NCBI RefSeq assembly: GCF_030684215.1
Contig: NZ_JAUXOV010000063.1
Location: 1 to 64,000, forward strand
Length of the DNA: 64,000 bases
Reading direction: 5' to 3'
DNA from: Pseudotabrizicola sp.
GTDB lineage: Bacteria; Pseudomonadota; Alphaproteobacteria; Rhodobacterales; Rhodobacteraceae
Of the stretch, positions 1 through 64,000 are shown piece after piece. The position numbers and the translations under genes were made by a program. Each line of letters begins with the position of its first letter. Positions within the stretch are counted from its first letter, which is position 1. The notes under the pieces are model-generated. The model searched no databases and had not been told where the DNA came from. It saw nothing but the letters and a program-made list of their open reading frames with translations.

Positions 1-138
1 CGCGCGGTCGTGGACCGCATCATCACCAACCTCGGCGTGCTCGATGTCGTCCCCGGCGGCCTGAGACTCGTCGAACTGGCTGATGGCGTGACCGAAGCCG
101 ACCTGCGCGCCGCCACAGAGGCCACGATTGTCGACTGA
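1..138 (+). CDS. 3-oxoacid/acyl CoA-transferase subunit B, C-terminal fragment (truncated by window edge)
   Basis: Frame 1 reads RAVVDRIITNLGVLDVVPGGLRLVELADGVTEADLRAATEATIVD*, typical of the C-terminus of CoA-transferase subunit B. Confidence 0.75.
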   Translation, partial: RAVVDRIITNLGVLDVVPGGLRLVELADGVTEADLRAATEATIVD

Positions 139-421
139 GCCAACCCTTCGACGCGAGGATCACGGCTCAAAAGGCCGCTACGTCCTGACACAGAACGGGG
201 CGTAAGCCGAGATCACTTTCTCGGTCACCGCCCCGACCCTCATCATCGCCGATCATACCGGAGTGCCTGCCGCGCGGCGCGAGACCAGCGCGGAGGCAAC
301 CTTGGTCGAATACATGGTCCACGATGCCCGGGCGCGCGGCATAAAGATCGTGCCGCTTTGCCCCTTCGTGAACGCGCAGCGCAGGAAACACCCCGGATGG
401 GCTGACGCTTTCGCGACCTGA
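134..421 (+). pseudogene. Decayed NATD1/YidJ-like GNAT N-acetyltransferase remnant
   Basis: In-frame translation TEPTLRREDHGSKGRYVLTQNGA*AEITFSVTAPTLIIADHTGVPAARRETSAEATLVEYMVHDARARGIKIVPLCPFVNAQRRKHPGWADAFAT*; internal TAA at 203-205, no ATG start; not in the ORF track. Confidence 0.75.
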
Positions 422-423
422 CT

Positions 424-493
424 GCATTTTCTGTTCAAAAATATCCTCGGGGGGTGAGGAGCGTAAGCTCCGAGGGGGGCAGACAGCCCCCCT
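424..493 (-). terminator. Intergenic repeat/terminator copy 1 (GC hairpins plus conserved tail ATATTTTTGAACAGAAAATG on the minus strand)
   Basis: cattttctgttcaaaaatatcctcggggggtgaggagcgtaagctccgaggggggcagacagccccccttt; shares ~33 bp with 19077-19144; lies 3' of the lytic transglycosylase. Confidence 0.65.
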
Positions 494-532
494 TGCCACA
501 TCAGCCGCATGCACAGCTTTCGTCACCCCGTG

Positions 533-1417
533 TCAGCCGCCCGCCGAAATCACCTTGAACACGCATGGGTCCGTCACCAATTCGGGCGGCGTCAGACACA
601 GCCCCTGCGACACTTGCCACGCCGCAAGCACCTTGGGCACATAGTCGCGCGTCTCGGCATAGGGCGGGATGCCGTCATTGGCGCGCACCGCCCCTTCGCC
701 CGCGTTATAGGCGGCCAGCACCATCAACGGATCGCGGTTGAACTCTTTCAGCAGCCAGTTGAGATAGGCAACCCCGCCCTTGATGTTCTGCGCGGGGTCA
801 GTCGAATCGGTCACCCCAAAGCGCGAGGCCGTGGCCGGGATCAGTTGCATCAGCCCTTGCGCGCCCGCGTGCGACACCGCATCTGCGCGACCCGAACTTT
901 CCACCCCTATCACCGCCAGCACCAGCGCGGGCGACACATCGGTGCCGATTGTCGCGGCCAGAATGTGCTTGCCGTATTGTTCCGCGATGCCCTGCATATG
1001 CTGCAAGCGGGGGGCGGTCACCCCGGTGCCTTTTGGCCCCTTCGACAGCGTGGCCATCGCCAGCGGGAACCGGTCTGCCACAGCCCCCCGGCTGGTGGGC
1101 ACCGTTTGCCAGAACCAGTCATAGCTTGAAGATTTGGGAGCCACCTTTGCAAGTGCCCCCGGAGCGGCCACAGCACCCGCCACCGCCGTCACCGCATCAG
1201 GCTCGGGTGTCGGTTCGCGCGGTATGACCTTTGGCGCCAGCGCCAGCAGCCGTGCCTGTTCGGCCGGATCAATCTGGACAATCTTTCGTTTGCCCACACC
1301 TTCGCCGACCTTCACCCGCTTGAACGAGAAGTCGCGTTCCCCCGACAAACCTTCGGCCACGCCAGAGAGGGGCGCGAATCCGATGCCTGCGGCCAGTAGT
1401 CCTGCAATGAATCGCAT
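533..1417 (-). CDS. Lytic transglycosylase (SLT domain), secreted
   Basis: ESSGRADAVSHAGAQGLMQLIPATASRFGV...AYNAGEGAV motifs; N-terminal signal peptide. Confidence 0.88.
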   Translation of the reverse strand: MRFIAGLLAAGIGFAPLSGVAEGLSGERDFSFKRVKVGEGVGKRKIVQIDPAEQARLLALAPKVIPREPTPEPDAVTAVAGAVAAPGALAKVAPKSSSYDWFWQTVPTSRGAVADRFPLAMATLSKGPKGTGVTAPRLQHMQGIAEQYGKHILAATIGTDVSPALVLAVIGVESSGRADAVSHAGAQGLMQLIPATASRFGVTDSTDPAQNIKGGVAYLNWLLKEFNRDPLMVLAAYNAGEGAVRANDGIPPYAETRDYVPKVLAAWQVSQGLCLTPPELVTDPCVFKVISAGG

Positions 1418-1778
1418 CGCTGCTCGATGCCTGTCTGTTGTTTTTATTGCTTATACGTTTACACGAATCCGTCCTTCAAACCATCCATGGCTGCAAAACC
1501 GCTATCAAATCTGGCGAAATTGCCGCAATTGCCTTGGCTTTCACGGGAAGACCTCATGTTAGTAAAAAATTAAATTGTTAACTTTCATGCGCTTAACAAA
1601 AATCTTCATGAAATCTCTATCTGTCTGAAAAAGACCTGATCCGTGCCCAGATGTTGCCACCGTTGCAGGTGAAAACATGCTCATACCGAACGGAAGACGG
1701 AACGGAACAGAGGCCAGACCGAAGAAGAAGCCGAACGGTTGGAACAACCAAAAGCAACACGTGAAAGAGAGACATATC

Positions 1779-1970
1779 ATGACCCTTCTGAACATCTTCA
1801 AGAACTTCAAGAACGACGAATCCGGTGCTGTGACTGTTGACTGGGTGGTTCTGACCGCTGCTGTCGTCGGCTTGGGCCTGATCGTGATCAACGCTGCACG
1901 TCCTGCAATCGAGAACGCTGCAACCGTCATCGCTGGCGACATCGACGCTGCAACCGAGATCGGTCGCTGA
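1779..1970 (+). CDS. Flp/Fap-family type IVb pilin (63 aa), first copy
   Basis: MTLLNIFKNFKNDESGAVTVDWVVLTAAVVGLGLIVINAARPAIENAATVIAGDIDAATEIGR; prepilin G/AVTVDW motif; start chosen inside ORF 1677-1970, preceded by gaaagaga. Confidence 0.82.
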   Translation: MTLLNIFKNFKNDESGAVTVDWVVLTAAVVGLGLIVINAARPAIENAATVIAGDIDAATEIGR

Positions 1971-2017
1971 TCCTTTCATCGGAACCGGGCACACTGTGCT
2001 GCCCGCCTGATCTGAAG

Positions 2018-2049
2018 GGCGCGGACCGTTAATATGGTCCGCGCCTTTT
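2018..2049 (+). terminator. Intrinsic terminator after first pilin gene
   Basis: ggcgcggacc-gttaatat-ggtccgcgcc followed by tttt: perfect 10 bp stem. Confidence 0.8.
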
Positions 2050-2155
2050 GCAACCTTGGTGCCGCTGCCAGGCGCAGCCACCACCCGGGCCAGTCGTAGG
2101 CGGACTCGCCCCAGCAGGCCCTGCGCCCAGCGTAGTTTACACGGAGTGACCGAGA

Positions 2156-2359
2156 ATGCAGTTTCCCCGTCCATCAGATCGCTTCTCTATCGAGCGGTTT
2201 TCTGACTGCGAAGATGGTGCCGTGACCGTTGATTGGGTGGTATTGACCGCCGCGACAGTGGGTCTGGCACTTGGCCTGTTTTCGGTGATTACCGAAGGCC
2301 ACTTCATGCGGGCTGCGGAAGCGATCACCGCAGACATTGATGAAGCGGCTCGCCGGTAA
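2156..2359 (+). CDS. Second Flp-type pilin-like protein (67 aa)
   Basis: DGAVTVDWVVLTAATVGLALGLFSVI shares the GAVTVDWVVLTAA core with the first pilin. Confidence 0.75.
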   Translation: MQFPRPSDRFSIERFSDCEDGAVTVDWVVLTAATVGLALGLFSVITEGHFMRAAEAITADIDEAARR

Positions 2360-2417
2360 GATTCTGGCGGACTGCAAAGCAAAGGTCACTGGCTGCAGTT
2401 TTGCCGCCTGACCAAAG

Positions 2418-3275
2418 GTGGGAAAGGGTTTGGCCATGCGCGGCATGTTTGGACTAGTGCTCGTGGCGGGCGTCGCCTTGGCGGGCAGCGCGGTCTATTT
2501 GGCGAAAGGCTACATCGGCCAGACGCAGACGCAACTTGAACAAGAACGGCAACTGCGGGCCAAGGTTGGCCCGATTGTTCAGGTCTATGTTCTGAAAAAA
2601 ACCAAGAATTATGGCGATGAGCTAAAGGCCGAAGACGTGCAACTCGTCTACTGGCCAAAGAACTCGTTGCCCGATGGCGTTTTCATGGATGAAAAGACGC
2701 TCTTTCCGAGCGGGCTGAAAGAAAGCCGCTACATCCTTCGCCAGATGGATAAATTTGAACCCGTCGTTACGACCAAGGTCACCGATCCGGGGCAAGCCGC
2801 AGGTCTGACCGGGCAAATTGCCAGGGGTATGCGCGCCTTTGCTATCAAGGTCGATGTGGCTTCGGGCGTGTCCGGCTTTGTGCAGCCCGGCGACCGGGTC
2901 GATGTTTACTGGACCGGCGCAGTTGACGGCACCGGCGGCGAGTTGACCCGGCTGATCGAAAGTTCCACGCGGATCATCGCGGTCGACCAGCAGTCAGATG
3001 CCTCGGCCGGCGCAATGGTCGCCCGCACGGTGACAGTCGCCGCAACCCCGGAACAAGTGGCGCGGCTGGCACAGGCACAGGCCACTGGCCGCCTTGCCCT
3101 GTCGCTGGTCGGATCTGGCGATGATACGATTACCGAGACAATCGAAGTCAACAGCAGCGCGCTTTTGAACATTCAAAAGCAAGAAGTTGTGCATGTAGAA
3201 GCCGAGAAAGTCTGCACGATCATCCAGCGGAACGGCAACGAACGGGTCGAAGTGCCAATCCCCTGCACCAACTGA
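2418..3275 (+). CDS. cpaB: Flp pilus assembly protein CpaB (SAF domain)
   Basis: MRGMFGLVLVAGVALAGSAVYLAKGYI...YVLKKTKNYGDELKAEDV...FAIKVDVASGVSGFVQPGDRVDVYWT; start may be 2436. Confidence 0.87.
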   Translation: MGKGLAMRGMFGLVLVAGVALAGSAVYLAKGYIGQTQTQLEQERQLRAKVGPIVQVYVLKKTKNYGDELKAEDVQLVYWPKNSLPDGVFMDEKTLFPSGLKESRYILRQMDKFEPVVTTKVTDPGQAAGLTGQIARGMRAFAIKVDVASGVSGFVQPGDRVDVYWTGAVDGTGGELTRLIESSTRIIAVDQQSDASAGAMVARTVTVAATPEQVARLAQAQATGRLALSLVGSGDDTITETIEVNSSALLNIQKQEVVHVEAEKVCTIIQRNGNERVEVPIPCTN

Positions 3276-3292
3276 CCCCAAAAAACCAAGAC

Positions 3293-3319
3293 GGGCGGCA
3301 CCTTATCTGGTGGCCGCCC
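3293..3319 (+). terminator. Hairpin between cpaB and cpaC
   Basis: gggcggcacc-ttatct-ggtggccgccc; no strong T-run, so may be an mRNA processing or attenuation structure. Confidence 0.4.
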
Positions 3320-3478
3320 AATTGCGTTTAGCGACCTGTTGAGGGTTGTTGCATGTTATCCACATAAGCTTTGTCTAATAACTGTTTGATTCTTGCAAAA
3401 AATCGGCATTGCAGGCATCTTCACTGACAATACGGGCGAAAAGACCCGGAAAGAGGCGTGATCGAAAGGGCAGGTCAC

Positions 3479-4873
3479 ATGAACATGAACATACTTCTCA
3501 AGGTTGGCCTTATGGCCGCAGCCTTGGCCACGACGGCGCTGACCAGCGTCGCGTCGGCAGAAACCCTGAGGGTGATGCGTGGGTCTGTTTCCGCGCCGCT
3601 TCAGGTTCCGATGAACCGTGCCGTTGTGGTGGAGAGTGATACGCCGTTTGCGGAACTGTCCATCGCCAACCCTGGCATTGCCGACATCTCGACCCTGTCT
3701 GACAGGTCGATTTATGTGCTTGGCAAAACACCGGGCCGCACCACGCTGACGCTGTTGGGCCCTGATGGGCGACTGATTTCAAACGTCGATGTGCATGTCA
3801 CCCCCGATATCGCCGAATTCAAGGAACGCCTGCAACAGATCCTGCCGGGCGAACCCATCGAAGTACGTACCGCCAATGACGGCATCGTGCTGTCAGGCGT
3901 CGTGTCCTCCACCGCCAAACTTGACCGCGCGCTGGATCTGGCAAACCGCTATGCGCCCGAACGGGTGTCCAACCTGATGAGCGTTGGCGGCACCCAGCAG
4001 GTTATGCTCAAAGTCCGCTTCGCCGAAATGCAGCGCTCGGTCGCCAAAAACCTTGGCGTTTCACTCGCAGCGCAAGGCGGCAAAAAGATCGGGATCGCCG
4101 GCGAAACCGGCACCTGGCTGGCGGGCAACAATGGCATCGGCAACCCGATCACCACAGCGCCGGGCACCCGTGGCGCGCTTGGCCTTGGCTTCACCGCTGG
4201 GTCGGTGCAATTCGCCGTCCTGCTGGAAGCACTGGAATCCAAGGGCGTTGTCCGCACATTGGCCGAACCAAACCTGACCGCCCTTTCCGGGCAAGAAGCA
4301 CGGTTTCTGGGCGGTGGTGAATATCCCATTCCTGTGCTGACCAGCGACGGGGTAGTGATTGATTACAAACCCTTCGGTGTAGAACTGAACTTTACCCCCA
4401 CCGTGGTTGATGGCGACATCATCAACCTGCAGCTTAACGCCGCTGTGTCGTCGATTGACACCACGATCACGATTGAATCGGGCGGCTTCTCGATCAACGC
4501 CTTCAAGCGCCGCGAAACCTCGACCACGGTCGAGATGCGCGATGGTGAAAGTTTTGCGGTGGCCGGTCTGTTGCAAGACGATTTCCGCAACCTGAACAAC
4601 CAGTTGCCGTGGATTGGCGATGTGCCGATCCTTGGTGCGCTGTTCCGCAGTTCAGATTATCAGCGCAATCAGTCGGAACTGGTCATCATCATCACACCGC
4701 ATCTGGTAACGCCAACGCGGGGCGATGTTTATGCCCTGCCAACCGATCGTGTCCGCCTGCCAACCGAGCGTGAGTTTTTCCTGAACGGCATCGTCGCCAA
4801 TCCGCCACGCGGCGCGGCCGGTGAAGTGGCGCGTCAGGATTTCAGCACCTCTTACGGCTATGTGATGGAGTAA
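3479..4873 (+). CDS. cpaC: Flp pilus outer-membrane secretin CpaC/RcpA
   Basis: VMLKVRFAEMQRSVAKNLGV, VRTLAEPNLTALSGQEARFLGGGEYPIPV, ELVIIITPHLV secretin motifs; start placed at 3479 within ORF 3458-4873. Confidence 0.9.
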   Translation: MNMNILLKVGLMAAALATTALTSVASAETLRVMRGSVSAPLQVPMNRAVVVESDTPFAELSIANPGIADISTLSDRSIYVLGKTPGRTTLTLLGPDGRLISNVDVHVTPDIAEFKERLQQILPGEPIEVRTANDGIVLSGVVSSTAKLDRALDLANRYAPERVSNLMSVGGTQQVMLKVRFAEMQRSVAKNLGVSLAAQGGKKIGIAGETGTWLAGNNGIGNPITTAPGTRGALGLGFTAGSVQFAVLLEALESKGVVRTLAEPNLTALSGQEARFLGGGEYPIPVLTSDGVVIDYKPFGVELNFTPTVVDGDIINLQLNAAVSSIDTTITIESGGFSINAFKRRETSTTVEMRDGESFAVAGLLQDDFRNLNNQLPWIGDVPILGALFRSSDYQRNQSELVIIITPHLVTPTRGDVYALPTDRVRLPTEREFFLNGIVANPPRGAAGEVARQDFSTSYGYVME

Positions 4874-4877
4874 GCAG

Positions 4878-5534
4878 ATGCGCGTGACATCCACAGCCCT
4901 TGTGACGATCCTTTTAAGCACTGCACTGGCTTCGTGCACCGCACAGCCCGGTTTTGACAAACAACTGGGCTATGAGGTGGATGAAGGTGGTTTTGGTGCG
5001 GTGACCCGCAACAACACCGGCATCATGGCCGGTGAAATTGATGCGATGCAGCAACTGAACGTCCGTTTCCGGGCCGAAGTGCCCAGCACGGTCACCTTCG
5101 CCTTTAACAGTGCCGAACTGACACCTGAGGCACGGCGTGTGCTTGCGCAACAGGCAAACTGGATCAGACAGTTCCCTGAACTGCGCTTCTCTGTCTATGG
5201 CCACACCGATCTGGTCGGATCAAACAGCTATAACCAGGCACTGGGCAAGCGCCGGGCGCAAGCTGTGGTGTCATTCTTTGCGAGCCAGGGCATCAGTCGC
5301 AACCGGCTGGAGGCGCTGGTGTCTTTTGGCAAGACTCGCCCAGTTGTCGCAACCTCTGGCCCCGAGCAGGCAAACCGCCGCACCGTGACCGAGGTTGCAG
5401 GCTTCCACAAACGCAGCGGCACACTGCTGAACGGCAAATATGCCGAGGTGATCTTCCGCGAATACGTCGCTGGTGCCGTGCGCCCGCATCCTGCAAACAC
5501 AGTCATCACCACATCGGTCAATCCGGCCGACTGA
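4878..5534 (+). CDS. OmpA-family lipoprotein in the Tad locus (CpaD position)
   Basis: Lipobox LASC; VTFAFNSAELTPEARRVLAQQANWI...VYGHTDLVGSNSYNQALGKRRAQAV. Confidence 0.82.
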   Translation: MRVTSTALVTILLSTALASCTAQPGFDKQLGYEVDEGGFGAVTRNNTGIMAGEIDAMQQLNVRFRAEVPSTVTFAFNSAELTPEARRVLAQQANWIRQFPELRFSVYGHTDLVGSNSYNQALGKRRAQAVVSFFASQGISRNRLEALVSFGKTRPVVATSGPEQANRRTVTEVAGFHKRSGTLLNGKYAEVIFREYVAGAVRPHPANTVITTSVNPAD

Positions 5535-5577
5535 CAGACCGTTTGCTGCCGCAGCTTGCCTGCGGAAGATTGTTTTC

Positions 5578-5606
5578 AAAAGGGGGCAGGATTTCTGCCC
5601 CCTTTT
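5578..5606 (+). terminator. Intrinsic terminator
   Basis: aaaagggggcag-gattt-ctgccccctttt, perfect stem plus T-run. Confidence 0.82.
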
Positions 5607-5827
5607 GCATAAAACATCCGGCAACCGCCATGAGTGTTGACAGGTTCGCCAAATATCAAAGAATCACGATCTTTTAGCCCCAATCCTGCCACCATTCCCC
5701 ATCATTTCTATCCTCAATGGAAACAGTCGCGGGTATGTCCCGCACGGGTCCGATGCAGTTTTTTATGGTGCTGTCGTCTGTCGGCACCCTGCGTCATGGC
5801 CCGTCTTCTGGAAGGACAAGAGGCGAG

Positions 5828-7099
5828 ATGACGAGCGTGGCAACCCTTCAACCCGATCCGGCGCCGATCGTAGCCTGCACGATTTCGCGGGATGTGCAGA
5901 ACTTTGAGCTGCTGATCGACGACATGGAAAACGCACTTGGCGAAAGCTGGGGCGATCTTTCGTTTGATGATGCCTTGGTGTTCATGGGCCAGCCGGAAGC
6001 CGCCACGCTCGAATTCGTCGCCATCGCAGTCGATGCCGAGGACGAAGCGGACCTGACGCGGATTTCTGAAATCATCCGCACCGCCAAGGCGCGAGAGATC
6101 AAGGTGGTGCTGATCGCCGATCAACTCAGCCCGATTGCATTGCACCAGCTGCTGCGGCTTGGGGCCGATGATTTTGTGCCCTATCCGCTGCCAGACGGCG
6201 CATTGGACGAAGCGATTGAACGGCTTCGCCAGCCGGCCCCTCCCCCTGCGCCGATTGCCGCCCCCCCCGAAGACGAGGTCGAAGCCGTCGCCACACCAAA
6301 ATTCAAGGCCAAAGGGGATCGCGAAGGCGTTGTTCTACCGGTCCACGGGCTTGCCGGCGGGTCTGGGTCTTCGACTTTTGCCGTGAACTTGGCTTGGGAA
6401 CTGGCGACGCTTTCAAAAACCGACGCGCCTCGCGTCTGTCTGTTGGATCTGGATTTCCAATATGGCTCGGCGGCCACCTATCTGGACCTGCCGCGCAAGG
6501 AAATCGTGTTCGAGGTATTGTCTGATACCGCCAATATCGACAGTGACACTTTCTTGCAGTCGATGCTTACATTCAACGACCGGCTGCACGTCTTTACCGC
6601 GCCCGCCGACATGCTGCCGCTCGATATCCTTGGGCCCGACGAAATTGGCCGGATCATTGATATGGCGGCGGCAAATTTCGATTATGTCATCATCGACATG
6701 CCCAAAACCATCGTGGCCTGGACCGAATCGGTTCTCACCCGCGCGCATGTCTATTTCGCGCTAATGGAACTTGATCTGCGCTCGGCTCAGAACATCCTGC
6801 GTCTGGTTCGTGCGTTGAAAGCCGAAGCCCTGCCGCATGAAAAACTGCGCTATGTGCTGAACCGCGCGCCAAAATTTACCGACCTCTCTGGCAAAAGCCG
6901 CGTCAAGCGCATGGCTGAAAGCCTCGACATCGTGATCGAAGTGCAACTGCCAGACGGCAGCGCGCAGGTGACACAGGCCAACGACCACGGCCTGCCGCTT
7001 GCAGAAACCAGCGCAAAGAATCCGCTGCGCAAGGAAATTCAAAAACTCGCCAAATCGCTGCACGACCTGAATAAGGGCGTCGAGGCGGGCAAAGCGTAA
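5828..7099 (+). CDS. cpaE: Pilus assembly protein CpaE (MinD/ParA-like)
   Basis: Receiver-like N-terminus, GLAGGSGSSTFAVNLAWELA, VCLLDLDFQYGSAATYLDL; start chosen at MTSVATLQ inside ORF 5717-7099. Confidence 0.85.
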   Translation: MTSVATLQPDPAPIVACTISRDVQNFELLIDDMENALGESWGDLSFDDALVFMGQPEAATLEFVAIAVDAEDEADLTRISEIIRTAKAREIKVVLIADQLSPIALHQLLRLGADDFVPYPLPDGALDEAIERLRQPAPPPAPIAAPPEDEVEAVATPKFKAKGDREGVVLPVHGLAGGSGSSTFAVNLAWELATLSKTDAPRVCLLDLDFQYGSAATYLDLPRKEIVFEVLSDTANIDSDTFLQSMLTFNDRLHVFTAPADMLPLDILGPDEIGRIIDMAAANFDYVIIDMPKTIVAWTESVLTRAHVYFALMELDLRSAQNILRLVRALKAEALPHEKLRYVLNRAPKFTDLSGKSRVKRMAESLDIVIEVQLPDGSAQVTQANDHGLPLAETSAKNPLRKEIQKLAKSLHDLNKGVEAGKA

Positions 7100-7120
7100 T
7101 CGGGCCAAGGGGGCTATACG

Positions 7121-8581
7121 ATGTTTTCGCGATTCAAAAAACCAGATGCAGGCCCAGCACCAACCGGGCTGAAACCTGTCACCTCAACGGGCCCGGTGGC
7201 CCCGGTTGCCGCCTCGGTGCCAAAGCCGGTCGCCGTTATTGCGCGCCCCGGCCCCACCCCTCCGCCGCCCAAAACGCCTGCCGAGGCCCTGGCATCGGAC
7301 AAGGAAAAAAAGCGCAAAGACAAGCTGATGGAGCTCAAGGTCGAGCTGCACAAGCGCTTGCTTGATAACCTGAACCTTTCAGCGCTGGAAAAGGCGTCCG
7401 AGGCGAACCTGAAACAGGAAATCGCCTCTATCACCGCCGAAGCGCTGGAGGAGATGAACGTCGCGCTAAACGCACAAGACCGCCAGATCCTGCATCAGGA
7501 ATTGTATGACGAAGTCATGGGCCTTGGTCCGCTGGAAACACTGCTGAAAGATGAAACCGTCAACGATATTCTGGTGAACGGCCCCAAGCGAATCTTTGTT
7601 GAACGCGCGGGCAAGCTGACGCTGACCGACATCACCTTCAAGGATGAACGCCACCTTCTGCGGATCATCGACAAGATTGTATCCGCCGTGGGCCGTCGCG
7701 TCGATGAATCGAACCCCTATTGCGACGCGCGCCTTGCCGATGGCTCGCGCTTCAACTGTATGGTGCCGCCGGTGGCGGTGGACGGATCGCTGGTGTCGAT
7801 CCGTAAGTTCAAGAAGGATAAGCTGGGCATCCCCGATCTGGTGCGGTTCGGTGCCTTTACCGAAGAAATGGCGGCCTATCTGCAAGCCGCCGTGTCCACC
7901 CGGCTTAACATCATCGTGTCGGGCGGCACCGGATCGGGGAAGACCACGACGTTGAACGCGCTGTCGTCGTTCATCGACAATGCCGAGCGGGTGCTGACCA
8001 TCGAAGACACCGCCGAATTGCAGCTGCAACAGGTGCATGTGGGCCGGATGGAAAGCCGCCCGCCAAACGTTGAAGGCAAAGGTGCGGTCACCCAGCGTGA
8101 CTGCTTGCGCAACGCGCTGCGGATGCGACCGGACCGGATCATCGTGGGGGAAACCCGCGGCGAGGAAGTGATCGACATGTTGCAGGCCATGAATACCGGC
8201 CACGACGGATCCATGACCACGATCCACGCCAACTCGGCGCGCGATGGCATCAGCCGTCTGGAAAACATGATCGCCATGTCCGGCATTGAAATGCCGATCA
8301 AGGCCATGCGCAGCCAGATCTCATCCGCTGTGAACCTGATCGTGCAGGCCAGCCGTTTGCAGGACGGCTCGCGTCGGATGACCTCGATCACCGAAATTAC
8401 CGGGATGGAAGGCGAGGTGATCTCGATGCAGGAAATCTTCCGCTACGAACGACTTGGCACTGAATCCAACGGCAAGATCATCGGTCGCTTCAACGCCACC
8501 GGCATCCGTTCCGCCTATTCCGACCGATTCCGCCAGTGGGGCTATGACCTGCCGGCATCCATTTACGAGCCGATTGTCTAG
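7121..8581 (+). CDS. cpaF: Tad secretion ATPase CpaF/TadA
   Basis: [18 protein letters not shown] Walker [52 protein letters not shown]. Confidence 0.95.
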
Positions 8582-8592
8582 GGGGCAGCACT

Positions 8593-9561
8593 ATGGAAAT
8601 CTCAGCCGCACCGCTGATCTACATCATGATCTTTGTCGCGGTCGTGGTGCTGGTCGAAGGCCTGTATCTGACCGTGTTCGGCAAATCCATCAGCATGGAC
8701 AGCCGCGTCAGCCGCCGTCTGGCCCTGATGCAAAAGAACGGTAACCGCGAACAGGTGCTGGAGCAGCTTCGCAAAGAGATGAGCCAGCATCTCTCGTCGC
8801 GCGGCATCCCGCTTTACTCGCTGCTGGCCGACAAGGCGCAAAAGGGCAACATCGCCTTTTCGCCAAAGCAGCTTATTGGCATCATGGCCCTTCTCAGCGT
8901 TTTTGCCTTTGTCGGCCTGACTGTGGGCACTGGGGTCAATACGCCTGTGCGCATCGCGATTGCGATCGTGATGGGGGTGGGTGGTGTTTACTTCTGGGTC
9001 AACAAAAAAGCCACGAAACGTGTCAGCATGATGGAAGATCAGCTGGCAGAAGCGGTGGAACTTATGGTCCGCTCCTTGCGTGTGGGCCACCCATTCGCCT
9101 CGGCCATCGGGATCGTCGCAAAAGAAGTGCCAGACCCGCTGGGCACCGAATTTGGCCTGATCGCAGATGAGGCGGCTTACGGGCGCAACGTCGCCGACAG
9201 TCTGAAATCCTTTGCCGAGCGTATGGACAATCAGGATCTTCGCTTTCTGGCCGTTGCGGTCGCCATTCAACAGCAATCGGGCGGCAACCTGGCTGAAATT
9301 CTGGAAGGTTTGGGCAAGGTTGTGCGCGCCCGCTACAAACTGTTCCGCCGGGTCAAGGCTATCACGGCCGAGGCAAAATGGTCGGGCGCGTTTCTGTCGG
9401 CCTTTCCGCTGTTTGCCTTGGTCGCCATCAACCTGATTGACCCGAACTATTACGAAGACGTCAAGGAAACCGCAGCTTTCGTGCCCGCAGGTATTTTTGT
9501 TGGTGTCATGCTGACCTTCAATATCATCTACATGAAAATCATGACGACGATCAAAGTCTGA
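8593..9561 (+). CDS. tadB: Tad inner-membrane protein TadB (T2SSF domain)
   Basis: GNLAEILEGLGKVVRARYKLFRRVKAITAEAKWSGAFLS; position after cpaF. Confidence 0.92.
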   Translation: MEISAAPLIYIMIFVAVVVLVEGLYLTVFGKSISMDSRVSRRLALMQKNGNREQVLEQLRKEMSQHLSSRGIPLYSLLADKAQKGNIAFSPKQLIGIMALLSVFAFVGLTVGTGVNTPVRIAIAIVMGVGGVYFWVNKKATKRVSMMEDQLAEAVELMVRSLRVGHPFASAIGIVAKEVPDPLGTEFGLIADEAAYGRNVADSLKSFAERMDNQDLRFLAVAVAIQQQSGGNLAEILEGLGKVVRARYKLFRRVKAITAEAKWSGAFLSAFPLFALVAINLIDPNYYEDVKETAAFVPAGIFVGVMLTFNIIYMKIMTTIKV

Positions 9562-9569
9562 GGCAGACC

Positions 9570-10547
9570 ATGCAAATCATTGAAAAAATCGAGGCTATGC
9601 TAACCGACTTTCTGGGCCCTATGGGCCCGCTTCTGGCGCTTGGTGGCGTCGGCCTTATGTTGATCATCTTCGCCCTTCCGACGATGCTGAAAAAGCAAAA
9701 AGACCCGCTTGAAGGGATCCGTGCCCTGCGCACCGGCAAAACCAGCGTGGTGGAAAAACTTCGCCGCGGCGGGCCTTCCAAAGCGGACAAGCTGGAACGC
9801 TTTGCAACCTATCTGGAACCCCAAAGCGCCGAGGAGCTGTCGGCCACCAAGATGAAACTGTTGCGTGCGGGCTATCGCGGCAAAGGTGCCGTGCGTGTGT
9901 TTCACTTTTCACAATTCGCGCTGGGAATTGGCGTTTTGATCCTGGGCTTGCTCTATGCCCTTCTGAAATCAACGCAGACCGAGATGACGACGCAAACGAT
10001 GGTCATGTACACCATCCTGCCGGCCGCCATCGGGTATTATGCCCCGGTCTACTGGGTCACCCGCCGCGTCGCCATGCGGCAGCAGGAAATCACCGATGGC
10101 TTCCCTGACGCGCTCGACATGATGCTGGTCTGCGTGGAGGCCGGGCAATCGCTGGACCAATCCATCATCCGCGTCGGCAACGAGGCCCGCAACGGCTATC
10201 CCGCGCTGGCCGAAGAGTTTGAAACGGTCGCCCAAGAGGTCAAGGCCGGCAAAGAGCGCATCACGGTTCTGCGCGATCTGTCCGAGCGGGTCGGCCTCCC
10301 CGATATTACCTCTTTCGTGACCACGCTGATCCAGTCCGCCAGCTTCGGCACCTCGATTGCCGATGCGCTGCGGGTCTATTCCGCGGAAATGCGTGACAAA
10401 CGGATCATGCGCGCCGAAGAAAAGGCCAACACGATCCCCACAAAGCTGACTTTGGGCACAATGCTCTTCACCCTGCCGCCGCTTCTGGTTATTCTGATCG
10501 GACCCTCTCTTGCCAAATTCGGGTCACAGATGGGGGGTGGAGGCTGA
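9570..10547 (+). CDS. tadC: Tad inner-membrane protein TadC (T2SSF domain)
   Basis: GFPDALDMMLVCVEAGQSLDQSI...TSFVTTLIQSASFGTSIADALRVYSAEMRDKRIMRAEEKAN. Confidence 0.92.
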   Translation: MQIIEKIEAMLTDFLGPMGPLLALGGVGLMLIIFALPTMLKKQKDPLEGIRALRTGKTSVVEKLRRGGPSKADKLERFATYLEPQSAEELSATKMKLLRAGYRGKGAVRVFHFSQFALGIGVLILGLLYALLKSTQTEMTTQTMVMYTILPAAIGYYAPVYWVTRRVAMRQQEITDGFPDALDMMLVCVEAGQSLDQSIIRVGNEARNGYPALAEEFETVAQEVKAGKERITVLRDLSERVGLPDITSFVTTLIQSASFGTSIADALRVYSAEMRDKRIMRAEEKANTIPTKLTLGTMLFTLPPLLVILIGPSLAKFGSQMGGGG

Positions 10548-11136
10548 GATTCCGCAGACCCGTTTTTCTTCTGGCCTCGCGCTGGGCCTGATATTCTGCC
10601 TCGCCGCCTGTGACTCTACGGGCGGCGCTGGGCTTTTTGGCGGACAGAGTGGCCCGCGCGAAACCGCTTTCGGCGTCAACCCACGCGAGCAATCCGTCGA
10701 TGGCCTGATTGTCGGCCACCGGCTGATGGCGGCAGCCGAATACGATCTGGCGCTCAATGCCTATTTGCGCGCCGCGGGTGAACAGGGCTTTACCGTCGAT
10801 GTACTGTCCGCGCTTGGCTCTGCCAATCTTCATCTGGGGCGGCTTAACCAAGCTGAAAAGCTGCTGCGCGATGCGGTGAAAGAGGACCCCAACTTTGTAC
10901 CTGCGCTGAACAACCTTGGTGTTGTGCTGATGGAACGAGGCAATTACGGCGAGGCAAGGTTGTTTTTCCAGCGTGCCTTTGCTGCAGATAGTGGCCAAAC
11001 GGACATGATCCGCGAAAACCTGATGCGCGCCATCGCAAAAAGCCAAGATGCCGTGTATGTTGAACCCGAGGAAACATCACGGTTCACCCTCGTTCGGCGC
11101 GGCTACAGCACCTATGAATTGCTGTCCGAACTGTAA
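10537..11136 (+). CDS. TadD-like TPR lipoprotein (start uncertain; ORF track gives 10510, GTG at 10537 possible)
   Basis: LGLIFCLAACDSTGG lipobox; TPR-like YDLALNAYLRAAGEQGF...ALNNLGVVLMERGNYGEARLFFQRAF; overlaps tadC 3' end. Confidence 0.78.
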   Translation: MEAEIPQTRFSSGLALGLIFCLAACDSTGGAGLFGGQSGPRETAFGVNPREQSVDGLIVGHRLMAAAEYDLALNAYLRAAGEQGFTVDVLSALGSANLHLGRLNQAEKLLRDAVKEDPNFVPALNNLGVVLMERGNYGEARLFFQRAFAADSGQTDMIRENLMRAIAKSQDAVYVEPEETSRFTLVRRGYSTYELLSEL

Positions 11137-11173
11137 CGCGGCAAGGGCCGGAGCAGTCAAAGAGGACGCATAA

Positions 11174-12019
11174 ATGCGCCGACCGATCGTTGTGGCACTG
11201 TGCCTTTCCGGCGCGGTTACCCTAAGTGCTTGTCAAAGATCCCCCGATGCCGAAGTGCAACGCGCGTTGAAAGACGTGAATGTGATCGACGAATCCAACC
11301 TTTCAGACATTATGTTGACCGTGGGCGACCCCGAAGAAGCCGTGAGCTACTTCCAGCGCACTGCCGAGCAGAACCCCGACCGGATTGACCTGAAACGCGG
11401 GCTCGCCAAGTCGCTGGTTCGTGCAGGTCGTCCGACCGAAGCCGCCGCCGTTTGGCGCACGGTCGTCGCCCATCCGCAGGTCACCAATGATGACCGCGTG
11501 TCGCTGGCAGATGCCCTGATCCGCGCGAACGAATGGTCGGCCGCCGAGGCCGAGTTGAACAAGGTTCCGCCCACGCACGAAACCTTTGAACGCTACCGGC
11601 TTGAGGCAATGGTCGCCGACAGCAAGAAGAACTGGAAAAAGGCCGACAGCTTTTATGAAATCGCCGCTGGCCTGACCACCAAGCCGTCAGGCGTGCTGAA
11701 CAACTGGGGCTTTTCCAAGCTGACCCGTGGCGATGCACCGGGGGCGGAAAAGCTGTTCGTGCAAGCGCTGACATATGACCCGACCATGTTCACCACCAAG
11801 AACAACCTTGTTCTGGCACGTGGCGCACAGCGCAAATACGAACTGCCTGTGGTCAAGATGAGCCAGTCGGAAAAGGCTGAATTGCTGTATACGATGGCGC
11901 TGACCGCCATCAAACAAGGCGACGTCAGCACCGGCAAACAACTGCTGCGCGAGGCGGTCGAAACCCACCCGCAGCACTTTGAAACCGCCGCCCGCGCGCT
12001 GGCCGCACTTGAGGCGTAA
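11174..12019 (+). CDS. Second TadD-like TPR lipoprotein
   Basis: MRRPIVVALCLSGAVTLSACQRSPDAE lipobox; TPR repeats. Confidence 0.8.
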   Translation: MRRPIVVALCLSGAVTLSACQRSPDAEVQRALKDVNVIDESNLSDIMLTVGDPEEAVSYFQRTAEQNPDRIDLKRGLAKSLVRAGRPTEAAAVWRTVVAHPQVTNDDRVSLADALIRANEWSAAEAELNKVPPTHETFERYRLEAMVADSKKNWKKADSFYEIAAGLTTKPSGVLNNWGFSKLTRGDAPGAEKLFVQALTYDPTMFTTKNNLVLARGAQRKYELPVVKMSQSEKAELLYTMALTAIKQGDVSTGKQLLREAVETHPQHFETAARALAALEA

Positions 12020-12022
12020 GAC

Positions 12023-12550
12023 ATGGTATTTCCTACACTTACGCCGCTGACCGCCGGCGCGGCCATTGCGTTTTTGCCCTTTGCGCTGTTCATCGGCGGT
12101 TGGGTTGCATGGTCTGACATGAAGTTCATGAAAATCCCCAACAAGACCATGATCGCCCTTCTGGGCGTCTGGTTGGTGGTGGGTCTGGGCGCCGTCTTCC
12201 TGACCGGGCTGTCGCTGCAATCCTGGCTTTGGGGTTGGGCGCTGGCAGCCATTACGCTGGTTATTGGATTTTTGGCCAATGCCTTACGGCTTGTGGGTGG
12301 CGGGGATGCAAAATTTGCGACCGCCATGGCACCGTTTTTCGTTGGCACCGACTGGCGTACCATTTTTGTCATCGCCGCAAGTTGCCTGATCGGTGCCTTT
12401 GTCGTGCATCGCATCATCCGCAACATCGGCCCCATCCGCCGCGCAAGCCCGGATTGGATCAGCTGGACCAGCAATGACTTCCCAATGGGTCTGGCCCTTG
12501 CAGGGACACTTATTTTCCATCTTTTGCTCACAATTTCGGGTGCATTCTAA
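12023..12550 (+). CDS. cpaA: Prepilin peptidase CpaA/TadV (A24 family)
   Basis: WVAWSDMKFMKIPNKTM and VGGGDAKFATAMAPF (GxGD-type motif), multiple TM segments. Confidence 0.87.
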   Translation: MVFPTLTPLTAGAAIAFLPFALFIGGWVAWSDMKFMKIPNKTMIALLGVWLVVGLGAVFLTGLSLQSWLWGWALAAITLVIGFLANALRLVGGGDAKFATAMAPFFVGTDWRTIFVIAASCLIGAFVVHRIIRNIGPIRRASPDWISWTSNDFPMGLALAGTLIFHLLLTISGAF

Positions 12551-12622
12551 GGCAAGATATTGGCCAAGGGGCGGATTGCGTTGCAAACCGCCCTTCCCCG
12601 CCCTTGAACCAGAGTGTCTTGA

Positions 12623-13936
12623 ATGAACATGCCGATCACCCCGAATGTGACAGCCCCTCCGGCCCCCAAGTCGCTCGAGCAAACCGGCCTGTCGCTGGTG
12701 ATGATGCGGGACATTCTGCTGAAGACCATCTTCCGTATGAACATTGACCTTGTGTCAGACATCAGCCGCGTCATCGCACTGTCGCCGCAGTTGACACAGC
12801 AACTGATCGACATTGCGCGCGGCCAAAAGCTGATTGAAGCGACCGGCACCCTGCATGCCACCTCTGGCAACGAAATGGGCTATCAGCTGACCGACAGCGG
12901 CAAGGCGCGTGCGCTGGATGCGCTGTCGCAATCGGAATATTTCGGGTCGATGCCCGTGCCGCTGGCGTCATATGCCGAACAAATGAAGCGCCAATCGGTG
13001 CGTGATATCCGACTGACCCGCGAACAGCTTGTGGGGTCCATGGGCCACCTGATCCTGCCGCCGGATCTTTTGGGCAACCTCGGTCCCGCCATCACATCCG
13101 GGCGGTCGATCTTGCTATATGGCCCACCCGGCAACGGTAAGTCCTCTATCTCGAATGGCATCCGCGCGGCGATGGGCGATAAAATCTATATCCCGCGGGC
13201 GATCGAATATTCCGGTCAGGTCATCACCGTTTATGATCCGATTGTGCATTCCGCTGCCGAAGAGTCGGTCGATGACCCCAGTTCGCTGCGCCGCACTTCG
13301 GGCCGGTTTGACACTCGCTATGTCTATTGCGAACGCCCGACCGTGATCACGGGCGGCGAACTTACGCTCGACATGCTGGATCTGAAATACAACCCGGTCG
13401 CGCGGACCTATCAGGCGCCGCTGCAGCTGAAAGCGTCTGGCGGCATCTTCATCGTGGATGACCTTGGCCGTCAGGCAGAATCGCCGCAAAAGCTGGTCAA
13501 CCGCTGGATTGTGCCGCTGGAAGAAGCGCGCGATATTCTGTCGCTGCAATCGGGCGAGAAATTCACCGTGCCGTTTGACACGCTGGTCATCTTCTCAACC
13601 AACTTCCACCCGAACGAGATTTTCGATGGGGCGGCCCTGCGGCGTATCTTCTTCAAGATCAAGGTCGATGGTCCCAATCAGGAAATGTTCCTGAAAATCT
13701 TTGCCATGGTCGCCCGCAAGAAAAAGATGCCGCTGGACGAAGCGACGCTAATTCACATGCTGAAAACCAAATATCCCACCATCCAGAACAATTTTGCGAA
13801 CTATCAGCCGACATTTCTGATCGATCAGATGATCGCGATTTGCGAGTTTGAGGGCATTCCCTATCAGATGCGCCCCGACCTGATTGACCGCGCATGGGGC
13901 AACATGTTCGTGCGTGATGAGGCGATCGCCCGCTAG
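12623..13936 (+). CDS. AAA+ ATPase of unknown function at the 3' end of the Tad locus
   Basis: Walker A LLYGPPGNGKSSI, Walker B GGIFIVDDLGRQ, sensor-like VIFSTNFHPNEIFDGAALRRIFF; same strand after cpaA. Confidence 0.8.
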   Translation: MNMPITPNVTAPPAPKSLEQTGLSLVMMRDILLKTIFRMNIDLVSDISRVIALSPQLTQQLIDIARGQKLIEATGTLHATSGNEMGYQLTDSGKARALDALSQSEYFGSMPVPLASYAEQMKRQSVRDIRLTREQLVGSMGHLILPPDLLGNLGPAITSGRSILLYGPPGNGKSSISNGIRAAMGDKIYIPRAIEYSGQVITVYDPIVHSAAEESVDDPSSLRRTSGRFDTRYVYCERPTVITGGELTLDMLDLKYNPVARTYQAPLQLKASGGIFIVDDLGRQAESPQKLVNRWIVPLEEARDILSLQSGEKFTVPFDTLVIFSTNFHPNEIFDGAALRRIFFKIKVDGPNQEMFLKIFAMVARKKKMPLDEATLIHMLKTKYPTIQNNFANYQPTFLIDQMIAICEFEGIPYQMRPDLIDRAWGNMFVRDEAIAR

Positions 13937-13948
13937 ACAATCTGGGCG

Positions 13949-14503
13949 TCAGGCAAAGCGCCGGACGCCCTGTTCGGTCACGATCATATCCAGCCGTTGA
14001 TCGGTGGCATCAATCGGCACCTCGGCCACCTCTTGCGCAGCAAAGGCAAAGCCTATTGCCAGCACCGGACCCCGCGCGCGCAACCCTTCCAGCGTGCGGT
14101 CATAGAACCCGCCGCCATAGCCCAACCGATAGCCGCGGGCATCAAACGCCAGCAGCGGCACGATCAGCACCTCCGGCTCCAGCCAGGCGCCGTCTGCCGG
14201 GATCAGCGCACCAAACGCGCCCGCCACCATCGCGCACCCCGGCGACCATTCCCGGAACCGGAGCGCCTGAGCAGGCCCCATGATCACCGGCACCCCAACT
14301 GCCCCCTGATGCGCGGCCATCGCGGGAAGCGGGTCAATCTCGGTCCGCATCGGCATATAGCCCGACAGCACCGCGCCCCGATTGCCTGCCAGCACATCAG
14401 CCAGCAATTCCGCCGCTTGGCCCTGGCCTGCAGCAAAGGCCGCCTTGCGCACGGCAAAGGCCGTTTTGCGGGCAGCAGCCTTGTCACCCTGCTCCCCGCT
14501 CAT
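13949..14503 (-). CDS. 5-formyltetrahydrofolate cyclo-ligase
   Basis: AFDARGYRLGYGGGFYDRTL motif. Confidence 0.88.
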   Translation of the reverse strand: MSGEQGDKAAARKTAFAVRKAAFAAGQGQAAELLADVLAGNRGAVLSGYMPMRTEIDPLPAMAAHQGAVGVPVIMGPAQALRFREWSPGCAMVAGAFGALIPADGAWLEPEVLIVPLLAFDARGYRLGYGGGFYDRTLEGLRARGPVLAIGFAFAAQEVAEVPIDATDQRLDMIVTEQGVRRFA

Positions 14504-15870
14504 AAAAGCACCAGCGTGGCCAACCCGAGAAAGGCAAAGAACCCCATCACATCAGTCAACGTTGTCACAAAAGTTCCAGACGCCAAGGCCGGGTCCAGAC
14601 CCATCCGGTTCAGAGAAAGCGGCACCAACACCCCCCCAAGTGCGGCCACCACCTGATTGACCATCATCGCCGAGGCCAGCACAAGACCAAGCCGCCAATC
14701 CCCGAACAAGAACGTTCCTGCCAGACCCAGCACCAACGCCAACCCCAGCCCATTCAACAACCCTGCGCCCAGTTCACGAAACACAACCCGCTTTGCGTTT
14801 GACGCGGTCAGATCGCGTGTCGCCAAGGCGCGAACAGCCACCGCCAGCGATTGCGTCCCCGCAATCCCACCCGTCGAGGCCACGATCGGCATCAAAGCCG
14901 CAAGCACCACAATCGCCTCAATTGTCGCTTCGAATCGCGAGATCACCATGGCTGACAGCGACGCGGTCAAAAGGTTTATCATCAGCCAGGGCAACCGCCC
15001 CCGCGCCGTTTCCACCGCACCATCCGAGACGCTGGATTCGTCATTCACGCCTGCCAGACGCAACATGTCCTCCTGATGCTCCTCATCCAGGACGTTCATC
15101 GCGTCATCAATCGTGATCACACCCACCAAACGACCATGTTCATCCACAACCGGACAGGAAATCAGGTGATACTGGTTGAACAGATAGGCCACGTCCGCCT
15201 CTGGCTCTGTTGCCTTGATCGTGCGGAAGCTTTCCTCAACAATCGCCATCAGCCCGACGTCGCGCCGCGCTGACAACAACCGCCCCAGTGTAACATAAGA
15301 CACCGGCTTCATGCGCGGATCGACCAGAATGACATGGTAGAACTGGTCCGGCAGCCAGTCGACACTGCGCAGATGGTCAATCATTTCGCCCACGGTCCAA
15401 TGCTCGGGGGCGGTCACCACCTCGCGCTGCATCAGGCGCCCGGCGGAATACTCAGGATATGCAAGCGCCTGTTCGACCGCCAAACGATCTGCCGAATTCA
15501 GCGTCGACAGGATCGCCTCTTGCGCGGGCTCCTCCAGATCTTCAAGAATATCAACGACATCGTCTGTATCCAGATCGCGCATTGCTTCGGCGACAACCGA
15601 AGGCGGCAAGGATTCGATCACCTCCTCGCGGATCGAATCCGAAATCTCAGACAAGATGTCGCCGTCAATCTCGCCCGACCACATCGTCAGCAATTGCCGC
15701 CGATCCTCACCGCGGATCTGCTCCAACAGGTCGGCCACGTCAGCGGCGTGCAGCGGCTCCAACAGACGCTTCAATTCAACGGTATCGCCAGCTGCAACCG
15801 CCGTCAGAATCGACGCCACGCGGCGCGTATCCAGCCCGTCTCTTTCGTCTATGCGCGCATTATCTGCCAT
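14500..15870 (-). CDS. mgtE: Magnesium transporter MgtE
   Basis: N-domain LHAADVADLLEQI, CBS domains, C-terminal TM region with GIAGTQSLAVAVRALA. Confidence 0.92.
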   Translation of the reverse strand: MADNARIDERDGLDTRRVASILTAVAAGDTVELKRLLEPLHAADVADLLEQIRGEDRRQLLTMWSGEIDGDILSEISDSIREEVIESLPPSVVAEAMRDLDTDDVVDILEDLEEPAQEAILSTLNSADRLAVEQALAYPEYSAGRLMQREVVTAPEHWTVGEMIDHLRSVDWLPDQFYHVILVDPRMKPVSYVTLGRLLSARRDVGLMAIVEESFRTIKATEPEADVAYLFNQYHLISCPVVDEHGRLVGVITIDDAMNVLDEEHQEDMLRLAGVNDESSVSDGAVETARGRLPWLMINLLTASLSAMVISRFEATIEAIVVLAALMPIVASTGGIAGTQSLAVAVRALATRDLTASNAKRVVFRELGAGLLNGLGLALVLGLAGTFLFGDWRLGLVLASAMMVNQVVAALGGVLVPLSLNRMGLDPALASGTFVTTLTDVMGFFAFLGLATLVLL

Positions 15871-15990
15871 GCCTACCCCGCTTGATTACCCCAACACTAG
15901 CGAAAGCTGTTTCCGGCAAACAGGGGGCACCTCGCAAATTTACCCAAAGGATGAAAGACGATAGGTTGCGTCTGTGAGAAGGGGACCAAG

Positions 15991-17286
15991 ATGACCGAAC
16001 TTTTGCTGGGCCAGGTGCTGCACTTCACTGCCGATCCGTTTGAACAGGGGCTTACCGCCGCCTGTCTGGATGAAGCGCTGGTGATTGAGGGCGGCCGCAT
16101 CATTGCCGTAGGCCCCGCCGACGCGCTGCGCCGCCAGCACCCACAGGCCCGCGTGACCGACTATGGCCGCGCCCTGATCAGTGCCGGGTTTGTCGATGCC
16201 CATGTGCATTACCCACAAACCGCGATCATCGCCTCTTGGGGCAAGCGCCTGATCGACTGGCTGAACAGCTATACCTTCCCCGAAGAAATGCGCTTTTCGA
16301 ACCTTCCTTACGCGCAAGCGGTGGCAAACCGCTATTTCGACCTGACAGTTTCGAACGGAACCACCTCGGTCTGCTCTTATTGCACCATCCACCCCGAAAG
16401 CGTCGATGCCTTCTTCACCGCAGCTGCCACGCGCAACCAGCGCGTCTGGGCAGGAAAAACCTGCATGGACCGCAATGCGCCCGAAGGCCTGCGCGACACC
16501 CCGCAATCCGCCTACGACGACAGCAAAGCTTTGCTGGGTAAGTGGCACGCACAGGGTCGTGCATCCTATGTCATCACCCCGCGGTTTTCGCCCACTTCCA
16601 CGCCCGAACAGCTGCACGCCCTCGGCACGCTCTGGCGCGAACACCCCGATTGCCTGATGCAAACCCACCTGTCAGAGCAAACAGACGAAATCGCTTGGGT
16701 CAAAGACCTGTTCCCCCAGTCGCGCGACTATCTCGATACTTATGAGGCACAGGGCCTGTTGCGCGAAGGCGCGATCTACGGCCACGCCATTCATCTGACG
16801 CCGCGCGAAAAAGCCCGCCTGAAGGAAGCCGGAGCCAGCCTGATCCACTGCCCGACCTCCAACACCTTCATCGGCTCGGGCCTGTTTGACATGGGCGGGC
16901 TAAAGGCGGCAGGCCAGCGCATTGGCCTTGCGACCGACACCGGTGGAGGATCGTCGTTTTCGATGCTGCGCACGATGGCTGCGGCCTATGAGGTCGGCCA
17001 ACTTGCGGGCCGCGCCCTGCATCCGGCGGAACTGTGGTGGCTGGCAACCCAAGGTTCCGCCCGCGCGCTGCACGCTGATCACCAGATCGGCAACATCGCG
17101 CCGGGGATGGAGGCGGATCTGGTCGTCGTCGATCTCGCCTCAACCGCTGCCATCGAACAAGCAACCCGCCGCGCCGCTGATATCTGGCAGGCGCTATTCC
17201 CAACCATCATGATGGGCGACGACCGCGCCATCCGCGCGACATGGGTGGCGGGGGCCTGCGTTCACGGGCAGCAGATCGGGGCTTAA
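15991..17286 (+). CDS. guaD: Guanine deaminase
   Basis: SAGFVDAHVHYPQTAIIASWGKRLIDWLNSYTFPEE; MQTHLSEQTDEIAWV; GLATDTGGGSSFSMLRTMAAAYEV. Confidence 0.92.
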   Translation: MTELLLGQVLHFTADPFEQGLTAACLDEALVIEGGRIIAVGPADALRRQHPQARVTDYGRALISAGFVDAHVHYPQTAIIASWGKRLIDWLNSYTFPEEMRFSNLPYAQAVANRYFDLTVSNGTTSVCSYCTIHPESVDAFFTAAATRNQRVWAGKTCMDRNAPEGLRDTPQSAYDDSKALLGKWHAQGRASYVITPRFSPTSTPEQLHALGTLWREHPDCLMQTHLSEQTDEIAWVKDLFPQSRDYLDTYEAQGLLREGAIYGHAIHLTPREKARLKEAGASLIHCPTSNTFIGSGLFDMGGLKAAGQRIGLATDTGGGSSFSMLRTMAAAYEVGQLAGRALHPAELWWLATQGSARALHADHQIGNIAPGMEADLVVVDLASTAAIEQATRRAADIWQALFPTIMMGDDRAIRATWVAGACVHGQQIGA

Positions 17287-17292
17287 ACCCAC

Positions 17293-17622
17293 TCAGTCAA
17301 AGCCGAATTCCCAGCCATCGGGCAGGAAATCATAGGCCACGCCAATCTCGCTCACCTTGCGCTCCTCCTCCCAGATCGCCTCTGGGGTGATGCGCAAGGG
17401 GGCCTTGGTGGTTACAATAAGCGTCTCGCCTTCCTTGTCGCGCTCGGTGGCAAAACCCTTGGCCTGCAATGCTTTTTCACACACCTTCCAGTTCGCCTCA
17501 TCGCTTTCTGCCAGCAAATAGAACTCCACCACCGACATCTGCGGCAGCGTGGCGCCACCCTTTTTCATCTCAGCGAAACTGTCAAAGGTCTCGCGCTGCT
17601 GCGCCTCAAAATCATGTGACAT
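17293..17622 (-). CDS. RraB-family (regulator of RNase E activity B) protein
   Basis: QQRETFDSFAEMKKGGATLPQMSVVEFYLLAESDEANWKVCEKALQAKGFATERDKEGETLIVTTKAPL. Confidence 0.75.
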   Translation of the reverse strand: MSHDFEAQQRETFDSFAEMKKGGATLPQMSVVEFYLLAESDEANWKVCEKALQAKGFATERDKEGETLIVTTKAPLRITPEAIWEEERKVSEIGVAYDFLPDGWEFGFD

Positions 17623-17623
17623 A

Positions 17624-18964
17624 TCAGTCCCTCAGCTTGCGCGCCAAAGCGTTTTGCCGCTCGACGATCCTGGGCAGCTCTATCGTAACCATCTGCCCTT
17701 CGGCAACCACCCTGCGCCCTTCGACAAACAGATCGCGCACCCGGCCCGGCCCGCAAAGAACCAGCGCCGCCACCGGGTCCCACGACCCCGCCGCCTCAAC
17801 CCCCGACACGTCCCAGATCGCGACATCGGCCCGCTTGCCGGGGCTCAGCGACCCGCAATCGTGCCGCCCCAGCACCTGCGCACCCCCAAGGGTCGCAATC
17901 TCCAGCGCCTCACGCGCGCTCATCGCATCGGCCCCGCGCGCAACCCGCTGCAACAATAACGCCTGCCGCGCCTCACCGATCAGGTTCCCCGCGTCATTGC
18001 TGGCCGATCCGTCCACGCCAAGACCCACCGAAACCCGGGCATCGCGCATCGCACGCACCGGCGCAATCCCCGACCCCAACCGACAGTTGGAGCACGGGCA
18101 ATGCGCGACCCCGGTCCCACTGCGGGCAAACAGATCAATCTCGCCCGCGTCCAGCTTTACGCAATGCGCGTGCCAGACGTCTGGCCCTGTCCAACCCAGA
18201 TCTTCGGCATATTGCCCCGGCCGCACACCGAACTTGGCCAACGAATAGGCGATATCCTCGTCATTTTCCGCCAGATGGGTGTGCAACATCACCCCTTTGT
18301 CGCGCGCAAGCAGTGCTGCATCGCGCATAAGGTCACGACTGACCGAAAACGGCGAGCACGGTGCCAGCCCCACCCGCACCATCGCGCCCTCGGCAGGGTC
18401 GTGAAACGCATCTACCACCCGGATCATATCTTCCAGAATGGCCGCCTCACGCTCGACCAGACTGTCAGGCGGCAGACCACCCTCCGACTCGCTAATGCTC
18501 ATCGCGCCACGTGTGGGATGAAAGCGCAAGCCAACGATGGCCGCCGCCTCAATGGTGTCTTCCAGCCGCGCGCCGTTCGGATAGAGATACAGATGGTCAG
18601 ACGACAGGCTGCACCCGGTCAGCGCCATCTCGGCCAAACCCACCTGCGCAGACACAAACATCTCCTCTGGCCCGAACCGCGCCCAGATCGGATAGAGCGT
18701 CTTCAGCCAACCAAACAGCAACGCATCCTGCCCACCCGGCACCGCCCGCGTCAGCGTCTGGTACAAATGATGATGCGTGTTCACCAACCCCGGCGTCACC
18801 ACACAGCCCCGCGCCTCAACCACCTCGGCCCCCGGCGCGTCAATCCCCGGCCCCACAGCGGCAATCACGCCCCCGCGCAGCAAGACATCCGCCCCCGCCA
18901 ATTCCCGGCGGCTGGCGTCCATGGTCACCACAACATCGGCATTTCTGATCAGAATATCACGCAA
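17624..18964 (-). CDS. 8-oxoguanine deaminase (amidohydrolase)
   Basis: VVTPGLVNTHHHLYQTLTRAVPGGQDALLFGWLKTLYPIWARF; MLHTHLAENDEDI; SVGLGVDGSASNDAGNLIGEARQALLL. Confidence 0.85.
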   Translation of the reverse strand: MRDILIRNADVVVTMDASRRELAGADVLLRGGVIAAVGPGIDAPGAEVVEARGCVVTPGLVNTHHHLYQTLTRAVPGGQDALLFGWLKTLYPIWARFGPEEMFVSAQVGLAEMALTGCSLSSDHLYLYPNGARLEDTIEAAAIVGLRFHPTRGAMSISESEGGLPPDSLVEREAAILEDMIRVVDAFHDPAEGAMVRVGLAPCSPFSVSRDLMRDAALLARDKGVMLHTHLAENDEDIAYSLAKFGVRPGQYAEDLGWTGPDVWHAHCVKLDAGEIDLFARSGTGVAHCPCSNCRLGSGIAPVRAMRDARVSVGLGVDGSASNDAGNLIGEARQALLLQRVARGADAMSAREALEIATLGGAQVLGRHDCGSLSPGKRADVAIWDVSGVEAAGSWDPVAALVLCGPGRVRDLFVEGRRVVAEGQMVTIELPRIVERQNALARKLRD

Positions 18965-19076
18965 AACAGGTTCCTCCGCCCCTTCGGTGGAACCTATGGC
19001 GGGCCGACAGAAGGGGAAAGGACTCGGTCACCGCTCATAAATCCTAGCAAACCCACGCCCCAAAACGCAAGCCACC

Positions 19077-19144
19077 CATTTTCTGTTCAAAAATATCCTC
19101 AGGGGGTGAGGCCAAAGGCCGAGGGGGCTGAAAGCCCCCTTTTC
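19077..19144 (-). terminator. Intergenic repeat/terminator copy 2
   Basis: cattttctgttcaaaaatatcctcagggggtgaggccaaaggccgagggggctgaaagcccccttttc; homologous to 424-493; immediately 3' of the inositol-phosphatase-like gene. Confidence 0.7.
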
Positions 19145-19940
19145 AACCGTTCAGCAAAGCCAAAGCCTCGGCATGCATCGCCCGGTTCGCCGCCGCCAAC
19201 ACCTGACCTCCCTGATGGCACGGCGCCCCCTGCCAGTTGGTCACCACACCGCCCGCGGCCTCGATCACCGCAATCGGGGCCTGCACGTCATAGGCTTGCA
19301 ACCCGGCCTCGATCACCAGATCAACCTGCCCGGCCGCCAGTAGCGCATAGCCATAGCAATCCATCCCATAGCGCACGAGCCGCACCCGGTCCGCTACCCG
19401 ACGAAAGGCTGCGTGTTCCGTCGCCGTCCCAACCTCAGGAAAGGTGGACAGCATGATCGCCTCTGCCAAAGGCCGCGCCGTCCGGCAGCTCAAACCGGAC
19501 GCGCCCAAAGGCCCGTCAACCCGCGCCAGACCGAAGCCGCCCTCGAAGCGCTCCCGAATAAAGGGCTGATCAATCAGGCCATAAACCGGGCCGGTTTCAT
19601 CCGCTACAGAGATCAGCACACCCCATGTCGGCGTGCCGCACAGATAGCCGCGCGTGCCGTCAATGGGGTCTAACACCCAAGTCAGCCCCGAGGTGCCCGC
19701 CTTTGGGCCATATTCTTCGCCCAGAATGGCATCTTCGGGGCGGCGCTCGGCCAGAATTGCGCGCATACGCTCTTCAGCAAGCCGGTCTGCCACCGTGACC
19801 GGGTCAAAGCGCGCGTCTTCCTTGCTGTCCGCCAACAGGCCGGGTTTGCGAAAATGCAAAAGTGTCGCTTCCCGCGCGGCATCGGCCAGCGCATGGGCGG
19901 TTGCGATCAGATCACGCGTCAACTCTGTCGTCAGGTTCAT
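19143..19940 (-). CDS. Inositol monophosphatase family protein / histidinol-phosphatase-like
   Basis: DAILGEEYGPKAGTSGLTWVLDPIDGTRGYLCGTPTWGVLI; YDVQAPIAVIEAAGGVVTNWQG. Confidence 0.85.
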   Translation of the reverse strand: MNLTTELTRDLIATAHALADAAREATLLHFRKPGLLADSKEDARFDPVTVADRLAEERMRAILAERRPEDAILGEEYGPKAGTSGLTWVLDPIDGTRGYLCGTPTWGVLISVADETGPVYGLIDQPFIRERFEGGFGLARVDGPLGASGLSCRTARPLAEAIMLSTFPEVGTATEHAAFRRVADRVRLVRYGMDCYGYALLAAGQVDLVIEAGLQAYDVQAPIAVIEAAGGVVTNWQGAPCHQGGQVLAAANRAMHAEALALLNG

Positions 19941-20043
19941 TGTGCTGTCCCCTCGCTCAGGGGGCGAAGCACCCCCGACACATGCAGGCGCTACCGCTGC
20001 CCTGTGCCGGGGTCAAGATCAAGCTGGCCGCAAGGGCCGGACC

Positions 20044-20409
20044 TCAGGCTGCTTCGCTCAGAACGCGGGCCAGGTCGAACAGGCGGCGGCGCTGCGCTTC
20101 TGGGATCGCGTAGTAAGACCGCACCAGCTCCAGTGCTTCTTTGTCGGCGAAGAAATCACCTGCCGGGGCTGCGGTGGTCGTCGAGTTTTCAGACGACAAG
20201 CCTTCAAAGAAGAACGAGATCTGCACACCCAGCGTGTCGGCAATATCCCAAAGCCGGGAGGCGCTGACCCGGTTCATACCGGTTTCATATTTCTGAATCT
20301 GCTGGAATTTGATCCCAACCTTGTCCGCAAGCTGTTGTTGGGTCATCCCCACCATCCAACGACGATGGCGAATGCGCTTTCCAACATGTGCATCAACTGG
20401 GTGTTTCAT
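20044..20409 (-). CDS. XRE-family transcriptional regulator
   Basis: KRIRHRRWMVGMTQQQLADKVGIKFQQIQKYETGMNRVSASRLWDIADTLGV HTH. Confidence 0.87.
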   Translation of the reverse strand: MKHPVDAHVGKRIRHRRWMVGMTQQQLADKVGIKFQQIQKYETGMNRVSASRLWDIADTLGVQISFFFEGLSSENSTTTAAPAGDFFADKEALELVRSYYAIPEAQRRRLFDLARVLSEAA

Positions 20410-20763
20410 TTAGAAATTCTCCGACCTGTTACGTCCCCTACGTTAACCTAAGCAACAATCGTGCCAAAGTAAGGATATTTCGTCTGCGGCCTGAATTTTC
20501 ACAGAGTTGTTCGATTCTGGCACAGAATTAACCGTTTGAATTGCACAAGTGACCAATTCAAAACCTGCTTACCTCTGGAGGAACACGCAGAGTGAAAACT
20601 CGCGCCTAACGTGTTTCGCATTTTGCTATTCATTTTGCAACACTTTTGCAGGTTGTGCCGAGCATACTCCCACAGGCAGAGGCTGTGCTGACGGGATGAT
20701 TGGCCCACTGGCCCTGCGCGACACGGCGCATTATCCTGCAAGCAATCAGACAGGATAACAAAA

Positions 20764-21726
20764 ATGCGCGCTTGGCAGATCGATGAGCTTTCCACCCCCG
20801 CCCGGCTGATCGAAATGCCGCTCCCGACACCCGGCCCGGGCCATGCGCTTGTACGCATCCATGCCTGCGCACTGAACTTCGCCGATCTGTTGATGGCACA
20901 GGGCAAGTATCAGTCCAAGCCGCCGCTGCCGTTCACCCCCGGGCTGGAGCTTGCGGGCGAGGTGGTGGCACTGGGGCCCGACACGCCCGGACCAGCCCCC
21001 GGAACCCGCGTTGCCTGCTATGCGGGTCACGGCGGACTGGCCGAATTTGGCTGCTTCCCCGTAAAGCGCCTCATCCCCCTGCCTGACACCATGCCCTATG
21101 ACCATGCCAGCGCCTTTCTGATCGCTTACGGCACCTCACACCTTGCGCTCTGGCACAAGGCTCGCGTGCAACCGGGTGAGACACTTTTGGTCACAGGTGC
21201 CGCAGGCGGCGTTGGCCTCACGGCGATAGAGGTGGGAAAGCGCATGGGGGCCCGCATCATTGCAACCGCTCGCGGGGCGGAAAAGCTGGCCGTGGCACAG
21301 GCGGCAGGGGCCGATCACCTTATCGACAGCGACGCAGCCGATCTCAAAGATCAGCTCAAGGCGCTTGGCGGGGTTGATGTGGTCTATGATACTGTTGGCG
21401 GTGCGGGCTTTGACGCGGCCCTGCGCGCCACCCGCCCTGATGGCCGCATCCTGTGCATCGGCTTCGCCGGGGGCGAGGTGCCAAAGCCCGCCGCCAATAT
21501 TCTGCTGGTCAAGAATATATCTGTCATCGGCTTTTGGTGGGGCGCATACCTCGATTTCGCCCCGGATCTGTTGACGCAAAGCCTTGCCACCCTGATGGGT
21601 TGGTATGCCACCGGCGGCCTGCGCCCCCATATCTCGCATCACCTGCCGCTAGAGGCGCTCCCCGAGGGGCTGGCGCTGCTATGTGACCGCAAGGCCACGG
21701 GCAAAGTGGTGATTCATCTGGCCTGA
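20764..21726 (+). CDS. NADPH:quinone oxidoreductase (zinc-independent MDR family)
   Basis: LLVTGAAGGVGLTAIEVGKRMGARIIATARGAEKLAVAQAAGADHLID. Confidence 0.87.
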   Translation: MRAWQIDELSTPARLIEMPLPTPGPGHALVRIHACALNFADLLMAQGKYQSKPPLPFTPGLELAGEVVALGPDTPGPAPGTRVACYAGHGGLAEFGCFPVKRLIPLPDTMPYDHASAFLIAYGTSHLALWHKARVQPGETLLVTGAAGGVGLTAIEVGKRMGARIIATARGAEKLAVAQAAGADHLIDSDAADLKDQLKALGGVDVVYDTVGGAGFDAALRATRPDGRILCIGFAGGEVPKPAANILLVKNISVIGFWWGAYLDFAPDLLTQSLATLMGWYATGGLRPHISHHLPLEALPEGLALLCDRKATGKVVIHLA

Positions 21727-21817
21727 CATCAGGGCGCGACGGCCCGGCAGAGGGCCTGTCCGGGATGCGCGCCTCGTTTCGCAATGCAATCTCGCACCAT
21801 CGCCTGACGGCCGGAAT

Positions 21818-21841
21818 AAAGGGGCGGCAAAGCGCCCCTTT
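21818..21841. terminator. Bidirectional terminator between convergent genes
   Basis: aaaggggcg-gcaaag-cgcccctttg, between 21726 and 21851. Confidence 0.75.
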
Positions 21842-21850
21842 GTCTTGCAT

Positions 21851-22444
21851 TCAGCGCTTTAGCTTGGCCGCGATCTCGACGGTGCGTTTGGCCTGATGCC
21901 CGATAGATGCACGGGCCTTGTCGTCAAAATCCGCGCCTTGGGTGTGGCTGTAGCCATAAGGGTTGCCACCTGTCGCAAACAGCGCCTGATCGGTGTAGCC
22001 GGGGGCAACGATTACCGAGCCCCAATGCATGAAGGTGGTGTAAAGGCCCAGAATGGTCGCCTCTTGGCCACCATGCGGATTTTGCGCGCTGGTCATGGCG
22101 CTGACAGCTTTGTTCGCCAGCTTGCCGCTGCCCCATTGGCCGCCCAGCGTATCAATAAAGGCGCGAAGTTGGCTGGGCGCAGAACCGAAACGGGTGGGGG
22201 CCGAAAAGATATAGGCGTCGGCCCATTCCATGTCTTCAGGGGTCGCCGCAGGAATCGAAGATGCCTTTTCAACCTGGGCCTTCCAAGCATCCTGACCGTT
22301 CACCGCAGCTTCTGGCGCGGTCTCGACGATGCGAAGCAGCTTGACCTCTGCCCCTGCAGCGCGGGCAGCTTCGGCGGCGATCTCGGCCATCTGATGATTG
22401 GTGCCGTAAGTAGAATAGAACAGGATGGCGAGCTTGACAGACAT
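21851..22444 (-). CDS. wrbA: NAD(P)H:quinone oxidoreductase WrbA (type IV)
   Basis: [56 protein letters not shown]; start chosen at MSVKLAIL. Confidence 0.88.
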
Positions 22445-22622
22445 GGCGGAGCCTCCGGGCTGGGTTAATTTGATCACAGCCTAGACTTGTGCATTAGGCA
22501 TGAAAACTCCAAGGCGTTGCGCATCCTTCGTGCGGATACGCACACAGAAGCGGCGTCGAAAGGCAGCGCTTTTCCAAACAGGCTGTTGGCGCTAACGTAG
22601 CGTTGAGCAAAAGGACGTCGCC

Positions 22623-23567
22623 ATGCAAGCCCCCATTCTGACCCTGACGTTGAACCCTGCGCTGGATATGGCAACTTCTGTGCCAGACATCATTCCCGGT
22701 CACAAACTGCGCTGCACCGACCCGCAACTGGACCCCGGTGGTGGCGGGCTGAACGTCAGCCGCGCGATCAGGGCTCTGGGGGGCGATTCGCTTGCTCTGG
22801 TGGCACTTGGCGGGTTGACGGGAGATCGGCTGGCGGGGCTGATCCGTGCCGAAGGGGTAACGTTCCTGTCGATCCTTGGCCCCGGTGAGACACGCCAAAG
22901 CCTGACGGTGACAGAAGATGCCTCTGGCAAGCAGTACCGATTCATGCTGCCCGGCCCGCTTTGGGGTGCGGCAGAAAGGGCGCGGGTGTTTACCCTGCTT
23001 TCCGCCACGGCGCGGCCGGGTGGCTATAGTGTGATTTCGGGCAGTCAGCCTCCGGGTGTGCCAGCCGATTTCCCTGGCCAACTGGCAGCCAGCATGGAGG
23101 GGTCTTTGGTGGTGCTGGACACCTCTGGCGCGGCCTTGTCAGAGGCGGTTCACCACCCGATTGCCGGGCTGGAGGTGCTGCGGATGGACGGTGAAGAAGG
23201 CGAGGAACTGGCCGGGCGCAAGCTTGAAACGCTGGCCGAGACGGCGGATTTCGCGGCGGAACTGGTGGCGCGCGGTGTTGCGCGCCGGGTGATCGTGGCG
23301 CGCGGGGCGGAAGGAAACGTGCTGGCCGAGGCCGGGCGGCGGCTGTTTTCGCCCGCGCCGCGCGTGCGGGTCAGATCGACCGTCGGCGCGGGCGACAGTT
23401 TCGTGGCGGCCTTTGTTCTGAGCCTTGCGCGCGGGCAAGATGCGGCACAGGCGCTTGGCATGGCATCTGCGGCGGCAGCGGCGGCGGTGATGACCGATGC
23501 CACGCAACTCTGCCGCGCCGAGGACGTGATGCGCCTGATGCCAGAGGCCGCGGCGCGCGAGATTTAG
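22623..23567 (+). CDS. PfkB-family hexose kinase / 1-phosphofructokinase-like
   Basis: TLTLNPALDMATSV; DPGGGGLNVSRAIRALGG; STVGAGDSFVAAFVLSLA. Confidence 0.85.
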   Translation: MQAPILTLTLNPALDMATSVPDIIPGHKLRCTDPQLDPGGGGLNVSRAIRALGGDSLALVALGGLTGDRLAGLIRAEGVTFLSILGPGETRQSLTVTEDASGKQYRFMLPGPLWGAAERARVFTLLSATARPGGYSVISGSQPPGVPADFPGQLAASMEGSLVVLDTSGAALSEAVHHPIAGLEVLRMDGEEGEELAGRKLETLAETADFAAELVARGVARRVIVARGAEGNVLAEAGRRLFSPAPRVRVRSTVGAGDSFVAAFVLSLARGQDAAQALGMASAAAAAAVMTDATQLCRAEDVMRLMPEAAAREI

Positions 23568-24190
23568 GCGGCGCTTTCGGGCAAGGCTGTCGGCGGTGCA
23601 AGGATCAGCCGCGCCCCGTTATCCCAACGCGGCACCACCCGCGCGGGCCCCTGCGACTGCGATGCCGCCTCGGCCAGATGGCGCATCAGGGTGTCTTGTC
23701 CGCAATCGAACAGGTCAACCAATATATGCAGCCGCGCCCTTGTCCAGCGTGTCAGAACCGAGGGCCGCCATTGTGGTCCGCGCAGGCCAAGCGTGCGGGC
23801 GGCGTCATCGGTCGGCGTGATACGCAAACTCGGGCGGCTGCGCGGCGGGTGATGCACTGCAATGGCTGCGATCTGCGTCCAGTCCAAGGCTATCGGCTCA
23901 CGCTGTCTTGTGTTGCTGGCGGGATAGACCCGCACCCCCTTTGTCGAGACTGACAGCAAGGGCGTGCCCGCGTTGTATATTGGAATGCGCAAAAGCAGGA
24001 AACCGAGTGCAAACAGCAGACACAAGCCCCCGATCAACAGCGCGCTGGAACTGTCACCATAAAGGCCCAACCAAAGTATGGGCAAGCCAAGCGCCGCAAA
24101 CAGCACGACCATAAAAACGCGGCCCATGGCCGCTATTCGATAGGTCAGCCTTGCGGCAGGTCCGGCATGAAAGGTGATTTGCTGCGTCAT
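23564..24190 (-). CDS. Hypothetical membrane protein (two N-proximal TM segments)
   Basis: Hydrophobic VFMVVLFAALGLPILWLGLYGDSSSALLIGGLCLLFALGFLLL; 4 bp overlap with the kinase stop. Confidence 0.6.
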   Translation of the reverse strand: MTQQITFHAGPAARLTYRIAAMGRVFMVVLFAALGLPILWLGLYGDSSSALLIGGLCLLFALGFLLLRIPIYNAGTPLLSVSTKGVRVYPASNTRQREPIALDWTQIAAIAVHHPPRSRPSLRITPTDDAARTLGLRGPQWRPSVLTRWTRARLHILVDLFDCGQDTLMRHLAEAASQSQGPARVVPRWDNGARLILAPPTALPESAA

Positions 24191-24247
24191 CTGCCCTTCC
24201 TTTTCCTGCCGCAGGCCTAGCCGGAAAATCGGGCAGAAAATCGGCGG

Positions 24248-25906
24248 TCAGGTGGCATCACGAAAGCGGTTAGCGATGGGGTAGCGGCGGTCCAGCCAGA
24301 ACGCCTTTTGCGTCAGCCTTGTGCCGGGCGCCGATTGAAACCGTTTGTATTCCGCGATGTAAAGCAGGTGTTCGATCTTTTTCACCGTGGCGCGGTCGAA
24401 CCCTTCGGCCACGAGTTCGGCCACCGATGCCTCACGTTCCACCAGCCCTTCAAGGATCGCGTCCAGCACCTCATAGGGCGGCAGGCTGTCCTGATCGGTC
24501 TGGTTGGCGCGCAATTCGGCTGACGGGGGCTTGGTGATGATCCGTTCTGGAATCACCTCCCCCGCAGGGCCCTTCATCCACGCCCGGTGGTTCTCATTGC
24601 GCCAGATGGCAGTCAGGAACATGCGGGTTTTATACATGTCCTTGGCCGGGTTATAACCGCCGTTCATGTCGCCATAAATCGTGCAATACCCGACCGCCAT
24701 TTCGGATTTATTCCCGGTGGTCAGCAGCATCTCGCCGTATTTGTTGGAAATCGCCATCAGCATCACACCGCGCAGGCGCGATTGGATGTTTTCCTCGGTG
24801 ATGCCTTCGTCAGTGCCCGCAAACAGCGGTGCAAGGGTTTCCAGCACCGCGCCCTGTGCGGCGCTGATCGGCACCGTATCCAGACGACACCCCAAAGCGC
24901 GGGCGCATTTCTCCGCATCCTCCAGCGAATGGGCGCTGGTGAATTCAGACGGCAGCATCACGCAGCGCACATTTTCCGGCCCCAATGCATCGGCGGCAAT
25001 TGCAGCCACAATGGCCGAATCGATGCCGCCCGACAGGCCAAGCACGGCCTTTTTGAAACCGGTTTTGGCGAAGTAATCGGCGACCGACAGAACGCAGGCG
25101 CGGTAATCAGCCTCACCAATCGGAGGGATCGCGGCAATCTCGCCCGCATCCGCCCGCCAGCCATCTGCCGTGCGGCGAAAGGTGATCTGGGTGATGTGCT
25201 CGTCAAACTGCGGCAGTTGCGCCGCCAGATGCCCGCCGGGGTTCAAGACCATGCTGGATCCGTCAAACACCTGATCATCCTGACCGCCCACCATGTTGAG
25301 ATACACCAGCGGCAACCCGGTTTCCACCACGCGGGAAATCATCAGGTTGAGCCGCAGGTTCGGCTTGCCACGATGGTAAGGGCTGCCATTTGGTACCAGT
25401 AAAATCTCGGCCCCGGTTTCGGCCAGCGTTTCGGCCACATCCGGATGCCATGCATCCTCGCAGATCGGTGACCCGATGCGGACCCCATTGACGATATAGG
25501 GGCCATGCACATCTGCCGATGTGAAGACACGCTTCTCATCAAACAACGAATCATTGGGCAGGTGATGCTTCAGCACCGTGGCGGTCACTCGCCCCCCCTG
25601 CAGGATATAATAGGCGTTATACAGCCGCCCCTCTTGCACCGCTGGTCCACCGATGGCCAACGCAGGCCCGTCGGCACAGTCGGTGGCAAGCTGGTGAATC
25701 GCGGTGATGGCAGCCTGCTGAAACGCTGGCTTCAGGATCAGATCCTGCGTCTGATACCCGGTAATGAACATCTCGGTCAGCGCCACAAGGTCCGCACCAT
25801 CGGCCCGGCCCTGATCCCATGCCGCGCGCGCCTTGGCGGCATTACCCCGCAGATCGCCCACGCTGGGGTTCAACTGGGCAAGGGTCAAGCGGAACAGATC
25901 GGCCAT
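24248..25906 (-). CDS. nadE: Glutamine-dependent NAD+ synthase
   Basis: Nitrilase N-domain (LAQLNPSVGDLRGN..., PICEDAWHPDVAETL) plus LGLSGGIDSAIVAAIAADALG and TTGNKSEMAVGYCTIYGDMNGGYNPAKD. Confidence 0.95.
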   Translation of the reverse strand: MADLFRLTLAQLNPSVGDLRGNAAKARAAWDQGRADGADLVALTEMFITGYQTQDLILKPAFQQAAITAIHQLATDCADGPALAIGGPAVQEGRLYNAYYILQGGRVTATVLKHHLPNDSLFDEKRVFTSADVHGPYIVNGVRIGSPICEDAWHPDVAETLAETGAEILLVPNGSPYHRGKPNLRLNLMISRVVETGLPLVYLNMVGGQDDQVFDGSSMVLNPGGHLAAQLPQFDEHITQITFRRTADGWRADAGEIAAIPPIGEADYRACVLSVADYFAKTGFKKAVLGLSGGIDSAIVAAIAADALGPENVRCVMLPSEFTSAHSLEDAEKCARALGCRLDTVPISAAQGAVLETLAPLFAGTDEGITEENIQSRLRGVMLMAISNKYGEMLLTTGNKSEMAVGYCTIYGDMNGGYNPAKDMYKTRMFLTAIWRNENHRAWMKGPAGEVIPERIITKPPSAELRANQTDQDSLPPYEVLDAILEGLVEREASVAELVAEGFDRATVKKIEHLLYIAEYKRFQSAPGTRLTQKAFWLDRRYPIANRFRDAT

Positions 25907-26049
25907 GGCGGCACCTTTTCGGAAACATGTGATCTGGTTCTAGCAGGTTGTCCGCCAAGGGAAAGTGATTGCGACAGCATGGCGCCAAAGCTTGTCAGCG
26001 CCCACGGGCACGGCTAGGCTTTGCGCGCAAGTGACGGCAGGGGGACGCA

Positions 26050-27519
26050 ATGCGCCACGGGATAAAAGCGATGCTTGGTGTGGCGGTTCTCGGCTTTGCC
26101 CTGCCATGGGGCGTGCTGGCGCAAGAAGGTGAGATCGTCACCAAACAATATGATGATGGCTCTTTCTACGAGGGCACCTTTCTGAACGGCCGCCAGCATG
26201 GCACCGGCACCTACACGCTGCCCAACGGCTACAGCTATAGCGGCGAATGGGTGGCCGGGGAGATTCTGGGCCAAGGGGTTGCGCGCTATCCCAACGGATC
26301 AGTCTATGAAGGGCAGTTCGCCGCCGGAAAACCCGAAGGCCGCGGCAAGATCTCATATACCAATGGTGGCAGCTACGACGGCGATTGGACCAGCGGCAAG
26401 ATGACCGGCACAGGCGTCGCCAGCTACCCGGATGGCTCGGTGTATACGGGTGCATTTGTCGATGGCAAACACCACGGACAGGGCGTGCAGGATGGCCCCG
26501 GCGGTTATCGGTATGAAGGCGCATGGGCTGACGGGTTAAAGGAAGGTCAGGGCAAGATCACCTATGCCGATGGGGCGGTTTACGACGGCACACTCGTGGC
26601 AGGCGAACGTCAGGGCAAAGGCACACTGACCATGCCGGATGGTCTGACCTATATTGGCGACTGGGTAGCCGGGCAGATCAATGGATCCGGCCGCCTGACC
26701 CAACCCAATGGCGATGTCTATGACGGTGGGTTCGCCGAAGGCCAGCGGCAGGGTCAGGGCAAAACCACCTATGCCAACGGCGATGCGTTCGAAGGCACCT
26801 TCTTGGCCGACAAGCGCACAGGCCAGGGCGTGTTCCGTGCAACGGATGGCACCGTACTGGAAGGCGACTGGCTGGATGGCCGCATGACGGGCACCGGCCG
26901 CATCAGCTTTCCCGATGGGGCTGTCTATGAAGGCGCGGTCAAAGATGATCAGGCTGACGGAATCGGCAAAATCACCTATGCGGATGGCGCGGTTTATGAA
27001 GGAGACTGGGTCGCCGGTTTGATCGAAGGGACAGGCACCGCCACCTATGCCAATGGCGCAACCTACACCGGCGGCTTCAAAGCCGCACGCCCTGACGGGC
27101 AGGGCAAGCTGACTCTGGCGGACGGCTATGTTTACGAAGGCACTTTCGCCAATGGTCAGCGGGAAGGCAATGGCGTGGCAACCTATCCTGACGGTTCCGT
27201 TTACTCAGGCGCGTTCGTCGGCGGCTTGCGCCAGGGCATGGGCGAGATCGTCGGCCGGGACGGGTTTCGCTACAACGGTGCGTGGTCAGCAGGCGAGATC
27301 GAGGGCACGGGAACTGCCACATATCCCAATGGCGATGTCTACGAAGGCAGTTTCATCAAAGGCCGAAGGGCCGGCCCCGGCAAGCTGACCTATGCCAGCG
27401 GGCAAACGGCCGAAGGGCTTTGGGACAATGGCATCCTGATGGCCCCAGCCCCAGCTGCGGCAGCAACCAGCGAGCCAGAGGCCGGATCACAAGACCCGGC
27501 AGCAGCGCCCTCTCCGTAA
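26050..27519 (+). CDS. MORN-repeat protein (19 consecutive ~23-aa repeats), secreted
   Basis: Repeated YPDGSVYEGxFxxGxxxGxGxxT units counted in the translation; N-terminal signal peptide. Confidence 0.9.
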   Translation: MRHGIKAMLGVAVLGFALPWGVLAQEGEIVTKQYDDGSFYEGTFLNGRQHGTGTYTLPNGYSYSGEWVAGEILGQGVARYPNGSVYEGQFAAGKPEGRGKISYTNGGSYDGDWTSGKMTGTGVASYPDGSVYTGAFVDGKHHGQGVQDGPGGYRYEGAWADGLKEGQGKITYADGAVYDGTLVAGERQGKGTLTMPDGLTYIGDWVAGQINGSGRLTQPNGDVYDGGFAEGQRQGQGKTTYANGDAFEGTFLADKRTGQGVFRATDGTVLEGDWLDGRMTGTGRISFPDGAVYEGAVKDDQADGIGKITYADGAVYEGDWVAGLIEGTGTATYANGATYTGGFKAARPDGQGKLTLADGYVYEGTFANGQREGNGVATYPDGSVYSGAFVGGLRQGMGEIVGRDGFRYNGAWSAGEIEGTGTATYPNGDVYEGSFIKGRRAGPGKLTYASGQTAEGLWDNGILMAPAPAAAATSEPEAGSQDPAAAPSP

Positions 27520-27530
27520 GTCCAATCCAA

Positions 27531-27557
27531 TTGCGCGCCTTCGGCGCAAGATTTTTA
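27531..27557 (+). terminator. Probable terminator after MORN gene
   Basis: ttgcgcgccttcggcgcaagattttt. Confidence 0.55.
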
Positions 27558-27622
27558 GGTCACCTGCGCGTGCGTGCCGCCCGCTTGGCTCCGCCGGGGG
27601 CTACGCGCCCCCGAACCCTGCG

Positions 27623-27680
27623 GAGTATTTGGCAAAGCAGCAAGTCAACAGCGTTGGGAATTGCTGCTTTTAAAATACTC
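27623..27680. repeat. Stem-loop repeat, GAGTATTT...AAGCAGCAA family
   Basis: gagtatttggcaaagcagcaa - loop - ttgctgcttttaaaatactc. Confidence 0.7.
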
Positions 27681-27757
27681 CCGCGCGGAGCGCCTCCTGC
27701 CCCGACGCATTCCCAACGATGACGAACCGGTGTGCGATCGATGTCTGCCGTGGCAAC

Positions 27758-27793
27758 GCCACCTTGGGGGGACTCGATGCCCCCCAAGGTGGC
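27758..27793. terminator. Perfect 14 bp hairpin
   Basis: gccaccttgggggg-actcgatg-ccccccaaggtggc; 3' of the photolyase gene. Confidence 0.6.
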
Positions 27794-27806
27794 CCCCATT
27801 TTCAGG

Positions 27807-29336
27807 TCAGACCATTTTGCCCGTATCCATACGCCGCAAGAATGCCTCAGCGTCGGACAAGGTGGCTTGCTGACGCACATCGTCCATCTTGTCCCAAGTG
27901 CGGTACATTTGTGCCATGCGCGGGTTTGACGCAAAGCGGTCGCGGTGTTTCATCAGGAAGTGCCAGTACAGCGGATTGAACGGGCAGGCGTCGGGGCCGG
28001 TTTTCAGCGCCACCTTGTAGCGGCAGTCACCACAATAGTCTGACATACGGTGAATATAGGCCCCAGAGGCGGCATAGGGTTTGGACCCCAAGATCCCGCC
28101 ATCCGCAAACTGGCTCATGCCGATTGTATTCGGGGCCTCTACCCATTCAAAGGCGTCGATATAGACTGAAAGATACCATTCGTGCAGCGCCTGTGGGCTG
28201 AGTCCGGCGATCAGGCCGAACAATCCGGTCACCATCAGGCGCTGTATGTGGTGTGCATAGGCGAGGTCACGGGTTTGCGCGACGGCATGCGACAGACAGG
28301 CCATGTCAGTCTTTGCGCCCCAATAGAGCGCAGGCAGTGCCCGGTCTGCGCCCAATGCGTTCTGATCGGCATAGCCGGGACCGTGCAGCATATAGATGCC
28401 GCGCACATATTCGCGCCAGCCTATGATCTGGCGGATAAAGCCTTCGACTGCGTTCAGCGGTGCCTTGCCCGCGTGATAGGCTGCCTCGGCAGCGGCGCAG
28501 ACCTCATGCGCAGACAACAGGCCGATGTTGAGATAGGGCGACAACAGCGAGTGGCTGAGTGTGGGATCGTCCACAAGCATCGCATCCTGTTCATCGCCAA
28601 AGTGCTGCAAGGCGTTCTGGGTAAACCAATCCAGCGCCTCCAGCGCATTGGCGCGGGTCACGCCCCATCTGAAAGGGCGCAACCGCCCGAAGTGGTCCGG
28701 GAACTCTGCGGCGACCAGATCCAGCACCTCGGCGGTGGTCGCATCGGGGTCAAAGCGCGGCGGGCGGGGGCGGAACAGGTCGGGTTTGGCGGCCTTGCGG
28801 TTGTCGTGGTCATAGTTCCACTTCCCACCCACGGGCTGGCCGTCTTGCATCAGGAACCCGGTTTTACGTCGCATTTCACGATAGAACCATTCCATCCGGA
28901 ACTGTTTGCGCCCTTCGGCCCAAGCGGCAAATTCGGAGTCCGAGCACAGGAACCGGTCATCGGGCTGTTGGGTGACGGGCAGCGGCATGTCATCCAGCGC
29001 GGTAATCAGGCGCCATTCGCCGGGACGGGTGGCAAGGACTTCCGTCGCGCCATGCTCTGCGGCACGGCGCAGAAGTTCGCCCGCTATCGTGTGGCTGTTG
29101 TCAGGATCGTCAAACCGGCTATAGGCGACGTGCCAGCCAGCCTCGCGCAACTGCGCTGCGAAATGGCGCATGGCAGACAGGATAAGGGCGATTTTCTGCG
29201 GGTGGTGAGGAACATAGGTGCCCTCGGCGCGGACCTCGGCCATGACCACCACATCGCGGGCCGGGTCGGCGGCGCGCAGGGCGCTGAGGGCGGGGGTCAG
29301 CTGATCACCAAGGATCAGGACAAGGCGTTTCACCAT
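27807..29336 (-). CDS. Cryptochrome/photolyase family protein, FeS-BCP type ((6-4) photolyase-like)
   Basis: RLVLILGDQLTPALSALRAADPARDVVVMAEV; C-terminal MSDYCGDCRYKVALKTGPDACPFNPLYWHFL cysteines. Confidence 0.87.
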   Translation of the reverse strand: MVKRLVLILGDQLTPALSALRAADPARDVVVMAEVRAEGTYVPHHPQKIALILSAMRHFAAQLREAGWHVAYSRFDDPDNSHTIAGELLRRAAEHGATEVLATRPGEWRLITALDDMPLPVTQQPDDRFLCSDSEFAAWAEGRKQFRMEWFYREMRRKTGFLMQDGQPVGGKWNYDHDNRKAAKPDLFRPRPPRFDPDATTAEVLDLVAAEFPDHFGRLRPFRWGVTRANALEALDWFTQNALQHFGDEQDAMLVDDPTLSHSLLSPYLNIGLLSAHEVCAAAEAAYHAGKAPLNAVEGFIRQIIGWREYVRGIYMLHGPGYADQNALGADRALPALYWGAKTDMACLSHAVAQTRDLAYAHHIQRLMVTGLFGLIAGLSPQALHEWYLSVYIDAFEWVEAPNTIGMSQFADGGILGSKPYAASGAYIHRMSDYCGDCRYKVALKTGPDACPFNPLYWHFLMKHRDRFASNPRMAQMYRTWDKMDDVRQQATLSDAEAFLRRMDTGKMV

Positions 29337-29983
29337 GGGATCGGCTTTCCTTGCCAGTCGAAGAAGCCGCCGGTGTCAGCCGGGGTCAACCGGTCCAGAA
29401 CCGCCAGCAGGTTGCAGGCGGCGGTGTCGGTGGTCACGCTTGGGTGGCTGCCTGCGTATTTCGCGGTCAGCGGTGTGGCCACGGTGCCGGGATGCAGGCA
29501 GACCACAACCGCCAGCGGATGGCTGCGGGCGATTTCAATGGCGGCGGTGTGGATCAGCTGGTTCAGCGCGGCCTTTGCCGCACGGTAGCTGTGCCAGCCG
29601 CCAAGCCGGTTGTCACCGATACTGCCCACGCGGGCCGACAGGGCAGCAAAGCGCGCGGGTCTGTCCTTTGGCAACACGCGCAACGCATGTTTAAGCACCA
29701 GCGCCGGGCCAATGGCATTCAGCGCGAATTGGGCGGCCATGGCGGCGGGGTCCAGACTGCGCAGCGATTTCTCGGGTGCGGCGCCGTTCAACTCCAGTGC
29801 GCCCGTGGTGACAAGGATGCGGTCAAACATGCCCGTTAGCCCGGCCATCGCTTGGGCGATGCTGCCCTCATCCAAAAGGTCAAACCCGTTGCTGCGGCGC
29901 GACAGGCCGACCGCATCGGCTCCGCTGGCGGCAAGGATGGCAGCCCCGATTCCCCCAGAACTGCCGATCACCAACGTTCGCAT
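29330..29983 (-). CDS. SDR-family NAD(P)-dependent oxidoreductase
   Basis: TLVIGSSGGIGAAILAASGADAVGLSRR; WHSYRAAKAALNQLIHTAAIEIA. Confidence 0.82.
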   Translation of the reverse strand: MRTLVIGSSGGIGAAILAASGADAVGLSRRSNGFDLLDEGSIAQAMAGLTGMFDRILVTTGALELNGAAPEKSLRSLDPAAMAAQFALNAIGPALVLKHALRVLPKDRPARFAALSARVGSIGDNRLGGWHSYRAAKAALNQLIHTAAIEIARSHPLAVVVCLHPGTVATPLTAKYAGSHPSVTTDTAACNLLAVLDRLTPADTGGFFDWQGKPIPW

Positions 29984-30255
29984 CTTTTGCCCCCCCTGTC
30001 AGAGCAGGTCAGATAGGGGGAAAGCCGGGGCTGACAACCACAGGTGCGCGCATCAAGCGATGGAAAACGCGGATGAATGGTCACAGCAGGCCTTGCACAA
30101 GGCCAACCCCTGCGGCTTGGCCCCGTGCCGCAGTCCCCGGTTTGTTGCGCATAATGCGCGGGTGTATGGCTGCGAGGTCGCCTAATACGGAAACCTTGGA
30201 GGTCGCAAAAACCCTCTTGTCACGGCGATTCCATCTGCTAGCTTGCCCGCATGAA

Positions 30256-30342
30256 CAGGGGCGCTCCGTATTGCCGGGGCTGAGATGTCGGGTGCATTCC
30301 CGCGAACCCTTTAGCTGATCTGGGTAATGCCAGCGGAGCGAG
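30256..30342 (+). promoter_or_regulatory. TPP (thi-box) riboswitch
   Basis: ggggcgctccgtattgccggggCTGAGATGtcgggtgcattcccgcgaACCCtttagCTGATCTGGgTAATgCCAGCGgagcg; just upstream of the thiamine transport genes. Confidence 0.92.
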
Positions 30343-30347
30343 GTAAG

Positions 30348-30956
30348 ATGTTTTCCGGCGCACAGATATCCCTATACCCAATGTCCGATGATTTCATCGA
30401 CATCATCCTTGGCGCACTGTCTGCGTTGGACCCGTGGCGCGATCAGCTGCGGATTGAAACCGACGATCTGTCCACCCTGCTGGTCGGTCCGCCCGAAATT
30501 CTGTTCCCCGCCATGCGTGATCTGTTTGTCGCCGCTGCAAAGGGCGGGGTGCATTGCACGTTGCACGCCACGGTGTCGCGCGGCTGTCCGGGGGAACCGG
30601 ATGACCCGATCTGCATACCGCGTGGCGGTCTGCCACCCGGTACGCCATTGGCCGACCGGATTGTCGCCGCAAGGGCCGGGGTGACGACGGCGGCGCTGAC
30701 CGGGCAGGCGGTGGCGGCGCAATTCTCGCTTTATCCGCTGGGGCTTGGGCACCACATGGATGAGATTTACGGCTGCGTCGATTTCCTGAAATCGTCTGGC
30801 ACCTTTGAGAGGTCGAAGAACTTTTGCACCAAGCTGCGCGGCGATGCCGGCCCGGTGTTTGAAACCCTGTCGCAGGCCTTTACCGGCTTTGGCGCCCAGG
30901 CGGGCCATGTGGCCCTTGACGTGACCTTGTCGGCGAACAGCCCCAGCAAGGTCTGA
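30348..30956 (+). CDS. ykoF: YkoF-family thiamine/HMP-binding protein
   Basis: MFSGAQISLYPMSDDFIDIILGALSALDPW...GGVHCTLHATVSRGCPGE; directly after the TPP riboswitch. Confidence 0.85.
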   Translation: MFSGAQISLYPMSDDFIDIILGALSALDPWRDQLRIETDDLSTLLVGPPEILFPAMRDLFVAAAKGGVHCTLHATVSRGCPGEPDDPICIPRGGLPPGTPLADRIVAARAGVTTAALTGQAVAAQFSLYPLGLGHHMDEIYGCVDFLKSSGTFERSKNFCTKLRGDAGPVFETLSQAFTGFGAQAGHVALDVTLSANSPSKV

Positions 30957-30996
30957 CCCTGCGGCTTTCGCCGCGTTTCCTTTTAATCTGCAAGAA

Positions 30997-31593
30997 ATGG
31001 AGCTTTCCATGCCAAATACGGCTGTCTGGACGTTGCGTGAAACCCTGATCGTGGCCGTGCTTGGTGCGGTGTTCGGGGTGCTTTATCTGGGGTGGGTGCA
31101 GGTCTGGCTTATCCTGCAGGCCATTCTTGGCGCGGTGACGATGGATGTGGTGATGGGCTTTTGGTTCATCGTGTCGATCATCGCGGCCGCCATCATCCGC
31201 AAACCCGGCGTGGCGCTGGTCTCCGAGGTGCTTGCGGCAGCGGTGCAGATCTTGCTGGGCAGCCCGGCGGGGTTGCTGCTTTTGGTCACAGGTCTGGTGC
31301 AGGGTGCCGGGGCCGAGGCGGTGTTTGCCGCAACTCGCTATCGCCGCTGGTCCTTGCCGGTGCTGATGGCCGCGGGTGTGGGGGCGGCGGTTGCGTCGTT
31401 CGCCTATACTTGGGTCCGGTTTGATTATGGCAGCCTTGCACCCGGTCTGTTGATCCTGATGTTCGTGCTGCGCTGCGCATCGGGGGCTTTGCTGGGCGGG
31501 CTGCTGGGGCATCTGATCGTCAAGGCGCTTTATCGCACCGGGGTTCTGTCGGGTCTTGCGATTGAACGCGATCTGCGAACCGCGCATGTCTGA
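30997..31593 (+). CDS. ykoE: ECF transporter substrate-binding (S) component, YkoE type
   Basis: WTLRETLIVAVLGAVFGVLYLGWVQVWLILQAILG...GPAGLLLLVTGLVQGAGAEAVFAATRYRRW-like membrane protein in operon. Confidence 0.85.
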   Translation: MELSMPNTAVWTLRETLIVAVLGAVFGVLYLGWVQVWLILQAILGAVTMDVVMGFWFIVSIIAAAIIRKPGVALVSEVLAAAVQILLGSPAGLLLLVTGLVQGAGAEAVFAATRYRRWSLPVLMAAGVGAAVASFAYTWVRFDYGSLAPGLLILMFVLRCASGALLGGLLGHLIVKALYRTGVLSGLAIERDLRTAHV

Positions 31594-33172
31594 GGCGGTA
31601 AGGTGCGAAGGGGTGGCGGTGCGCTACCTCTTTGCCACGCGCGATGCGGTGGGGCCACTGACGCTGCATGTGGCGCAAGGCGAGCGGGTGTTGCTGCTGG
31701 GGCCATCGGGCTGCGGCAAGTCCACCCTGCTGCACAGTCTGACCGGGCTGATCCCCACCGCCATTCCGGGCGATCGGCGCGGGGGGTTGCACCTGTTCGG
31801 GCAGGCGGTGGAAAGCCGCCGCCCCGCAGATTGGGCCGACCGGGTGGCAATGCTGTTTCAGGATGCAGACCAGACGCTTGCCGGGTTCACTGTAGCTGAC
31901 GAAATCGCCTTTGCATTAGAAAACCGCGCGCTTTCCCCGGCTGTTATGGTGGCGCGCGTTGAAAAGGCGATGGCGCAGACAGGCTTGCCAACGGACTGGA
32001 AAGGTCGGCGAATTTCAACGCTGTCGGGCGGGCAAAAGCAGTTGGTGGCCTTGGCCGCCCTGCTGGCACAGGGGGCCGATCTGGTCGTGGCCGATGAGCC
32101 CACCGCCAGCCTTGCACCGGGGGCTGCAAAGGGGGTGGCCGATCTGCTGCTTGCGCCCGGCAAGACGGTGCTGATCGTGGATCACCGGCTGGGGCCGATC
32201 CTTGACCTGATCGACCGGGTGGTGGTGCTGGGGCGCTGCGGCAGACCGCTGGTTGAGGGGCCGCCGGGGGCGGTTTTTGCCAGCCATGGTGCCACCTTGG
32301 CAGAGCAAGGGATATGGACCCCGCTGGCCACCCGGCTGCGGCTGGCGCTGGCTGGACAAGGGGTAGAGGTGCCCGCGGTTTTGCAGGTTGGTGAATTGGT
32401 GCCACACCTGCCGCGCGGCCTGGATCTGGCCCCGATGCTGATGCCTGCGCCCTGCCCGCCCGGCCCTGAAATCCTGCGCCTGCACCAAGCCGATTGCGCG
32501 CCGCCCTTCGGACCGGTGGTGCTCCGCGATGTGTCGCTGGCTTTGCGGGCGGGCGAGGTGCTGGGCATTCTTGGCCCGAATGGGGCGGGAAAATCGACCC
32601 TTGCGGCCTGCCTTGCCGGGCTGATCCCGCCACGCAAGGGCCGCCGCGAGGGGCCTTCCGGGGCAATCGCCTTTCAAAACGCCGAAGCGCATTTCTCGGC
32701 TGACAGCGTGCAGGCCGAATGTCTGGCGATGGGGGTGCCGGGGGCAAAGGTGGCGGCGCTGCTGGCGGATTGGGGTTTGGCGCAGGTGGCGGGCCAGCAT
32801 CCGTTCACCCTATCGATGGGGCAGAAACGGCGGCTGGCGCTGGCCTTGCTGACCGCAACCGACCGCTGGCCGGTGCTGGTGCTGGACGAGCCGACAGCGG
32901 GGCTGGACCATGCCGGAACCACCGGGGTTGCGCGCCATATCCGGCGGCTGGCGGCATCGGGCAAGGCGCTGGCTGTCATCACCCATGACGCCGATTTCGC
33001 GCTGTCAGTCTGTGACCGGGTTATTGTGCTGGCGCATGGCGGGGTGCAGGCCAGCGGCCCGGCGCGCGCGGTTTTGCGCGATGTCGCTCTGCTGTCGCGG
33101 GTCGGTCTGGCCCCGCCAGAGGCCGCACCCTTGCTGGACTGGATGGAAACGCAGGAGCGCATCGCATGCTGA
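31586..33172 (+). CDS. ykoD: ECF transporter duplicated ATPase (YkoD type)
   Basis: Two Walker A motifs (LGPSGCGKSTLL, LGPNGAGKSTLA) and two signature motifs (LSGGQKQLVALAALLAQ, LSMGQKRRLALALL); ATG overlaps ykoE stop. Confidence 0.9.
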   Translation: MSEAVRCEGVAVRYLFATRDAVGPLTLHVAQGERVLLLGPSGCGKSTLLHSLTGLIPTAIPGDRRGGLHLFGQAVESRRPADWADRVAMLFQDADQTLAGFTVADEIAFALENRALSPAVMVARVEKAMAQTGLPTDWKGRRISTLSGGQKQLVALAALLAQGADLVVADEPTASLAPGAAKGVADLLLAPGKTVLIVDHRLGPILDLIDRVVVLGRCGRPLVEGPPGAVFASHGATLAEQGIWTPLATRLRLALAGQGVEVPAVLQVGELVPHLPRGLDLAPMLMPAPCPPGPEILRLHQADCAPPFGPVVLRDVSLALRAGEVLGILGPNGAGKSTLAACLAGLIPPRKGRREGPSGAIAFQNAEAHFSADSVQAECLAMGVPGAKVAALLADWGLAQVAGQHPFTLSMGQKRRLALALLTATDRWPVLVLDEPTAGLDHAGTTGVARHIRRLAASGKALAVITHDADFALSVCDRVIVLAHGGVQASGPARAVLRDVALLSRVGLAPPEAAPLLDWMETQERIAC

Positions 33173-33894
33173 GCCAGCTTCACCCCCTGCCAAAGATGGC
33201 GCTGTGTCTGATCTGGATTGGTGCATCGGTTCTGGTGTTTGACCTGCGCTTTCAGGTGATGACGCTTACACTGGCCTTTGGCCTGCTGTGGGGTGTCGAG
33301 CGGGTGGCGTTGTGGAAACTGCTGGCGCTGATGGTGCCGTTTGCGCTGTTTGGCTTTGGGTTTCTGACCACCTCTGTCCTGTTCAACAAAGAGTCAGGCT
33401 TTGCGCTGCAAATGGCGCAGGAACAGGCGATGACCTCACCCGATTTTTCGCCCGGTCTGGTGCTGTTCGCCCGTGCGCTGGCCTGCGGGATGGTGTCGGC
33501 GCTGTTCGCGCTGACCACCGATCCGGGGCAGTTGGTGCGGGCGTTGATGGTGCATCTGCGGCTGCCCGCATCGGTCGGCTTTGCGCTGATGCAGGCCATG
33601 CATCTGGTGCCCGATCTGGGGCGCGAGGTTCAGGTGCTGCGCATGGCACGGGCGATGCGGCTGGGCAAACCTGTGCGCCGCATGCCGGGGCCGCGCGAAG
33701 GAATGGCGGTAAGCATCCCGCTGCTGGCCTTTGCCATCCGCCGCGCCAGCCGCGCCGCTGTCGCGATGGAGGCGCGCGGGCTGCGGCCCGGCCAGCCCCG
33801 CAGCCAGATGCAGACCCAGCCCTTTCAGAAAGCGGATTGGGTTTTTCTGGGGCTGGGGGTCGCGTTCCTCGGGCTGGTGATCCGGGTGTTGTAG
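33166..33894 (+). CDS. ykoC: ECF transporter transmembrane (T) component (YkoC type)
   Basis: Polytopic protein with ARAMRLGKPVRRMPGPREGMAVSIPLLAFAIRRASRAAVAMEARGL. Confidence 0.85.
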   Translation: MLSQLHPLPKMALCLIWIGASVLVFDLRFQVMTLTLAFGLLWGVERVALWKLLALMVPFALFGFGFLTTSVLFNKESGFALQMAQEQAMTSPDFSPGLVLFARALACGMVSALFALTTDPGQLVRALMVHLRLPASVGFALMQAMHLVPDLGREVQVLRMARAMRLGKPVRRMPGPREGMAVSIPLLAFAIRRASRAAVAMEARGLRPGQPRSQMQTQPFQKADWVFLGLGVAFLGLVIRVL

Positions 33895-33956
33895 AACTTC
33901 TGCAGCCCGCCAATTCACCCCTTTACATTCCGGGCGCTGCGGCTATCGTCACCGCC

Positions 33957-34043
33957 ATGACACGGGATACACATATCGCATGCTTGAACGGGGCCATTGC
34001 CCTGTCGGCCACCCGTGGTCTGCTTCTCCTTAGCTGCCTCTGA
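33957..34043 (+). CDS. leuL: Leucine-rich leader peptide upstream of leuA (28 aa)
   Basis: MTRDTHIACLNGAIALSATRGLLLLSCL*; four consecutive Leu codons (ctg ctt ctc ctt) then Leu before the stop; followed by two interlocking hairpins. Confidence 0.78.
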   Translation: MTRDTHIACLNGAIALSATRGLLLLSCL

Positions 34044-34085
34044 GCGTGCCCTTGGGCGCGACCGCTCAGAGTGAACAGCGCCCAA
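34038..34085 (+). promoter_or_regulatory. Candidate leuA attenuator (two mutually exclusive hairpins)
   Basis: A: ctctgagcg 34038-34046 with cgctcagag 34063-34071; B: ttgggcgc 34052-34059 with gcgcccaa 34078-34085. Confidence 0.65.
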
Positions 34086-34118
34086 AGGACAAGCCAAGGA
34101 ACATTAAGGAACAGACCG

Positions 34119-35696
34119 ATGACCACTGCAACTGCACCGCAGGACCGCGTATTCATTTTTGACACCACATTGCGCGATGGCGAGCAAAGCCCCGGCGCCA
34201 CCATGACCCACGAAGAAAAGCTGGAAATCGCCAGCCTCTTAGACGAGATGGGGGTGGATATCATCGAAGCCGGGTTTCCGATCGCATCCGAGGGCGACTT
34301 CGCGGCGGTAAGCGAGATTTCCAAGCGGTCAAAGAACTCTACCATCTGCGGGCTGGCGCGCGCGAATTTCAAGGATATCGACCGCTGCTGGGAGGCGGTG
34401 AAATTCGCGCCCTCGCCGCGGATTCACACCTTTATCGGCACCTCGCCGCTGCACCGGGCCATTCCCAATCTGGATATGGACCAGATGGCAGAGCGCATCC
34501 ACGAGACAGTGACGCATGCCCGCAACCTGTGTGACAATGTGCAATGGTCGCCCATGGACGCGACGCGCACCGAACATGACTACCTGTGCCGTGTGGTGGA
34601 AATCGCGATCAAGGCGGGTGCCACCACGATCAACATTCCTGACACTGTGGGCTATACCGCCCCGCGCGAAAGTGCGGCGCTGATCCGTATGCTGCTGGAA
34701 CGTGTGCCGGGGGCGGATGAGATCATTTTTGCCACCCATTGCCACAATGATCTGGGCATGGCGACGGCGAACTCTCTGGCCGCGGTTGAGGCTGGCGCGC
34801 GCCAGATCGAGTGCACGATCAACGGTCTGGGCGAGCGGGCGGGCAATACCGCGCTGGAAGAAGTCGTGATGGCGATGAAGGTCAGGAATGACATCATGCC
34901 ATATAGCACCGGGATTGATACCACCAAGATCATGAACCTGTCGCGCCGGGTGGCAAGCGTGTCCGGCTTTCAGGTGCAGTTCAACAAGGCGATTGTCGGC
35001 AAGAACGCGTTCCTGCACGAGAGCGGCATCCATCAGGATGGCGTGCTGAAGAATGTGGAAACGTTTGAGATCATGCGCCCCGAGGATATCGGGTTGGTGC
35101 AAAAGAACATCGCCATGGGCAAACACTCGGGCCGGGCGGCGCTGCGGGCCAAGCTGAAAGAGCTGGGGGTAGAGCTGGCCGACAACCAGTTGAACGACGT
35201 GTTCGTGCGGTTCAAGGCTTTGGCCGACCGCAAGAAAGAGGTCTACGATGAGGATCTGGTCGCCTTGGTGGCCGATGAGCAGACCAATGACGCGCATGAG
35301 TTTTTGCAGCTGAAAAAGCTGCGGGTGATCTGCGGCACCGAAGGCCCGCAAGAGGCAGATATGGTGCTGACCATTGACGGCACGGACCACCACATTGATG
35401 CCACGGGCGATGGCCCGGTAGATGCCGCCTTCAACTGCGTGAAGATGCTGTTCCCACACAGCGCCCGGCTGGAGGTCTATCAGGTGCATGCCGTGACCGA
35501 GGGCACCGATGCGCAGGCCACGGTGTCGGTGCGTCTGCAAGAAGATGGGCGGATCGTCACCGGGGCGTCAGCCGATACCGATACGATCGTGGCCAGCACG
35601 CGGGCCTATATCAATGCGCTGAACAAGCTGATCGTACGGCGGCAGAAAACCGCGCCGGGGACCGATACCAAAACGGTCAGCTATCACGGCAAATGA
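34119..35696 (+). CDS. leuA: 2-isopropylmalate synthase
   Basis: FIFDTTLRDGEQSPGATMTHEEKLEIA; HCHNDLGMATANSLAAVEAGARQIECTINGLGERAGN; C-terminal regulatory domain; start at MTTATAPQ preceded by aaggaac. Confidence 0.96.
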   Translation: MTTATAPQDRVFIFDTTLRDGEQSPGATMTHEEKLEIASLLDEMGVDIIEAGFPIASEGDFAAVSEISKRSKNSTICGLARANFKDIDRCWEAVKFAPSPRIHTFIGTSPLHRAIPNLDMDQMAERIHETVTHARNLCDNVQWSPMDATRTEHDYLCRVVEIAIKAGATTINIPDTVGYTAPRESAALIRMLLERVPGADEIIFATHCHNDLGMATANSLAAVEAGARQIECTINGLGERAGNTALEEVVMAMKVRNDIMPYSTGIDTTKIMNLSRRVASVSGFQVQFNKAIVGKNAFLHESGIHQDGVLKNVETFEIMRPEDIGLVQKNIAMGKHSGRAALRAKLKELGVELADNQLNDVFVRFKALADRKKEVYDEDLVALVADEQTNDAHEFLQLKKLRVICGTEGPQEADMVLTIDGTDHHIDATGDGPVDAAFNCVKMLFPHSARLEVYQVHAVTEGTDAQATVSVRLQEDGRIVTGASADTDTIVASTRAYINALNKLIVRRQKTAPGTDTKTVSYHGK

Positions 35697-35704
35697 CCCA
35701 TAAT

Positions 35705-35731
35705 CCCGGCTCTGGTTTTGACAGGGCCGGG
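35705..35731 (+). terminator. leuA terminator-like hairpin
   Basis: cccggctctg-gttttga-cagggccggg. Confidence 0.6.
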
Positions 35732-35753
35732 GCCTTGGGCGCCGTTGGATTTT

Positions 35754-35775
35754 GAGTATTTTTGCCAAGATGAAA
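35754..35775. repeat. Single arm of the GAGTATTT dispersed repeat
   Basis: gagtatttttgccaagatgaaa, similar to arms at 27623 and 45671. Confidence 0.45.
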
Positions 35776-35887
35776 GCCGGGACACTTGCCCGCCTTGAAG
35801 CGCGTCACTCTGTTGGCCAATGCCTGCCACCTTATCGCCTAGGTTGAGTGGCTCTGAGGGGTGTTGAGAGAACATAGCAGGCATATC

Positions 35888-36601
35888 ATGATTCGAATTA
35901 CTCTTGGGATGCTGGCGCTGGCGCTGCTGTTTGGGTGCGGTGAACCTGTGGCGCAAAGCAAGGGTGCGCGGGTTCTGGTCCTGGGCGATTCGATGTTTGC
36001 AACCAACCGCGCCAACAACAAAGCCGTTGCCGATGTACTGGAGGCCGAATTGGGCGTCGAGGTACTGGACCGGTCGGTATTTGCTGCACGCTATTTTCAT
36101 GCCCTGCCAATCTCGGGCGCAGCAGGGTTGCGGCTGACCTCGCAATACCGCGAAGGCGATTGGGATTGGGTTGTGATGAACGGCGGCGGCAATGATCTGC
36201 TGCTTGGGTGCGGATGCTCTCTGTGCCAAGGGGTTTTGGACCGGCTGGTGACAAAGGACGGGCGCGGCGGCGCGATTCCGTCTTATGTGGCGCGCATCCG
36301 GACCAGTGGGGCACGGGTGATTTATGCGGGCTATCTGCGCAACCCGGGAATGGGCACGCCGATCAAGCATTGCGGCCCGGCGGGCAATGAGCTGGACCGC
36401 CGCTTGACTCTGATGGCCGGGTTCGATGCGGGTGTAACCTTTGTGCCGATGGCCGATCTGGTGCCGTACCGCGACACAAGCTTTCACGGGCTGGACCGGA
36501 TCCACCCGTCATTCAAGGGCAGCGAAGGCATTGGCAAGCGCCTTGCGGCTGTCATGAAACCGGTTCCGAAACAGGGTGTGCCTGCCGCCCGGCGTCGGTG
36601 A
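35888..36601 (+). CDS. SGNH/GDSL-type hydrolase, lipoprotein
   Basis: Lipobox LLFGC; VLVLGDSMFA, NGGGNDLLLGCGC, LDRIHPSFKGSEGI. Confidence 0.8.
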   Translation: MIRITLGMLALALLFGCGEPVAQSKGARVLVLGDSMFATNRANNKAVADVLEAELGVEVLDRSVFAARYFHALPISGAAGLRLTSQYREGDWDWVVMNGGGNDLLLGCGCSLCQGVLDRLVTKDGRGGAIPSYVARIRTSGARVIYAGYLRNPGMGTPIKHCGPAGNELDRRLTLMAGFDAGVTFVPMADLVPYRDTSFHGLDRIHPSFKGSEGIGKRLAAVMKPVPKQGVPAARRR

Positions 36602-36846
36602 TTCGGGCGGGTTTGGCTGCGCGGATGCGATCAAAGGCGCAGGGCCGGTCGCGCAGGCCGGGCCGCGCTGATCCGGGGTGATTGCAAAGATGCAACTCAT
36701 GGACCATTCAGGCGCAGATTGACCCTGCAAAGATTGTAATTTGACAAGTCTTAGTAGGTCACAGCGGATTGACGCCCGGTCGATCCTTTGCCCTTTCGCC
36801 TGTTTCCCCTGAGCCTTATATGAAAGCGCCCCCTTCGGTTTTGTGA

Positions 36847-37923
<1,077 letters not shown>

Positions 37924-37999
37924 TCCGGGTCTGATGGCCGGGGTTTGAGTGAAGCGGCCCGTCTGGGCCGGGCGTAAGGATTGGACATAGCAAACCGGC

Positions 38000-38983
38000 A
38001 TGGCAAAGACGCGGACAGACCCAGAAGAATTTTCGCGCCCTTTGCGTCGGGTGCTGGTGGGGTTGCTGGTGCTGGCCCTTCTAGGTCTGTTTTTGCTATG
38101 GCGGATCGACAGCCCGCGAGTGGAGCGGTTTCGCGCTGCTCTGATCGACCGGGTGGTGCCATCGTTTGACTGGGCGATGACCCCGATCACCAAGACCGCC
38201 GAAATGATCGAACAGTTCCAAAGCTATGCCAGCCTTCATGCGCAAAATCAGGATTTGCGGCGTGAATTGCAGCAGATGAAAGCGTGGAAAGAAGCGGCAT
38301 TGCAGCTGGAACAGCAAAATGCCCGCCTGCTGGACCTGAACCAAGTGCGGCTTGACCCAAAGCTGACTCATGTTACGGGGCAGGTTCTGGCCGACAGCGG
38401 CAGTCCGTTCCGGCAATCGGTGCTGATCAACGTGGGCGCGCGCGATGGCATTCTGGATGGCTGGGCCACGATGGATGGCATCGGTGTGGTGGGCCGCATT
38501 TCCGGCGTGGGAGAGCGGACGGCGCGGGTGATCCTGCTGACCGACACCAACAGCCGGATTCCGGTAACGGTGCAGCCTTCGGGACAAAAGGGCCTGCTGT
38601 CTGGCGACAACACCGCCCTGCCCCCGCTGGAGTTTCTGGAAAAATCTGATGAGGTGCGCCCCGGTGACCGTGTGGTCAGTTCCGGTGATGGCGGCATGTT
38701 CCCGGCCGGTTTGCTGGTGGGGCAGGTCGTTCTGGGCAATGACCGGCGGTTGCGTGTCAGCCTTAGCGCTGACTATCAACGGCTGGAGTTTTTGCGCGTG
38801 CTGCGCAGCCATCAGCTGACACCGATCACCGATGCAGGCGCACTGGTCACGCCACCATTGTTGCCAGACGGCCCGGATATCAGCGGCGCGCTGAACACTG
38901 ACGTACTGCCCACCCGTGGCAACCAGCCCGAGGCAGAGCCGGCAGCGGATGCCAGCACGGAAACGGATGGCAGCGGTGGGTGA
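38000..38983 (+). CDS. mreC: Rod shape-determining protein MreC
   Basis: Single TM then VLINVGARDGILDGWATMDGIGVVGRISGVGERTARVILLTDTNSRIPV. Confidence 0.92.
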   Translation: MAKTRTDPEEFSRPLRRVLVGLLVLALLGLFLLWRIDSPRVERFRAALIDRVVPSFDWAMTPITKTAEMIEQFQSYASLHAQNQDLRRELQQMKAWKEAALQLEQQNARLLDLNQVRLDPKLTHVTGQVLADSGSPFRQSVLINVGARDGILDGWATMDGIGVVGRISGVGERTARVILLTDTNSRIPVTVQPSGQKGLLSGDNTALPPLEFLEKSDEVRPGDRVVSSGDGGMFPAGLLVGQVVLGNDRRLRVSLSADYQRLEFLRVLRSHQLTPITDAGALVTPPLLPDGPDISGALNTDVLPTRGNQPEAEPAADASTETDGSGG

Positions 38984-39515
38984 CGCGTGGCGGTCCAGCG
39001 CATGGTTCTATCGCGGGCTTTTTGTCGGGATCGCGCTGCTGTTGCTGTATCTTCGGCTGTTGCCGCTGGGATCCGAGGCCGGGGATTGGCCGGGGCCGGA
39101 CCTGTTGCTGTGCCTGATCTTTGCCTGGGCCACGCGCCGCCCGGACTATCTGCCGGTGTGGTTGCTGGCCGGGGTGCTGCTGCTGGAAGATATGGTGCTG
39201 CTGCGCCCACCGGGGCTGTGGACCGCGCTGGTGGTGATTGCGGTGGAATTTGTGCGCAGCCGGGTGGCGCTGACGCGTGAGCTGACGCTTTTGGCCGAAT
39301 GGGCCATGGTGGCGGGGCTGATGATCGGCTGTTTGCTGGCGTATCGGCTGGTCTTCACGCTATCGTTCCTGCCGCAACCCGGATTTGGCTTTGCCCTGAT
39401 GCAGGTTTTGTGGTCGATCCTGTGCTACCCTGTCGTTGTAGGGGCCAGCCATCTGGCCTTTGACCTGCGCAAGCCCGCCACGGGCGAAGTGGACAATTAC
39501 GGACGCCGTTTGTGA
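38967..39515 (+). CDS. mreD: Rod shape-determining protein MreD
   Basis: Polytopic protein between mreC and PBP2; start MAAVGDAWRSS overlaps mreC. Confidence 0.85.
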   Translation: MAAVGDAWRSSAWFYRGLFVGIALLLLYLRLLPLGSEAGDWPGPDLLLCLIFAWATRRPDYLPVWLLAGVLLLEDMVLLRPPGLWTALVVIAVEFVRSRVALTRELTLLAEWAMVAGLMIGCLLAYRLVFTLSFLPQPGFGFALMQVLWSILCYPVVVGASHLAFDLRKPATGEVDNYGRRL

Positions 39516-39525
39516 GGGGCAAGAC

Positions 39526-41469
39526 GTGAGACGCAGCCCGAAGGAAACCGAAGACTCTGCCGGCGTCACCCATCGACGCGCGCTGCTGATGGGCGGCGCC
39601 ATGACGGCGATGTTCGCCGTTCTTGGCGCGCGGATGCACTATCTGTCGGTGGATCAGGCCGATCAGTTCAAGCTGCTGGCCGAAGAAAACCGCATCTCGA
39701 TCCGGCTTATCCCGCCTGCGCGTGGGCTGATCCATGACCGCAATGGCAAGGTTCTGGCCGGGAATGAGCAAAACTACCGGGTGGTGATCACCCGCGAAGA
39801 TGCGGGCGATGTCGATGCGGTGTTGTCAAAGCTGGCCCATATCATCCCGCTGACCGCCGATGATCTGGACCGCACGGCCAAAGAGATGAAGCGCACCAGC
39901 CCGTTTGCGCCGATCACGGTCGCAGACCGGCTAAGCTGGGAAGATCTGTCCAAGATTGCGCTGAACGCGCCGTCCCTGCCCGGTGTATCGCCCGAGGTGG
40001 GTCTAAGCCGCCAATATCCGCGCGACACCGATTTTGCGCATGTGCTGGGCTATGTCGGCCCGGTGTCAGAGCGCGACCTTGCCGATCTGGACCAGCCCGA
40101 CCCGTTGCTGCGCATTCCCAAGTTTCAGATCGGCAAGATCGGGGTGGAACGCTGGCTGGAAAACAACTTGCGCGGCCGTGCCGGCACCCGTCGGATCGAG
40201 GTCAACGCTGTGGGCCGCGTCATGCGCGAGCTGGAGCGTGAAGAAGGCGACCCCGGTTCCGATGTGCGGCTGACAATTGATGCCGATGTGCAGAATTTCG
40301 TGCAGGCACGGCTGGGCGACGAGTCTGCGGCGGCGGTGGTAATGGATGTGAACAATGGCGATATCATCGCGATTGTATCGTCGCCGTCCTTTGACCCCAA
40401 CCTGTTCGTGCGCGGGATCAGTCACACCGATTACAACGACCTGATGGAAAATGACCACCGCCCACTGGCGAACAAGACGGTTCAGGGCGTTTATCCTCCG
40501 GGGTCCACATTCAAGATGATCACCGCGCTGGCCGCGCTGGAGGCCGGGGTGATCAACGTGAACACCTCTGTGCGCTGCCCCGGCCACCTGGAATTTGGCG
40601 GGCGGCGCTTTCACTGCTGGAAACGCGCCGGGCACGGATCGGTCAATCTGGAAAAGTCGCTCGCCGAAAGCTGTGACGTTTATTACTACGACATCGCGCA
40701 GCGGGTCGGGATCGAAAAGATCGCAGAAATGGGCAAGCGGTTTGGTCTGGGCATCCGGCACGATATTCCGATGTCGGCCATTGCTGATGGGATCATGCCG
40801 AACCGCGCGTGGAAACAGGAAAGGCACAAGCAGGATTGGCGCATCGGCGACACGATCAACGCCAGTATCGGTCAGGGCTATGTGCTGACCTCGCCCCTGC
40901 AACTGGCCGTGATGACCGCACGGATCGCCACCGGCCGGGCCGTTGTACCGCGGCTTGTCAAATCGGTCGATGGCAAGGATGTGCCGGTCGAGGAAGCGCC
41001 AAGCATCGGCATCTCAGACGAAATCCTGCGCAAGATCCGGTCTGGCATGTATGCGGTGATGAACGGCGACCGTGGCACCGCCACGTCATCGCGGATCGTG
41101 GATGACACGATGGTCTGGGCGGGCAAGACCGGCACCTCTCAGGTGCGAAACATCACCGCCGCCGAGCGGGCGCGCGGGGTGATTTCCAACGACCAGTTGC
41201 CGTGGAACCGCCGCGACCATGCGCTGTTCGTTGGGTACGCACCCTACACCAACCCGCGCTATGCGGTGTCGGTTGTGGTCGAACATGGTGGCGGCGGGTC
41301 TACCGCGGCGGCCCCCGTCGCACGCGACGCCATTCTGAGCGCGCTGAGCGGAGGGGTGCCGCCTCTGTCGGCCTATCCCGCAAGCCAGCGCAACCGGATT
41401 GAATCTATGCTGGAAAAACTGCCCCTGCGCGATGCCGACGGGCGCGTGCCGGGAACAAGCCGGGCGTAA
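39526..41469 (+). CDS. mrdA: Penicillin-binding protein 2
   Basis: PPARGLIHDRNGKVLAGNEQNYRV; GVYPPGSTFKMITALAALEAG; WAGKTGTSQVRN; GTG start proposed at 39526. Confidence 0.94.
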   Translation: MRRSPKETEDSAGVTHRRALLMGGAMTAMFAVLGARMHYLSVDQADQFKLLAEENRISIRLIPPARGLIHDRNGKVLAGNEQNYRVVITREDAGDVDAVLSKLAHIIPLTADDLDRTAKEMKRTSPFAPITVADRLSWEDLSKIALNAPSLPGVSPEVGLSRQYPRDTDFAHVLGYVGPVSERDLADLDQPDPLLRIPKFQIGKIGVERWLENNLRGRAGTRRIEVNAVGRVMRELEREEGDPGSDVRLTIDADVQNFVQARLGDESAAAVVMDVNNGDIIAIVSSPSFDPNLFVRGISHTDYNDLMENDHRPLANKTVQGVYPPGSTFKMITALAALEAGVINVNTSVRCPGHLEFGGRRFHCWKRAGHGSVNLEKSLAESCDVYYYDIAQRVGIEKIAEMGKRFGLGIRHDIPMSAIADGIMPNRAWKQERHKQDWRIGDTINASIGQGYVLTSPLQLAVMTARIATGRAVVPRLVKSVDGKDVPVEEAPSIGISDEILRKIRSGMYAVMNGDRGTATSSRIVDDTMVWAGKTGTSQVRNITAAERARGVISNDQLPWNRRDHALFVGYAPYTNPRYAVSVVVEHGGGGSTAAAPVARDAILSALSGGVPPLSAYPASQRNRIESMLEKLPLRDADGRVPGTSRA

Positions 41470-41478
41470 GGTGCGGAC

Positions 41479-42618
41479 ATGAGTTTTCTGGAATACCGCG
41501 TCAAGTTTGTGCCCACCGGCCTGCGCAAGGTGCTGCACCTGAACTGGCCGCTGATCGTGCTGGTGACGGCCGTCTCTGCGGTGGGTTGGCTGGCGCTTTA
41601 CTCCATCGCAGGCGGGCGCATGGATGTCTGGGCCGGGCGGCAGATGCAGGTCTTTGCGCTTGGCGTCGTCTTGATGTTCTTCATCGCCTTTGTGCCGATC
41701 TGGTTCTGGCGCAATATGTCGCTGATTGCCTATTTTGTTTCAGTCGCCCTGCTGTTGGTGGTCGAGTTTTTCGGCACCATGGGCATGGGCGCGCAACGCT
41801 GGATAGAGGTCGGCGGTATGCGCCTGCAACCGTCAGAGTTGATGAAGGTCACGTTGGTGATGATGCTGGCCGCGTATTACGACTGGCTGGACGTCAAAAA
41901 GACCTCTCGCCTGTTCTGGGTGCTCATCCCCGTGGTGCTCACCGCCATTCCCACCGTGTTGGTGCTGATGCAGCCCAACCTTGGCACTGCGCTGATCCTG
42001 TTGATGATCGGCGGCACGGTGATGCTTCTGGCCGGGGTAAGCTGGTGGTATTTCGCGGTGGTGGCGTCTGGCATCGGGGGCACGATCTGGGCCGTGATGA
42101 CCAGCCGCGGTACAGATTGGCAGTTGCTGCATGAATATCAGTTCCGCCGCATCGACACCTTTCTGGACCCGACCTCTGATCCCTTGGGCGCGGGCTACAA
42201 CATCATTCAGGCGCAGATCGCCCTTGGGTCTGGTGGGTGGAGCGGCAAGGGCTTCATGCAAGGCACCCAAAGCCGGCTGAACTTTCTGCCCGAAAAGCAC
42301 ACCGACTTTATCTTTACCACGCTGGGAGAAGAGTTCGGCTTTGTCGGCGTGTTCAGCCTGTTGGTGCTGTATGGGCTGATCCTGTTGTTCTGCTATGTCT
42401 CGGCCATGCAGAACAAGGACCGATTTTCGCTGTTGCTGATCCTTGGAATCGCTGCAAACTTTTTCTTTTATCTGGCGATCAATCTGGCAATGGTGATGGG
42501 GCTGGCCCCGGTGGTGGGCATCCCGCTGCCGTTTCTGTCTTATGGCGGGTCGGCGATGCTGGTGCTGCTGGTGGCCTTTGGCCTGATCCAAAGCGCCCAT
42601 GTTCACAGACCGAGGTAG
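41479..42618 (+). CDS. rodA: Rod shape-determining protein RodA (SEDS family)
   Basis: GAQRWIEVGGMRLQPSELMKVTLVMMLA; GSGGWSGKGFMQGTQSRLNFLPEKHTDFIFTTLGEEFGFVG. Confidence 0.95.
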   Translation: MSFLEYRVKFVPTGLRKVLHLNWPLIVLVTAVSAVGWLALYSIAGGRMDVWAGRQMQVFALGVVLMFFIAFVPIWFWRNMSLIAYFVSVALLLVVEFFGTMGMGAQRWIEVGGMRLQPSELMKVTLVMMLAAYYDWLDVKKTSRLFWVLIPVVLTAIPTVLVLMQPNLGTALILLMIGGTVMLLAGVSWWYFAVVASGIGGTIWAVMTSRGTDWQLLHEYQFRRIDTFLDPTSDPLGAGYNIIQAQIALGSGGWSGKGFMQGTQSRLNFLPEKHTDFIFTTLGEEFGFVGVFSLLVLYGLILLFCYVSAMQNKDRFSLLLILGIAANFFFYLAINLAMVMGLAPVVGIPLPFLSYGGSAMLVLLVAFGLIQSAHVHRPR

Positions 42619-42621
42619 ACA

Positions 42622-43548
42622 ATGCTGACTGTCCTGTTCGCCGCCCCAGACCTGTGGGACGAATACCGCGATGTACTGCCAAAAGCGCTGGCACAGGCCG
42701 GACTTGATGCGCAACTGGTGCGCGAGGCGCCGCCAGAAACGGTCGATTACATCATCTACGCCCCCAGCGCGCCGTTGCAGGATTTCACGCCGTTCACGCG
42801 GGCCAAGGCCGTGCTGTCGCTGTGGGCCGGGGTCGAGCGGATTGTCGGCAATGCCACGCTGACCCAGCCTTTGTGCCGGATGGTGGACCCGTCCCTGACC
42901 GAAAGCATGGTCGAATGGGTGGTGGGCCACACGCTGCGGCACCACCTGGGGATGGACGCGCATATCGTGAACCCGGATCACAACTGGACCCCGGTGGTGC
43001 CACCGCTGGCGCGCAATCGGCCTGTCACAGTGCTGGGCTTGGGGGCGCTTGGGTCGGCTTGCGCAACTGCACTGACGGGCCTGAACTTTCCGGTAACAGG
43101 CTGGAGCCGGACGGCCAGGGACGTGCCGGGCGTGCGGTGCCTGTCGGGGGGGGATGGCTTGCGCGCCGCCTTGACCGGCGCTCAGATCGTGGTGACGCTG
43201 CTGCCGCGCACGCCAGATACGGAAAATACCCTGAACGCGGAAACGCTGGCGCTGCCCGCACGCGGGGCGGTTGTGCTGAACCCAGGCCGTGGGCCGCTGA
43301 TCGACGATGAAGCACTGCTGGCTGCGCTGAACACGGGCCAGATCGGCCATGCCACGCTGGATGTGTTCCGGGTAGAACCCCTGCCCGCCGCGCATGCCTT
43401 CTGGGCGCATCCACGCGTGACCGTCACCCCGCATATCGCCGCCGATACCCGCGCGGAAAGCGCTTCGGGGGTGATTGCCGAAAACATCCGCCGGGCAGAA
43501 GCAGGGGCGCCGCTGCTGCATCTGGTCAATCGCCGCACCGGTTACTAA
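42622..43548 (+). CDS. D-2-hydroxyacid dehydrogenase / glyoxylate-hydroxypyruvate reductase A-like
   Basis: VTVLGLGALGSACATALTGLNFPVTGWSRT; VVLNPGRGPLIDDEALLAALNTGQIGHATLDVFRVEPLPAAHAFWAHPRVTVTPHIAA. Confidence 0.86.
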   Translation: MLTVLFAAPDLWDEYRDVLPKALAQAGLDAQLVREAPPETVDYIIYAPSAPLQDFTPFTRAKAVLSLWAGVERIVGNATLTQPLCRMVDPSLTESMVEWVVGHTLRHHLGMDAHIVNPDHNWTPVVPPLARNRPVTVLGLGALGSACATALTGLNFPVTGWSRTARDVPGVRCLSGGDGLRAALTGAQIVVTLLPRTPDTENTLNAETLALPARGAVVLNPGRGPLIDDEALLAALNTGQIGHATLDVFRVEPLPAAHAFWAHPRVTVTPHIAADTRAESASGVIAENIRRAEAGAPLLHLVNRRTGY

Positions 43549-43630
43549 CGGCGACGCCCCCCACGTCGCGGATAGAACAGACGCCCCAGCCCTGCCGGTC
43601 TTTGATCCTCGCAAGCGACAGGGGGCGGAT

Positions 43631-44521
43631 ATGCCATATGGAACAGGTGTAAAACTGGTGCTGCTGGCAGCGCTGCTGTGGTCGCTGAACGGACTGCTGA
43701 TCCGGCAGATTGATCAGGCGGGCACATGGGCCGTGCTGTTCTGGCGTTCTGCCGGAATGATCCCGGTGCTGCTGGCGGTGATTGCGTGGCGGTCGGGCGG
43801 CGTGGTGGCACCGCTGCGCCGGGTCGGATGGTCGGGGCTGATCGGCGGGCTTGGCCTTGTGCTGGCCTTTGGCGGCGCTATCTTTGCCTTTCAGGCGACA
43901 ACGGTGGCCAATGCGGTGTTCCTGTTTTCCGCCTCGCCGTTTCTGGCCGCGATCCTTGGCTGGCTGATCTTGCGCGAATCCGTGCGCCCGGCGACATGGG
44001 CCGCAATTGCGCTGGCCGGGGTGGGCATGTTCGTGATGGTGCGCGAAGGGCTTGCAGCGGGGGCGATGGCGGGCAATGTCGCCGCACTTGTGTCGGCACT
44101 GGGGTTTGCCAGCTTTACCATCGCTCTGCGCTGGGGCCGCTTGGCCGACATGCTGCCTGCCGTGGTGCTGGGCGGTCTGCTTTCCATGCTGGCGGCGGCA
44201 GCGGTTCTGGCCGTGCAGGGTCAGGCGCTTTGGGTGCCCGCCCGCGATATAGCAATATCGCTGGCAATGGGCGCAGTCATTCTGGCGACCGGGATGGCAC
44301 TTTACACCGCAGGCAGCCGGGTGATTCCGGCAGCAGAGCTGACACTGCTGTCGATGGTCGAGGTGCTGCTCGCCCCGGTCTGGGTGTTTCTGGCATTGGG
44401 CGAAACCGCCTCACGCGGGACCTTTGCCGGGGGCGCTGTTCTGATGGCGGCGGTGGCGCTCAACGCGCTGTCAGGCGCCCGTCAGATGCGCCGCGGGCCC
44501 GTGCTTGGCGTCGGACGCTGA
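43631..44521 (+). CDS. DMT/EamA-family transporter
   Basis: Two EamA-like halves, ~10 TM segments; start chosen at MPYGTGVKLVLLAALLWSLNGLLIR. Confidence 0.84.
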   Translation: MPYGTGVKLVLLAALLWSLNGLLIRQIDQAGTWAVLFWRSAGMIPVLLAVIAWRSGGVVAPLRRVGWSGLIGGLGLVLAFGGAIFAFQATTVANAVFLFSASPFLAAILGWLILRESVRPATWAAIALAGVGMFVMVREGLAAGAMAGNVAALVSALGFASFTIALRWGRLADMLPAVVLGGLLSMLAAAAVLAVQGQALWVPARDIAISLAMGAVILATGMALYTAGSRVIPAAELTLLSMVEVLLAPVWVFLALGETASRGTFAGGAVLMAAVALNALSGARQMRRGPVLGVGR

Positions 44522-44588
44522 CGCACGGCCCCTTTACCACACACCCCCAAAGCCGCTAAGCAACTCAGAACAGGGTTTGGGGACGATT

Positions 44589-45593
44589 ATGACAGACAAG
44601 GTTCTGATCACAGGCGCGGCCGGGTTCATCGGTTTTCATCTGGCCCGCCGCCTGCTTGCGGATGGTTGGCATGTGACCGGTTTTGACGGCATGACCAACT
44701 ATTACGACCCGGCGCTGAAACAGGCGCGGCTGGATATTCTGCAAGCCCAGCAGGGATTTGCCTTTGAACTCGGCATGCTGGAAGACCCCGGCCGCCTGAC
44801 CACCCTTGCCGAAGCCCTGCGCCCCGATGTGATCATCCACCTCGCGGCACAGGCCGGGGTGCGCTATTCCATCGATGAGCCGCGGTCCTATGTGCAGTCA
44901 AACCTGATCGGCACACATGAGGTGCTCGAAGCCGCAAGGGCGCATCCGCCAAAGCATCTGTTGATGGCATCCACCTCGTCAGCCTACGGCGCCAATACCA
45001 TGATGCCCTATGCCGAGACAGATCAGGCCACCCATCCGATGAGCTTTTATGCCGCGACCAAAATCGCCAATGAGGCAATGGCCCACAGCTATGCCCATCT
45101 TTTCGGCCTGCCGACCACGATGTTCCGGTTTTTCACGGTCTATGGACCCTGGGGCCGCCCGGACATGGCGCTGTTCAAATTCACCAAAGCGATTCTGAAC
45201 GGTGACCCGATTGACGTCTACAACCACGGCAATATGCAACGCGATTTCACCTATGTCGAAGATCTGGTCGAAGGGATCAGCCGACTGATCGCTGCTGCGC
45301 CCGGAACCGCAAAGGCCGGACCCAGCGACAGCCTGTCCCCTGTCGCTCCGTTCCGTGTGGTCAATATCGGCAATGGTGCACCCGAACAGCTGACCGATTT
45401 CATCAAGGCGATTGAAGCAGCCACGGGACGCGAGGCACGCCAGAACCTGTTACCGATGCAACCCGGCGACGTGCCCGCCACATGGGCCGATGCGACGCTG
45501 ATCAACGCATTGGTCGGCCCCCTGCCCCGCACCGATATTCGCAACGGGGTCGCCCGGTTTGTCGACTGGTATCGCGGCTGGAACGCTAGATAA
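44589..45593 (+). CDS. NAD-dependent epimerase (UDP-glucuronate 4-epimerase-like)
   Basis: VLITGAAGFIGFHLARRLLADGWHVTGFDGMTNYYDPALKQARL; SSAYGANTMMPYAETDQATHPMSFYAATKIANE. Confidence 0.88.
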   Translation: MTDKVLITGAAGFIGFHLARRLLADGWHVTGFDGMTNYYDPALKQARLDILQAQQGFAFELGMLEDPGRLTTLAEALRPDVIIHLAAQAGVRYSIDEPRSYVQSNLIGTHEVLEAARAHPPKHLLMASTSSAYGANTMMPYAETDQATHPMSFYAATKIANEAMAHSYAHLFGLPTTMFRFFTVYGPWGRPDMALFKFTKAILNGDPIDVYNHGNMQRDFTYVEDLVEGISRLIAAAPGTAKAGPSDSLSPVAPFRVVNIGNGAPEQLTDFIKAIEAATGREARQNLLPMQPGDVPATWADATLINALVGPLPRTDIRNGVARFVDWYRGWNAR

Positions 45594-45596
45594 GCG

Positions 45597-45827
45597 GAGC
45601 GGCTACGCCGCATTTTTTGGTCTCGGCTTTGGCCTGCGGCCAACCGCCTCGGATTATGCGCTCCGCGCGGGAGTATTTGCCAAGCAGCAAACCATCTAAA
45701 AATTGCTGCTTTGCAAATACTCTGGGGTGAGCCGCCATTCTTTGGGCGGCGAGGGGCAACGCCCCTCTGCCCGAGGCGGTTGGCCGTAGGCCAGAGCCGA
45801 GAGATAAACACCGCGGCGCAGCCGCTC
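45597..45827. repeat. Nested inverted-repeat element between convergent genes
   Basis: Arms: 45597-45611/45813-45827 (15 bp, 1 mismatch); 45621-45652/45771-45802 (32 bp, 2 mismatches); 45671-45690/45703-45722 (20 bp, 1 mismatch); small hairpin gaggggcaacgcccctc at 45751-45767. Confidence 0.85.
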
Positions 45828-45840
45828 TATTTTTTACCCG

Positions 45841-46830
45841 TCAAAGTTGGCCTGGCACCACTTGGTCAGGCGGACGGTGTCCGTCGGCAAAGGTCTTGAT
45901 ATTGATAATGACCTTTTCGCCCATTTCGATCCGGCCTTCCAGCGTGGCACTGCCCATATGGGGCAACAGTACTACATTGGGCAATTCGCGCAGGCGCGGA
46001 TTCACCTCGTGGCCATGTTCGAACACATCAAGCCCAGCGCCGCCCAGTTCCCCGGCGCGCAGGCCGCGGGTCAGGGCGTTTTCGTCTATCACCTCGCCGC
46101 GTGAGGTGTTCACAATCACCGCCGTTGGTTTCATCAGCTTTAGCCGTCGCGCGTTCATCAGGTGATAGGTCGAGGGCGTATGCGGGCAGTTGATGGACAC
46201 GATGTCCATGCGGCTGACCATCTGGTCTAGACTCTCCCACCATGTGGCATCCAGATCGGCCTCTATCTCCGGGCGCAGGCGTTTACGGTTGTTGTAATGC
46301 ACCTGCATGCCAAAGGCGCGGGCGCGGCGTGCGACAGCCTGACCGATCCGGCCCATGCCGAGGATGCCCAGCCGCTTGCCACCAAGTCGCCCACCCATAA
46401 AGGCGGTTGGGGCCCATCCCTGCCATTCGCCGGCTTGCATCACCGACAGGCCTTCGGGAATACGGCGGGTGACGGCCATGATCAGGGCAAGGGTCATATC
46501 GGCGGTGTCTTCGGTGACCACGCCAGGTGTGTTTGAGACCAGTATTCCGCGTTGGCGGGCGGTGGCTACGTCGATGTGGTCTACCCCTGCGCCATAATTG
46601 GCAATCAGTTTCAGCTTCTCACCGGCCTGTCCTATCAGGCCCGCATCAATCTGATCTGTCACACAAGGCACCAGCACATCGGCGCGGCGCATCGCATTTG
46701 CCAGCTCGTCGCGCGACATTTTGGTGTCGGGGTCGCGCAGGTCGACATCGAACAATTCCTTCATCCGGGTTTCCACCGGTTCGGGCAACCGTCGCGTGAC
46801 TACAACACTCAGCCGTTGTGCGGGCATCAT
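45841..46830 (-). CDS. 2-hydroxyacid dehydrogenase (glyoxylate reductase-like)
   Basis: GGRLGGKRLGILGMGRIGQAVARRARAFGMQVHYNNR; INCPHTPSTYHLMNARRLKLMKPTAVIVNTSRGEVIDENAL; start at MMPAQR. Confidence 0.87.
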   Translation of the reverse strand: MMPAQRLSVVVTRRLPEPVETRMKELFDVDLRDPDTKMSRDELANAMRRADVLVPCVTDQIDAGLIGQAGEKLKLIANYGAGVDHIDVATARQRGILVSNTPGVVTEDTADMTLALIMAVTRRIPEGLSVMQAGEWQGWAPTAFMGGRLGGKRLGILGMGRIGQAVARRARAFGMQVHYNNRKRLRPEIEADLDATWWESLDQMVSRMDIVSINCPHTPSTYHLMNARRLKLMKPTAVIVNTSRGEVIDENALTRGLRAGELGGAGLDVFEHGHEVNPRLRELPNVVLLPHMGSATLEGRIEMGEKVIINIKTFADGHRPPDQVVPGQL

Positions 46831-47001
46831 AGGTCTCCGTGGGCTTGATCTTGGCACTTGCCTGAGGGCAAAGTGACGGTAACCGGGACGGGGCACAAGA
46901 CCCTAAGCGATCAAGCCCGGAAAGTTGAGCATATGCAGCTCTTTGCCGGGCTGTGCGATGGGCAGAACCAAGAGACCGGGGGCACACCCGGCCACAGGCG
47001 G

Positions 47002-47652
47002 ATGGTGAAGACTATGCTGAAAGGATTGGTTATGGGCGTTGCACTGGTGGCTTGGGCAAGCCCCTTGCTGTCGGATGTTGTCCGGCCGAAACCGCGCCCC
47101 GTGTTGGTATCCGCCCCGGCTGCAACAGAGGCACCAGCACCGCAGACGCCCACCCCGGCGTTGCTTCCGCTTGGCCCGCCAGCCCCGCGGGCGACCGCCC
47201 CGGTGGCAGAGCCGCGCGATCCGAACAAAGGTGCCGTCACCAACCTGCCCTTGCCGCGTTATGTCTCGTTGAAATCAAGTGAGGGCAATGCCCGGCGCGG
47301 ACCGGGGTTGTCGCATCGCATCGACTGGGTGTTCACACGGGTCGGGATGCCGTTGAAAATCACCGCAGAACATGGCCATTGGCGGCGCGTTGAAGATGCC
47401 GAGGGCATCGGCGGCTGGGTGCATTACGCGCTGCTGTCGGGAGTGCGTTCGGTGATGGTGGCGGATGACATCGCAACATTTTACAGCCGGGCCGATACCG
47501 CGTCTTTGGCAGCATTTCAAGCCGAGCGCGGCGTGGTCGCGCGGGTGATCGGGTGCAAGGCTGGCTGGTGCCGGGTGTCGGCGAACGGGCAGAAAGGCTG
47601 GAGCCCGGTCAGCAGTCTTTGGGGCGTGACCGAGGATGAGGTCATCGACTGA
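47002..47652 (+). CDS. SH3-domain-containing secreted protein
   Basis: Signal peptide; PRYVSLKSSEGNARRGPGLSHRIDWVFTRVGMPLKITAEHGHWRRVEDAEGIGGWVHYALLSG. Confidence 0.82.
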   Translation: MVKTMLKGLVMGVALVAWASPLLSDVVRPKPRPVLVSAPAATEAPAPQTPTPALLPLGPPAPRATAPVAEPRDPNKGAVTNLPLPRYVSLKSSEGNARRGPGLSHRIDWVFTRVGMPLKITAEHGHWRRVEDAEGIGGWVHYALLSGVRSVMVADDIATFYSRADTASLAAFQAERGVVARVIGCKAGWCRVSANGQKGWSPVSSLWGVTEDEVID

Positions 47653-47738
47653 CAGAGCTGCGCTTTGGGGTCATTCAGCTTGCCATTGACCTTGTCTGTG
47701 CGGTAACGCATCCCCTCTGACAAGCACTGGGGGCTGAG

Positions 47739-48635
47739 ATGGCATCCGAACAAACGCGGCTGAATCTGTCGGCGGGGATTGCCTCGGTCTGTGTGGCCTC
47801 GGTTCTGGTAATGCTGAAGCTTTGGGCGCTGGGGCAGACCGGGTCTTTGTCTGTGGCGGCATCGCTGGCCGACAGTGCTATGGATCTGATGGTCAGCCTG
47901 ATGGCGATGGCGGCAATATTTTATGCTGCAAAACCAGCGGATGAGGACCACGCTTTCGGTCATACCTCGGCAGAAGATCTGGCCTCGTTGGGGCAAGCGC
48001 TGTTCATTTTGGTTTCAGCCGGGGTGATCGGTGTGGCGGCTGTGCAACGTCTGCTGGCGCCGGTGCCTGAAACGCTGTCCCGGGAAGGTGTCGGCATGGG
48101 GGTGATGGCGGTGTCGATCCTGCTGACCTTGGGGCTGGTGCTGTGGCAGGGGCGCGTCGCAAAGCGGACCGGCAACAAGGTGGTGGCCGCGGACCGGCTG
48201 CACTATCTGGGTGACCTGCTGCCGAATATCGGCGCGATAGCCTCGCTTTGGGCGTCAAGCGCCTTTGGGCTGACTTCGGTGGATTCGGTCGTGGCACTGG
48301 CAGCGGCGGGAATGCTGGCCTTGGGCGCGATGCGGATCGGGCGCGATGCTTTCAATGCATTGATGGACAGACGGGCCGACCCGGTTGTAATTTCCGGGAT
48401 CGAGTCCATCGCCCGCGACTGGCCGGGGGTGAAGGGCTATCACGACATCAAGACGCGGACTGCGGGCAGCCGGATTTTTGTGCAGATCCACATCGAACTG
48501 GATGGCGGCCAACCGCTGCGCGAGGCGCATGCAATTGGGGCCGGGTTGCGCCGGGCGATCCTCAAGGCCTATCCGCAGGCCGATGTGATTGTACACAAGG
48601 ACGTTGCCAACGACCCTGGCCCCAAAAAGCACTAG
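47739..48635 (+). CDS. Cation diffusion facilitator (FieF-like)
   Basis: SLADSAMDLMVSLMAMAAIFYAAKPADEDHAFGHTSAEDLA; C-terminal GYHDIKTRTAGSRIFVQIHIELDG. Confidence 0.9.
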   Translation: MASEQTRLNLSAGIASVCVASVLVMLKLWALGQTGSLSVAASLADSAMDLMVSLMAMAAIFYAAKPADEDHAFGHTSAEDLASLGQALFILVSAGVIGVAAVQRLLAPVPETLSREGVGMGVMAVSILLTLGLVLWQGRVAKRTGNKVVAADRLHYLGDLLPNIGAIASLWASSAFGLTSVDSVVALAAAGMLALGAMRIGRDAFNALMDRRADPVVISGIESIARDWPGVKGYHDIKTRTAGSRIFVQIHIELDGGQPLREAHAIGAGLRRAILKAYPQADVIVHKDVANDPGPKKH

Positions 48636-48703
48636 GCGCCCTCCCGCCCTGTTTTAGAGGTTCCGTTTAATCAGGGCTTGGAATGTCCTAGCATGTCGTT
48701 CAA

Positions 48704-48719
48704 TTATACAGGTGTATAA
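48704..48719. promoter_or_regulatory. Candidate TetR operator TTATACaggtGTATAA
   Basis: Perfect 6 bp palindromic arms 13 bp upstream of the TetR-family start codon. Confidence 0.5.
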
Positions 48720-48731
48720 CAGGATGCCGCT

Positions 48732-49385
48732 ATGGTTGAAGACCGCCGCCCCTATCGCCGCGAATCGCAAGAGCAACGCCGCGAAGCGTTGATCAACTCG
48801 GCGCTGCATTTGCTGGCCCAAGGCGGGCCGCAAGCAGCCACGGTGCGGGCGATTGCCGAACGGGCGAACATTTCGCCGGGGCTGATCCGGCATTATTTTG
48901 ACTCCAAAGACGATCTGACCCGTGCGGCCTATGCCGCGTTGATGGACCGGATGACCGTGGAAAGTCTGGCGGCAACGGAAGGCATCAGCGACGATCCGGC
49001 GGCGCAGCTTGCGGCCTTTGTCGCGGTCAGCCTGCGGCCTCCGGTCATGGATGGCGATCGTGTGCGGCTTTGGGCCGGCTTTTTGCATCATGTTCGCCGC
49101 GATCCGCGAATGCATGATGTGCACAAGGCGACCTATCTGGGCTACCGCGACCGGTTGCAGGCGTTGATTCAGGCGTTGCCCGGCAGGTCCGATCCAGCCA
49201 AGGCGCGTGCGCTGGCGATTGCCTGCAATGCGGTTATTGACGGGCTGTGGCTGGAGGGCGGGACATTGCCAGACAGTTTCGCCGCTGGCGAGATAGAGCA
49301 GATCGGCCTGACTGCCATATCCGCCATTCTTGACATACCACTGCCAACCCATACCCCTACCTCCAACCCTCCCGAGGTTTCATGA
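48732..49385 (+). CDS. TetR-family transcriptional regulator (BetI-like C-terminal domain)
   Basis: RREALINSALHLLAQGGPQAATVRAIAERANISPGLIRHYFDSKDDLTRAAY. Confidence 0.85.
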   Translation: MVEDRRPYRRESQEQRREALINSALHLLAQGGPQAATVRAIAERANISPGLIRHYFDSKDDLTRAAYAALMDRMTVESLAATEGISDDPAAQLAAFVAVSLRPPVMDGDRVRLWAGFLHHVRRDPRMHDVHKATYLGYRDRLQALIQALPGRSDPAKARALAIACNAVIDGLWLEGGTLPDSFAAGEIEQIGLTAISAILDIPLPTHTPTSNPPEVS

Positions 49386-50557
49386 AATACGCTGCAGTGC
49401 TTGACGATCTGGCTGGTTTGGGCGGGGCCAAATGGGGGGTCCATCTGCGCGCCCGCGCGCTCAAGGCCGAGGGACGGCAGGTGTTGGAGCTGACGATCGG
49501 CGAGCCGGACACGCCGCCGCCCGCCCGTCTGGTAGAGGTGGCAGCCGCTGCGATGACCGCCGGGCGCACCGGGTATTCTAACGGGCGCGGTGAGTCCGGG
49601 CTGCTCCAAGCCCTCGCCGACCGCTATACGGCGCGGCGCGGGCGCAGCTTTTCTTCCGACCAGTTCCTGTGCCTGCCCGGCACCCAGACCGTGCTTTATA
49701 TGGCCTTGCGCGCCTTGGCCCAAGCGGGCGATGAGGTGTTGGTGGGCGATCCGATGTATGCCACCTATGAAGGCGTTATCCGGGCCAGCGGGGCCACCAT
49801 GGTCCCGGTGCCCTTGCGCCCTGAACATGGATTTAGGATGCAGGCCGCAGATGTAGCGGCACGGATCACGCCGCGCAGCCGGGTCTTGTTCCTGAACACC
49901 CCACATAACCCGACCGGGGCGGTGCTGCGACCAGACGACATTGCGGCACTGGGCGAGATCGCCCGCGCCCATGATCTGTGGATCCTGTCGGATGAGGTCT
50001 ATGAGGAGTTGGTGTTTGACGGCACCGATTTTCACTCGCCGCTGTCGCATCCTGATCTGGTGGACCGGGTGATCGCGGCTTCGTCGATCTCTAAGTCCCA
50101 TGCTGCACCAGGGTTCCGGTCTGGCTGGTGCGTGGGTCCTGCCGAATTTACCGCGCGCGCCCTGCCCTTGGCGGAAACCATGCTGTTCGGCAATCAACCG
50201 TTTCTGGCGGATGCCACGGCAGATGCAATTGCGGTGCCCTCGCCCGTCGCGGGGGGGATGGCCGCACGCTATGCGGCGCGGGCGCGGATGCTGGCCGATG
50301 TGCTGGACGGTGTAGCGGGCCTGCAGGTGCATCGCCCCGATGCGGGGATGTTTGCACTGCTGGACATTCGCGCAAGCGGCATGACAGGCGAGGCGTTTGC
50401 GCTGGCGCTGCTGGAGACCGATGGCGTCGCCTGCATGCCGGGGGAAAGTTTCGGCGATGGGCTGGCAGGCTGGCTGCGGATCAGCCTGACCCAGCCCGAT
50501 ACGGTTATGGCCGAGGCCGCAGCGCGGATTGCGCGCTTTGCACAGCGGGGGGTATAG
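49382..50557 (+). CDS. Class I/II PLP-dependent aminotransferase (arginine:pyruvate transaminase AruH-like)
   Basis: LNTPHNPTGAVLRPDDI; LSDEVYEELVFDG; SSISKSHAAPGFRSGWCVGP; 4 bp overlap with the TetR gene. Confidence 0.85.
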   Translation: MKYAAVLDDLAGLGGAKWGVHLRARALKAEGRQVLELTIGEPDTPPPARLVEVAAAAMTAGRTGYSNGRGESGLLQALADRYTARRGRSFSSDQFLCLPGTQTVLYMALRALAQAGDEVLVGDPMYATYEGVIRASGATMVPVPLRPEHGFRMQAADVAARITPRSRVLFLNTPHNPTGAVLRPDDIAALGEIARAHDLWILSDEVYEELVFDGTDFHSPLSHPDLVDRVIAASSISKSHAAPGFRSGWCVGPAEFTARALPLAETMLFGNQPFLADATADAIAVPSPVAGGMAARYAARARMLADVLDGVAGLQVHRPDAGMFALLDIRASGMTGEAFALALLETDGVACMPGESFGDGLAGWLRISLTQPDTVMAEAAARIARFAQRGV

Positions 50558-50560
50558 GCG

Positions 50561-52129
50561 ATGGCTACAGTGGGTATGCGTCTGGTTGAGGGTCTTGCGG
50601 CGCGCGGGGTCGAGGTGGTGTTCGGTATTCCCGGCGTGCACACGGTAGAGCTGTATCGCGGCTTGGCCGGGTCATCCGTGCGCCATGTGACGGCGCGGCA
50701 GGAACAAGGCGCGGCCTTTATGGCCGATGGCTATGCGAGGGTCACGGGGCGGCCGGGGGTGGCGTTTGTCATCACCGGGCCGGGGCTGACCAATGCGTTG
50801 ACTGCAATGGCGCAGGCTCGCGCCGATTCGGTGCCGATGCTGGTGGTGTCAGGGGTCAACCGGCGCGACAGTCTGGGTCAGGGCTTTGGTCTGCTGCATG
50901 AATTGCCCGATCAGGCCGGGATGGTGCGCGCGCTGTGCCCAACGTTGCGGGTCAGCGCGCCCGAAATGCTGGGGCCAGTACTGGACCGGGCCTTTGCGCT
51001 GATGCTGGGCGCGCGTCCCGGCCCGGTGCATATCGAAGTGCCCACAGACGTGATGGCGCTGGAGGCAGGCACCGTGACCGCCCCTGTGCCGCTGGCTTTG
51101 CGCGCCGCCGATGCTGGCGCAGTGGCCGAGGCGGTGTCCCGGCTGAACAGCGCGCGGCGGGTGGTCATTCTGGCGGGTGGCGGGGCGAAGGCGGCGGCAG
51201 CGCCACTACGGGCGCTGGCCGCAGCCTTGGATGCGCCCGTCGTGCAGACGGTAAACGCGCGCGGGGTGATGTTTGGCCACGCGCTTTCGGTTCCGGCGTC
51301 TCCCAGTCTTGATGCCGTGCGGGCGCTGATTGCCGGGGCAGACCTTGTGCTGGCGGTGGGCACCGAACTGGGGCCGACGGATTACGACATGTATGTGCGC
51401 GGCGGCTTTCCCGACCTGTCTGGCATGATCCGCATAGACGTTTGCGCCGAACAACTGGCCCGGCACCCGGCCGGGCTGCGGCTACAGGCCGATGCCGGGC
51501 TGACACTCACGGCGCTGGCTGATGCGCAGCCCCGGCAGGCCGATGGTTCGGCACGGGCCGAGGCCTGCCGGATCGCCGCGCGCGCCGAACTGGCAAGGCT
51601 GCACCCGGCGATGCACACACAACTGGCCATGGTCGAGGCGATGCGCGACGCCCTGCCCGGCGCAATCATTGTGGGCGACAGCACCCAGCCGGTCTATGCG
51701 GCCAACCTGTTCTACGATCACGACCGGGCGGGCGGCTGGTTCAACGCCGCCACCGGCTACGGTGCCTTGGGCTTTGGTCCCGGTGCCGCTATTGGCGCCG
51801 CTCTGGCCGCGCCCGGCGTGCCGGTGGTCTGTTTAATTGGCGATGGTGGGTTACAATTCAGCGCCGCTGAACTGCGCACCGCCCGCGATGAAGGCTTGCC
51901 CATCAGCTTTGTCGTCTGGAACAATGCTGGCTATCGCGAGATTGCCGAGGCCATGGCGGGCGCGGGCACACAGGTGATCGGCTGCGATCCTTCACCGCTG
52001 AGCCTCGCCCCCTTTGCCGAGGCATGCGGGCTGCCCTTTGTCAGCCTTTTGCCCGACCCGGGCGCGCTGCGCAGTACCTTGCAACAGCCCCAGACCGGGC
52101 CACGGCTGATAGAGCTACGGGCACCCTAA
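50561..52129 (+). CDS. Thiamine diphosphate-dependent enzyme (acetolactate synthase-like; possible 2-ketoarginine decarboxylase AruI-like)
   Basis: GVEVVFGIPGVHTVELYRGLAGSSVRHVTARQEQGAAFMADGYARVTGRPGVAFVITGPGLTNALTAMAQA; C-terminal LIGDGGLQFSAAELRTA. Confidence 0.83.
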   Translation: MATVGMRLVEGLAARGVEVVFGIPGVHTVELYRGLAGSSVRHVTARQEQGAAFMADGYARVTGRPGVAFVITGPGLTNALTAMAQARADSVPMLVVSGVNRRDSLGQGFGLLHELPDQAGMVRALCPTLRVSAPEMLGPVLDRAFALMLGARPGPVHIEVPTDVMALEAGTVTAPVPLALRAADAGAVAEAVSRLNSARRVVILAGGGAKAAAAPLRALAAALDAPVVQTVNARGVMFGHALSVPASPSLDAVRALIAGADLVLAVGTELGPTDYDMYVRGGFPDLSGMIRIDVCAEQLARHPAGLRLQADAGLTLTALADAQPRQADGSARAEACRIAARAELARLHPAMHTQLAMVEAMRDALPGAIIVGDSTQPVYAANLFYDHDRAGGWFNAATGYGALGFGPGAAIGAALAAPGVPVVCLIGDGGLQFSAAELRTARDEGLPISFVVWNNAGYREIAEAMAGAGTQVIGCDPSPLSLAPFAEACGLPFVSLLPDPGALRSTLQQPQTGPRLIELRAP

Positions 52130-52275
52130 GAAAATTGGCCCGCTAACACCTTGATTCAAAACACGCTATCTCATAGCAGCGCGGCGTTTTTGCCTAGCGC
52201 GGCGCAACATCGCATATCTTTTCCCATCACAGCGGCGCTCTGCTCAGCCCGCGATACAATGGGAAAGGACACCCG

Positions 52276-52821
52276 ATGTTTAAGACCGCAAAGACCGCTG
52301 CTATCACTGCCGTGACCGCGCTTTCAATTGCCATCACTGCAGCTGCTCCTGCACATGCCTTGGGCAAGAATGAGCGCAACTTTCTGAAAGGCGTCGCCGC
52401 CACCGTTATCATCGGCGCGCTGATCAATGATGCGCAGGCCCGTCAGCCGCAACCGCAGCCGGTGTATCGCCCGCAGCCACAGCCACAGCCCCAGTATCGC
52501 CCGCATCCGCAACCGCAGCCACAACACCACTACCGCCCGCGTCAGGATCATCACCACAGCACCAGTGGCCGGGTGATCGGGTCGAACGCGTCGGTCCATT
52601 CGACCATCGCGGCGCAGTCATTCAACAGCTATTCGGTAGCGCAACGCCGCGCGATCCAAAGCCGCCTGCGCGCCTTTGGCTATTACAACGGTGGCATTGA
52701 CGCCGCCTTTGGTCCCGGCACCTACAACGCCGTGGTGGCCTACGCCCGTGACAGCGGCGGCGAGCGTCAGTTGCAGACCCGTGCCGGCACCTTCGGGATC
52801 TATGACAGCCTGATCTACTGA
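52276..52821 (+). CDS. Secreted Q/P/H-rich protein with C-terminal peptidoglycan-binding-like domain
   Basis: Signal peptide; RQPQPQPVYRPQPQPQPQYRPHPQPQPQHHYRPRQDHHH; AQRRAIQSRLRAFGYYNGGIDAAFGPGTYNAVVAYAR. Confidence 0.8.
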   Translation: MFKTAKTAAITAVTALSIAITAAAPAHALGKNERNFLKGVAATVIIGALINDAQARQPQPQPVYRPQPQPQPQYRPHPQPQPQHHYRPRQDHHHSTSGRVIGSNASVHSTIAAQSFNSYSVAQRRAIQSRLRAFGYYNGGIDAAFGPGTYNAVVAYARDSGGERQLQTRAGTFGIYDSLIY

Positions 52822-52879
52822 TCCCTGCCCCGTTTCGAGTAGCGCTTTGCCGGACTGTCCCCATGGCAAAGCGTACCCC

Positions 52880-52912
52880 GCGCCCCGGTCCTCCCCAGAC
52901 CGGGGCGCATCT
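52880..52912 (+). terminator. Intrinsic terminator
   Basis: gcgccccggtc-ctcccca-gaccggggcgc then atcttt; preceded by a second hairpin cgctttgcc/ggcaaagcg (52843-52873). Confidence 0.75.
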
Positions 52913-53006
52913 TTGTGGAAAGCCCGTTTTCAATGCGCCATAACTTTGATTTCGATGCGCCCAAACGTTCACCAAGGATTGCCCCTTGGCCCGCGTCTGA
53001 CCTATC

Positions 53007-53555
53007 GTGATGTTGATGGAAACGCCCGACGAAAACCTTGCTTTGGCCGCTGCCAGCGGTGACCGCGCTGCTTTTGCGGCGCTGGTGACTCGGCATTACG
53101 ACCGGATCTTTGCGCTTGGCTGGCGGCTGACAGGCAACAAGGCCGAGGCCGAAGATCTGGCGCAAGACATCTGCGCCGCCCTGCCACACCGCTTGCGCGG
53201 CTGGCGGGCAGAGGCGCGGTTCACCACATGGCTTTACCGTGTGGTGGTCAATGCCGCCCACGATGCAAGGCGGCGTGCGGCGGTGCGCAACCGTGCCGCA
53301 GATGGCTGGGGCGATCGGGAAATCGCCCGGCAGGATGCAATGGCCGAAGACCGCGCCGCGCAAGATTGGCTGATGGCGGCGATGGCGCAGCTGCCGGTCG
53401 AATTGCGCGACACCGTGGCGCTGGTTCTGGGCGAGGAGTTGACGCAGGCCGAGGCCGGTTTGGTGCTGGGCCTGTCCGAAGGCACGATTGCCTGGCGGAT
53501 GTCAGAGGTAAAGAAACGGCTGCGCGCCATGGCCGCCGAGGAGGCAAAGGCATGA
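53007..53555 (+). CDS. ECF-family RNA polymerase sigma factor
   Basis: RHYDRIFALGWRLTGNKAEAEDLAQDICAALPHRL...TTWLYRVVVNAAHDARRR...LPVELRDTVALVLGEELTQAEAGLVLGLSEGTIAWRMSEVKKRL. Confidence 0.9.
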   Translation: MMLMETPDENLALAAASGDRAAFAALVTRHYDRIFALGWRLTGNKAEAEDLAQDICAALPHRLRGWRAEARFTTWLYRVVVNAAHDARRRAAVRNRAADGWGDREIARQDAMAEDRAAQDWLMAAMAQLPVELRDTVALVLGEELTQAEAGLVLGLSEGTIAWRMSEVKKRLRAMAAEEAKA

Positions 53556-55495
53556 CCCGCGACCCTGACTTTGAAAAGCTAAAAGCCGCGCTGAAAGCCG
53601 CGCCCGCCAGTGACCCTGCCGCTAAAGTGGCGGCTTTGGCCCGCGCAATGGACGCTTATGAAGATTCTGCGCTCTCCGGCCAAGGATCGAACGATCCCCC
53701 GCGTTCCACTGCTGACCGCCAGCCAAAGGCGGGGTTTGCAAGCGGAGTGCGCAAGATGCTGAATGCCTTGAAACTGAAACCCGTGCTGGCCGCCACAACC
53801 TCTGCCGCCGCTTTGGCGGTCGGTCTGATTGTGTTCTTGCCGCAATCCGAGGCGCCGCCCGAACGCCTGGCCGCACCAACCCCGGTCGCCCCAGCCCCCG
53901 CTGCCGCGCCGGAACCCGCGCCTGAGGCGATCATGACCCGCAAGGCCACCCCCGCCGAAGTTGCCGCCCCACAAGATGGCGTGGCAGATCTGGCGATGGA
54001 AGCGCCGGTGGTAGAGCCGTCACTTTCGGGCCTGCCCGCGCCAGACCAAAGAGCCTTGCCGCCTGAAAGCGCCGAGCAATTTGCCAATGCGGACGCAAAC
54101 CCGGTGCAGGTCACACGCGATGCCCCGGTATCCACTTTCTCGGTTGACGTGGATACCGCATCTTATGCCTTTGTCCGCGACAGTCTGATGGGAGGTTATC
54201 TTCCTGACCCCGAGGCTGTGCGCGTCGAGGAGATGCTGAATTACTTCCCCTTTGCCTACCCGGCCCCCGATGTCGGAGAGGCCCCATTCCGCCCGACCGT
54301 GACAGTGATGCCAACGCCTTGGAACGCCGGCACGCGATTGGTGCACATCGCTTTGCAAGGGCGACTTCCCGAGATTGAAGCGCGCCCACCGCTCAACCTT
54401 GTGTTCCTGATCGACACCTCTGGCTCGATGGACGACCCAAACAAACTGCCGCTGCTAAAGCAATCACTGGCCTTGATGCTGGGCGAATTGCGCCCTGCGG
54501 ATCAGGTGGCGATTGTGGCCTATGCCGGATCGGCGGGCGAAGTGCTGCCCCCGACCCCGGCCAGTGAACGCGCAACGATCCTTGCCGCGCTGAACCGGCT
54601 GGACGCAGGCGGCTCGACAGCAGGGGCCGAGGGGCTGACACTGGCCTATCGCCTTGCCGAAAGCATGACCGCGGCGGGCGAGGTCAGCCGCATCCTGCTG
54701 GCCACCGATGGCGATTTCAACGTCGGCATCGATGACCCCGAGGGGTTAGAGGCCTTTGTCGCCCGCAAGCGGTCTACCGGGGTTTACCTGTCGGTGCTGG
54801 GCTTTGGCCGGGGCACTCTGGATGATGCGGTGATGCAGTCGTTGGCGCAGAACGGCAACGGAACAGCCGCCTATATCGACACGCTGCAAGAAGCGCGCAA
54901 GGTGCTGGTGGATCAGTTGACGGGCGTGTTGTTCCCGATTGCCGATGATGTGAAGATACAGGTCGAATGGAACCCGGCGCAGGTCGCGGAATACCGGCTG
55001 ATCGGCTATGAAACCCGCGCTTTGCGGCGCGAGGATTTCAACAATGACGCGGTAGATGCAGGTGACATCGGCGCAGGTCATGCGGTAACGGCACTCTATG
55101 AGGTGACCGCACCGGGCAGCCCCGCCCTGCTGCACGATCCTTTGCGCTATGGCGCTGTGGTCGCCGATGCAATGGCAGATGCAGCCGCAACCGGCGCCAT
55201 TGCAGAAGACGCGCCTGAACTGGGTTTTTTGCGCCTGCGCTACAAGGCCCCGCGTGAAACTGTCAGCGCACTGATCGAAGTTCCCATCGTCGCAGGCACC
55301 GAAGTTACGCAAGATGCCCGCTTTGCCACCGCCATCGCCGGGTTCGGCCAGTTGCTTCGCGGTTCGGTCTATCTGGGCGATTGGGGCTGGGATCAGGCGA
55401 TAGATCTGGCCGAAGCCAACCGGGGAGAAGACCGCTTTGGCTATCGGATAGAGGCGGTCAATCTGATGCGGCTGGCGCAATCTTTGGCGCGCTGA
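53552..55495 (+). CDS. YfbK-like von Willebrand factor A domain protein with N-proximal TM segment
   Basis: FSVDVDTASYAFVRDSLMGGYLPDPEAVRVEEMLNYFPF; LNLVFLIDTSGSMDDPNKLPLLKQSL (MIDAS DxSxS); ATG overlaps sigma-factor stop. Confidence 0.9.
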   Translation: MTRDPDFEKLKAALKAAPASDPAAKVAALARAMDAYEDSALSGQGSNDPPRSTADRQPKAGFASGVRKMLNALKLKPVLAATTSAAALAVGLIVFLPQSEAPPERLAAPTPVAPAPAAAPEPAPEAIMTRKATPAEVAAPQDGVADLAMEAPVVEPSLSGLPAPDQRALPPESAEQFANADANPVQVTRDAPVSTFSVDVDTASYAFVRDSLMGGYLPDPEAVRVEEMLNYFPFAYPAPDVGEAPFRPTVTVMPTPWNAGTRLVHIALQGRLPEIEARPPLNLVFLIDTSGSMDDPNKLPLLKQSLALMLGELRPADQVAIVAYAGSAGEVLPPTPASERATILAALNRLDAGGSTAGAEGLTLAYRLAESMTAAGEVSRILLATDGDFNVGIDDPEGLEAFVARKRSTGVYLSVLGFGRGTLDDAVMQSLAQNGNGTAAYIDTLQEARKVLVDQLTGVLFPIADDVKIQVEWNPAQVAEYRLIGYETRALRREDFNNDAVDAGDIGAGHAVTALYEVTAPGSPALLHDPLRYGAVVADAMADAAATGAIAEDAPELGFLRLRYKAPRETVSALIEVPIVAGTEVTQDARFATAIAGFGQLLRGSVYLGDWGWDQAIDLAEANRGEDRFGYRIEAVNLMRLAQSLAR

Positions 55496-55512
55496 GGTCT
55501 TGGCAAAAAATG

Positions 55513-55537
55513 GCCCGCCAGACTGTCTCTGGCGGGC
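55513..55537. terminator. Bidirectional hairpin between convergent genes
   Basis: gcccgccag-actgtct-ctggcgggc. Confidence 0.7.
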
Positions 55538-55564
55538 AATTGCTTTGGGTCAGGTCAGAAAAGC

Positions 55565-56029
55565 TCAGACCGTGGTGCTTGACAGTGCATGCGCCTCAAC
55601 ATCGGCGGTGCGGCCAATTTCGATCCGACGGGGCTTCAACGCCTCGGGAGTCTCACGGATCAGGTCGATGTGCAGCATCCCGTGCTCATGCACCGCGCCC
55701 GTCACGCGGACATGATCGGCCAGCGCAAAGCGACGTTCAAATGCGCGGGTGGCAATACCACGGTGCAGATAGGTTTTGCCCTCAGGCTCGGGAGCTTTGC
55801 GGGCGGTGACGTGCAACGCGCCTTCCTTTACCTCGACCGACAATTCGTCAGGGGTAAAACCGGCAACGGCGACAGAGATGCGGTAAGCATCATCCGCAGT
55901 CTTTTCAATGTTATAGGGCGGATAGGTTGGCTGAGCCACATCGGCAGACAGCGCGCGATCCATCAGGTCGGCAATGCGGTCAAAGCCAACGGTGGCACGG
56001 TACAGTGGGGCAAGATCAAAGCTACGCAT
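55565..56029 (-). CDS. hsp20: Hsp20 small heat-shock protein
   Basis: YPPYNIEKTADDAYRISVAVAGFTPDELSVEVKEGALHVTARK; FERRFALADHVRV. Confidence 0.93.
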   Translation of the reverse strand: MRSFDLAPLYRATVGFDRIADLMDRALSADVAQPTYPPYNIEKTADDAYRISVAVAGFTPDELSVEVKEGALHVTARKAPEPEGKTYLHRGIATRAFERRFALADHVRVTGAVHEHGMLHIDLIRETPEALKPRRIEIGRTADVEAHALSSTTV

Positions 56030-56124
56030 GGGTCATCCTTTTCGAAAGCGATGCAATGTGTGGCCCCCCGGTCAGGGGCGGGCCATGGTCAGATCCGGGC
56101 CCGTTGTGGCACCCGGATGATGCA

Positions 56125-56154
56125 AAGTTAGGGAGCGCAAAACCGCGTTTCAAG
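56125..56154 (-). promoter_or_regulatory. Putative sigma-32 (RpoH) promoter for hsp20
   Basis: Minus strand CTTGAAA-N14-CCCTAACTT; -35 matches CTTGAAA exactly, spacing in range. Confidence 0.7.
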
Positions 56155-56171
56155 AGGGTGCCGCGCGCGTT

Positions 56172-57011
56172 TCAGTTGCCCGGCGGTCGCAGAAACCGCG
56201 CGCCGCCCGCGCTGCGGTCGGTCGTCCCTGCGCCAATGCGGCGGGCCGTGGGGGCGGCCTCGCGCGCCTCGATGACACCCCGGCCAGCGCGTAACTGCGC
56301 CTTGAGGTCAGACACCAACTGCGGCAGCTCCATACCAAAGGCCACGGTTTTATCCTTGTCGTTGAGCCCGCCCGAGATAATCGACACGATCCGCGCACGG
56401 CCTCGGCTGCGATCAAACACCGGTGCGCCGGACGAGCCAAAGGTCACATCGCAATCCACCGCAATCAACCCTTGTTCCCGACCCAGCACCGTGCAGGCAC
56501 GCTGCCACGACAGCGCCGCATCGCGCCCACGGGCATAAGACACCACGCTGACCACATCCCCGGTGCCGGGGCGGTCAACGGCAAAGGGCGGCGCCAGCGC
56601 GGTGGAAATCGGGGTGGAAAGCTCCAAGAGTGCCACATCATAGCGCATCTGCAAGGCCGTCTGCAGGCCACTCAATGACGGCTGATAGCGCTGATGCGCG
56701 GTGGCGCGGGCGACCTGTGCGTCCGCCACCGACACGCCATCCGCATGGCCCGCACGAAAGGTGATGCTGCCCACCGGATGCGCCGAGCCACCGGGACCGA
56801 ACAGGCAATGCGCGGCGGTCAGCACCAGATCGGCGGCAATCAGCGTGCCGGTGCAGGAATGGGCATTGCCCACATCCACCCGGCCCACGGCCTTCCAACT
56901 GGTGATCTGATCGGGGCGGGCAAGCCGCTCCAGCCCAGAGTTCTGCGCCAGTGCCACTGTCGGCATCACACCGATCGCCACCGCCAGACAAATGGCGATG
57001 ACGCGGATCAC
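56172..57011 (-). CDS. Trypsin-like serine protease (S1 family), secreted
   Basis: LVLTAAHCLF, YDVALLELSTPI, FGSSGAPVFDR. Confidence 0.86.
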   Translation of the reverse strand: MIRVIAICLAVAIGVMPTVALAQNSGLERLARPDQITSWKAVGRVDVGNAHSCTGTLIAADLVLTAAHCLFGPGGSAHPVGSITFRAGHADGVSVADAQVARATAHQRYQPSLSGLQTALQMRYDVALLELSTPISTALAPPFAVDRPGTGDVVSVVSYARGRDAALSWQRACTVLGREQGLIAVDCDVTFGSSGAPVFDRSRGRARIVSIISGGLNDKDKTVAFGMELPQLVSDLKAQLRAGRGVIEAREAAPTARRIGAGTTDRSAGGARFLRPPGN

Positions 57012-57865
57012 GGCTGCACGAACTTTCCGCCCGCCCCACCAGACAGCACCCGCACATTGGCGGGCCGCAGCCGGGAACCGCTTTCGGCCAGTTTGGTTCG
57101 CAGAAAATCGACGTGATCCGCCAGCGGCGTGCCCAAAGACACTTTCTGGCCATCCACCTCGGCCTTGGCCGAAATAACCGACACAATCCGCAACGCTCCA
57201 TCGCGCAACGAAAACACCGGCGCCCCGGACGAACCGAAATCGACATCACAAGACAAGACAAGGGTATCAGCGACGGTTCCCGGCTTGGGCGCCACGCCCG
57301 CGCGCAACATGGATTGTCGGCCCAGCACATGGCAGACCTGCTGCAAAGATGGCGCATCGGCCCGGTCCTGCGCATAGGACACAACGCCAACCTCATCCCC
57401 GGTGCGTGGCCGTGTATCAGTGGCATAGGGTCGAATGGACGGCAGACGGATCGGCTGATCCAGTTGCAACAGTGCGACATCATACGGCACGCGCTGCACG
57501 CTGTCGCGACCGCCATAGACATATTCCGGATGAGCCAAGACTTTGCTGACACCGCGATAGGCTGCCGCGCGCCCGTTCCGCCAGCCTGCCAGAAACTGGA
57601 TGGTGGTCGCGTCGATGCTGACGCCGGTTTCCTTGTCAAACAGGCAATGCGCGGCGGTCAGCACCAGATCTTCGGCGATCAGTGCCCCGGTGCAAAACCC
57701 ACGGTCGCCCAGATTTAGCCGCCCGACCGCCTCCCACCCGCGCGAGTCATCCCCGGTTTGCAGGCTGCGCAGCCCCTTGTCCTGAGCAAACCCTGCCCCG
57801 ACCAGGCCCATGACAGGGCCGACAAGGGCGGCAAACGCAATCGCTATGACTCGAGTCGAACGCAT
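57008..57865 (-). CDS. Trypsin-like serine protease (S1 family), tandem paralogue
   Basis: LVLTAAHCLFDKETG, YDVALLQLDQPI, FGSSGAPVFSL; start chosen at MRSTRVIAIAFAALVG; 4 bp overlap with next gene. Confidence 0.85.
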   Translation of the reverse strand: MRSTRVIAIAFAALVGPVMGLVGAGFAQDKGLRSLQTGDDSRGWEAVGRLNLGDRGFCTGALIAEDLVLTAAHCLFDKETGVSIDATTIQFLAGWRNGRAAAYRGVSKVLAHPEYVYGGRDSVQRVPYDVALLQLDQPIRLPSIRPYATDTRPRTGDEVGVVSYAQDRADAPSLQQVCHVLGRQSMLRAGVAPKPGTVADTLVLSCDVDFGSSGAPVFSLRDGALRIVSVISAKAEVDGQKVSLGTPLADHVDFLRTKLAESGSRLRPANVRVLSGGAGGKFVQP

Positions 57866-58035
57866 GAAACCTCCATAACCCGTGCCATGCGCAGTGCCTG
57901 TCGAGTTGGGCAGATTTATGGCCCTATTCATCTTGTTTGGCCAGCGCCCGGTCTGCGCCAGCTGATGCTTGTCCCGATTCGCTATTCAGGTTAACCTGCA
58001 AGTATCCATTCATGTCTTAACCAACAGGTGATCTG

Positions 58036-58431
58036 ATGCGTAAATCCGTTCTTATGGTGCTTCCCCTGATCGTTGGTCTGGCCACCCCGGTCGCGGCTGA
58101 TCCTACCGTCGGCCTTGGTGTTACCTTTACTTGGGGCGGTGGGTCGCAAGGTGATACCGGCATCGGCCTGCGGGTATTTTCCGACAATAAACGCAGCGAA
58201 TTTGTTGGCTCGCTTGGCGTAGATTACATGCTGAAATCGCAACGCATCCGGCCGAATATCGGCATCGCCTATCTGGCTGCGAAAAGCTATGTCGGCATGG
58301 ATATCGGTTTTGGCTTTGGTGGCGAAGGCCTCGATGTGGGCGTCGGTCTGGGTCTGGCAAACACCAAGCGCAAAGTGGCGGCTGCAGCGCCTCCGCCCGT
58401 TGAATCTGAGACAGATCTCATTTTGGACTGA
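58036..58431 (+). CDS. Hypothetical secreted/outer-membrane-like protein
   Basis: Signal peptide MRKSVLMVLPLIVGLATPVAA; Gly-rich alternating strands. Confidence 0.65.
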   Translation: MRKSVLMVLPLIVGLATPVAADPTVGLGVTFTWGGGSQGDTGIGLRVFSDNKRSEFVGSLGVDYMLKSQRIRPNIGIAYLAAKSYVGMDIGFGFGGEGLDVGVGLGLANTKRKVAAAAPPPVESETDLILD

Positions 58432-58445
58432 GAAGATTAAAAACG

Positions 58446-59738
58446 TCAGTCCCGCGCCGCCAAGGCGCGGGGCTTCGGCCCGCCGGTTGCCCAATCCAGC
58501 AATTCCACCGTATGCACGATGGGCACCTGCGTTCCCGATCCGATCTGCATCATGCAGCCGATATTGCCCGCAGCGATGATATCGGGCGTCTTCGCCTCCA
58601 GCGTCTGCACCTTGCGCGCCTTCAGCTGCTGGCTGATTTCAGGCTGCAACAGGTTATAGGTGCCAGCCGAGCCACAGCACAGATGGCTGTCAGCCGGTTC
58701 CACCACCGTAAAGCCCGCGCGTTTCAGCAGATCCTTGGGCAAGGTCTTGATCTGCTGGCCGTGCTGCAGGCTGCACGCGGCGTGATAAGCCACCTTGATG
58801 CCCTTTGGCGCGCCTTCGGGCAGGGTCAGTTTGGTCAGCACTTCCGACACATCCATCGCCAACCCGGCAATCGTAGCGGCATCCGCAGCCAAAGGATCAT
58901 TGCGGAACATATGGCCGTAATCCTTGATCGTGGTGCCGCAGCCGCTGGTGTTGATCACAACCGCATCCAGACCCGCGCCGTTCTTCTCATCCATCCACGC
59001 CCGGATATTGGCAGCGGCCGCGCCATGCGCCAGATCTGACTTGCCCATATGATGCGTCAGCGCCCCGCAGCAGCCCGCGCCTTGCGCCACCACCACCTCG
59101 GCCCCCAAGCGGCGCAGAATGCGGATGGTGGCATCGTTGATATCGGTGTTCAGCGCCTTTTGCGCACAGCCCGTCATCAGCGCCACCCGCATCCGCTTTG
59201 GCGCTGTCGGCACAAAGGTCTGCGGATCGTCATTGCGACTGACCGGCGGAATCGGCACTGCCGCCATATCCAGCATCGCCCGCAGTCGCGCATCCGGCAC
59301 CAGTGCCCGGAACGGCCGGGCCAGCTTTGCCCCCAGCATGGCCACCCGGAACCGCATCGGATGCGGGATGATCCACGCCAGCACAGCCCGCAGCATCCGG
59401 TCCATCAACGGACGCTTGTAGGTCGCCTCGATATACTCGCGCGCATGGTCCACCAGATGCATGTAATGCACACCGCTGGGGCAGGTGGTCATACAGGCCA
59501 GACAAGACAGGCAGCGGTCAATATGCTTGACCGTCTGAGCGTCTGCGGGGCGGCCCTGCTCCAGCATCTCCTTGATCAGATAAATCCGCCCCCTCGGGCT
59601 GTCCAGCTCATCGCCCAGCACCTGATAGGTCGGGCAGGTCGCGGTGCAAAAGCCGCAATGCACGCAGGTGCGCAAGACCTCATTGGCACGGGCGATGCCG
59701 GGGTCGCGCAATTGTTCTGGGGTAAAGGTGGTTTGCAT
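58446..59738 (-). CDS. glcF: Glycolate oxidase iron-sulfur subunit GlcF
   Basis: CVHCGFCTATCPTYQVLGDELDSPRGRIYLIKEML; CLSCLACMTTCPSGVHY; CCG domains. Confidence 0.95.
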   Translation of the reverse strand: MQTTFTPEQLRDPGIARANEVLRTCVHCGFCTATCPTYQVLGDELDSPRGRIYLIKEMLEQGRPADAQTVKHIDRCLSCLACMTTCPSGVHYMHLVDHAREYIEATYKRPLMDRMLRAVLAWIIPHPMRFRVAMLGAKLARPFRALVPDARLRAMLDMAAVPIPPVSRNDDPQTFVPTAPKRMRVALMTGCAQKALNTDINDATIRILRRLGAEVVVAQGAGCCGALTHHMGKSDLAHGAAAANIRAWMDEKNGAGLDAVVINTSGCGTTIKDYGHMFRNDPLAADAATIAGLAMDVSEVLTKLTLPEGAPKGIKVAYHAACSLQHGQQIKTLPKDLLKRAGFTVVEPADSHLCCGSAGTYNLLQPEISQQLKARKVQTLEAKTPDIIAAGNIGCMMQIGSGTQVPIVHTVELLDWATGGPKPRALAARD

Positions 59739-59739
59739 G

Positions 59740-60828
59740 TCAGGCGTCCATCAATCCGGTGTTCAAAATATCGCGCGGGTCAAATTTCGCGCGCAGGCCA
59801 CGGGTCAGCACCGCCACACCGGGCAGCTCGGGCGGGAACGCCCCCGGCCCGACGCAGCCCCGCACCCGCGTTGCATGGCCCTCAAACCCGGCAATCCGCC
59901 CCCGAAGATCGGCACCGGCCTCCACCAACGCCCAGATCAAGCCGCCGCCCCAGTCATAAAGCACCGCATCCGCCCCCATCTGCGCCACAATCGCCGGCGC
60001 ATCCGACGGCTTGACCGACAGCCGCCAAACATCGCCCTTGGCCGCATGAAACGGCGCAACATCGCGGATTCCCGCCCAGCGCGCCGTGCCCTCCTCAACC
60101 TCGACCGCACCAAACCCAGCCAGATGCCGCTGCAACTGCCCGGCGCGATACGCGACCGAGGCCGAAAACCCCTCAATCCGCAGGAATGTCCCCTGGCCCG
60201 GCCAATGCGCCGCACCGCTTACCTCAAAAGGCGATCCCAGCGCAGCCGCCATCGCCTCCACCGCCTGCTGGTCGGACAAGCCGTGCAAGATCAACGTGGC
60301 CCCGGCTTCCGGCACCGGCAGCAGTTTGAAAGCCACCTCCGAGATCACCCCAAGTGTGCCCCATGACCCGGCCATCAGCTTGACCAGATCATAGCCGGTA
60401 ACATTCTTCATCACCCGCCCGCCGTTCTTGATCACAGTGCCCGCGCCATCCACAAAGCGCACCCCAATCAGGCTGTCGCGGCAGGCGCCCGACTGCACCC
60501 GGCGCGGTCCGCTGGCATTGGCGGCGACCACCCCGCCCAACGTGCTATGCCCCTCGCGCCCCAACAGGCCTCGCATGTCCGGCACCTCAAAGGGTAGTCG
60601 TTGCCCCTCGGCGGCCAAAAGCGCCTCCACCTGCGCCAAAGGCGTCCCCGCCCCCGCCACCAGTGTCAGCGCGCCGGGCTCATAAAGCGCAACGCCAGAC
60701 AAGCCGCCAGTCTCCAGCACCTCACCAGCACAAGCCCCGATGGTCCGGGTGCCACCGCCCCGCACCACAATCGGCCCCGCTGCGCTACGGATGAACTCGG
60801 CCAGTTGGGCCTCGGAAGTCGGCTTCAT
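59740..60828 (-). CDS. glcE: Glycolate oxidase FAD-binding subunit GlcE
   Basis: STLGGVVAANASGPRRVQSGACRDSLIGVRFVDGAGTVIKNGGRVMKNVTGYDLVKLMAGSWGTLGVI. Confidence 0.94.
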   Translation of the reverse strand: MKPTSEAQLAEFIRSAAGPIVVRGGGTRTIGACAGEVLETGGLSGVALYEPGALTLVAGAGTPLAQVEALLAAEGQRLPFEVPDMRGLLGREGHSTLGGVVAANASGPRRVQSGACRDSLIGVRFVDGAGTVIKNGGRVMKNVTGYDLVKLMAGSWGTLGVISEVAFKLLPVPEAGATLILHGLSDQQAVEAMAAALGSPFEVSGAAHWPGQGTFLRIEGFSASVAYRAGQLQRHLAGFGAVEVEEGTARWAGIRDVAPFHAAKGDVWRLSVKPSDAPAIVAQMGADAVLYDWGGGLIWALVEAGADLRGRIAGFEGHATRVRGCVGPGAFPPELPGVAVLTRGLRAKFDPRDILNTGLMDA

Positions 60829-60830
60829 GG

Positions 60831-60897
60831 ATTGCTGCTTTCAAAATACTCTCGGGGTAACTCAGCGGTTTCGCCATCGGTTCAAGAAACCGCTGAG
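60831..60897. repeat. Arm of GAGTATTT/AAGCAGCAA repeat plus adjacent 11 bp hairpin
   Basis: attgctgctttcaaaatactc (60831-60851) and ctcagcggttt (60861-60871)/aaaccgctgag (60887-60897). Confidence 0.65.
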
Positions 60898-60926
60898 CTT
60901 GGGGGGGCAGGCAGCCCCCGGCGGTT

Positions 60927-62360
60927 TCAGGCAGCGCGCCGCCCGGCGGTCACACTCAATGGAAACACCTTGGCCGGGTTCAACAGCCAGCGCGGATCAA
61001 ACACATCCTTGACCCACAATTGCGCTTCCAGATCCTCGGGTGCGAATTGCACGTTCATCAGATCGCGCTTTTCAATTCCCACCCCATGCTCGCCTGTCAG
61101 GCAGCCGCCGACCTCGACACACAGCCGCAGAATATCGGCACCCAAAGCCTCACATTTTTCCAGATCTCCGGGCTTGTTGGCGTCAAACAGGATCAACGGG
61201 TGCATGTTGCCGTCGCCTGCATGAAACACATTGGCCACATCAAGCCCGATCTCTTTCGACATCTCGCCGATGCGTCGCAGCACGTAAGGCAAGGACGAGA
61301 CCGGGATCGTGCCATCCAGACACATGTAGTCATTGATCTGCCCCATCGCGCCAAACGCAGATTTGCGGCCCAGCCAGATGCGCTTGGCCTGATCCTCATC
61401 AGCGGCCTCGCGGAACTCTACCGGGTTGTGGCGCAGGGCGATGGTCTTGATCAGCGCCAATTGCTCGTCGATCTCGGCCGGACTGCCCTCAACCTCGATG
61501 ATCAACAGCGCCTCGCACATTGGATAGCCCGCCTTGGCAAAGGCCTCGGTCGCCTCAATGCAGGGACGGTCCATGAATTCAATAGCCACCGGCAAGACTC
61601 CCGCTTTGATGATGTCAGACACGCATTCGCCTGCCACCTCGTTGCTGTCAAACCCCACCAGCACAGGCCGCGCCCCTTCGGGTTTGGGCAGGATGCGCAG
61701 GGTGGCTTCTGTCACCACGCCCAACTGCCCCTCGGATCCGCAGATCACGCCAAGCAGGTCCAACCCGCCCGCGTCCATATAGGGCCCGCCGATTTCCAGC
61801 ACCGTTCCATCCATCTGCACCAGCGTCACGCCCAACAGGTTGTTGGTCGTCACACCGTATTTCAGGCAATGCGCCCCGCCCGAGTTCATCGCGATATTGC
61901 CCGCAATCGCGCAGGCCAACTGGCTGGACGGGTCGGGCGCATAGAAAAAGCCGTCCGCCTCGACCGCCCCCGTGACCGACAGGTTGGTCCGGCCCGATTG
62001 CACCCGGATAAAGCGGTTGTCGTAATCGGTCTCAAGCACGCCATTCATCCGCGCCACACCAAGGATCACGCAATCTGCCGTCGGCAATGCGCCACCCGCC
62101 AATGACGTGCCCGATCCGCGCGGCACCACCGGCACGCCCTCCTCAAAGCAGATGCGCAGCACGTCCGACACTTCTGCGGTCGTGCGCGGCAGCACCACCG
62201 CCAGAGGTGGGCAACGATAGGCCGTCAACGCGTCACATTCATAGGCGCGGGTTTCGGTTTCATCCTCGATCACGGCATCGCGTGGCAGCACTTGGCGCAG
62301 GCGCGCCACGATGTGCGATTTCGCAGACAAAACCATTGTGTTCGGCGCAGGCATTTCCAT
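60927..62360 (-). CDS. glcD: Glycolate oxidase subunit GlcD
   Basis: VPVVPRGSGTSLAGGALPTADCVILGVARMN; VFHAGDGNMHPLILFD; GGCLTGEHGVGIEKRD. Confidence 0.96.
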   Translation of the reverse strand: MEMPAPNTMVLSAKSHIVARLRQVLPRDAVIEDETETRAYECDALTAYRCPPLAVVLPRTTAEVSDVLRICFEEGVPVVPRGSGTSLAGGALPTADCVILGVARMNGVLETDYDNRFIRVQSGRTNLSVTGAVEADGFFYAPDPSSQLACAIAGNIAMNSGGAHCLKYGVTTNNLLGVTLVQMDGTVLEIGGPYMDAGGLDLLGVICGSEGQLGVVTEATLRILPKPEGARPVLVGFDSNEVAGECVSDIIKAGVLPVAIEFMDRPCIEATEAFAKAGYPMCEALLIIEVEGSPAEIDEQLALIKTIALRHNPVEFREAADEDQAKRIWLGRKSAFGAMGQINDYMCLDGTIPVSSLPYVLRRIGEMSKEIGLDVANVFHAGDGNMHPLILFDANKPGDLEKCEALGADILRLCVEVGGCLTGEHGVGIEKRDLMNVQFAPEDLEAQLWVKDVFDPRWLLNPAKVFPLSVTAGRRAA

Positions 62361-62471
62361 CGGCGTATCCCTTGGCTACACGTATTCAGCCAATCCTACA
62401 GCATGAATTGGTAAAATGAAATAACCAATTTTACCGTGGGAAAGGCGCGGGGCTTTGGCTACAGTCACGCC

Positions 62472-63161
62472 ATGACATCCTTGCTTTCCACCTTTTCCCT
62501 TGATGCCCTTGACGGGATCGCGCTTGCGGTCCTGCTTCTGACATGGGCCATGACCGGCTGGCTGGCCGAACATCCGCCCGCAGCGCGGCCTTCGGTTTCG
62601 GCCTTGATGGCCACGTATCGCCGCGACTGGCTCCGGCAATTTGTGACACGCGCGCCGCGGATCTTCGACGCCAACATCATCGATTCGCTGCGGCAAAGCA
62701 CAGCTTTCTTTGCCTCGGCCTCGATGATTGCCATTGGAGGCGGTGTCGCGCTGATCGGCAATGTGACCAAGCTGGAAGGGTTGGCGCAAGACCTGACGCT
62801 GGAAGCGGCGGGCGTGCGGGTTGAATTGAAGATCATTCTTGTCCTGGTATTTCTGGCCAATGCGCTGCTGAAATTCGTCTGGGCGCATAGGCTGTTTGGC
62901 TATTGCGCGATTCTGATGGCGGCCGTTCCCAACGATCCAGCAGACCCGCTGGCCTATCCCCGCGCGGCACAGGCAGCGGAAATCAACATCACGGCGGCCA
63001 AAAGTTTCAATCGCGGCCTGCAGTCGATCTATTTCGCGCTTGCCGCAATCACCTGGCTGCTTGGGCCATGGGCATTGATCGGGGCTGCTGTTGTGACCAG
63101 CATCGTTTTGCTCAGGCGCGAGTTTGCCTCTGTGTCGCGCGAAGTCATGCTGGCGCGTTAA
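62472..63161 (+). CDS. DUF599-family membrane protein
   Basis: DANIIDSLRQSTAFFASASMIAIGGGVALIGN; KFVWAHRLFGYCAILMAAVPN; start at MTSLLSTF. Confidence 0.8.
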   Translation: MTSLLSTFSLDALDGIALAVLLLTWAMTGWLAEHPPAARPSVSALMATYRRDWLRQFVTRAPRIFDANIIDSLRQSTAFFASASMIAIGGGVALIGNVTKLEGLAQDLTLEAAGVRVELKIILVLVFLANALLKFVWAHRLFGYCAILMAAVPNDPADPLAYPRAAQAAEINITAAKSFNRGLQSIYFALAAITWLLGPWALIGAAVVTSIVLLRREFASVSREVMLAR

Positions 63162-64000
63162 CCCGGCACTGCGCGACCACCTGCGCGGCCACCGATTCCC
63201 CCGACAGCCGCGCGCCAGAAGCGGTTTGCATCAGCGGGCCGGCCAGCGCTTCACCGGCAAACCAGATACGGTCGGCGACAGGCTCGGCCAGCGTGGTGCG
63301 GGCGGCAGATTTACCGGGGCGCGCAACGGCATAGGCCCCGCGCACATGGCGTTCCGCGCTCCATCTGGTCATGCAGCCATGCGTGATATGACCCCGGATG
63401 TCAGAACCGAAGATATCCGCCAACCGGTCGGTGGCGAAATCGACTGCGGCCTCTGGCCCTGCTGCTTCGATCTCCCACGCGAAATCACCGCCGACAAATC
63501 CGACCATCAGGTCAAGATCAAAGGGAAATGCCAGAAAGAACAGATCATGCCGCGCATGCCGTTCGATCAGCAGGTCGTCAAATGGCTCCAACCCCAGCCG
63601 AGTGCCGGAAACCGCAAGGGGAATCTTGGTCAAAAGCCCCATCGGCAGATCAAAAATCGCCTCTAGATGCGCGGGCGGCAAAGGCGGGTCAAACCGGATA
63701 CCATCATATTGCAGCACCCCGGTCGAGACCGTGACAATCACCGCACGCGCCCGGATCTGGCCAAAGGGACCAGAAACCGTGACGCCCGGACCGTCATAGC
63801 TGATCTGCCGGACAGGCGCGTTCAGCGTCACCGACACGTCCGCGCCCCAGTGGTGGATCAGGGCGCCGAACCCCTCTTTGGTAAAGTAATTCGGGTCCAG
63901 ATCGGCAGCCAACTTGAAATCTGAAATCGAGATTTCGTCATCATCCGCGCCAAAATCCATCGGCCCCGCAAAGGTTGAATTGGCGCGCAGATAATGGCAA
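63145..64000 (-). CDS. Flavin-containing amine oxidoreductase, C-terminal portion (gene continues past window)
   Basis: AVIVTVSTGVLQYDGIRFDPPLPPAHLEAIFDLPMGLLTKIPL; RIWFAGEALAGPLMQTASGARLSGESVAAQV; frame open to window edge. Confidence 0.82.
   Translation of the reverse strand, partial: CHYLRANSTFAGPMDFGADDDEISISDFKLAADLDPNYFTKEGFGALIHHWGADVSVTLNAPVRQISYDGPGVTVSGPFGQIRARAVIVTVSTGVLQYDGIRFDPPLPPAHLEAIFDLPMGLLTKIPLAVSGTRLGLEPFDDLLIERHARHDLFFLAFPFDLDLMVGFVGGDFAWEIEAAGPEAAVDFATDRLADIFGSDIRGHITHGCMTRWSAERHVRGAYAVARPGKSAARTTLAEPVADRIWFAGEALAGPLMQTASGARLSGESVAAQVVAQCRVNAPA

Follow-up and report, generated by a model that had tools for sequence, protein, structure and literature searches.

The nested palindrome at positions 45597–45827 of the analysed window (the whole 64,000-nucleotide stretch of Pseudotabrizicola sp. 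DNA) is, as a whole, probably best explained as two strand-specific 3'-end composites, one for each of two converging genes, standing back to back. In four species, the inner core of the palindrome is turned around, while the flanking genes and the A modules next to them keep their orientation. The hairpin-box unit of the core is a high-copy dispersed element that is found family-wide in Rhodobacteraceae.

Structure of the palindrome and its modules

As the first-pass annotation had proposed, the palindrome lay between two convergent genes: an NAD-dependent epimerase/dehydratase gene on the left (44588–45593, plus strand; ORF, PF01370, E = 2.5e-54) and a D-isomer specific 2-hydroxyacid dehydrogenase gene on the right (45841–46776, minus strand; PF02826, E = 2.5e-58). 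None of the three genes inspected near the palindrome was a recombinase. The three nested inverted repeats that had been described were found in place, with outer arms of 15 bp (45597–45611 and 45813–45827; 1 mismatch), middle arms of 32 bp (45621–45652 and 45771–45802, inverted repeat I1; 2 mismatches), and inner arms of 20 bp (45671–45690 and 45703–45722; 1 mismatch). The self-complementarity of 45597–45827 was 78, against 5.2 ± 8.4 (maximum 34) in 300 dinucleotide shuffles, which is far above chance level. RNA fold prediction gave z values of −15.1 and −14.1 for the two strands. Rfam covariance models at gathering score had no matches in the 64-kb window.

The module order outward from each stop codon was A, B, a hairpin C or D, and then the box GAGTATTTnnnAAGCAGCAA; the palindrome of the window reads A-B-C-box facing box-D-B-A. 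On the plus strand, the terminator scan located the left module A at 45597–45618, with a GCGGC-TAC-GCCGC hairpin and then ATTTTTT (GCGGCTACGCCGC followed by ATTTTTT at 45599–45618), similar to an intrinsic terminator. It was followed by the left arm of module B (45621–45652), a 32-bp hairpin module (TCTCGGC..TGGCCTGCGGCCA..GCCTCGG) given by inverted repeat I1; by hairpin C (GCGC-TCC-GCGC, 45658–45668), immediately ahead of the left box; and by the left box itself (GAGTATTTGCCAAGCAGCAA, 45671–45690), which was defined from the inverted repeat and the genomic copies. A centre spacer without strand (45691–45702) separated the two head-to-head boxes. On the minus strand, the right box (GAGTATTTGCAAAGCAGCAA, 45703–45722), sense for the dehydrogenase, had immediately ahead of it the hairpin set D (GCCGCC..GGCGGC and GAGGGGCGTTGCCCCTC, 45723–45767), defined from the sequence and its orthologues. 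The right arm of module B (45771–45802, inverted repeat I1) and the right module A (45803–45827, terminator scan; GCGGC-TGC-GCCGC hairpin) completed this half. The extra hairpin noticed earlier in the right half was confirmed as GAGGGGCAACGCCCCTC at 45751–45767.

Module A, a GC hairpin with a T-rich tail, is likely to be an intrinsic terminator. The left module A had a GC-rich hairpin and a U-run downstream of its gene and in sense orientation. Terminator-like stems with T-runs had been ascribed to both outer arms; this was correct for the left arm, but the minus-strand T-run of the right arm was degenerate (GGTGTTTATC). The stem type of the left module A differed among orthologues and pairing was retained. 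A third plus-strand terminator-like hairpin (GCGGCGCAGCCGC followed by TCTATTTTTT) was seen at the far edge of the palindrome (45813–45835).

Hairpin C occurred as GCGC-TCC-GCGC or CGCC-TCC-GGCG, D being a longer hairpin set, and the hairpin-box units read GCGCTCCGCGCGG or CGCCTCCGGCGG, then GAGTATTT. The C stem had two main types, in which the inner pairs swapped C-G and G-C in concert. It was fully paired in 91 of 138 copies, compared with 38 expected after shuffling and re-dealing of the 3' arms; this covariation indicated that the C hairpin is maintained.

When the 251-bp region was compared with its own genome, 51 partial matches were obtained, and placing them side by side showed a modular grammar. 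The two A-B arms were 84% alike, and each was 85–86% alike to a copy at C32:64 kb. Because the arms were no more similar to each other than to this copy, they were regarded as family members and not as a recent duplication. Module B had three further copies in the genome (2–5 copies per genome overall), so the 32-bp arm has relatives. The composite of A, B, hairpin and box was also present one-sided at other gene ends, and most hairpin-box units were single. The earlier view that the structure is built from dispersed repeats was borne out by the hairpin-box and B copies elsewhere in the genome; the insertion of one repeat into another, also suggested, was not, since each half is an ordered composite that occurs one-sided as well.

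The innermost repeat had been noted again at 27.6 kb. The same box is indeed present there, and the site proved to be itself a head-to-head pair, the second of the window (27623–27680; boxes at 27623 on the plus and 27680 on the minus strand), with D on the left, C on the right, and no B arms. Further single boxes of the window lay at gene 3' ends at 35754 (plus strand), with the alternative tail CCAAGATGAA, and at 60844 (minus strand). Boxes with the other tails GAGTATTTTTGCCAAGATGAA and GGATATTTGAAAACAGAAAATG were found in equivalent gene-end positions.

Inversion of the core and probable loss of the structure in related genomes

Of 16 congeneric genomes, its own included, 9 had the full nested palindrome at the 3' end of the dehydrogenase gene, and each full copy had one C side and one D side. 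Hairpin C lay toward the left gene in G000, G001, G005, G006, and G014, and toward the right gene in G002, G003, G012, and G015. Comparison of direct and inverted core alignments showed that all 36 pairwise comparisons were consistent with a true inversion. For G001 and G003, the core alignment score rose from 32.5 in direct to 107.5 in inverted orientation, and yet these two genomes had left A modules of one type that had not moved. The single-gene tree was poorly resolved; the five-gene tree gave supported branches, which forced at least two orientation changes. In the stretch examined in G005, the EamA transporter and epimerase genes (window 43630–45593) had no counterpart, and the palindrome still adjoined the dehydrogenase (L096/L215–L219).

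At two control loci, orthologous box pairs without inverted B arms did not flip. At the plsY/glutamate-cysteine-ligase-like locus (names assigned by inspecting translations), where B is one-sided, the order was C-left and D-right in 7/7 species with the pair. At the 27.6-kb locus, which is without B arms, orientation was constant in the relatives. In G003, both B arms of the palindrome carried GGCGTGCCGCC, and the two other genomic B copies retained GGCCTGCGGCC; because GGCGTGCCGCC was absent from these two copies, the B arms of G003 were homogenised locally.

Template switching between inverted repeats yields arm homogenisation and spacer inversion (PMC8604942), and the core was probably turned by template switching between the repeated arms. 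The inverted B arms flanking the core would permit template switching between them during replication; the B arms would thereby be homogenised and the core inverted between species, with neither gene disturbed. The locus resembles described quasipalindrome template switching (PMC8604942, PMC7202029) in showing both outcomes at inverted repeats, but differs in having a functional-looking core of ~120 bp between 32-bp arms and in having been seen between bacterial species. The spacers in the published cases are far shorter (PMC8604942), so that homologous or other recombination between the arms is a possible alternative cause of the flipped core.

Partial forms of the structure were found at the dehydrogenase locus in G013 and G004. 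Empty sites, for which the first-pass annotation had proposed a comparison, exist in G009 (25 bp) and G011 (32 bp), the latter retaining half of the right A module. G003, the nearest relative of G009 on the five-gene tree, carries the palindrome, so the absence in G009 is best read as a loss; the tree neighbours of G011 also carry it. The structure would thus be lost through deletion as well as turned, and we infer that the absences represent such losses.

Gene-end placement and putative function of the hairpin-box unit

An 864-kb sample of its own genome contained 33 full boxes, of which 28 came after a gene on the same strand and none was inside an ORF. Across nine congeneric genomes (1.66 Mb), the intergenic hairpin-box octamers were placed in convergent (52), codirectional sense (43), codirectional antisense (8), and divergent (6) positions, with the genes called by a simple home-made codon-usage finder, so that individual contexts are possibly wrong. 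For the codirectional gaps, the ratio of 43:8 between sense and antisense gave a binomial p of 7e-7. Between the boxes and canonical T-run terminators, neither replacement nor co-occurrence was significant.

From the sense placement, the hairpin covariation and the enrichment at convergent gene ends, the likeliest role of the hairpin-box unit is transcription termination, or the formation or protection of transcript 3' ends. Several features count against this, including the non-significant relation of the boxes to T-run terminators. There was no U-run directly after C or D, where G0-2-GAGTATTT forms a weak tract, and the weak post-hairpin U-tract GAGUAUUU speaks against a terminator; at the present locus, moreover, transcription would have to pass terminator A before reaching the box, so that little transcript is expected there. 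The box was also considered as an RNase E site and rejected: its AUUU is at most compatible with cleavage, and the RNase E sites of R. sphaeroides are AU-enriched with only ~2% in 3' UTRs (PMC6238624).

Of 121 Rhodobacteraceae genera, 87 contained the core pattern CCTCCGGCGGGRRTATTT (C hairpin and box start), with up to 83 copies per genome, whereas all 141 other alphaproteobacterial genomes were without it; the reversed-pattern control was empty in all genomes searched. The tail after TATTT was uniform within a genome and differed between genomes (AAGCAGCAA, AAGCTGCAA, AAGGTGCAA, GACACATGATG, and CACGATGAA). An analysis of k-mers enriched at gene ends gave too much noise for defining these dialects. 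In G094 (L264–L270), there were many near-uniform hairpin-inside inverted pairs (CATCATGTGTCnnnAAATATCCCCGCCGGAGGC...GCCTCCGGCGGGGATATTTnnnGACACATGATG) with 33-bp arms, and the variable triplet matched within each pair. The papers searched for the sequence and for extragenic palindromes of Rhodobacteraceae contained no description of the element.

More tentatively, the unit might be an undescribed family-specific 3'-end signal, made up of a hairpin, GGAGTATTT/GGGATATTT and a genome-specific tail, and recognised by a factor that acts in trans and evolves together with the tail dialect. Such a signal could flip repeatedly and cost-free at loci with inverted flanking modules, since it would be bidirectional.

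Bidirectional intrinsic terminators also stand between convergent stop codons, with GC hairpins and T-rich tails on both strands; here, however, there are two multi-module composites of ~100 bp each, and the box in which each ends is conserved in sequence and has a poor U-tract. The earlier statement that the structure exceeds an ordinary bidirectional terminator holds.

Alternative explanations and significance of the locus

Alternatively, the whole palindrome could have arisen by a single insertion, in either orientation, of a MITE- or REPIN-like non-autonomous mobile element whose terminal inverted repeats are B or A. The high-copy inverted pairs across the family, the recurrence of near-uniform pairs with 33-bp arms in G094, and the empty sites in relatives agree with this explanation. 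It is nevertheless unlikely, as the core flips while the A modules stay with their genes, the units are mostly single, and B has just 2–5 copies per genome. The half module in G011 and its palindrome-bearing tree neighbours fit loss. The Y1 transposase was absent too: a RAYT/Tnp_REP (PF01797) profile search of the own genome gave no matches, while control profiles matched.

The units share with REP/BIME and REPIN elements their short extragenic hairpins, dispersed at gene 3' ends singly or in inverted pairs, in many copies and with species-specific sequence. They differ from these and their RAYT partners in the conserved 3' box, and the GTAG/GGAG head 5' of the hairpin was not found in the units in this orientation. 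REP-like repeats (GTAGGGCGGGGTTCACCCCGCC) were seen in a convergent gap at L069:8507–8725 (G000:C79:92507–92725), which also holds a stretch resembling a RAYT gene end; the PF01797 protein was not found in that genome.

It is quite improbable that selection keeps the long palindrome itself, as a cruciform, an RNase III substrate, or a barrier between converging polymerases. Very stable folds are predicted for both strands, the structure is retained in 9 species, and the box pairs remain complementary as their sequence changes between species. However, the first-pass suggestion of selection for palindromy is not borne out, as left and right types differ while the local hairpins are kept (module A in G001 and G003; module B in G002 and G015). 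Moreover, C faces D and not C, and the palindrome is absent in two species and partial in two. The palindromy is better explained by the presence of like modules on converging genes together with template switching between the arms.

A similarly doubtful explanation is that the box is a motif recognised at the level of DNA, such as an uptake sequence or a nucleoid-protein site, with species dialects, and that gene ends merely tolerate it. The uniformity of the tail within a genome and its difference between species would suit such a motif. Neisserial DNA uptake sequences are likewise short motifs with dialects, and their inverted pairs 3' of genes act as terminators (PMC3630211). Uptake sequences are, however, also common within genes, whereas the box was intergenic only; it is bipartite and ~20 bp long, has its own hairpin directly ahead of it, and shows a strong strand preference for gene 3' ends.

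Long palindromes are known to give rise to assembly errors, but an artefact can practically be dismissed here, because orthologous palindromes with diverged arms upheld the structure in eight other, independent assemblies.

The locus is a clean natural example in which arms were homogenised and the core was inverted between species of bacteria, and the non-flipping control loci without inverted arms make the mechanism directly testable. A gene-end element carried by the majority of genera in a large, well-studied family is apparently absent both from Rfam and from the papers searched, and the tails, being genome-specific, suggest that it has a dedicated reader.
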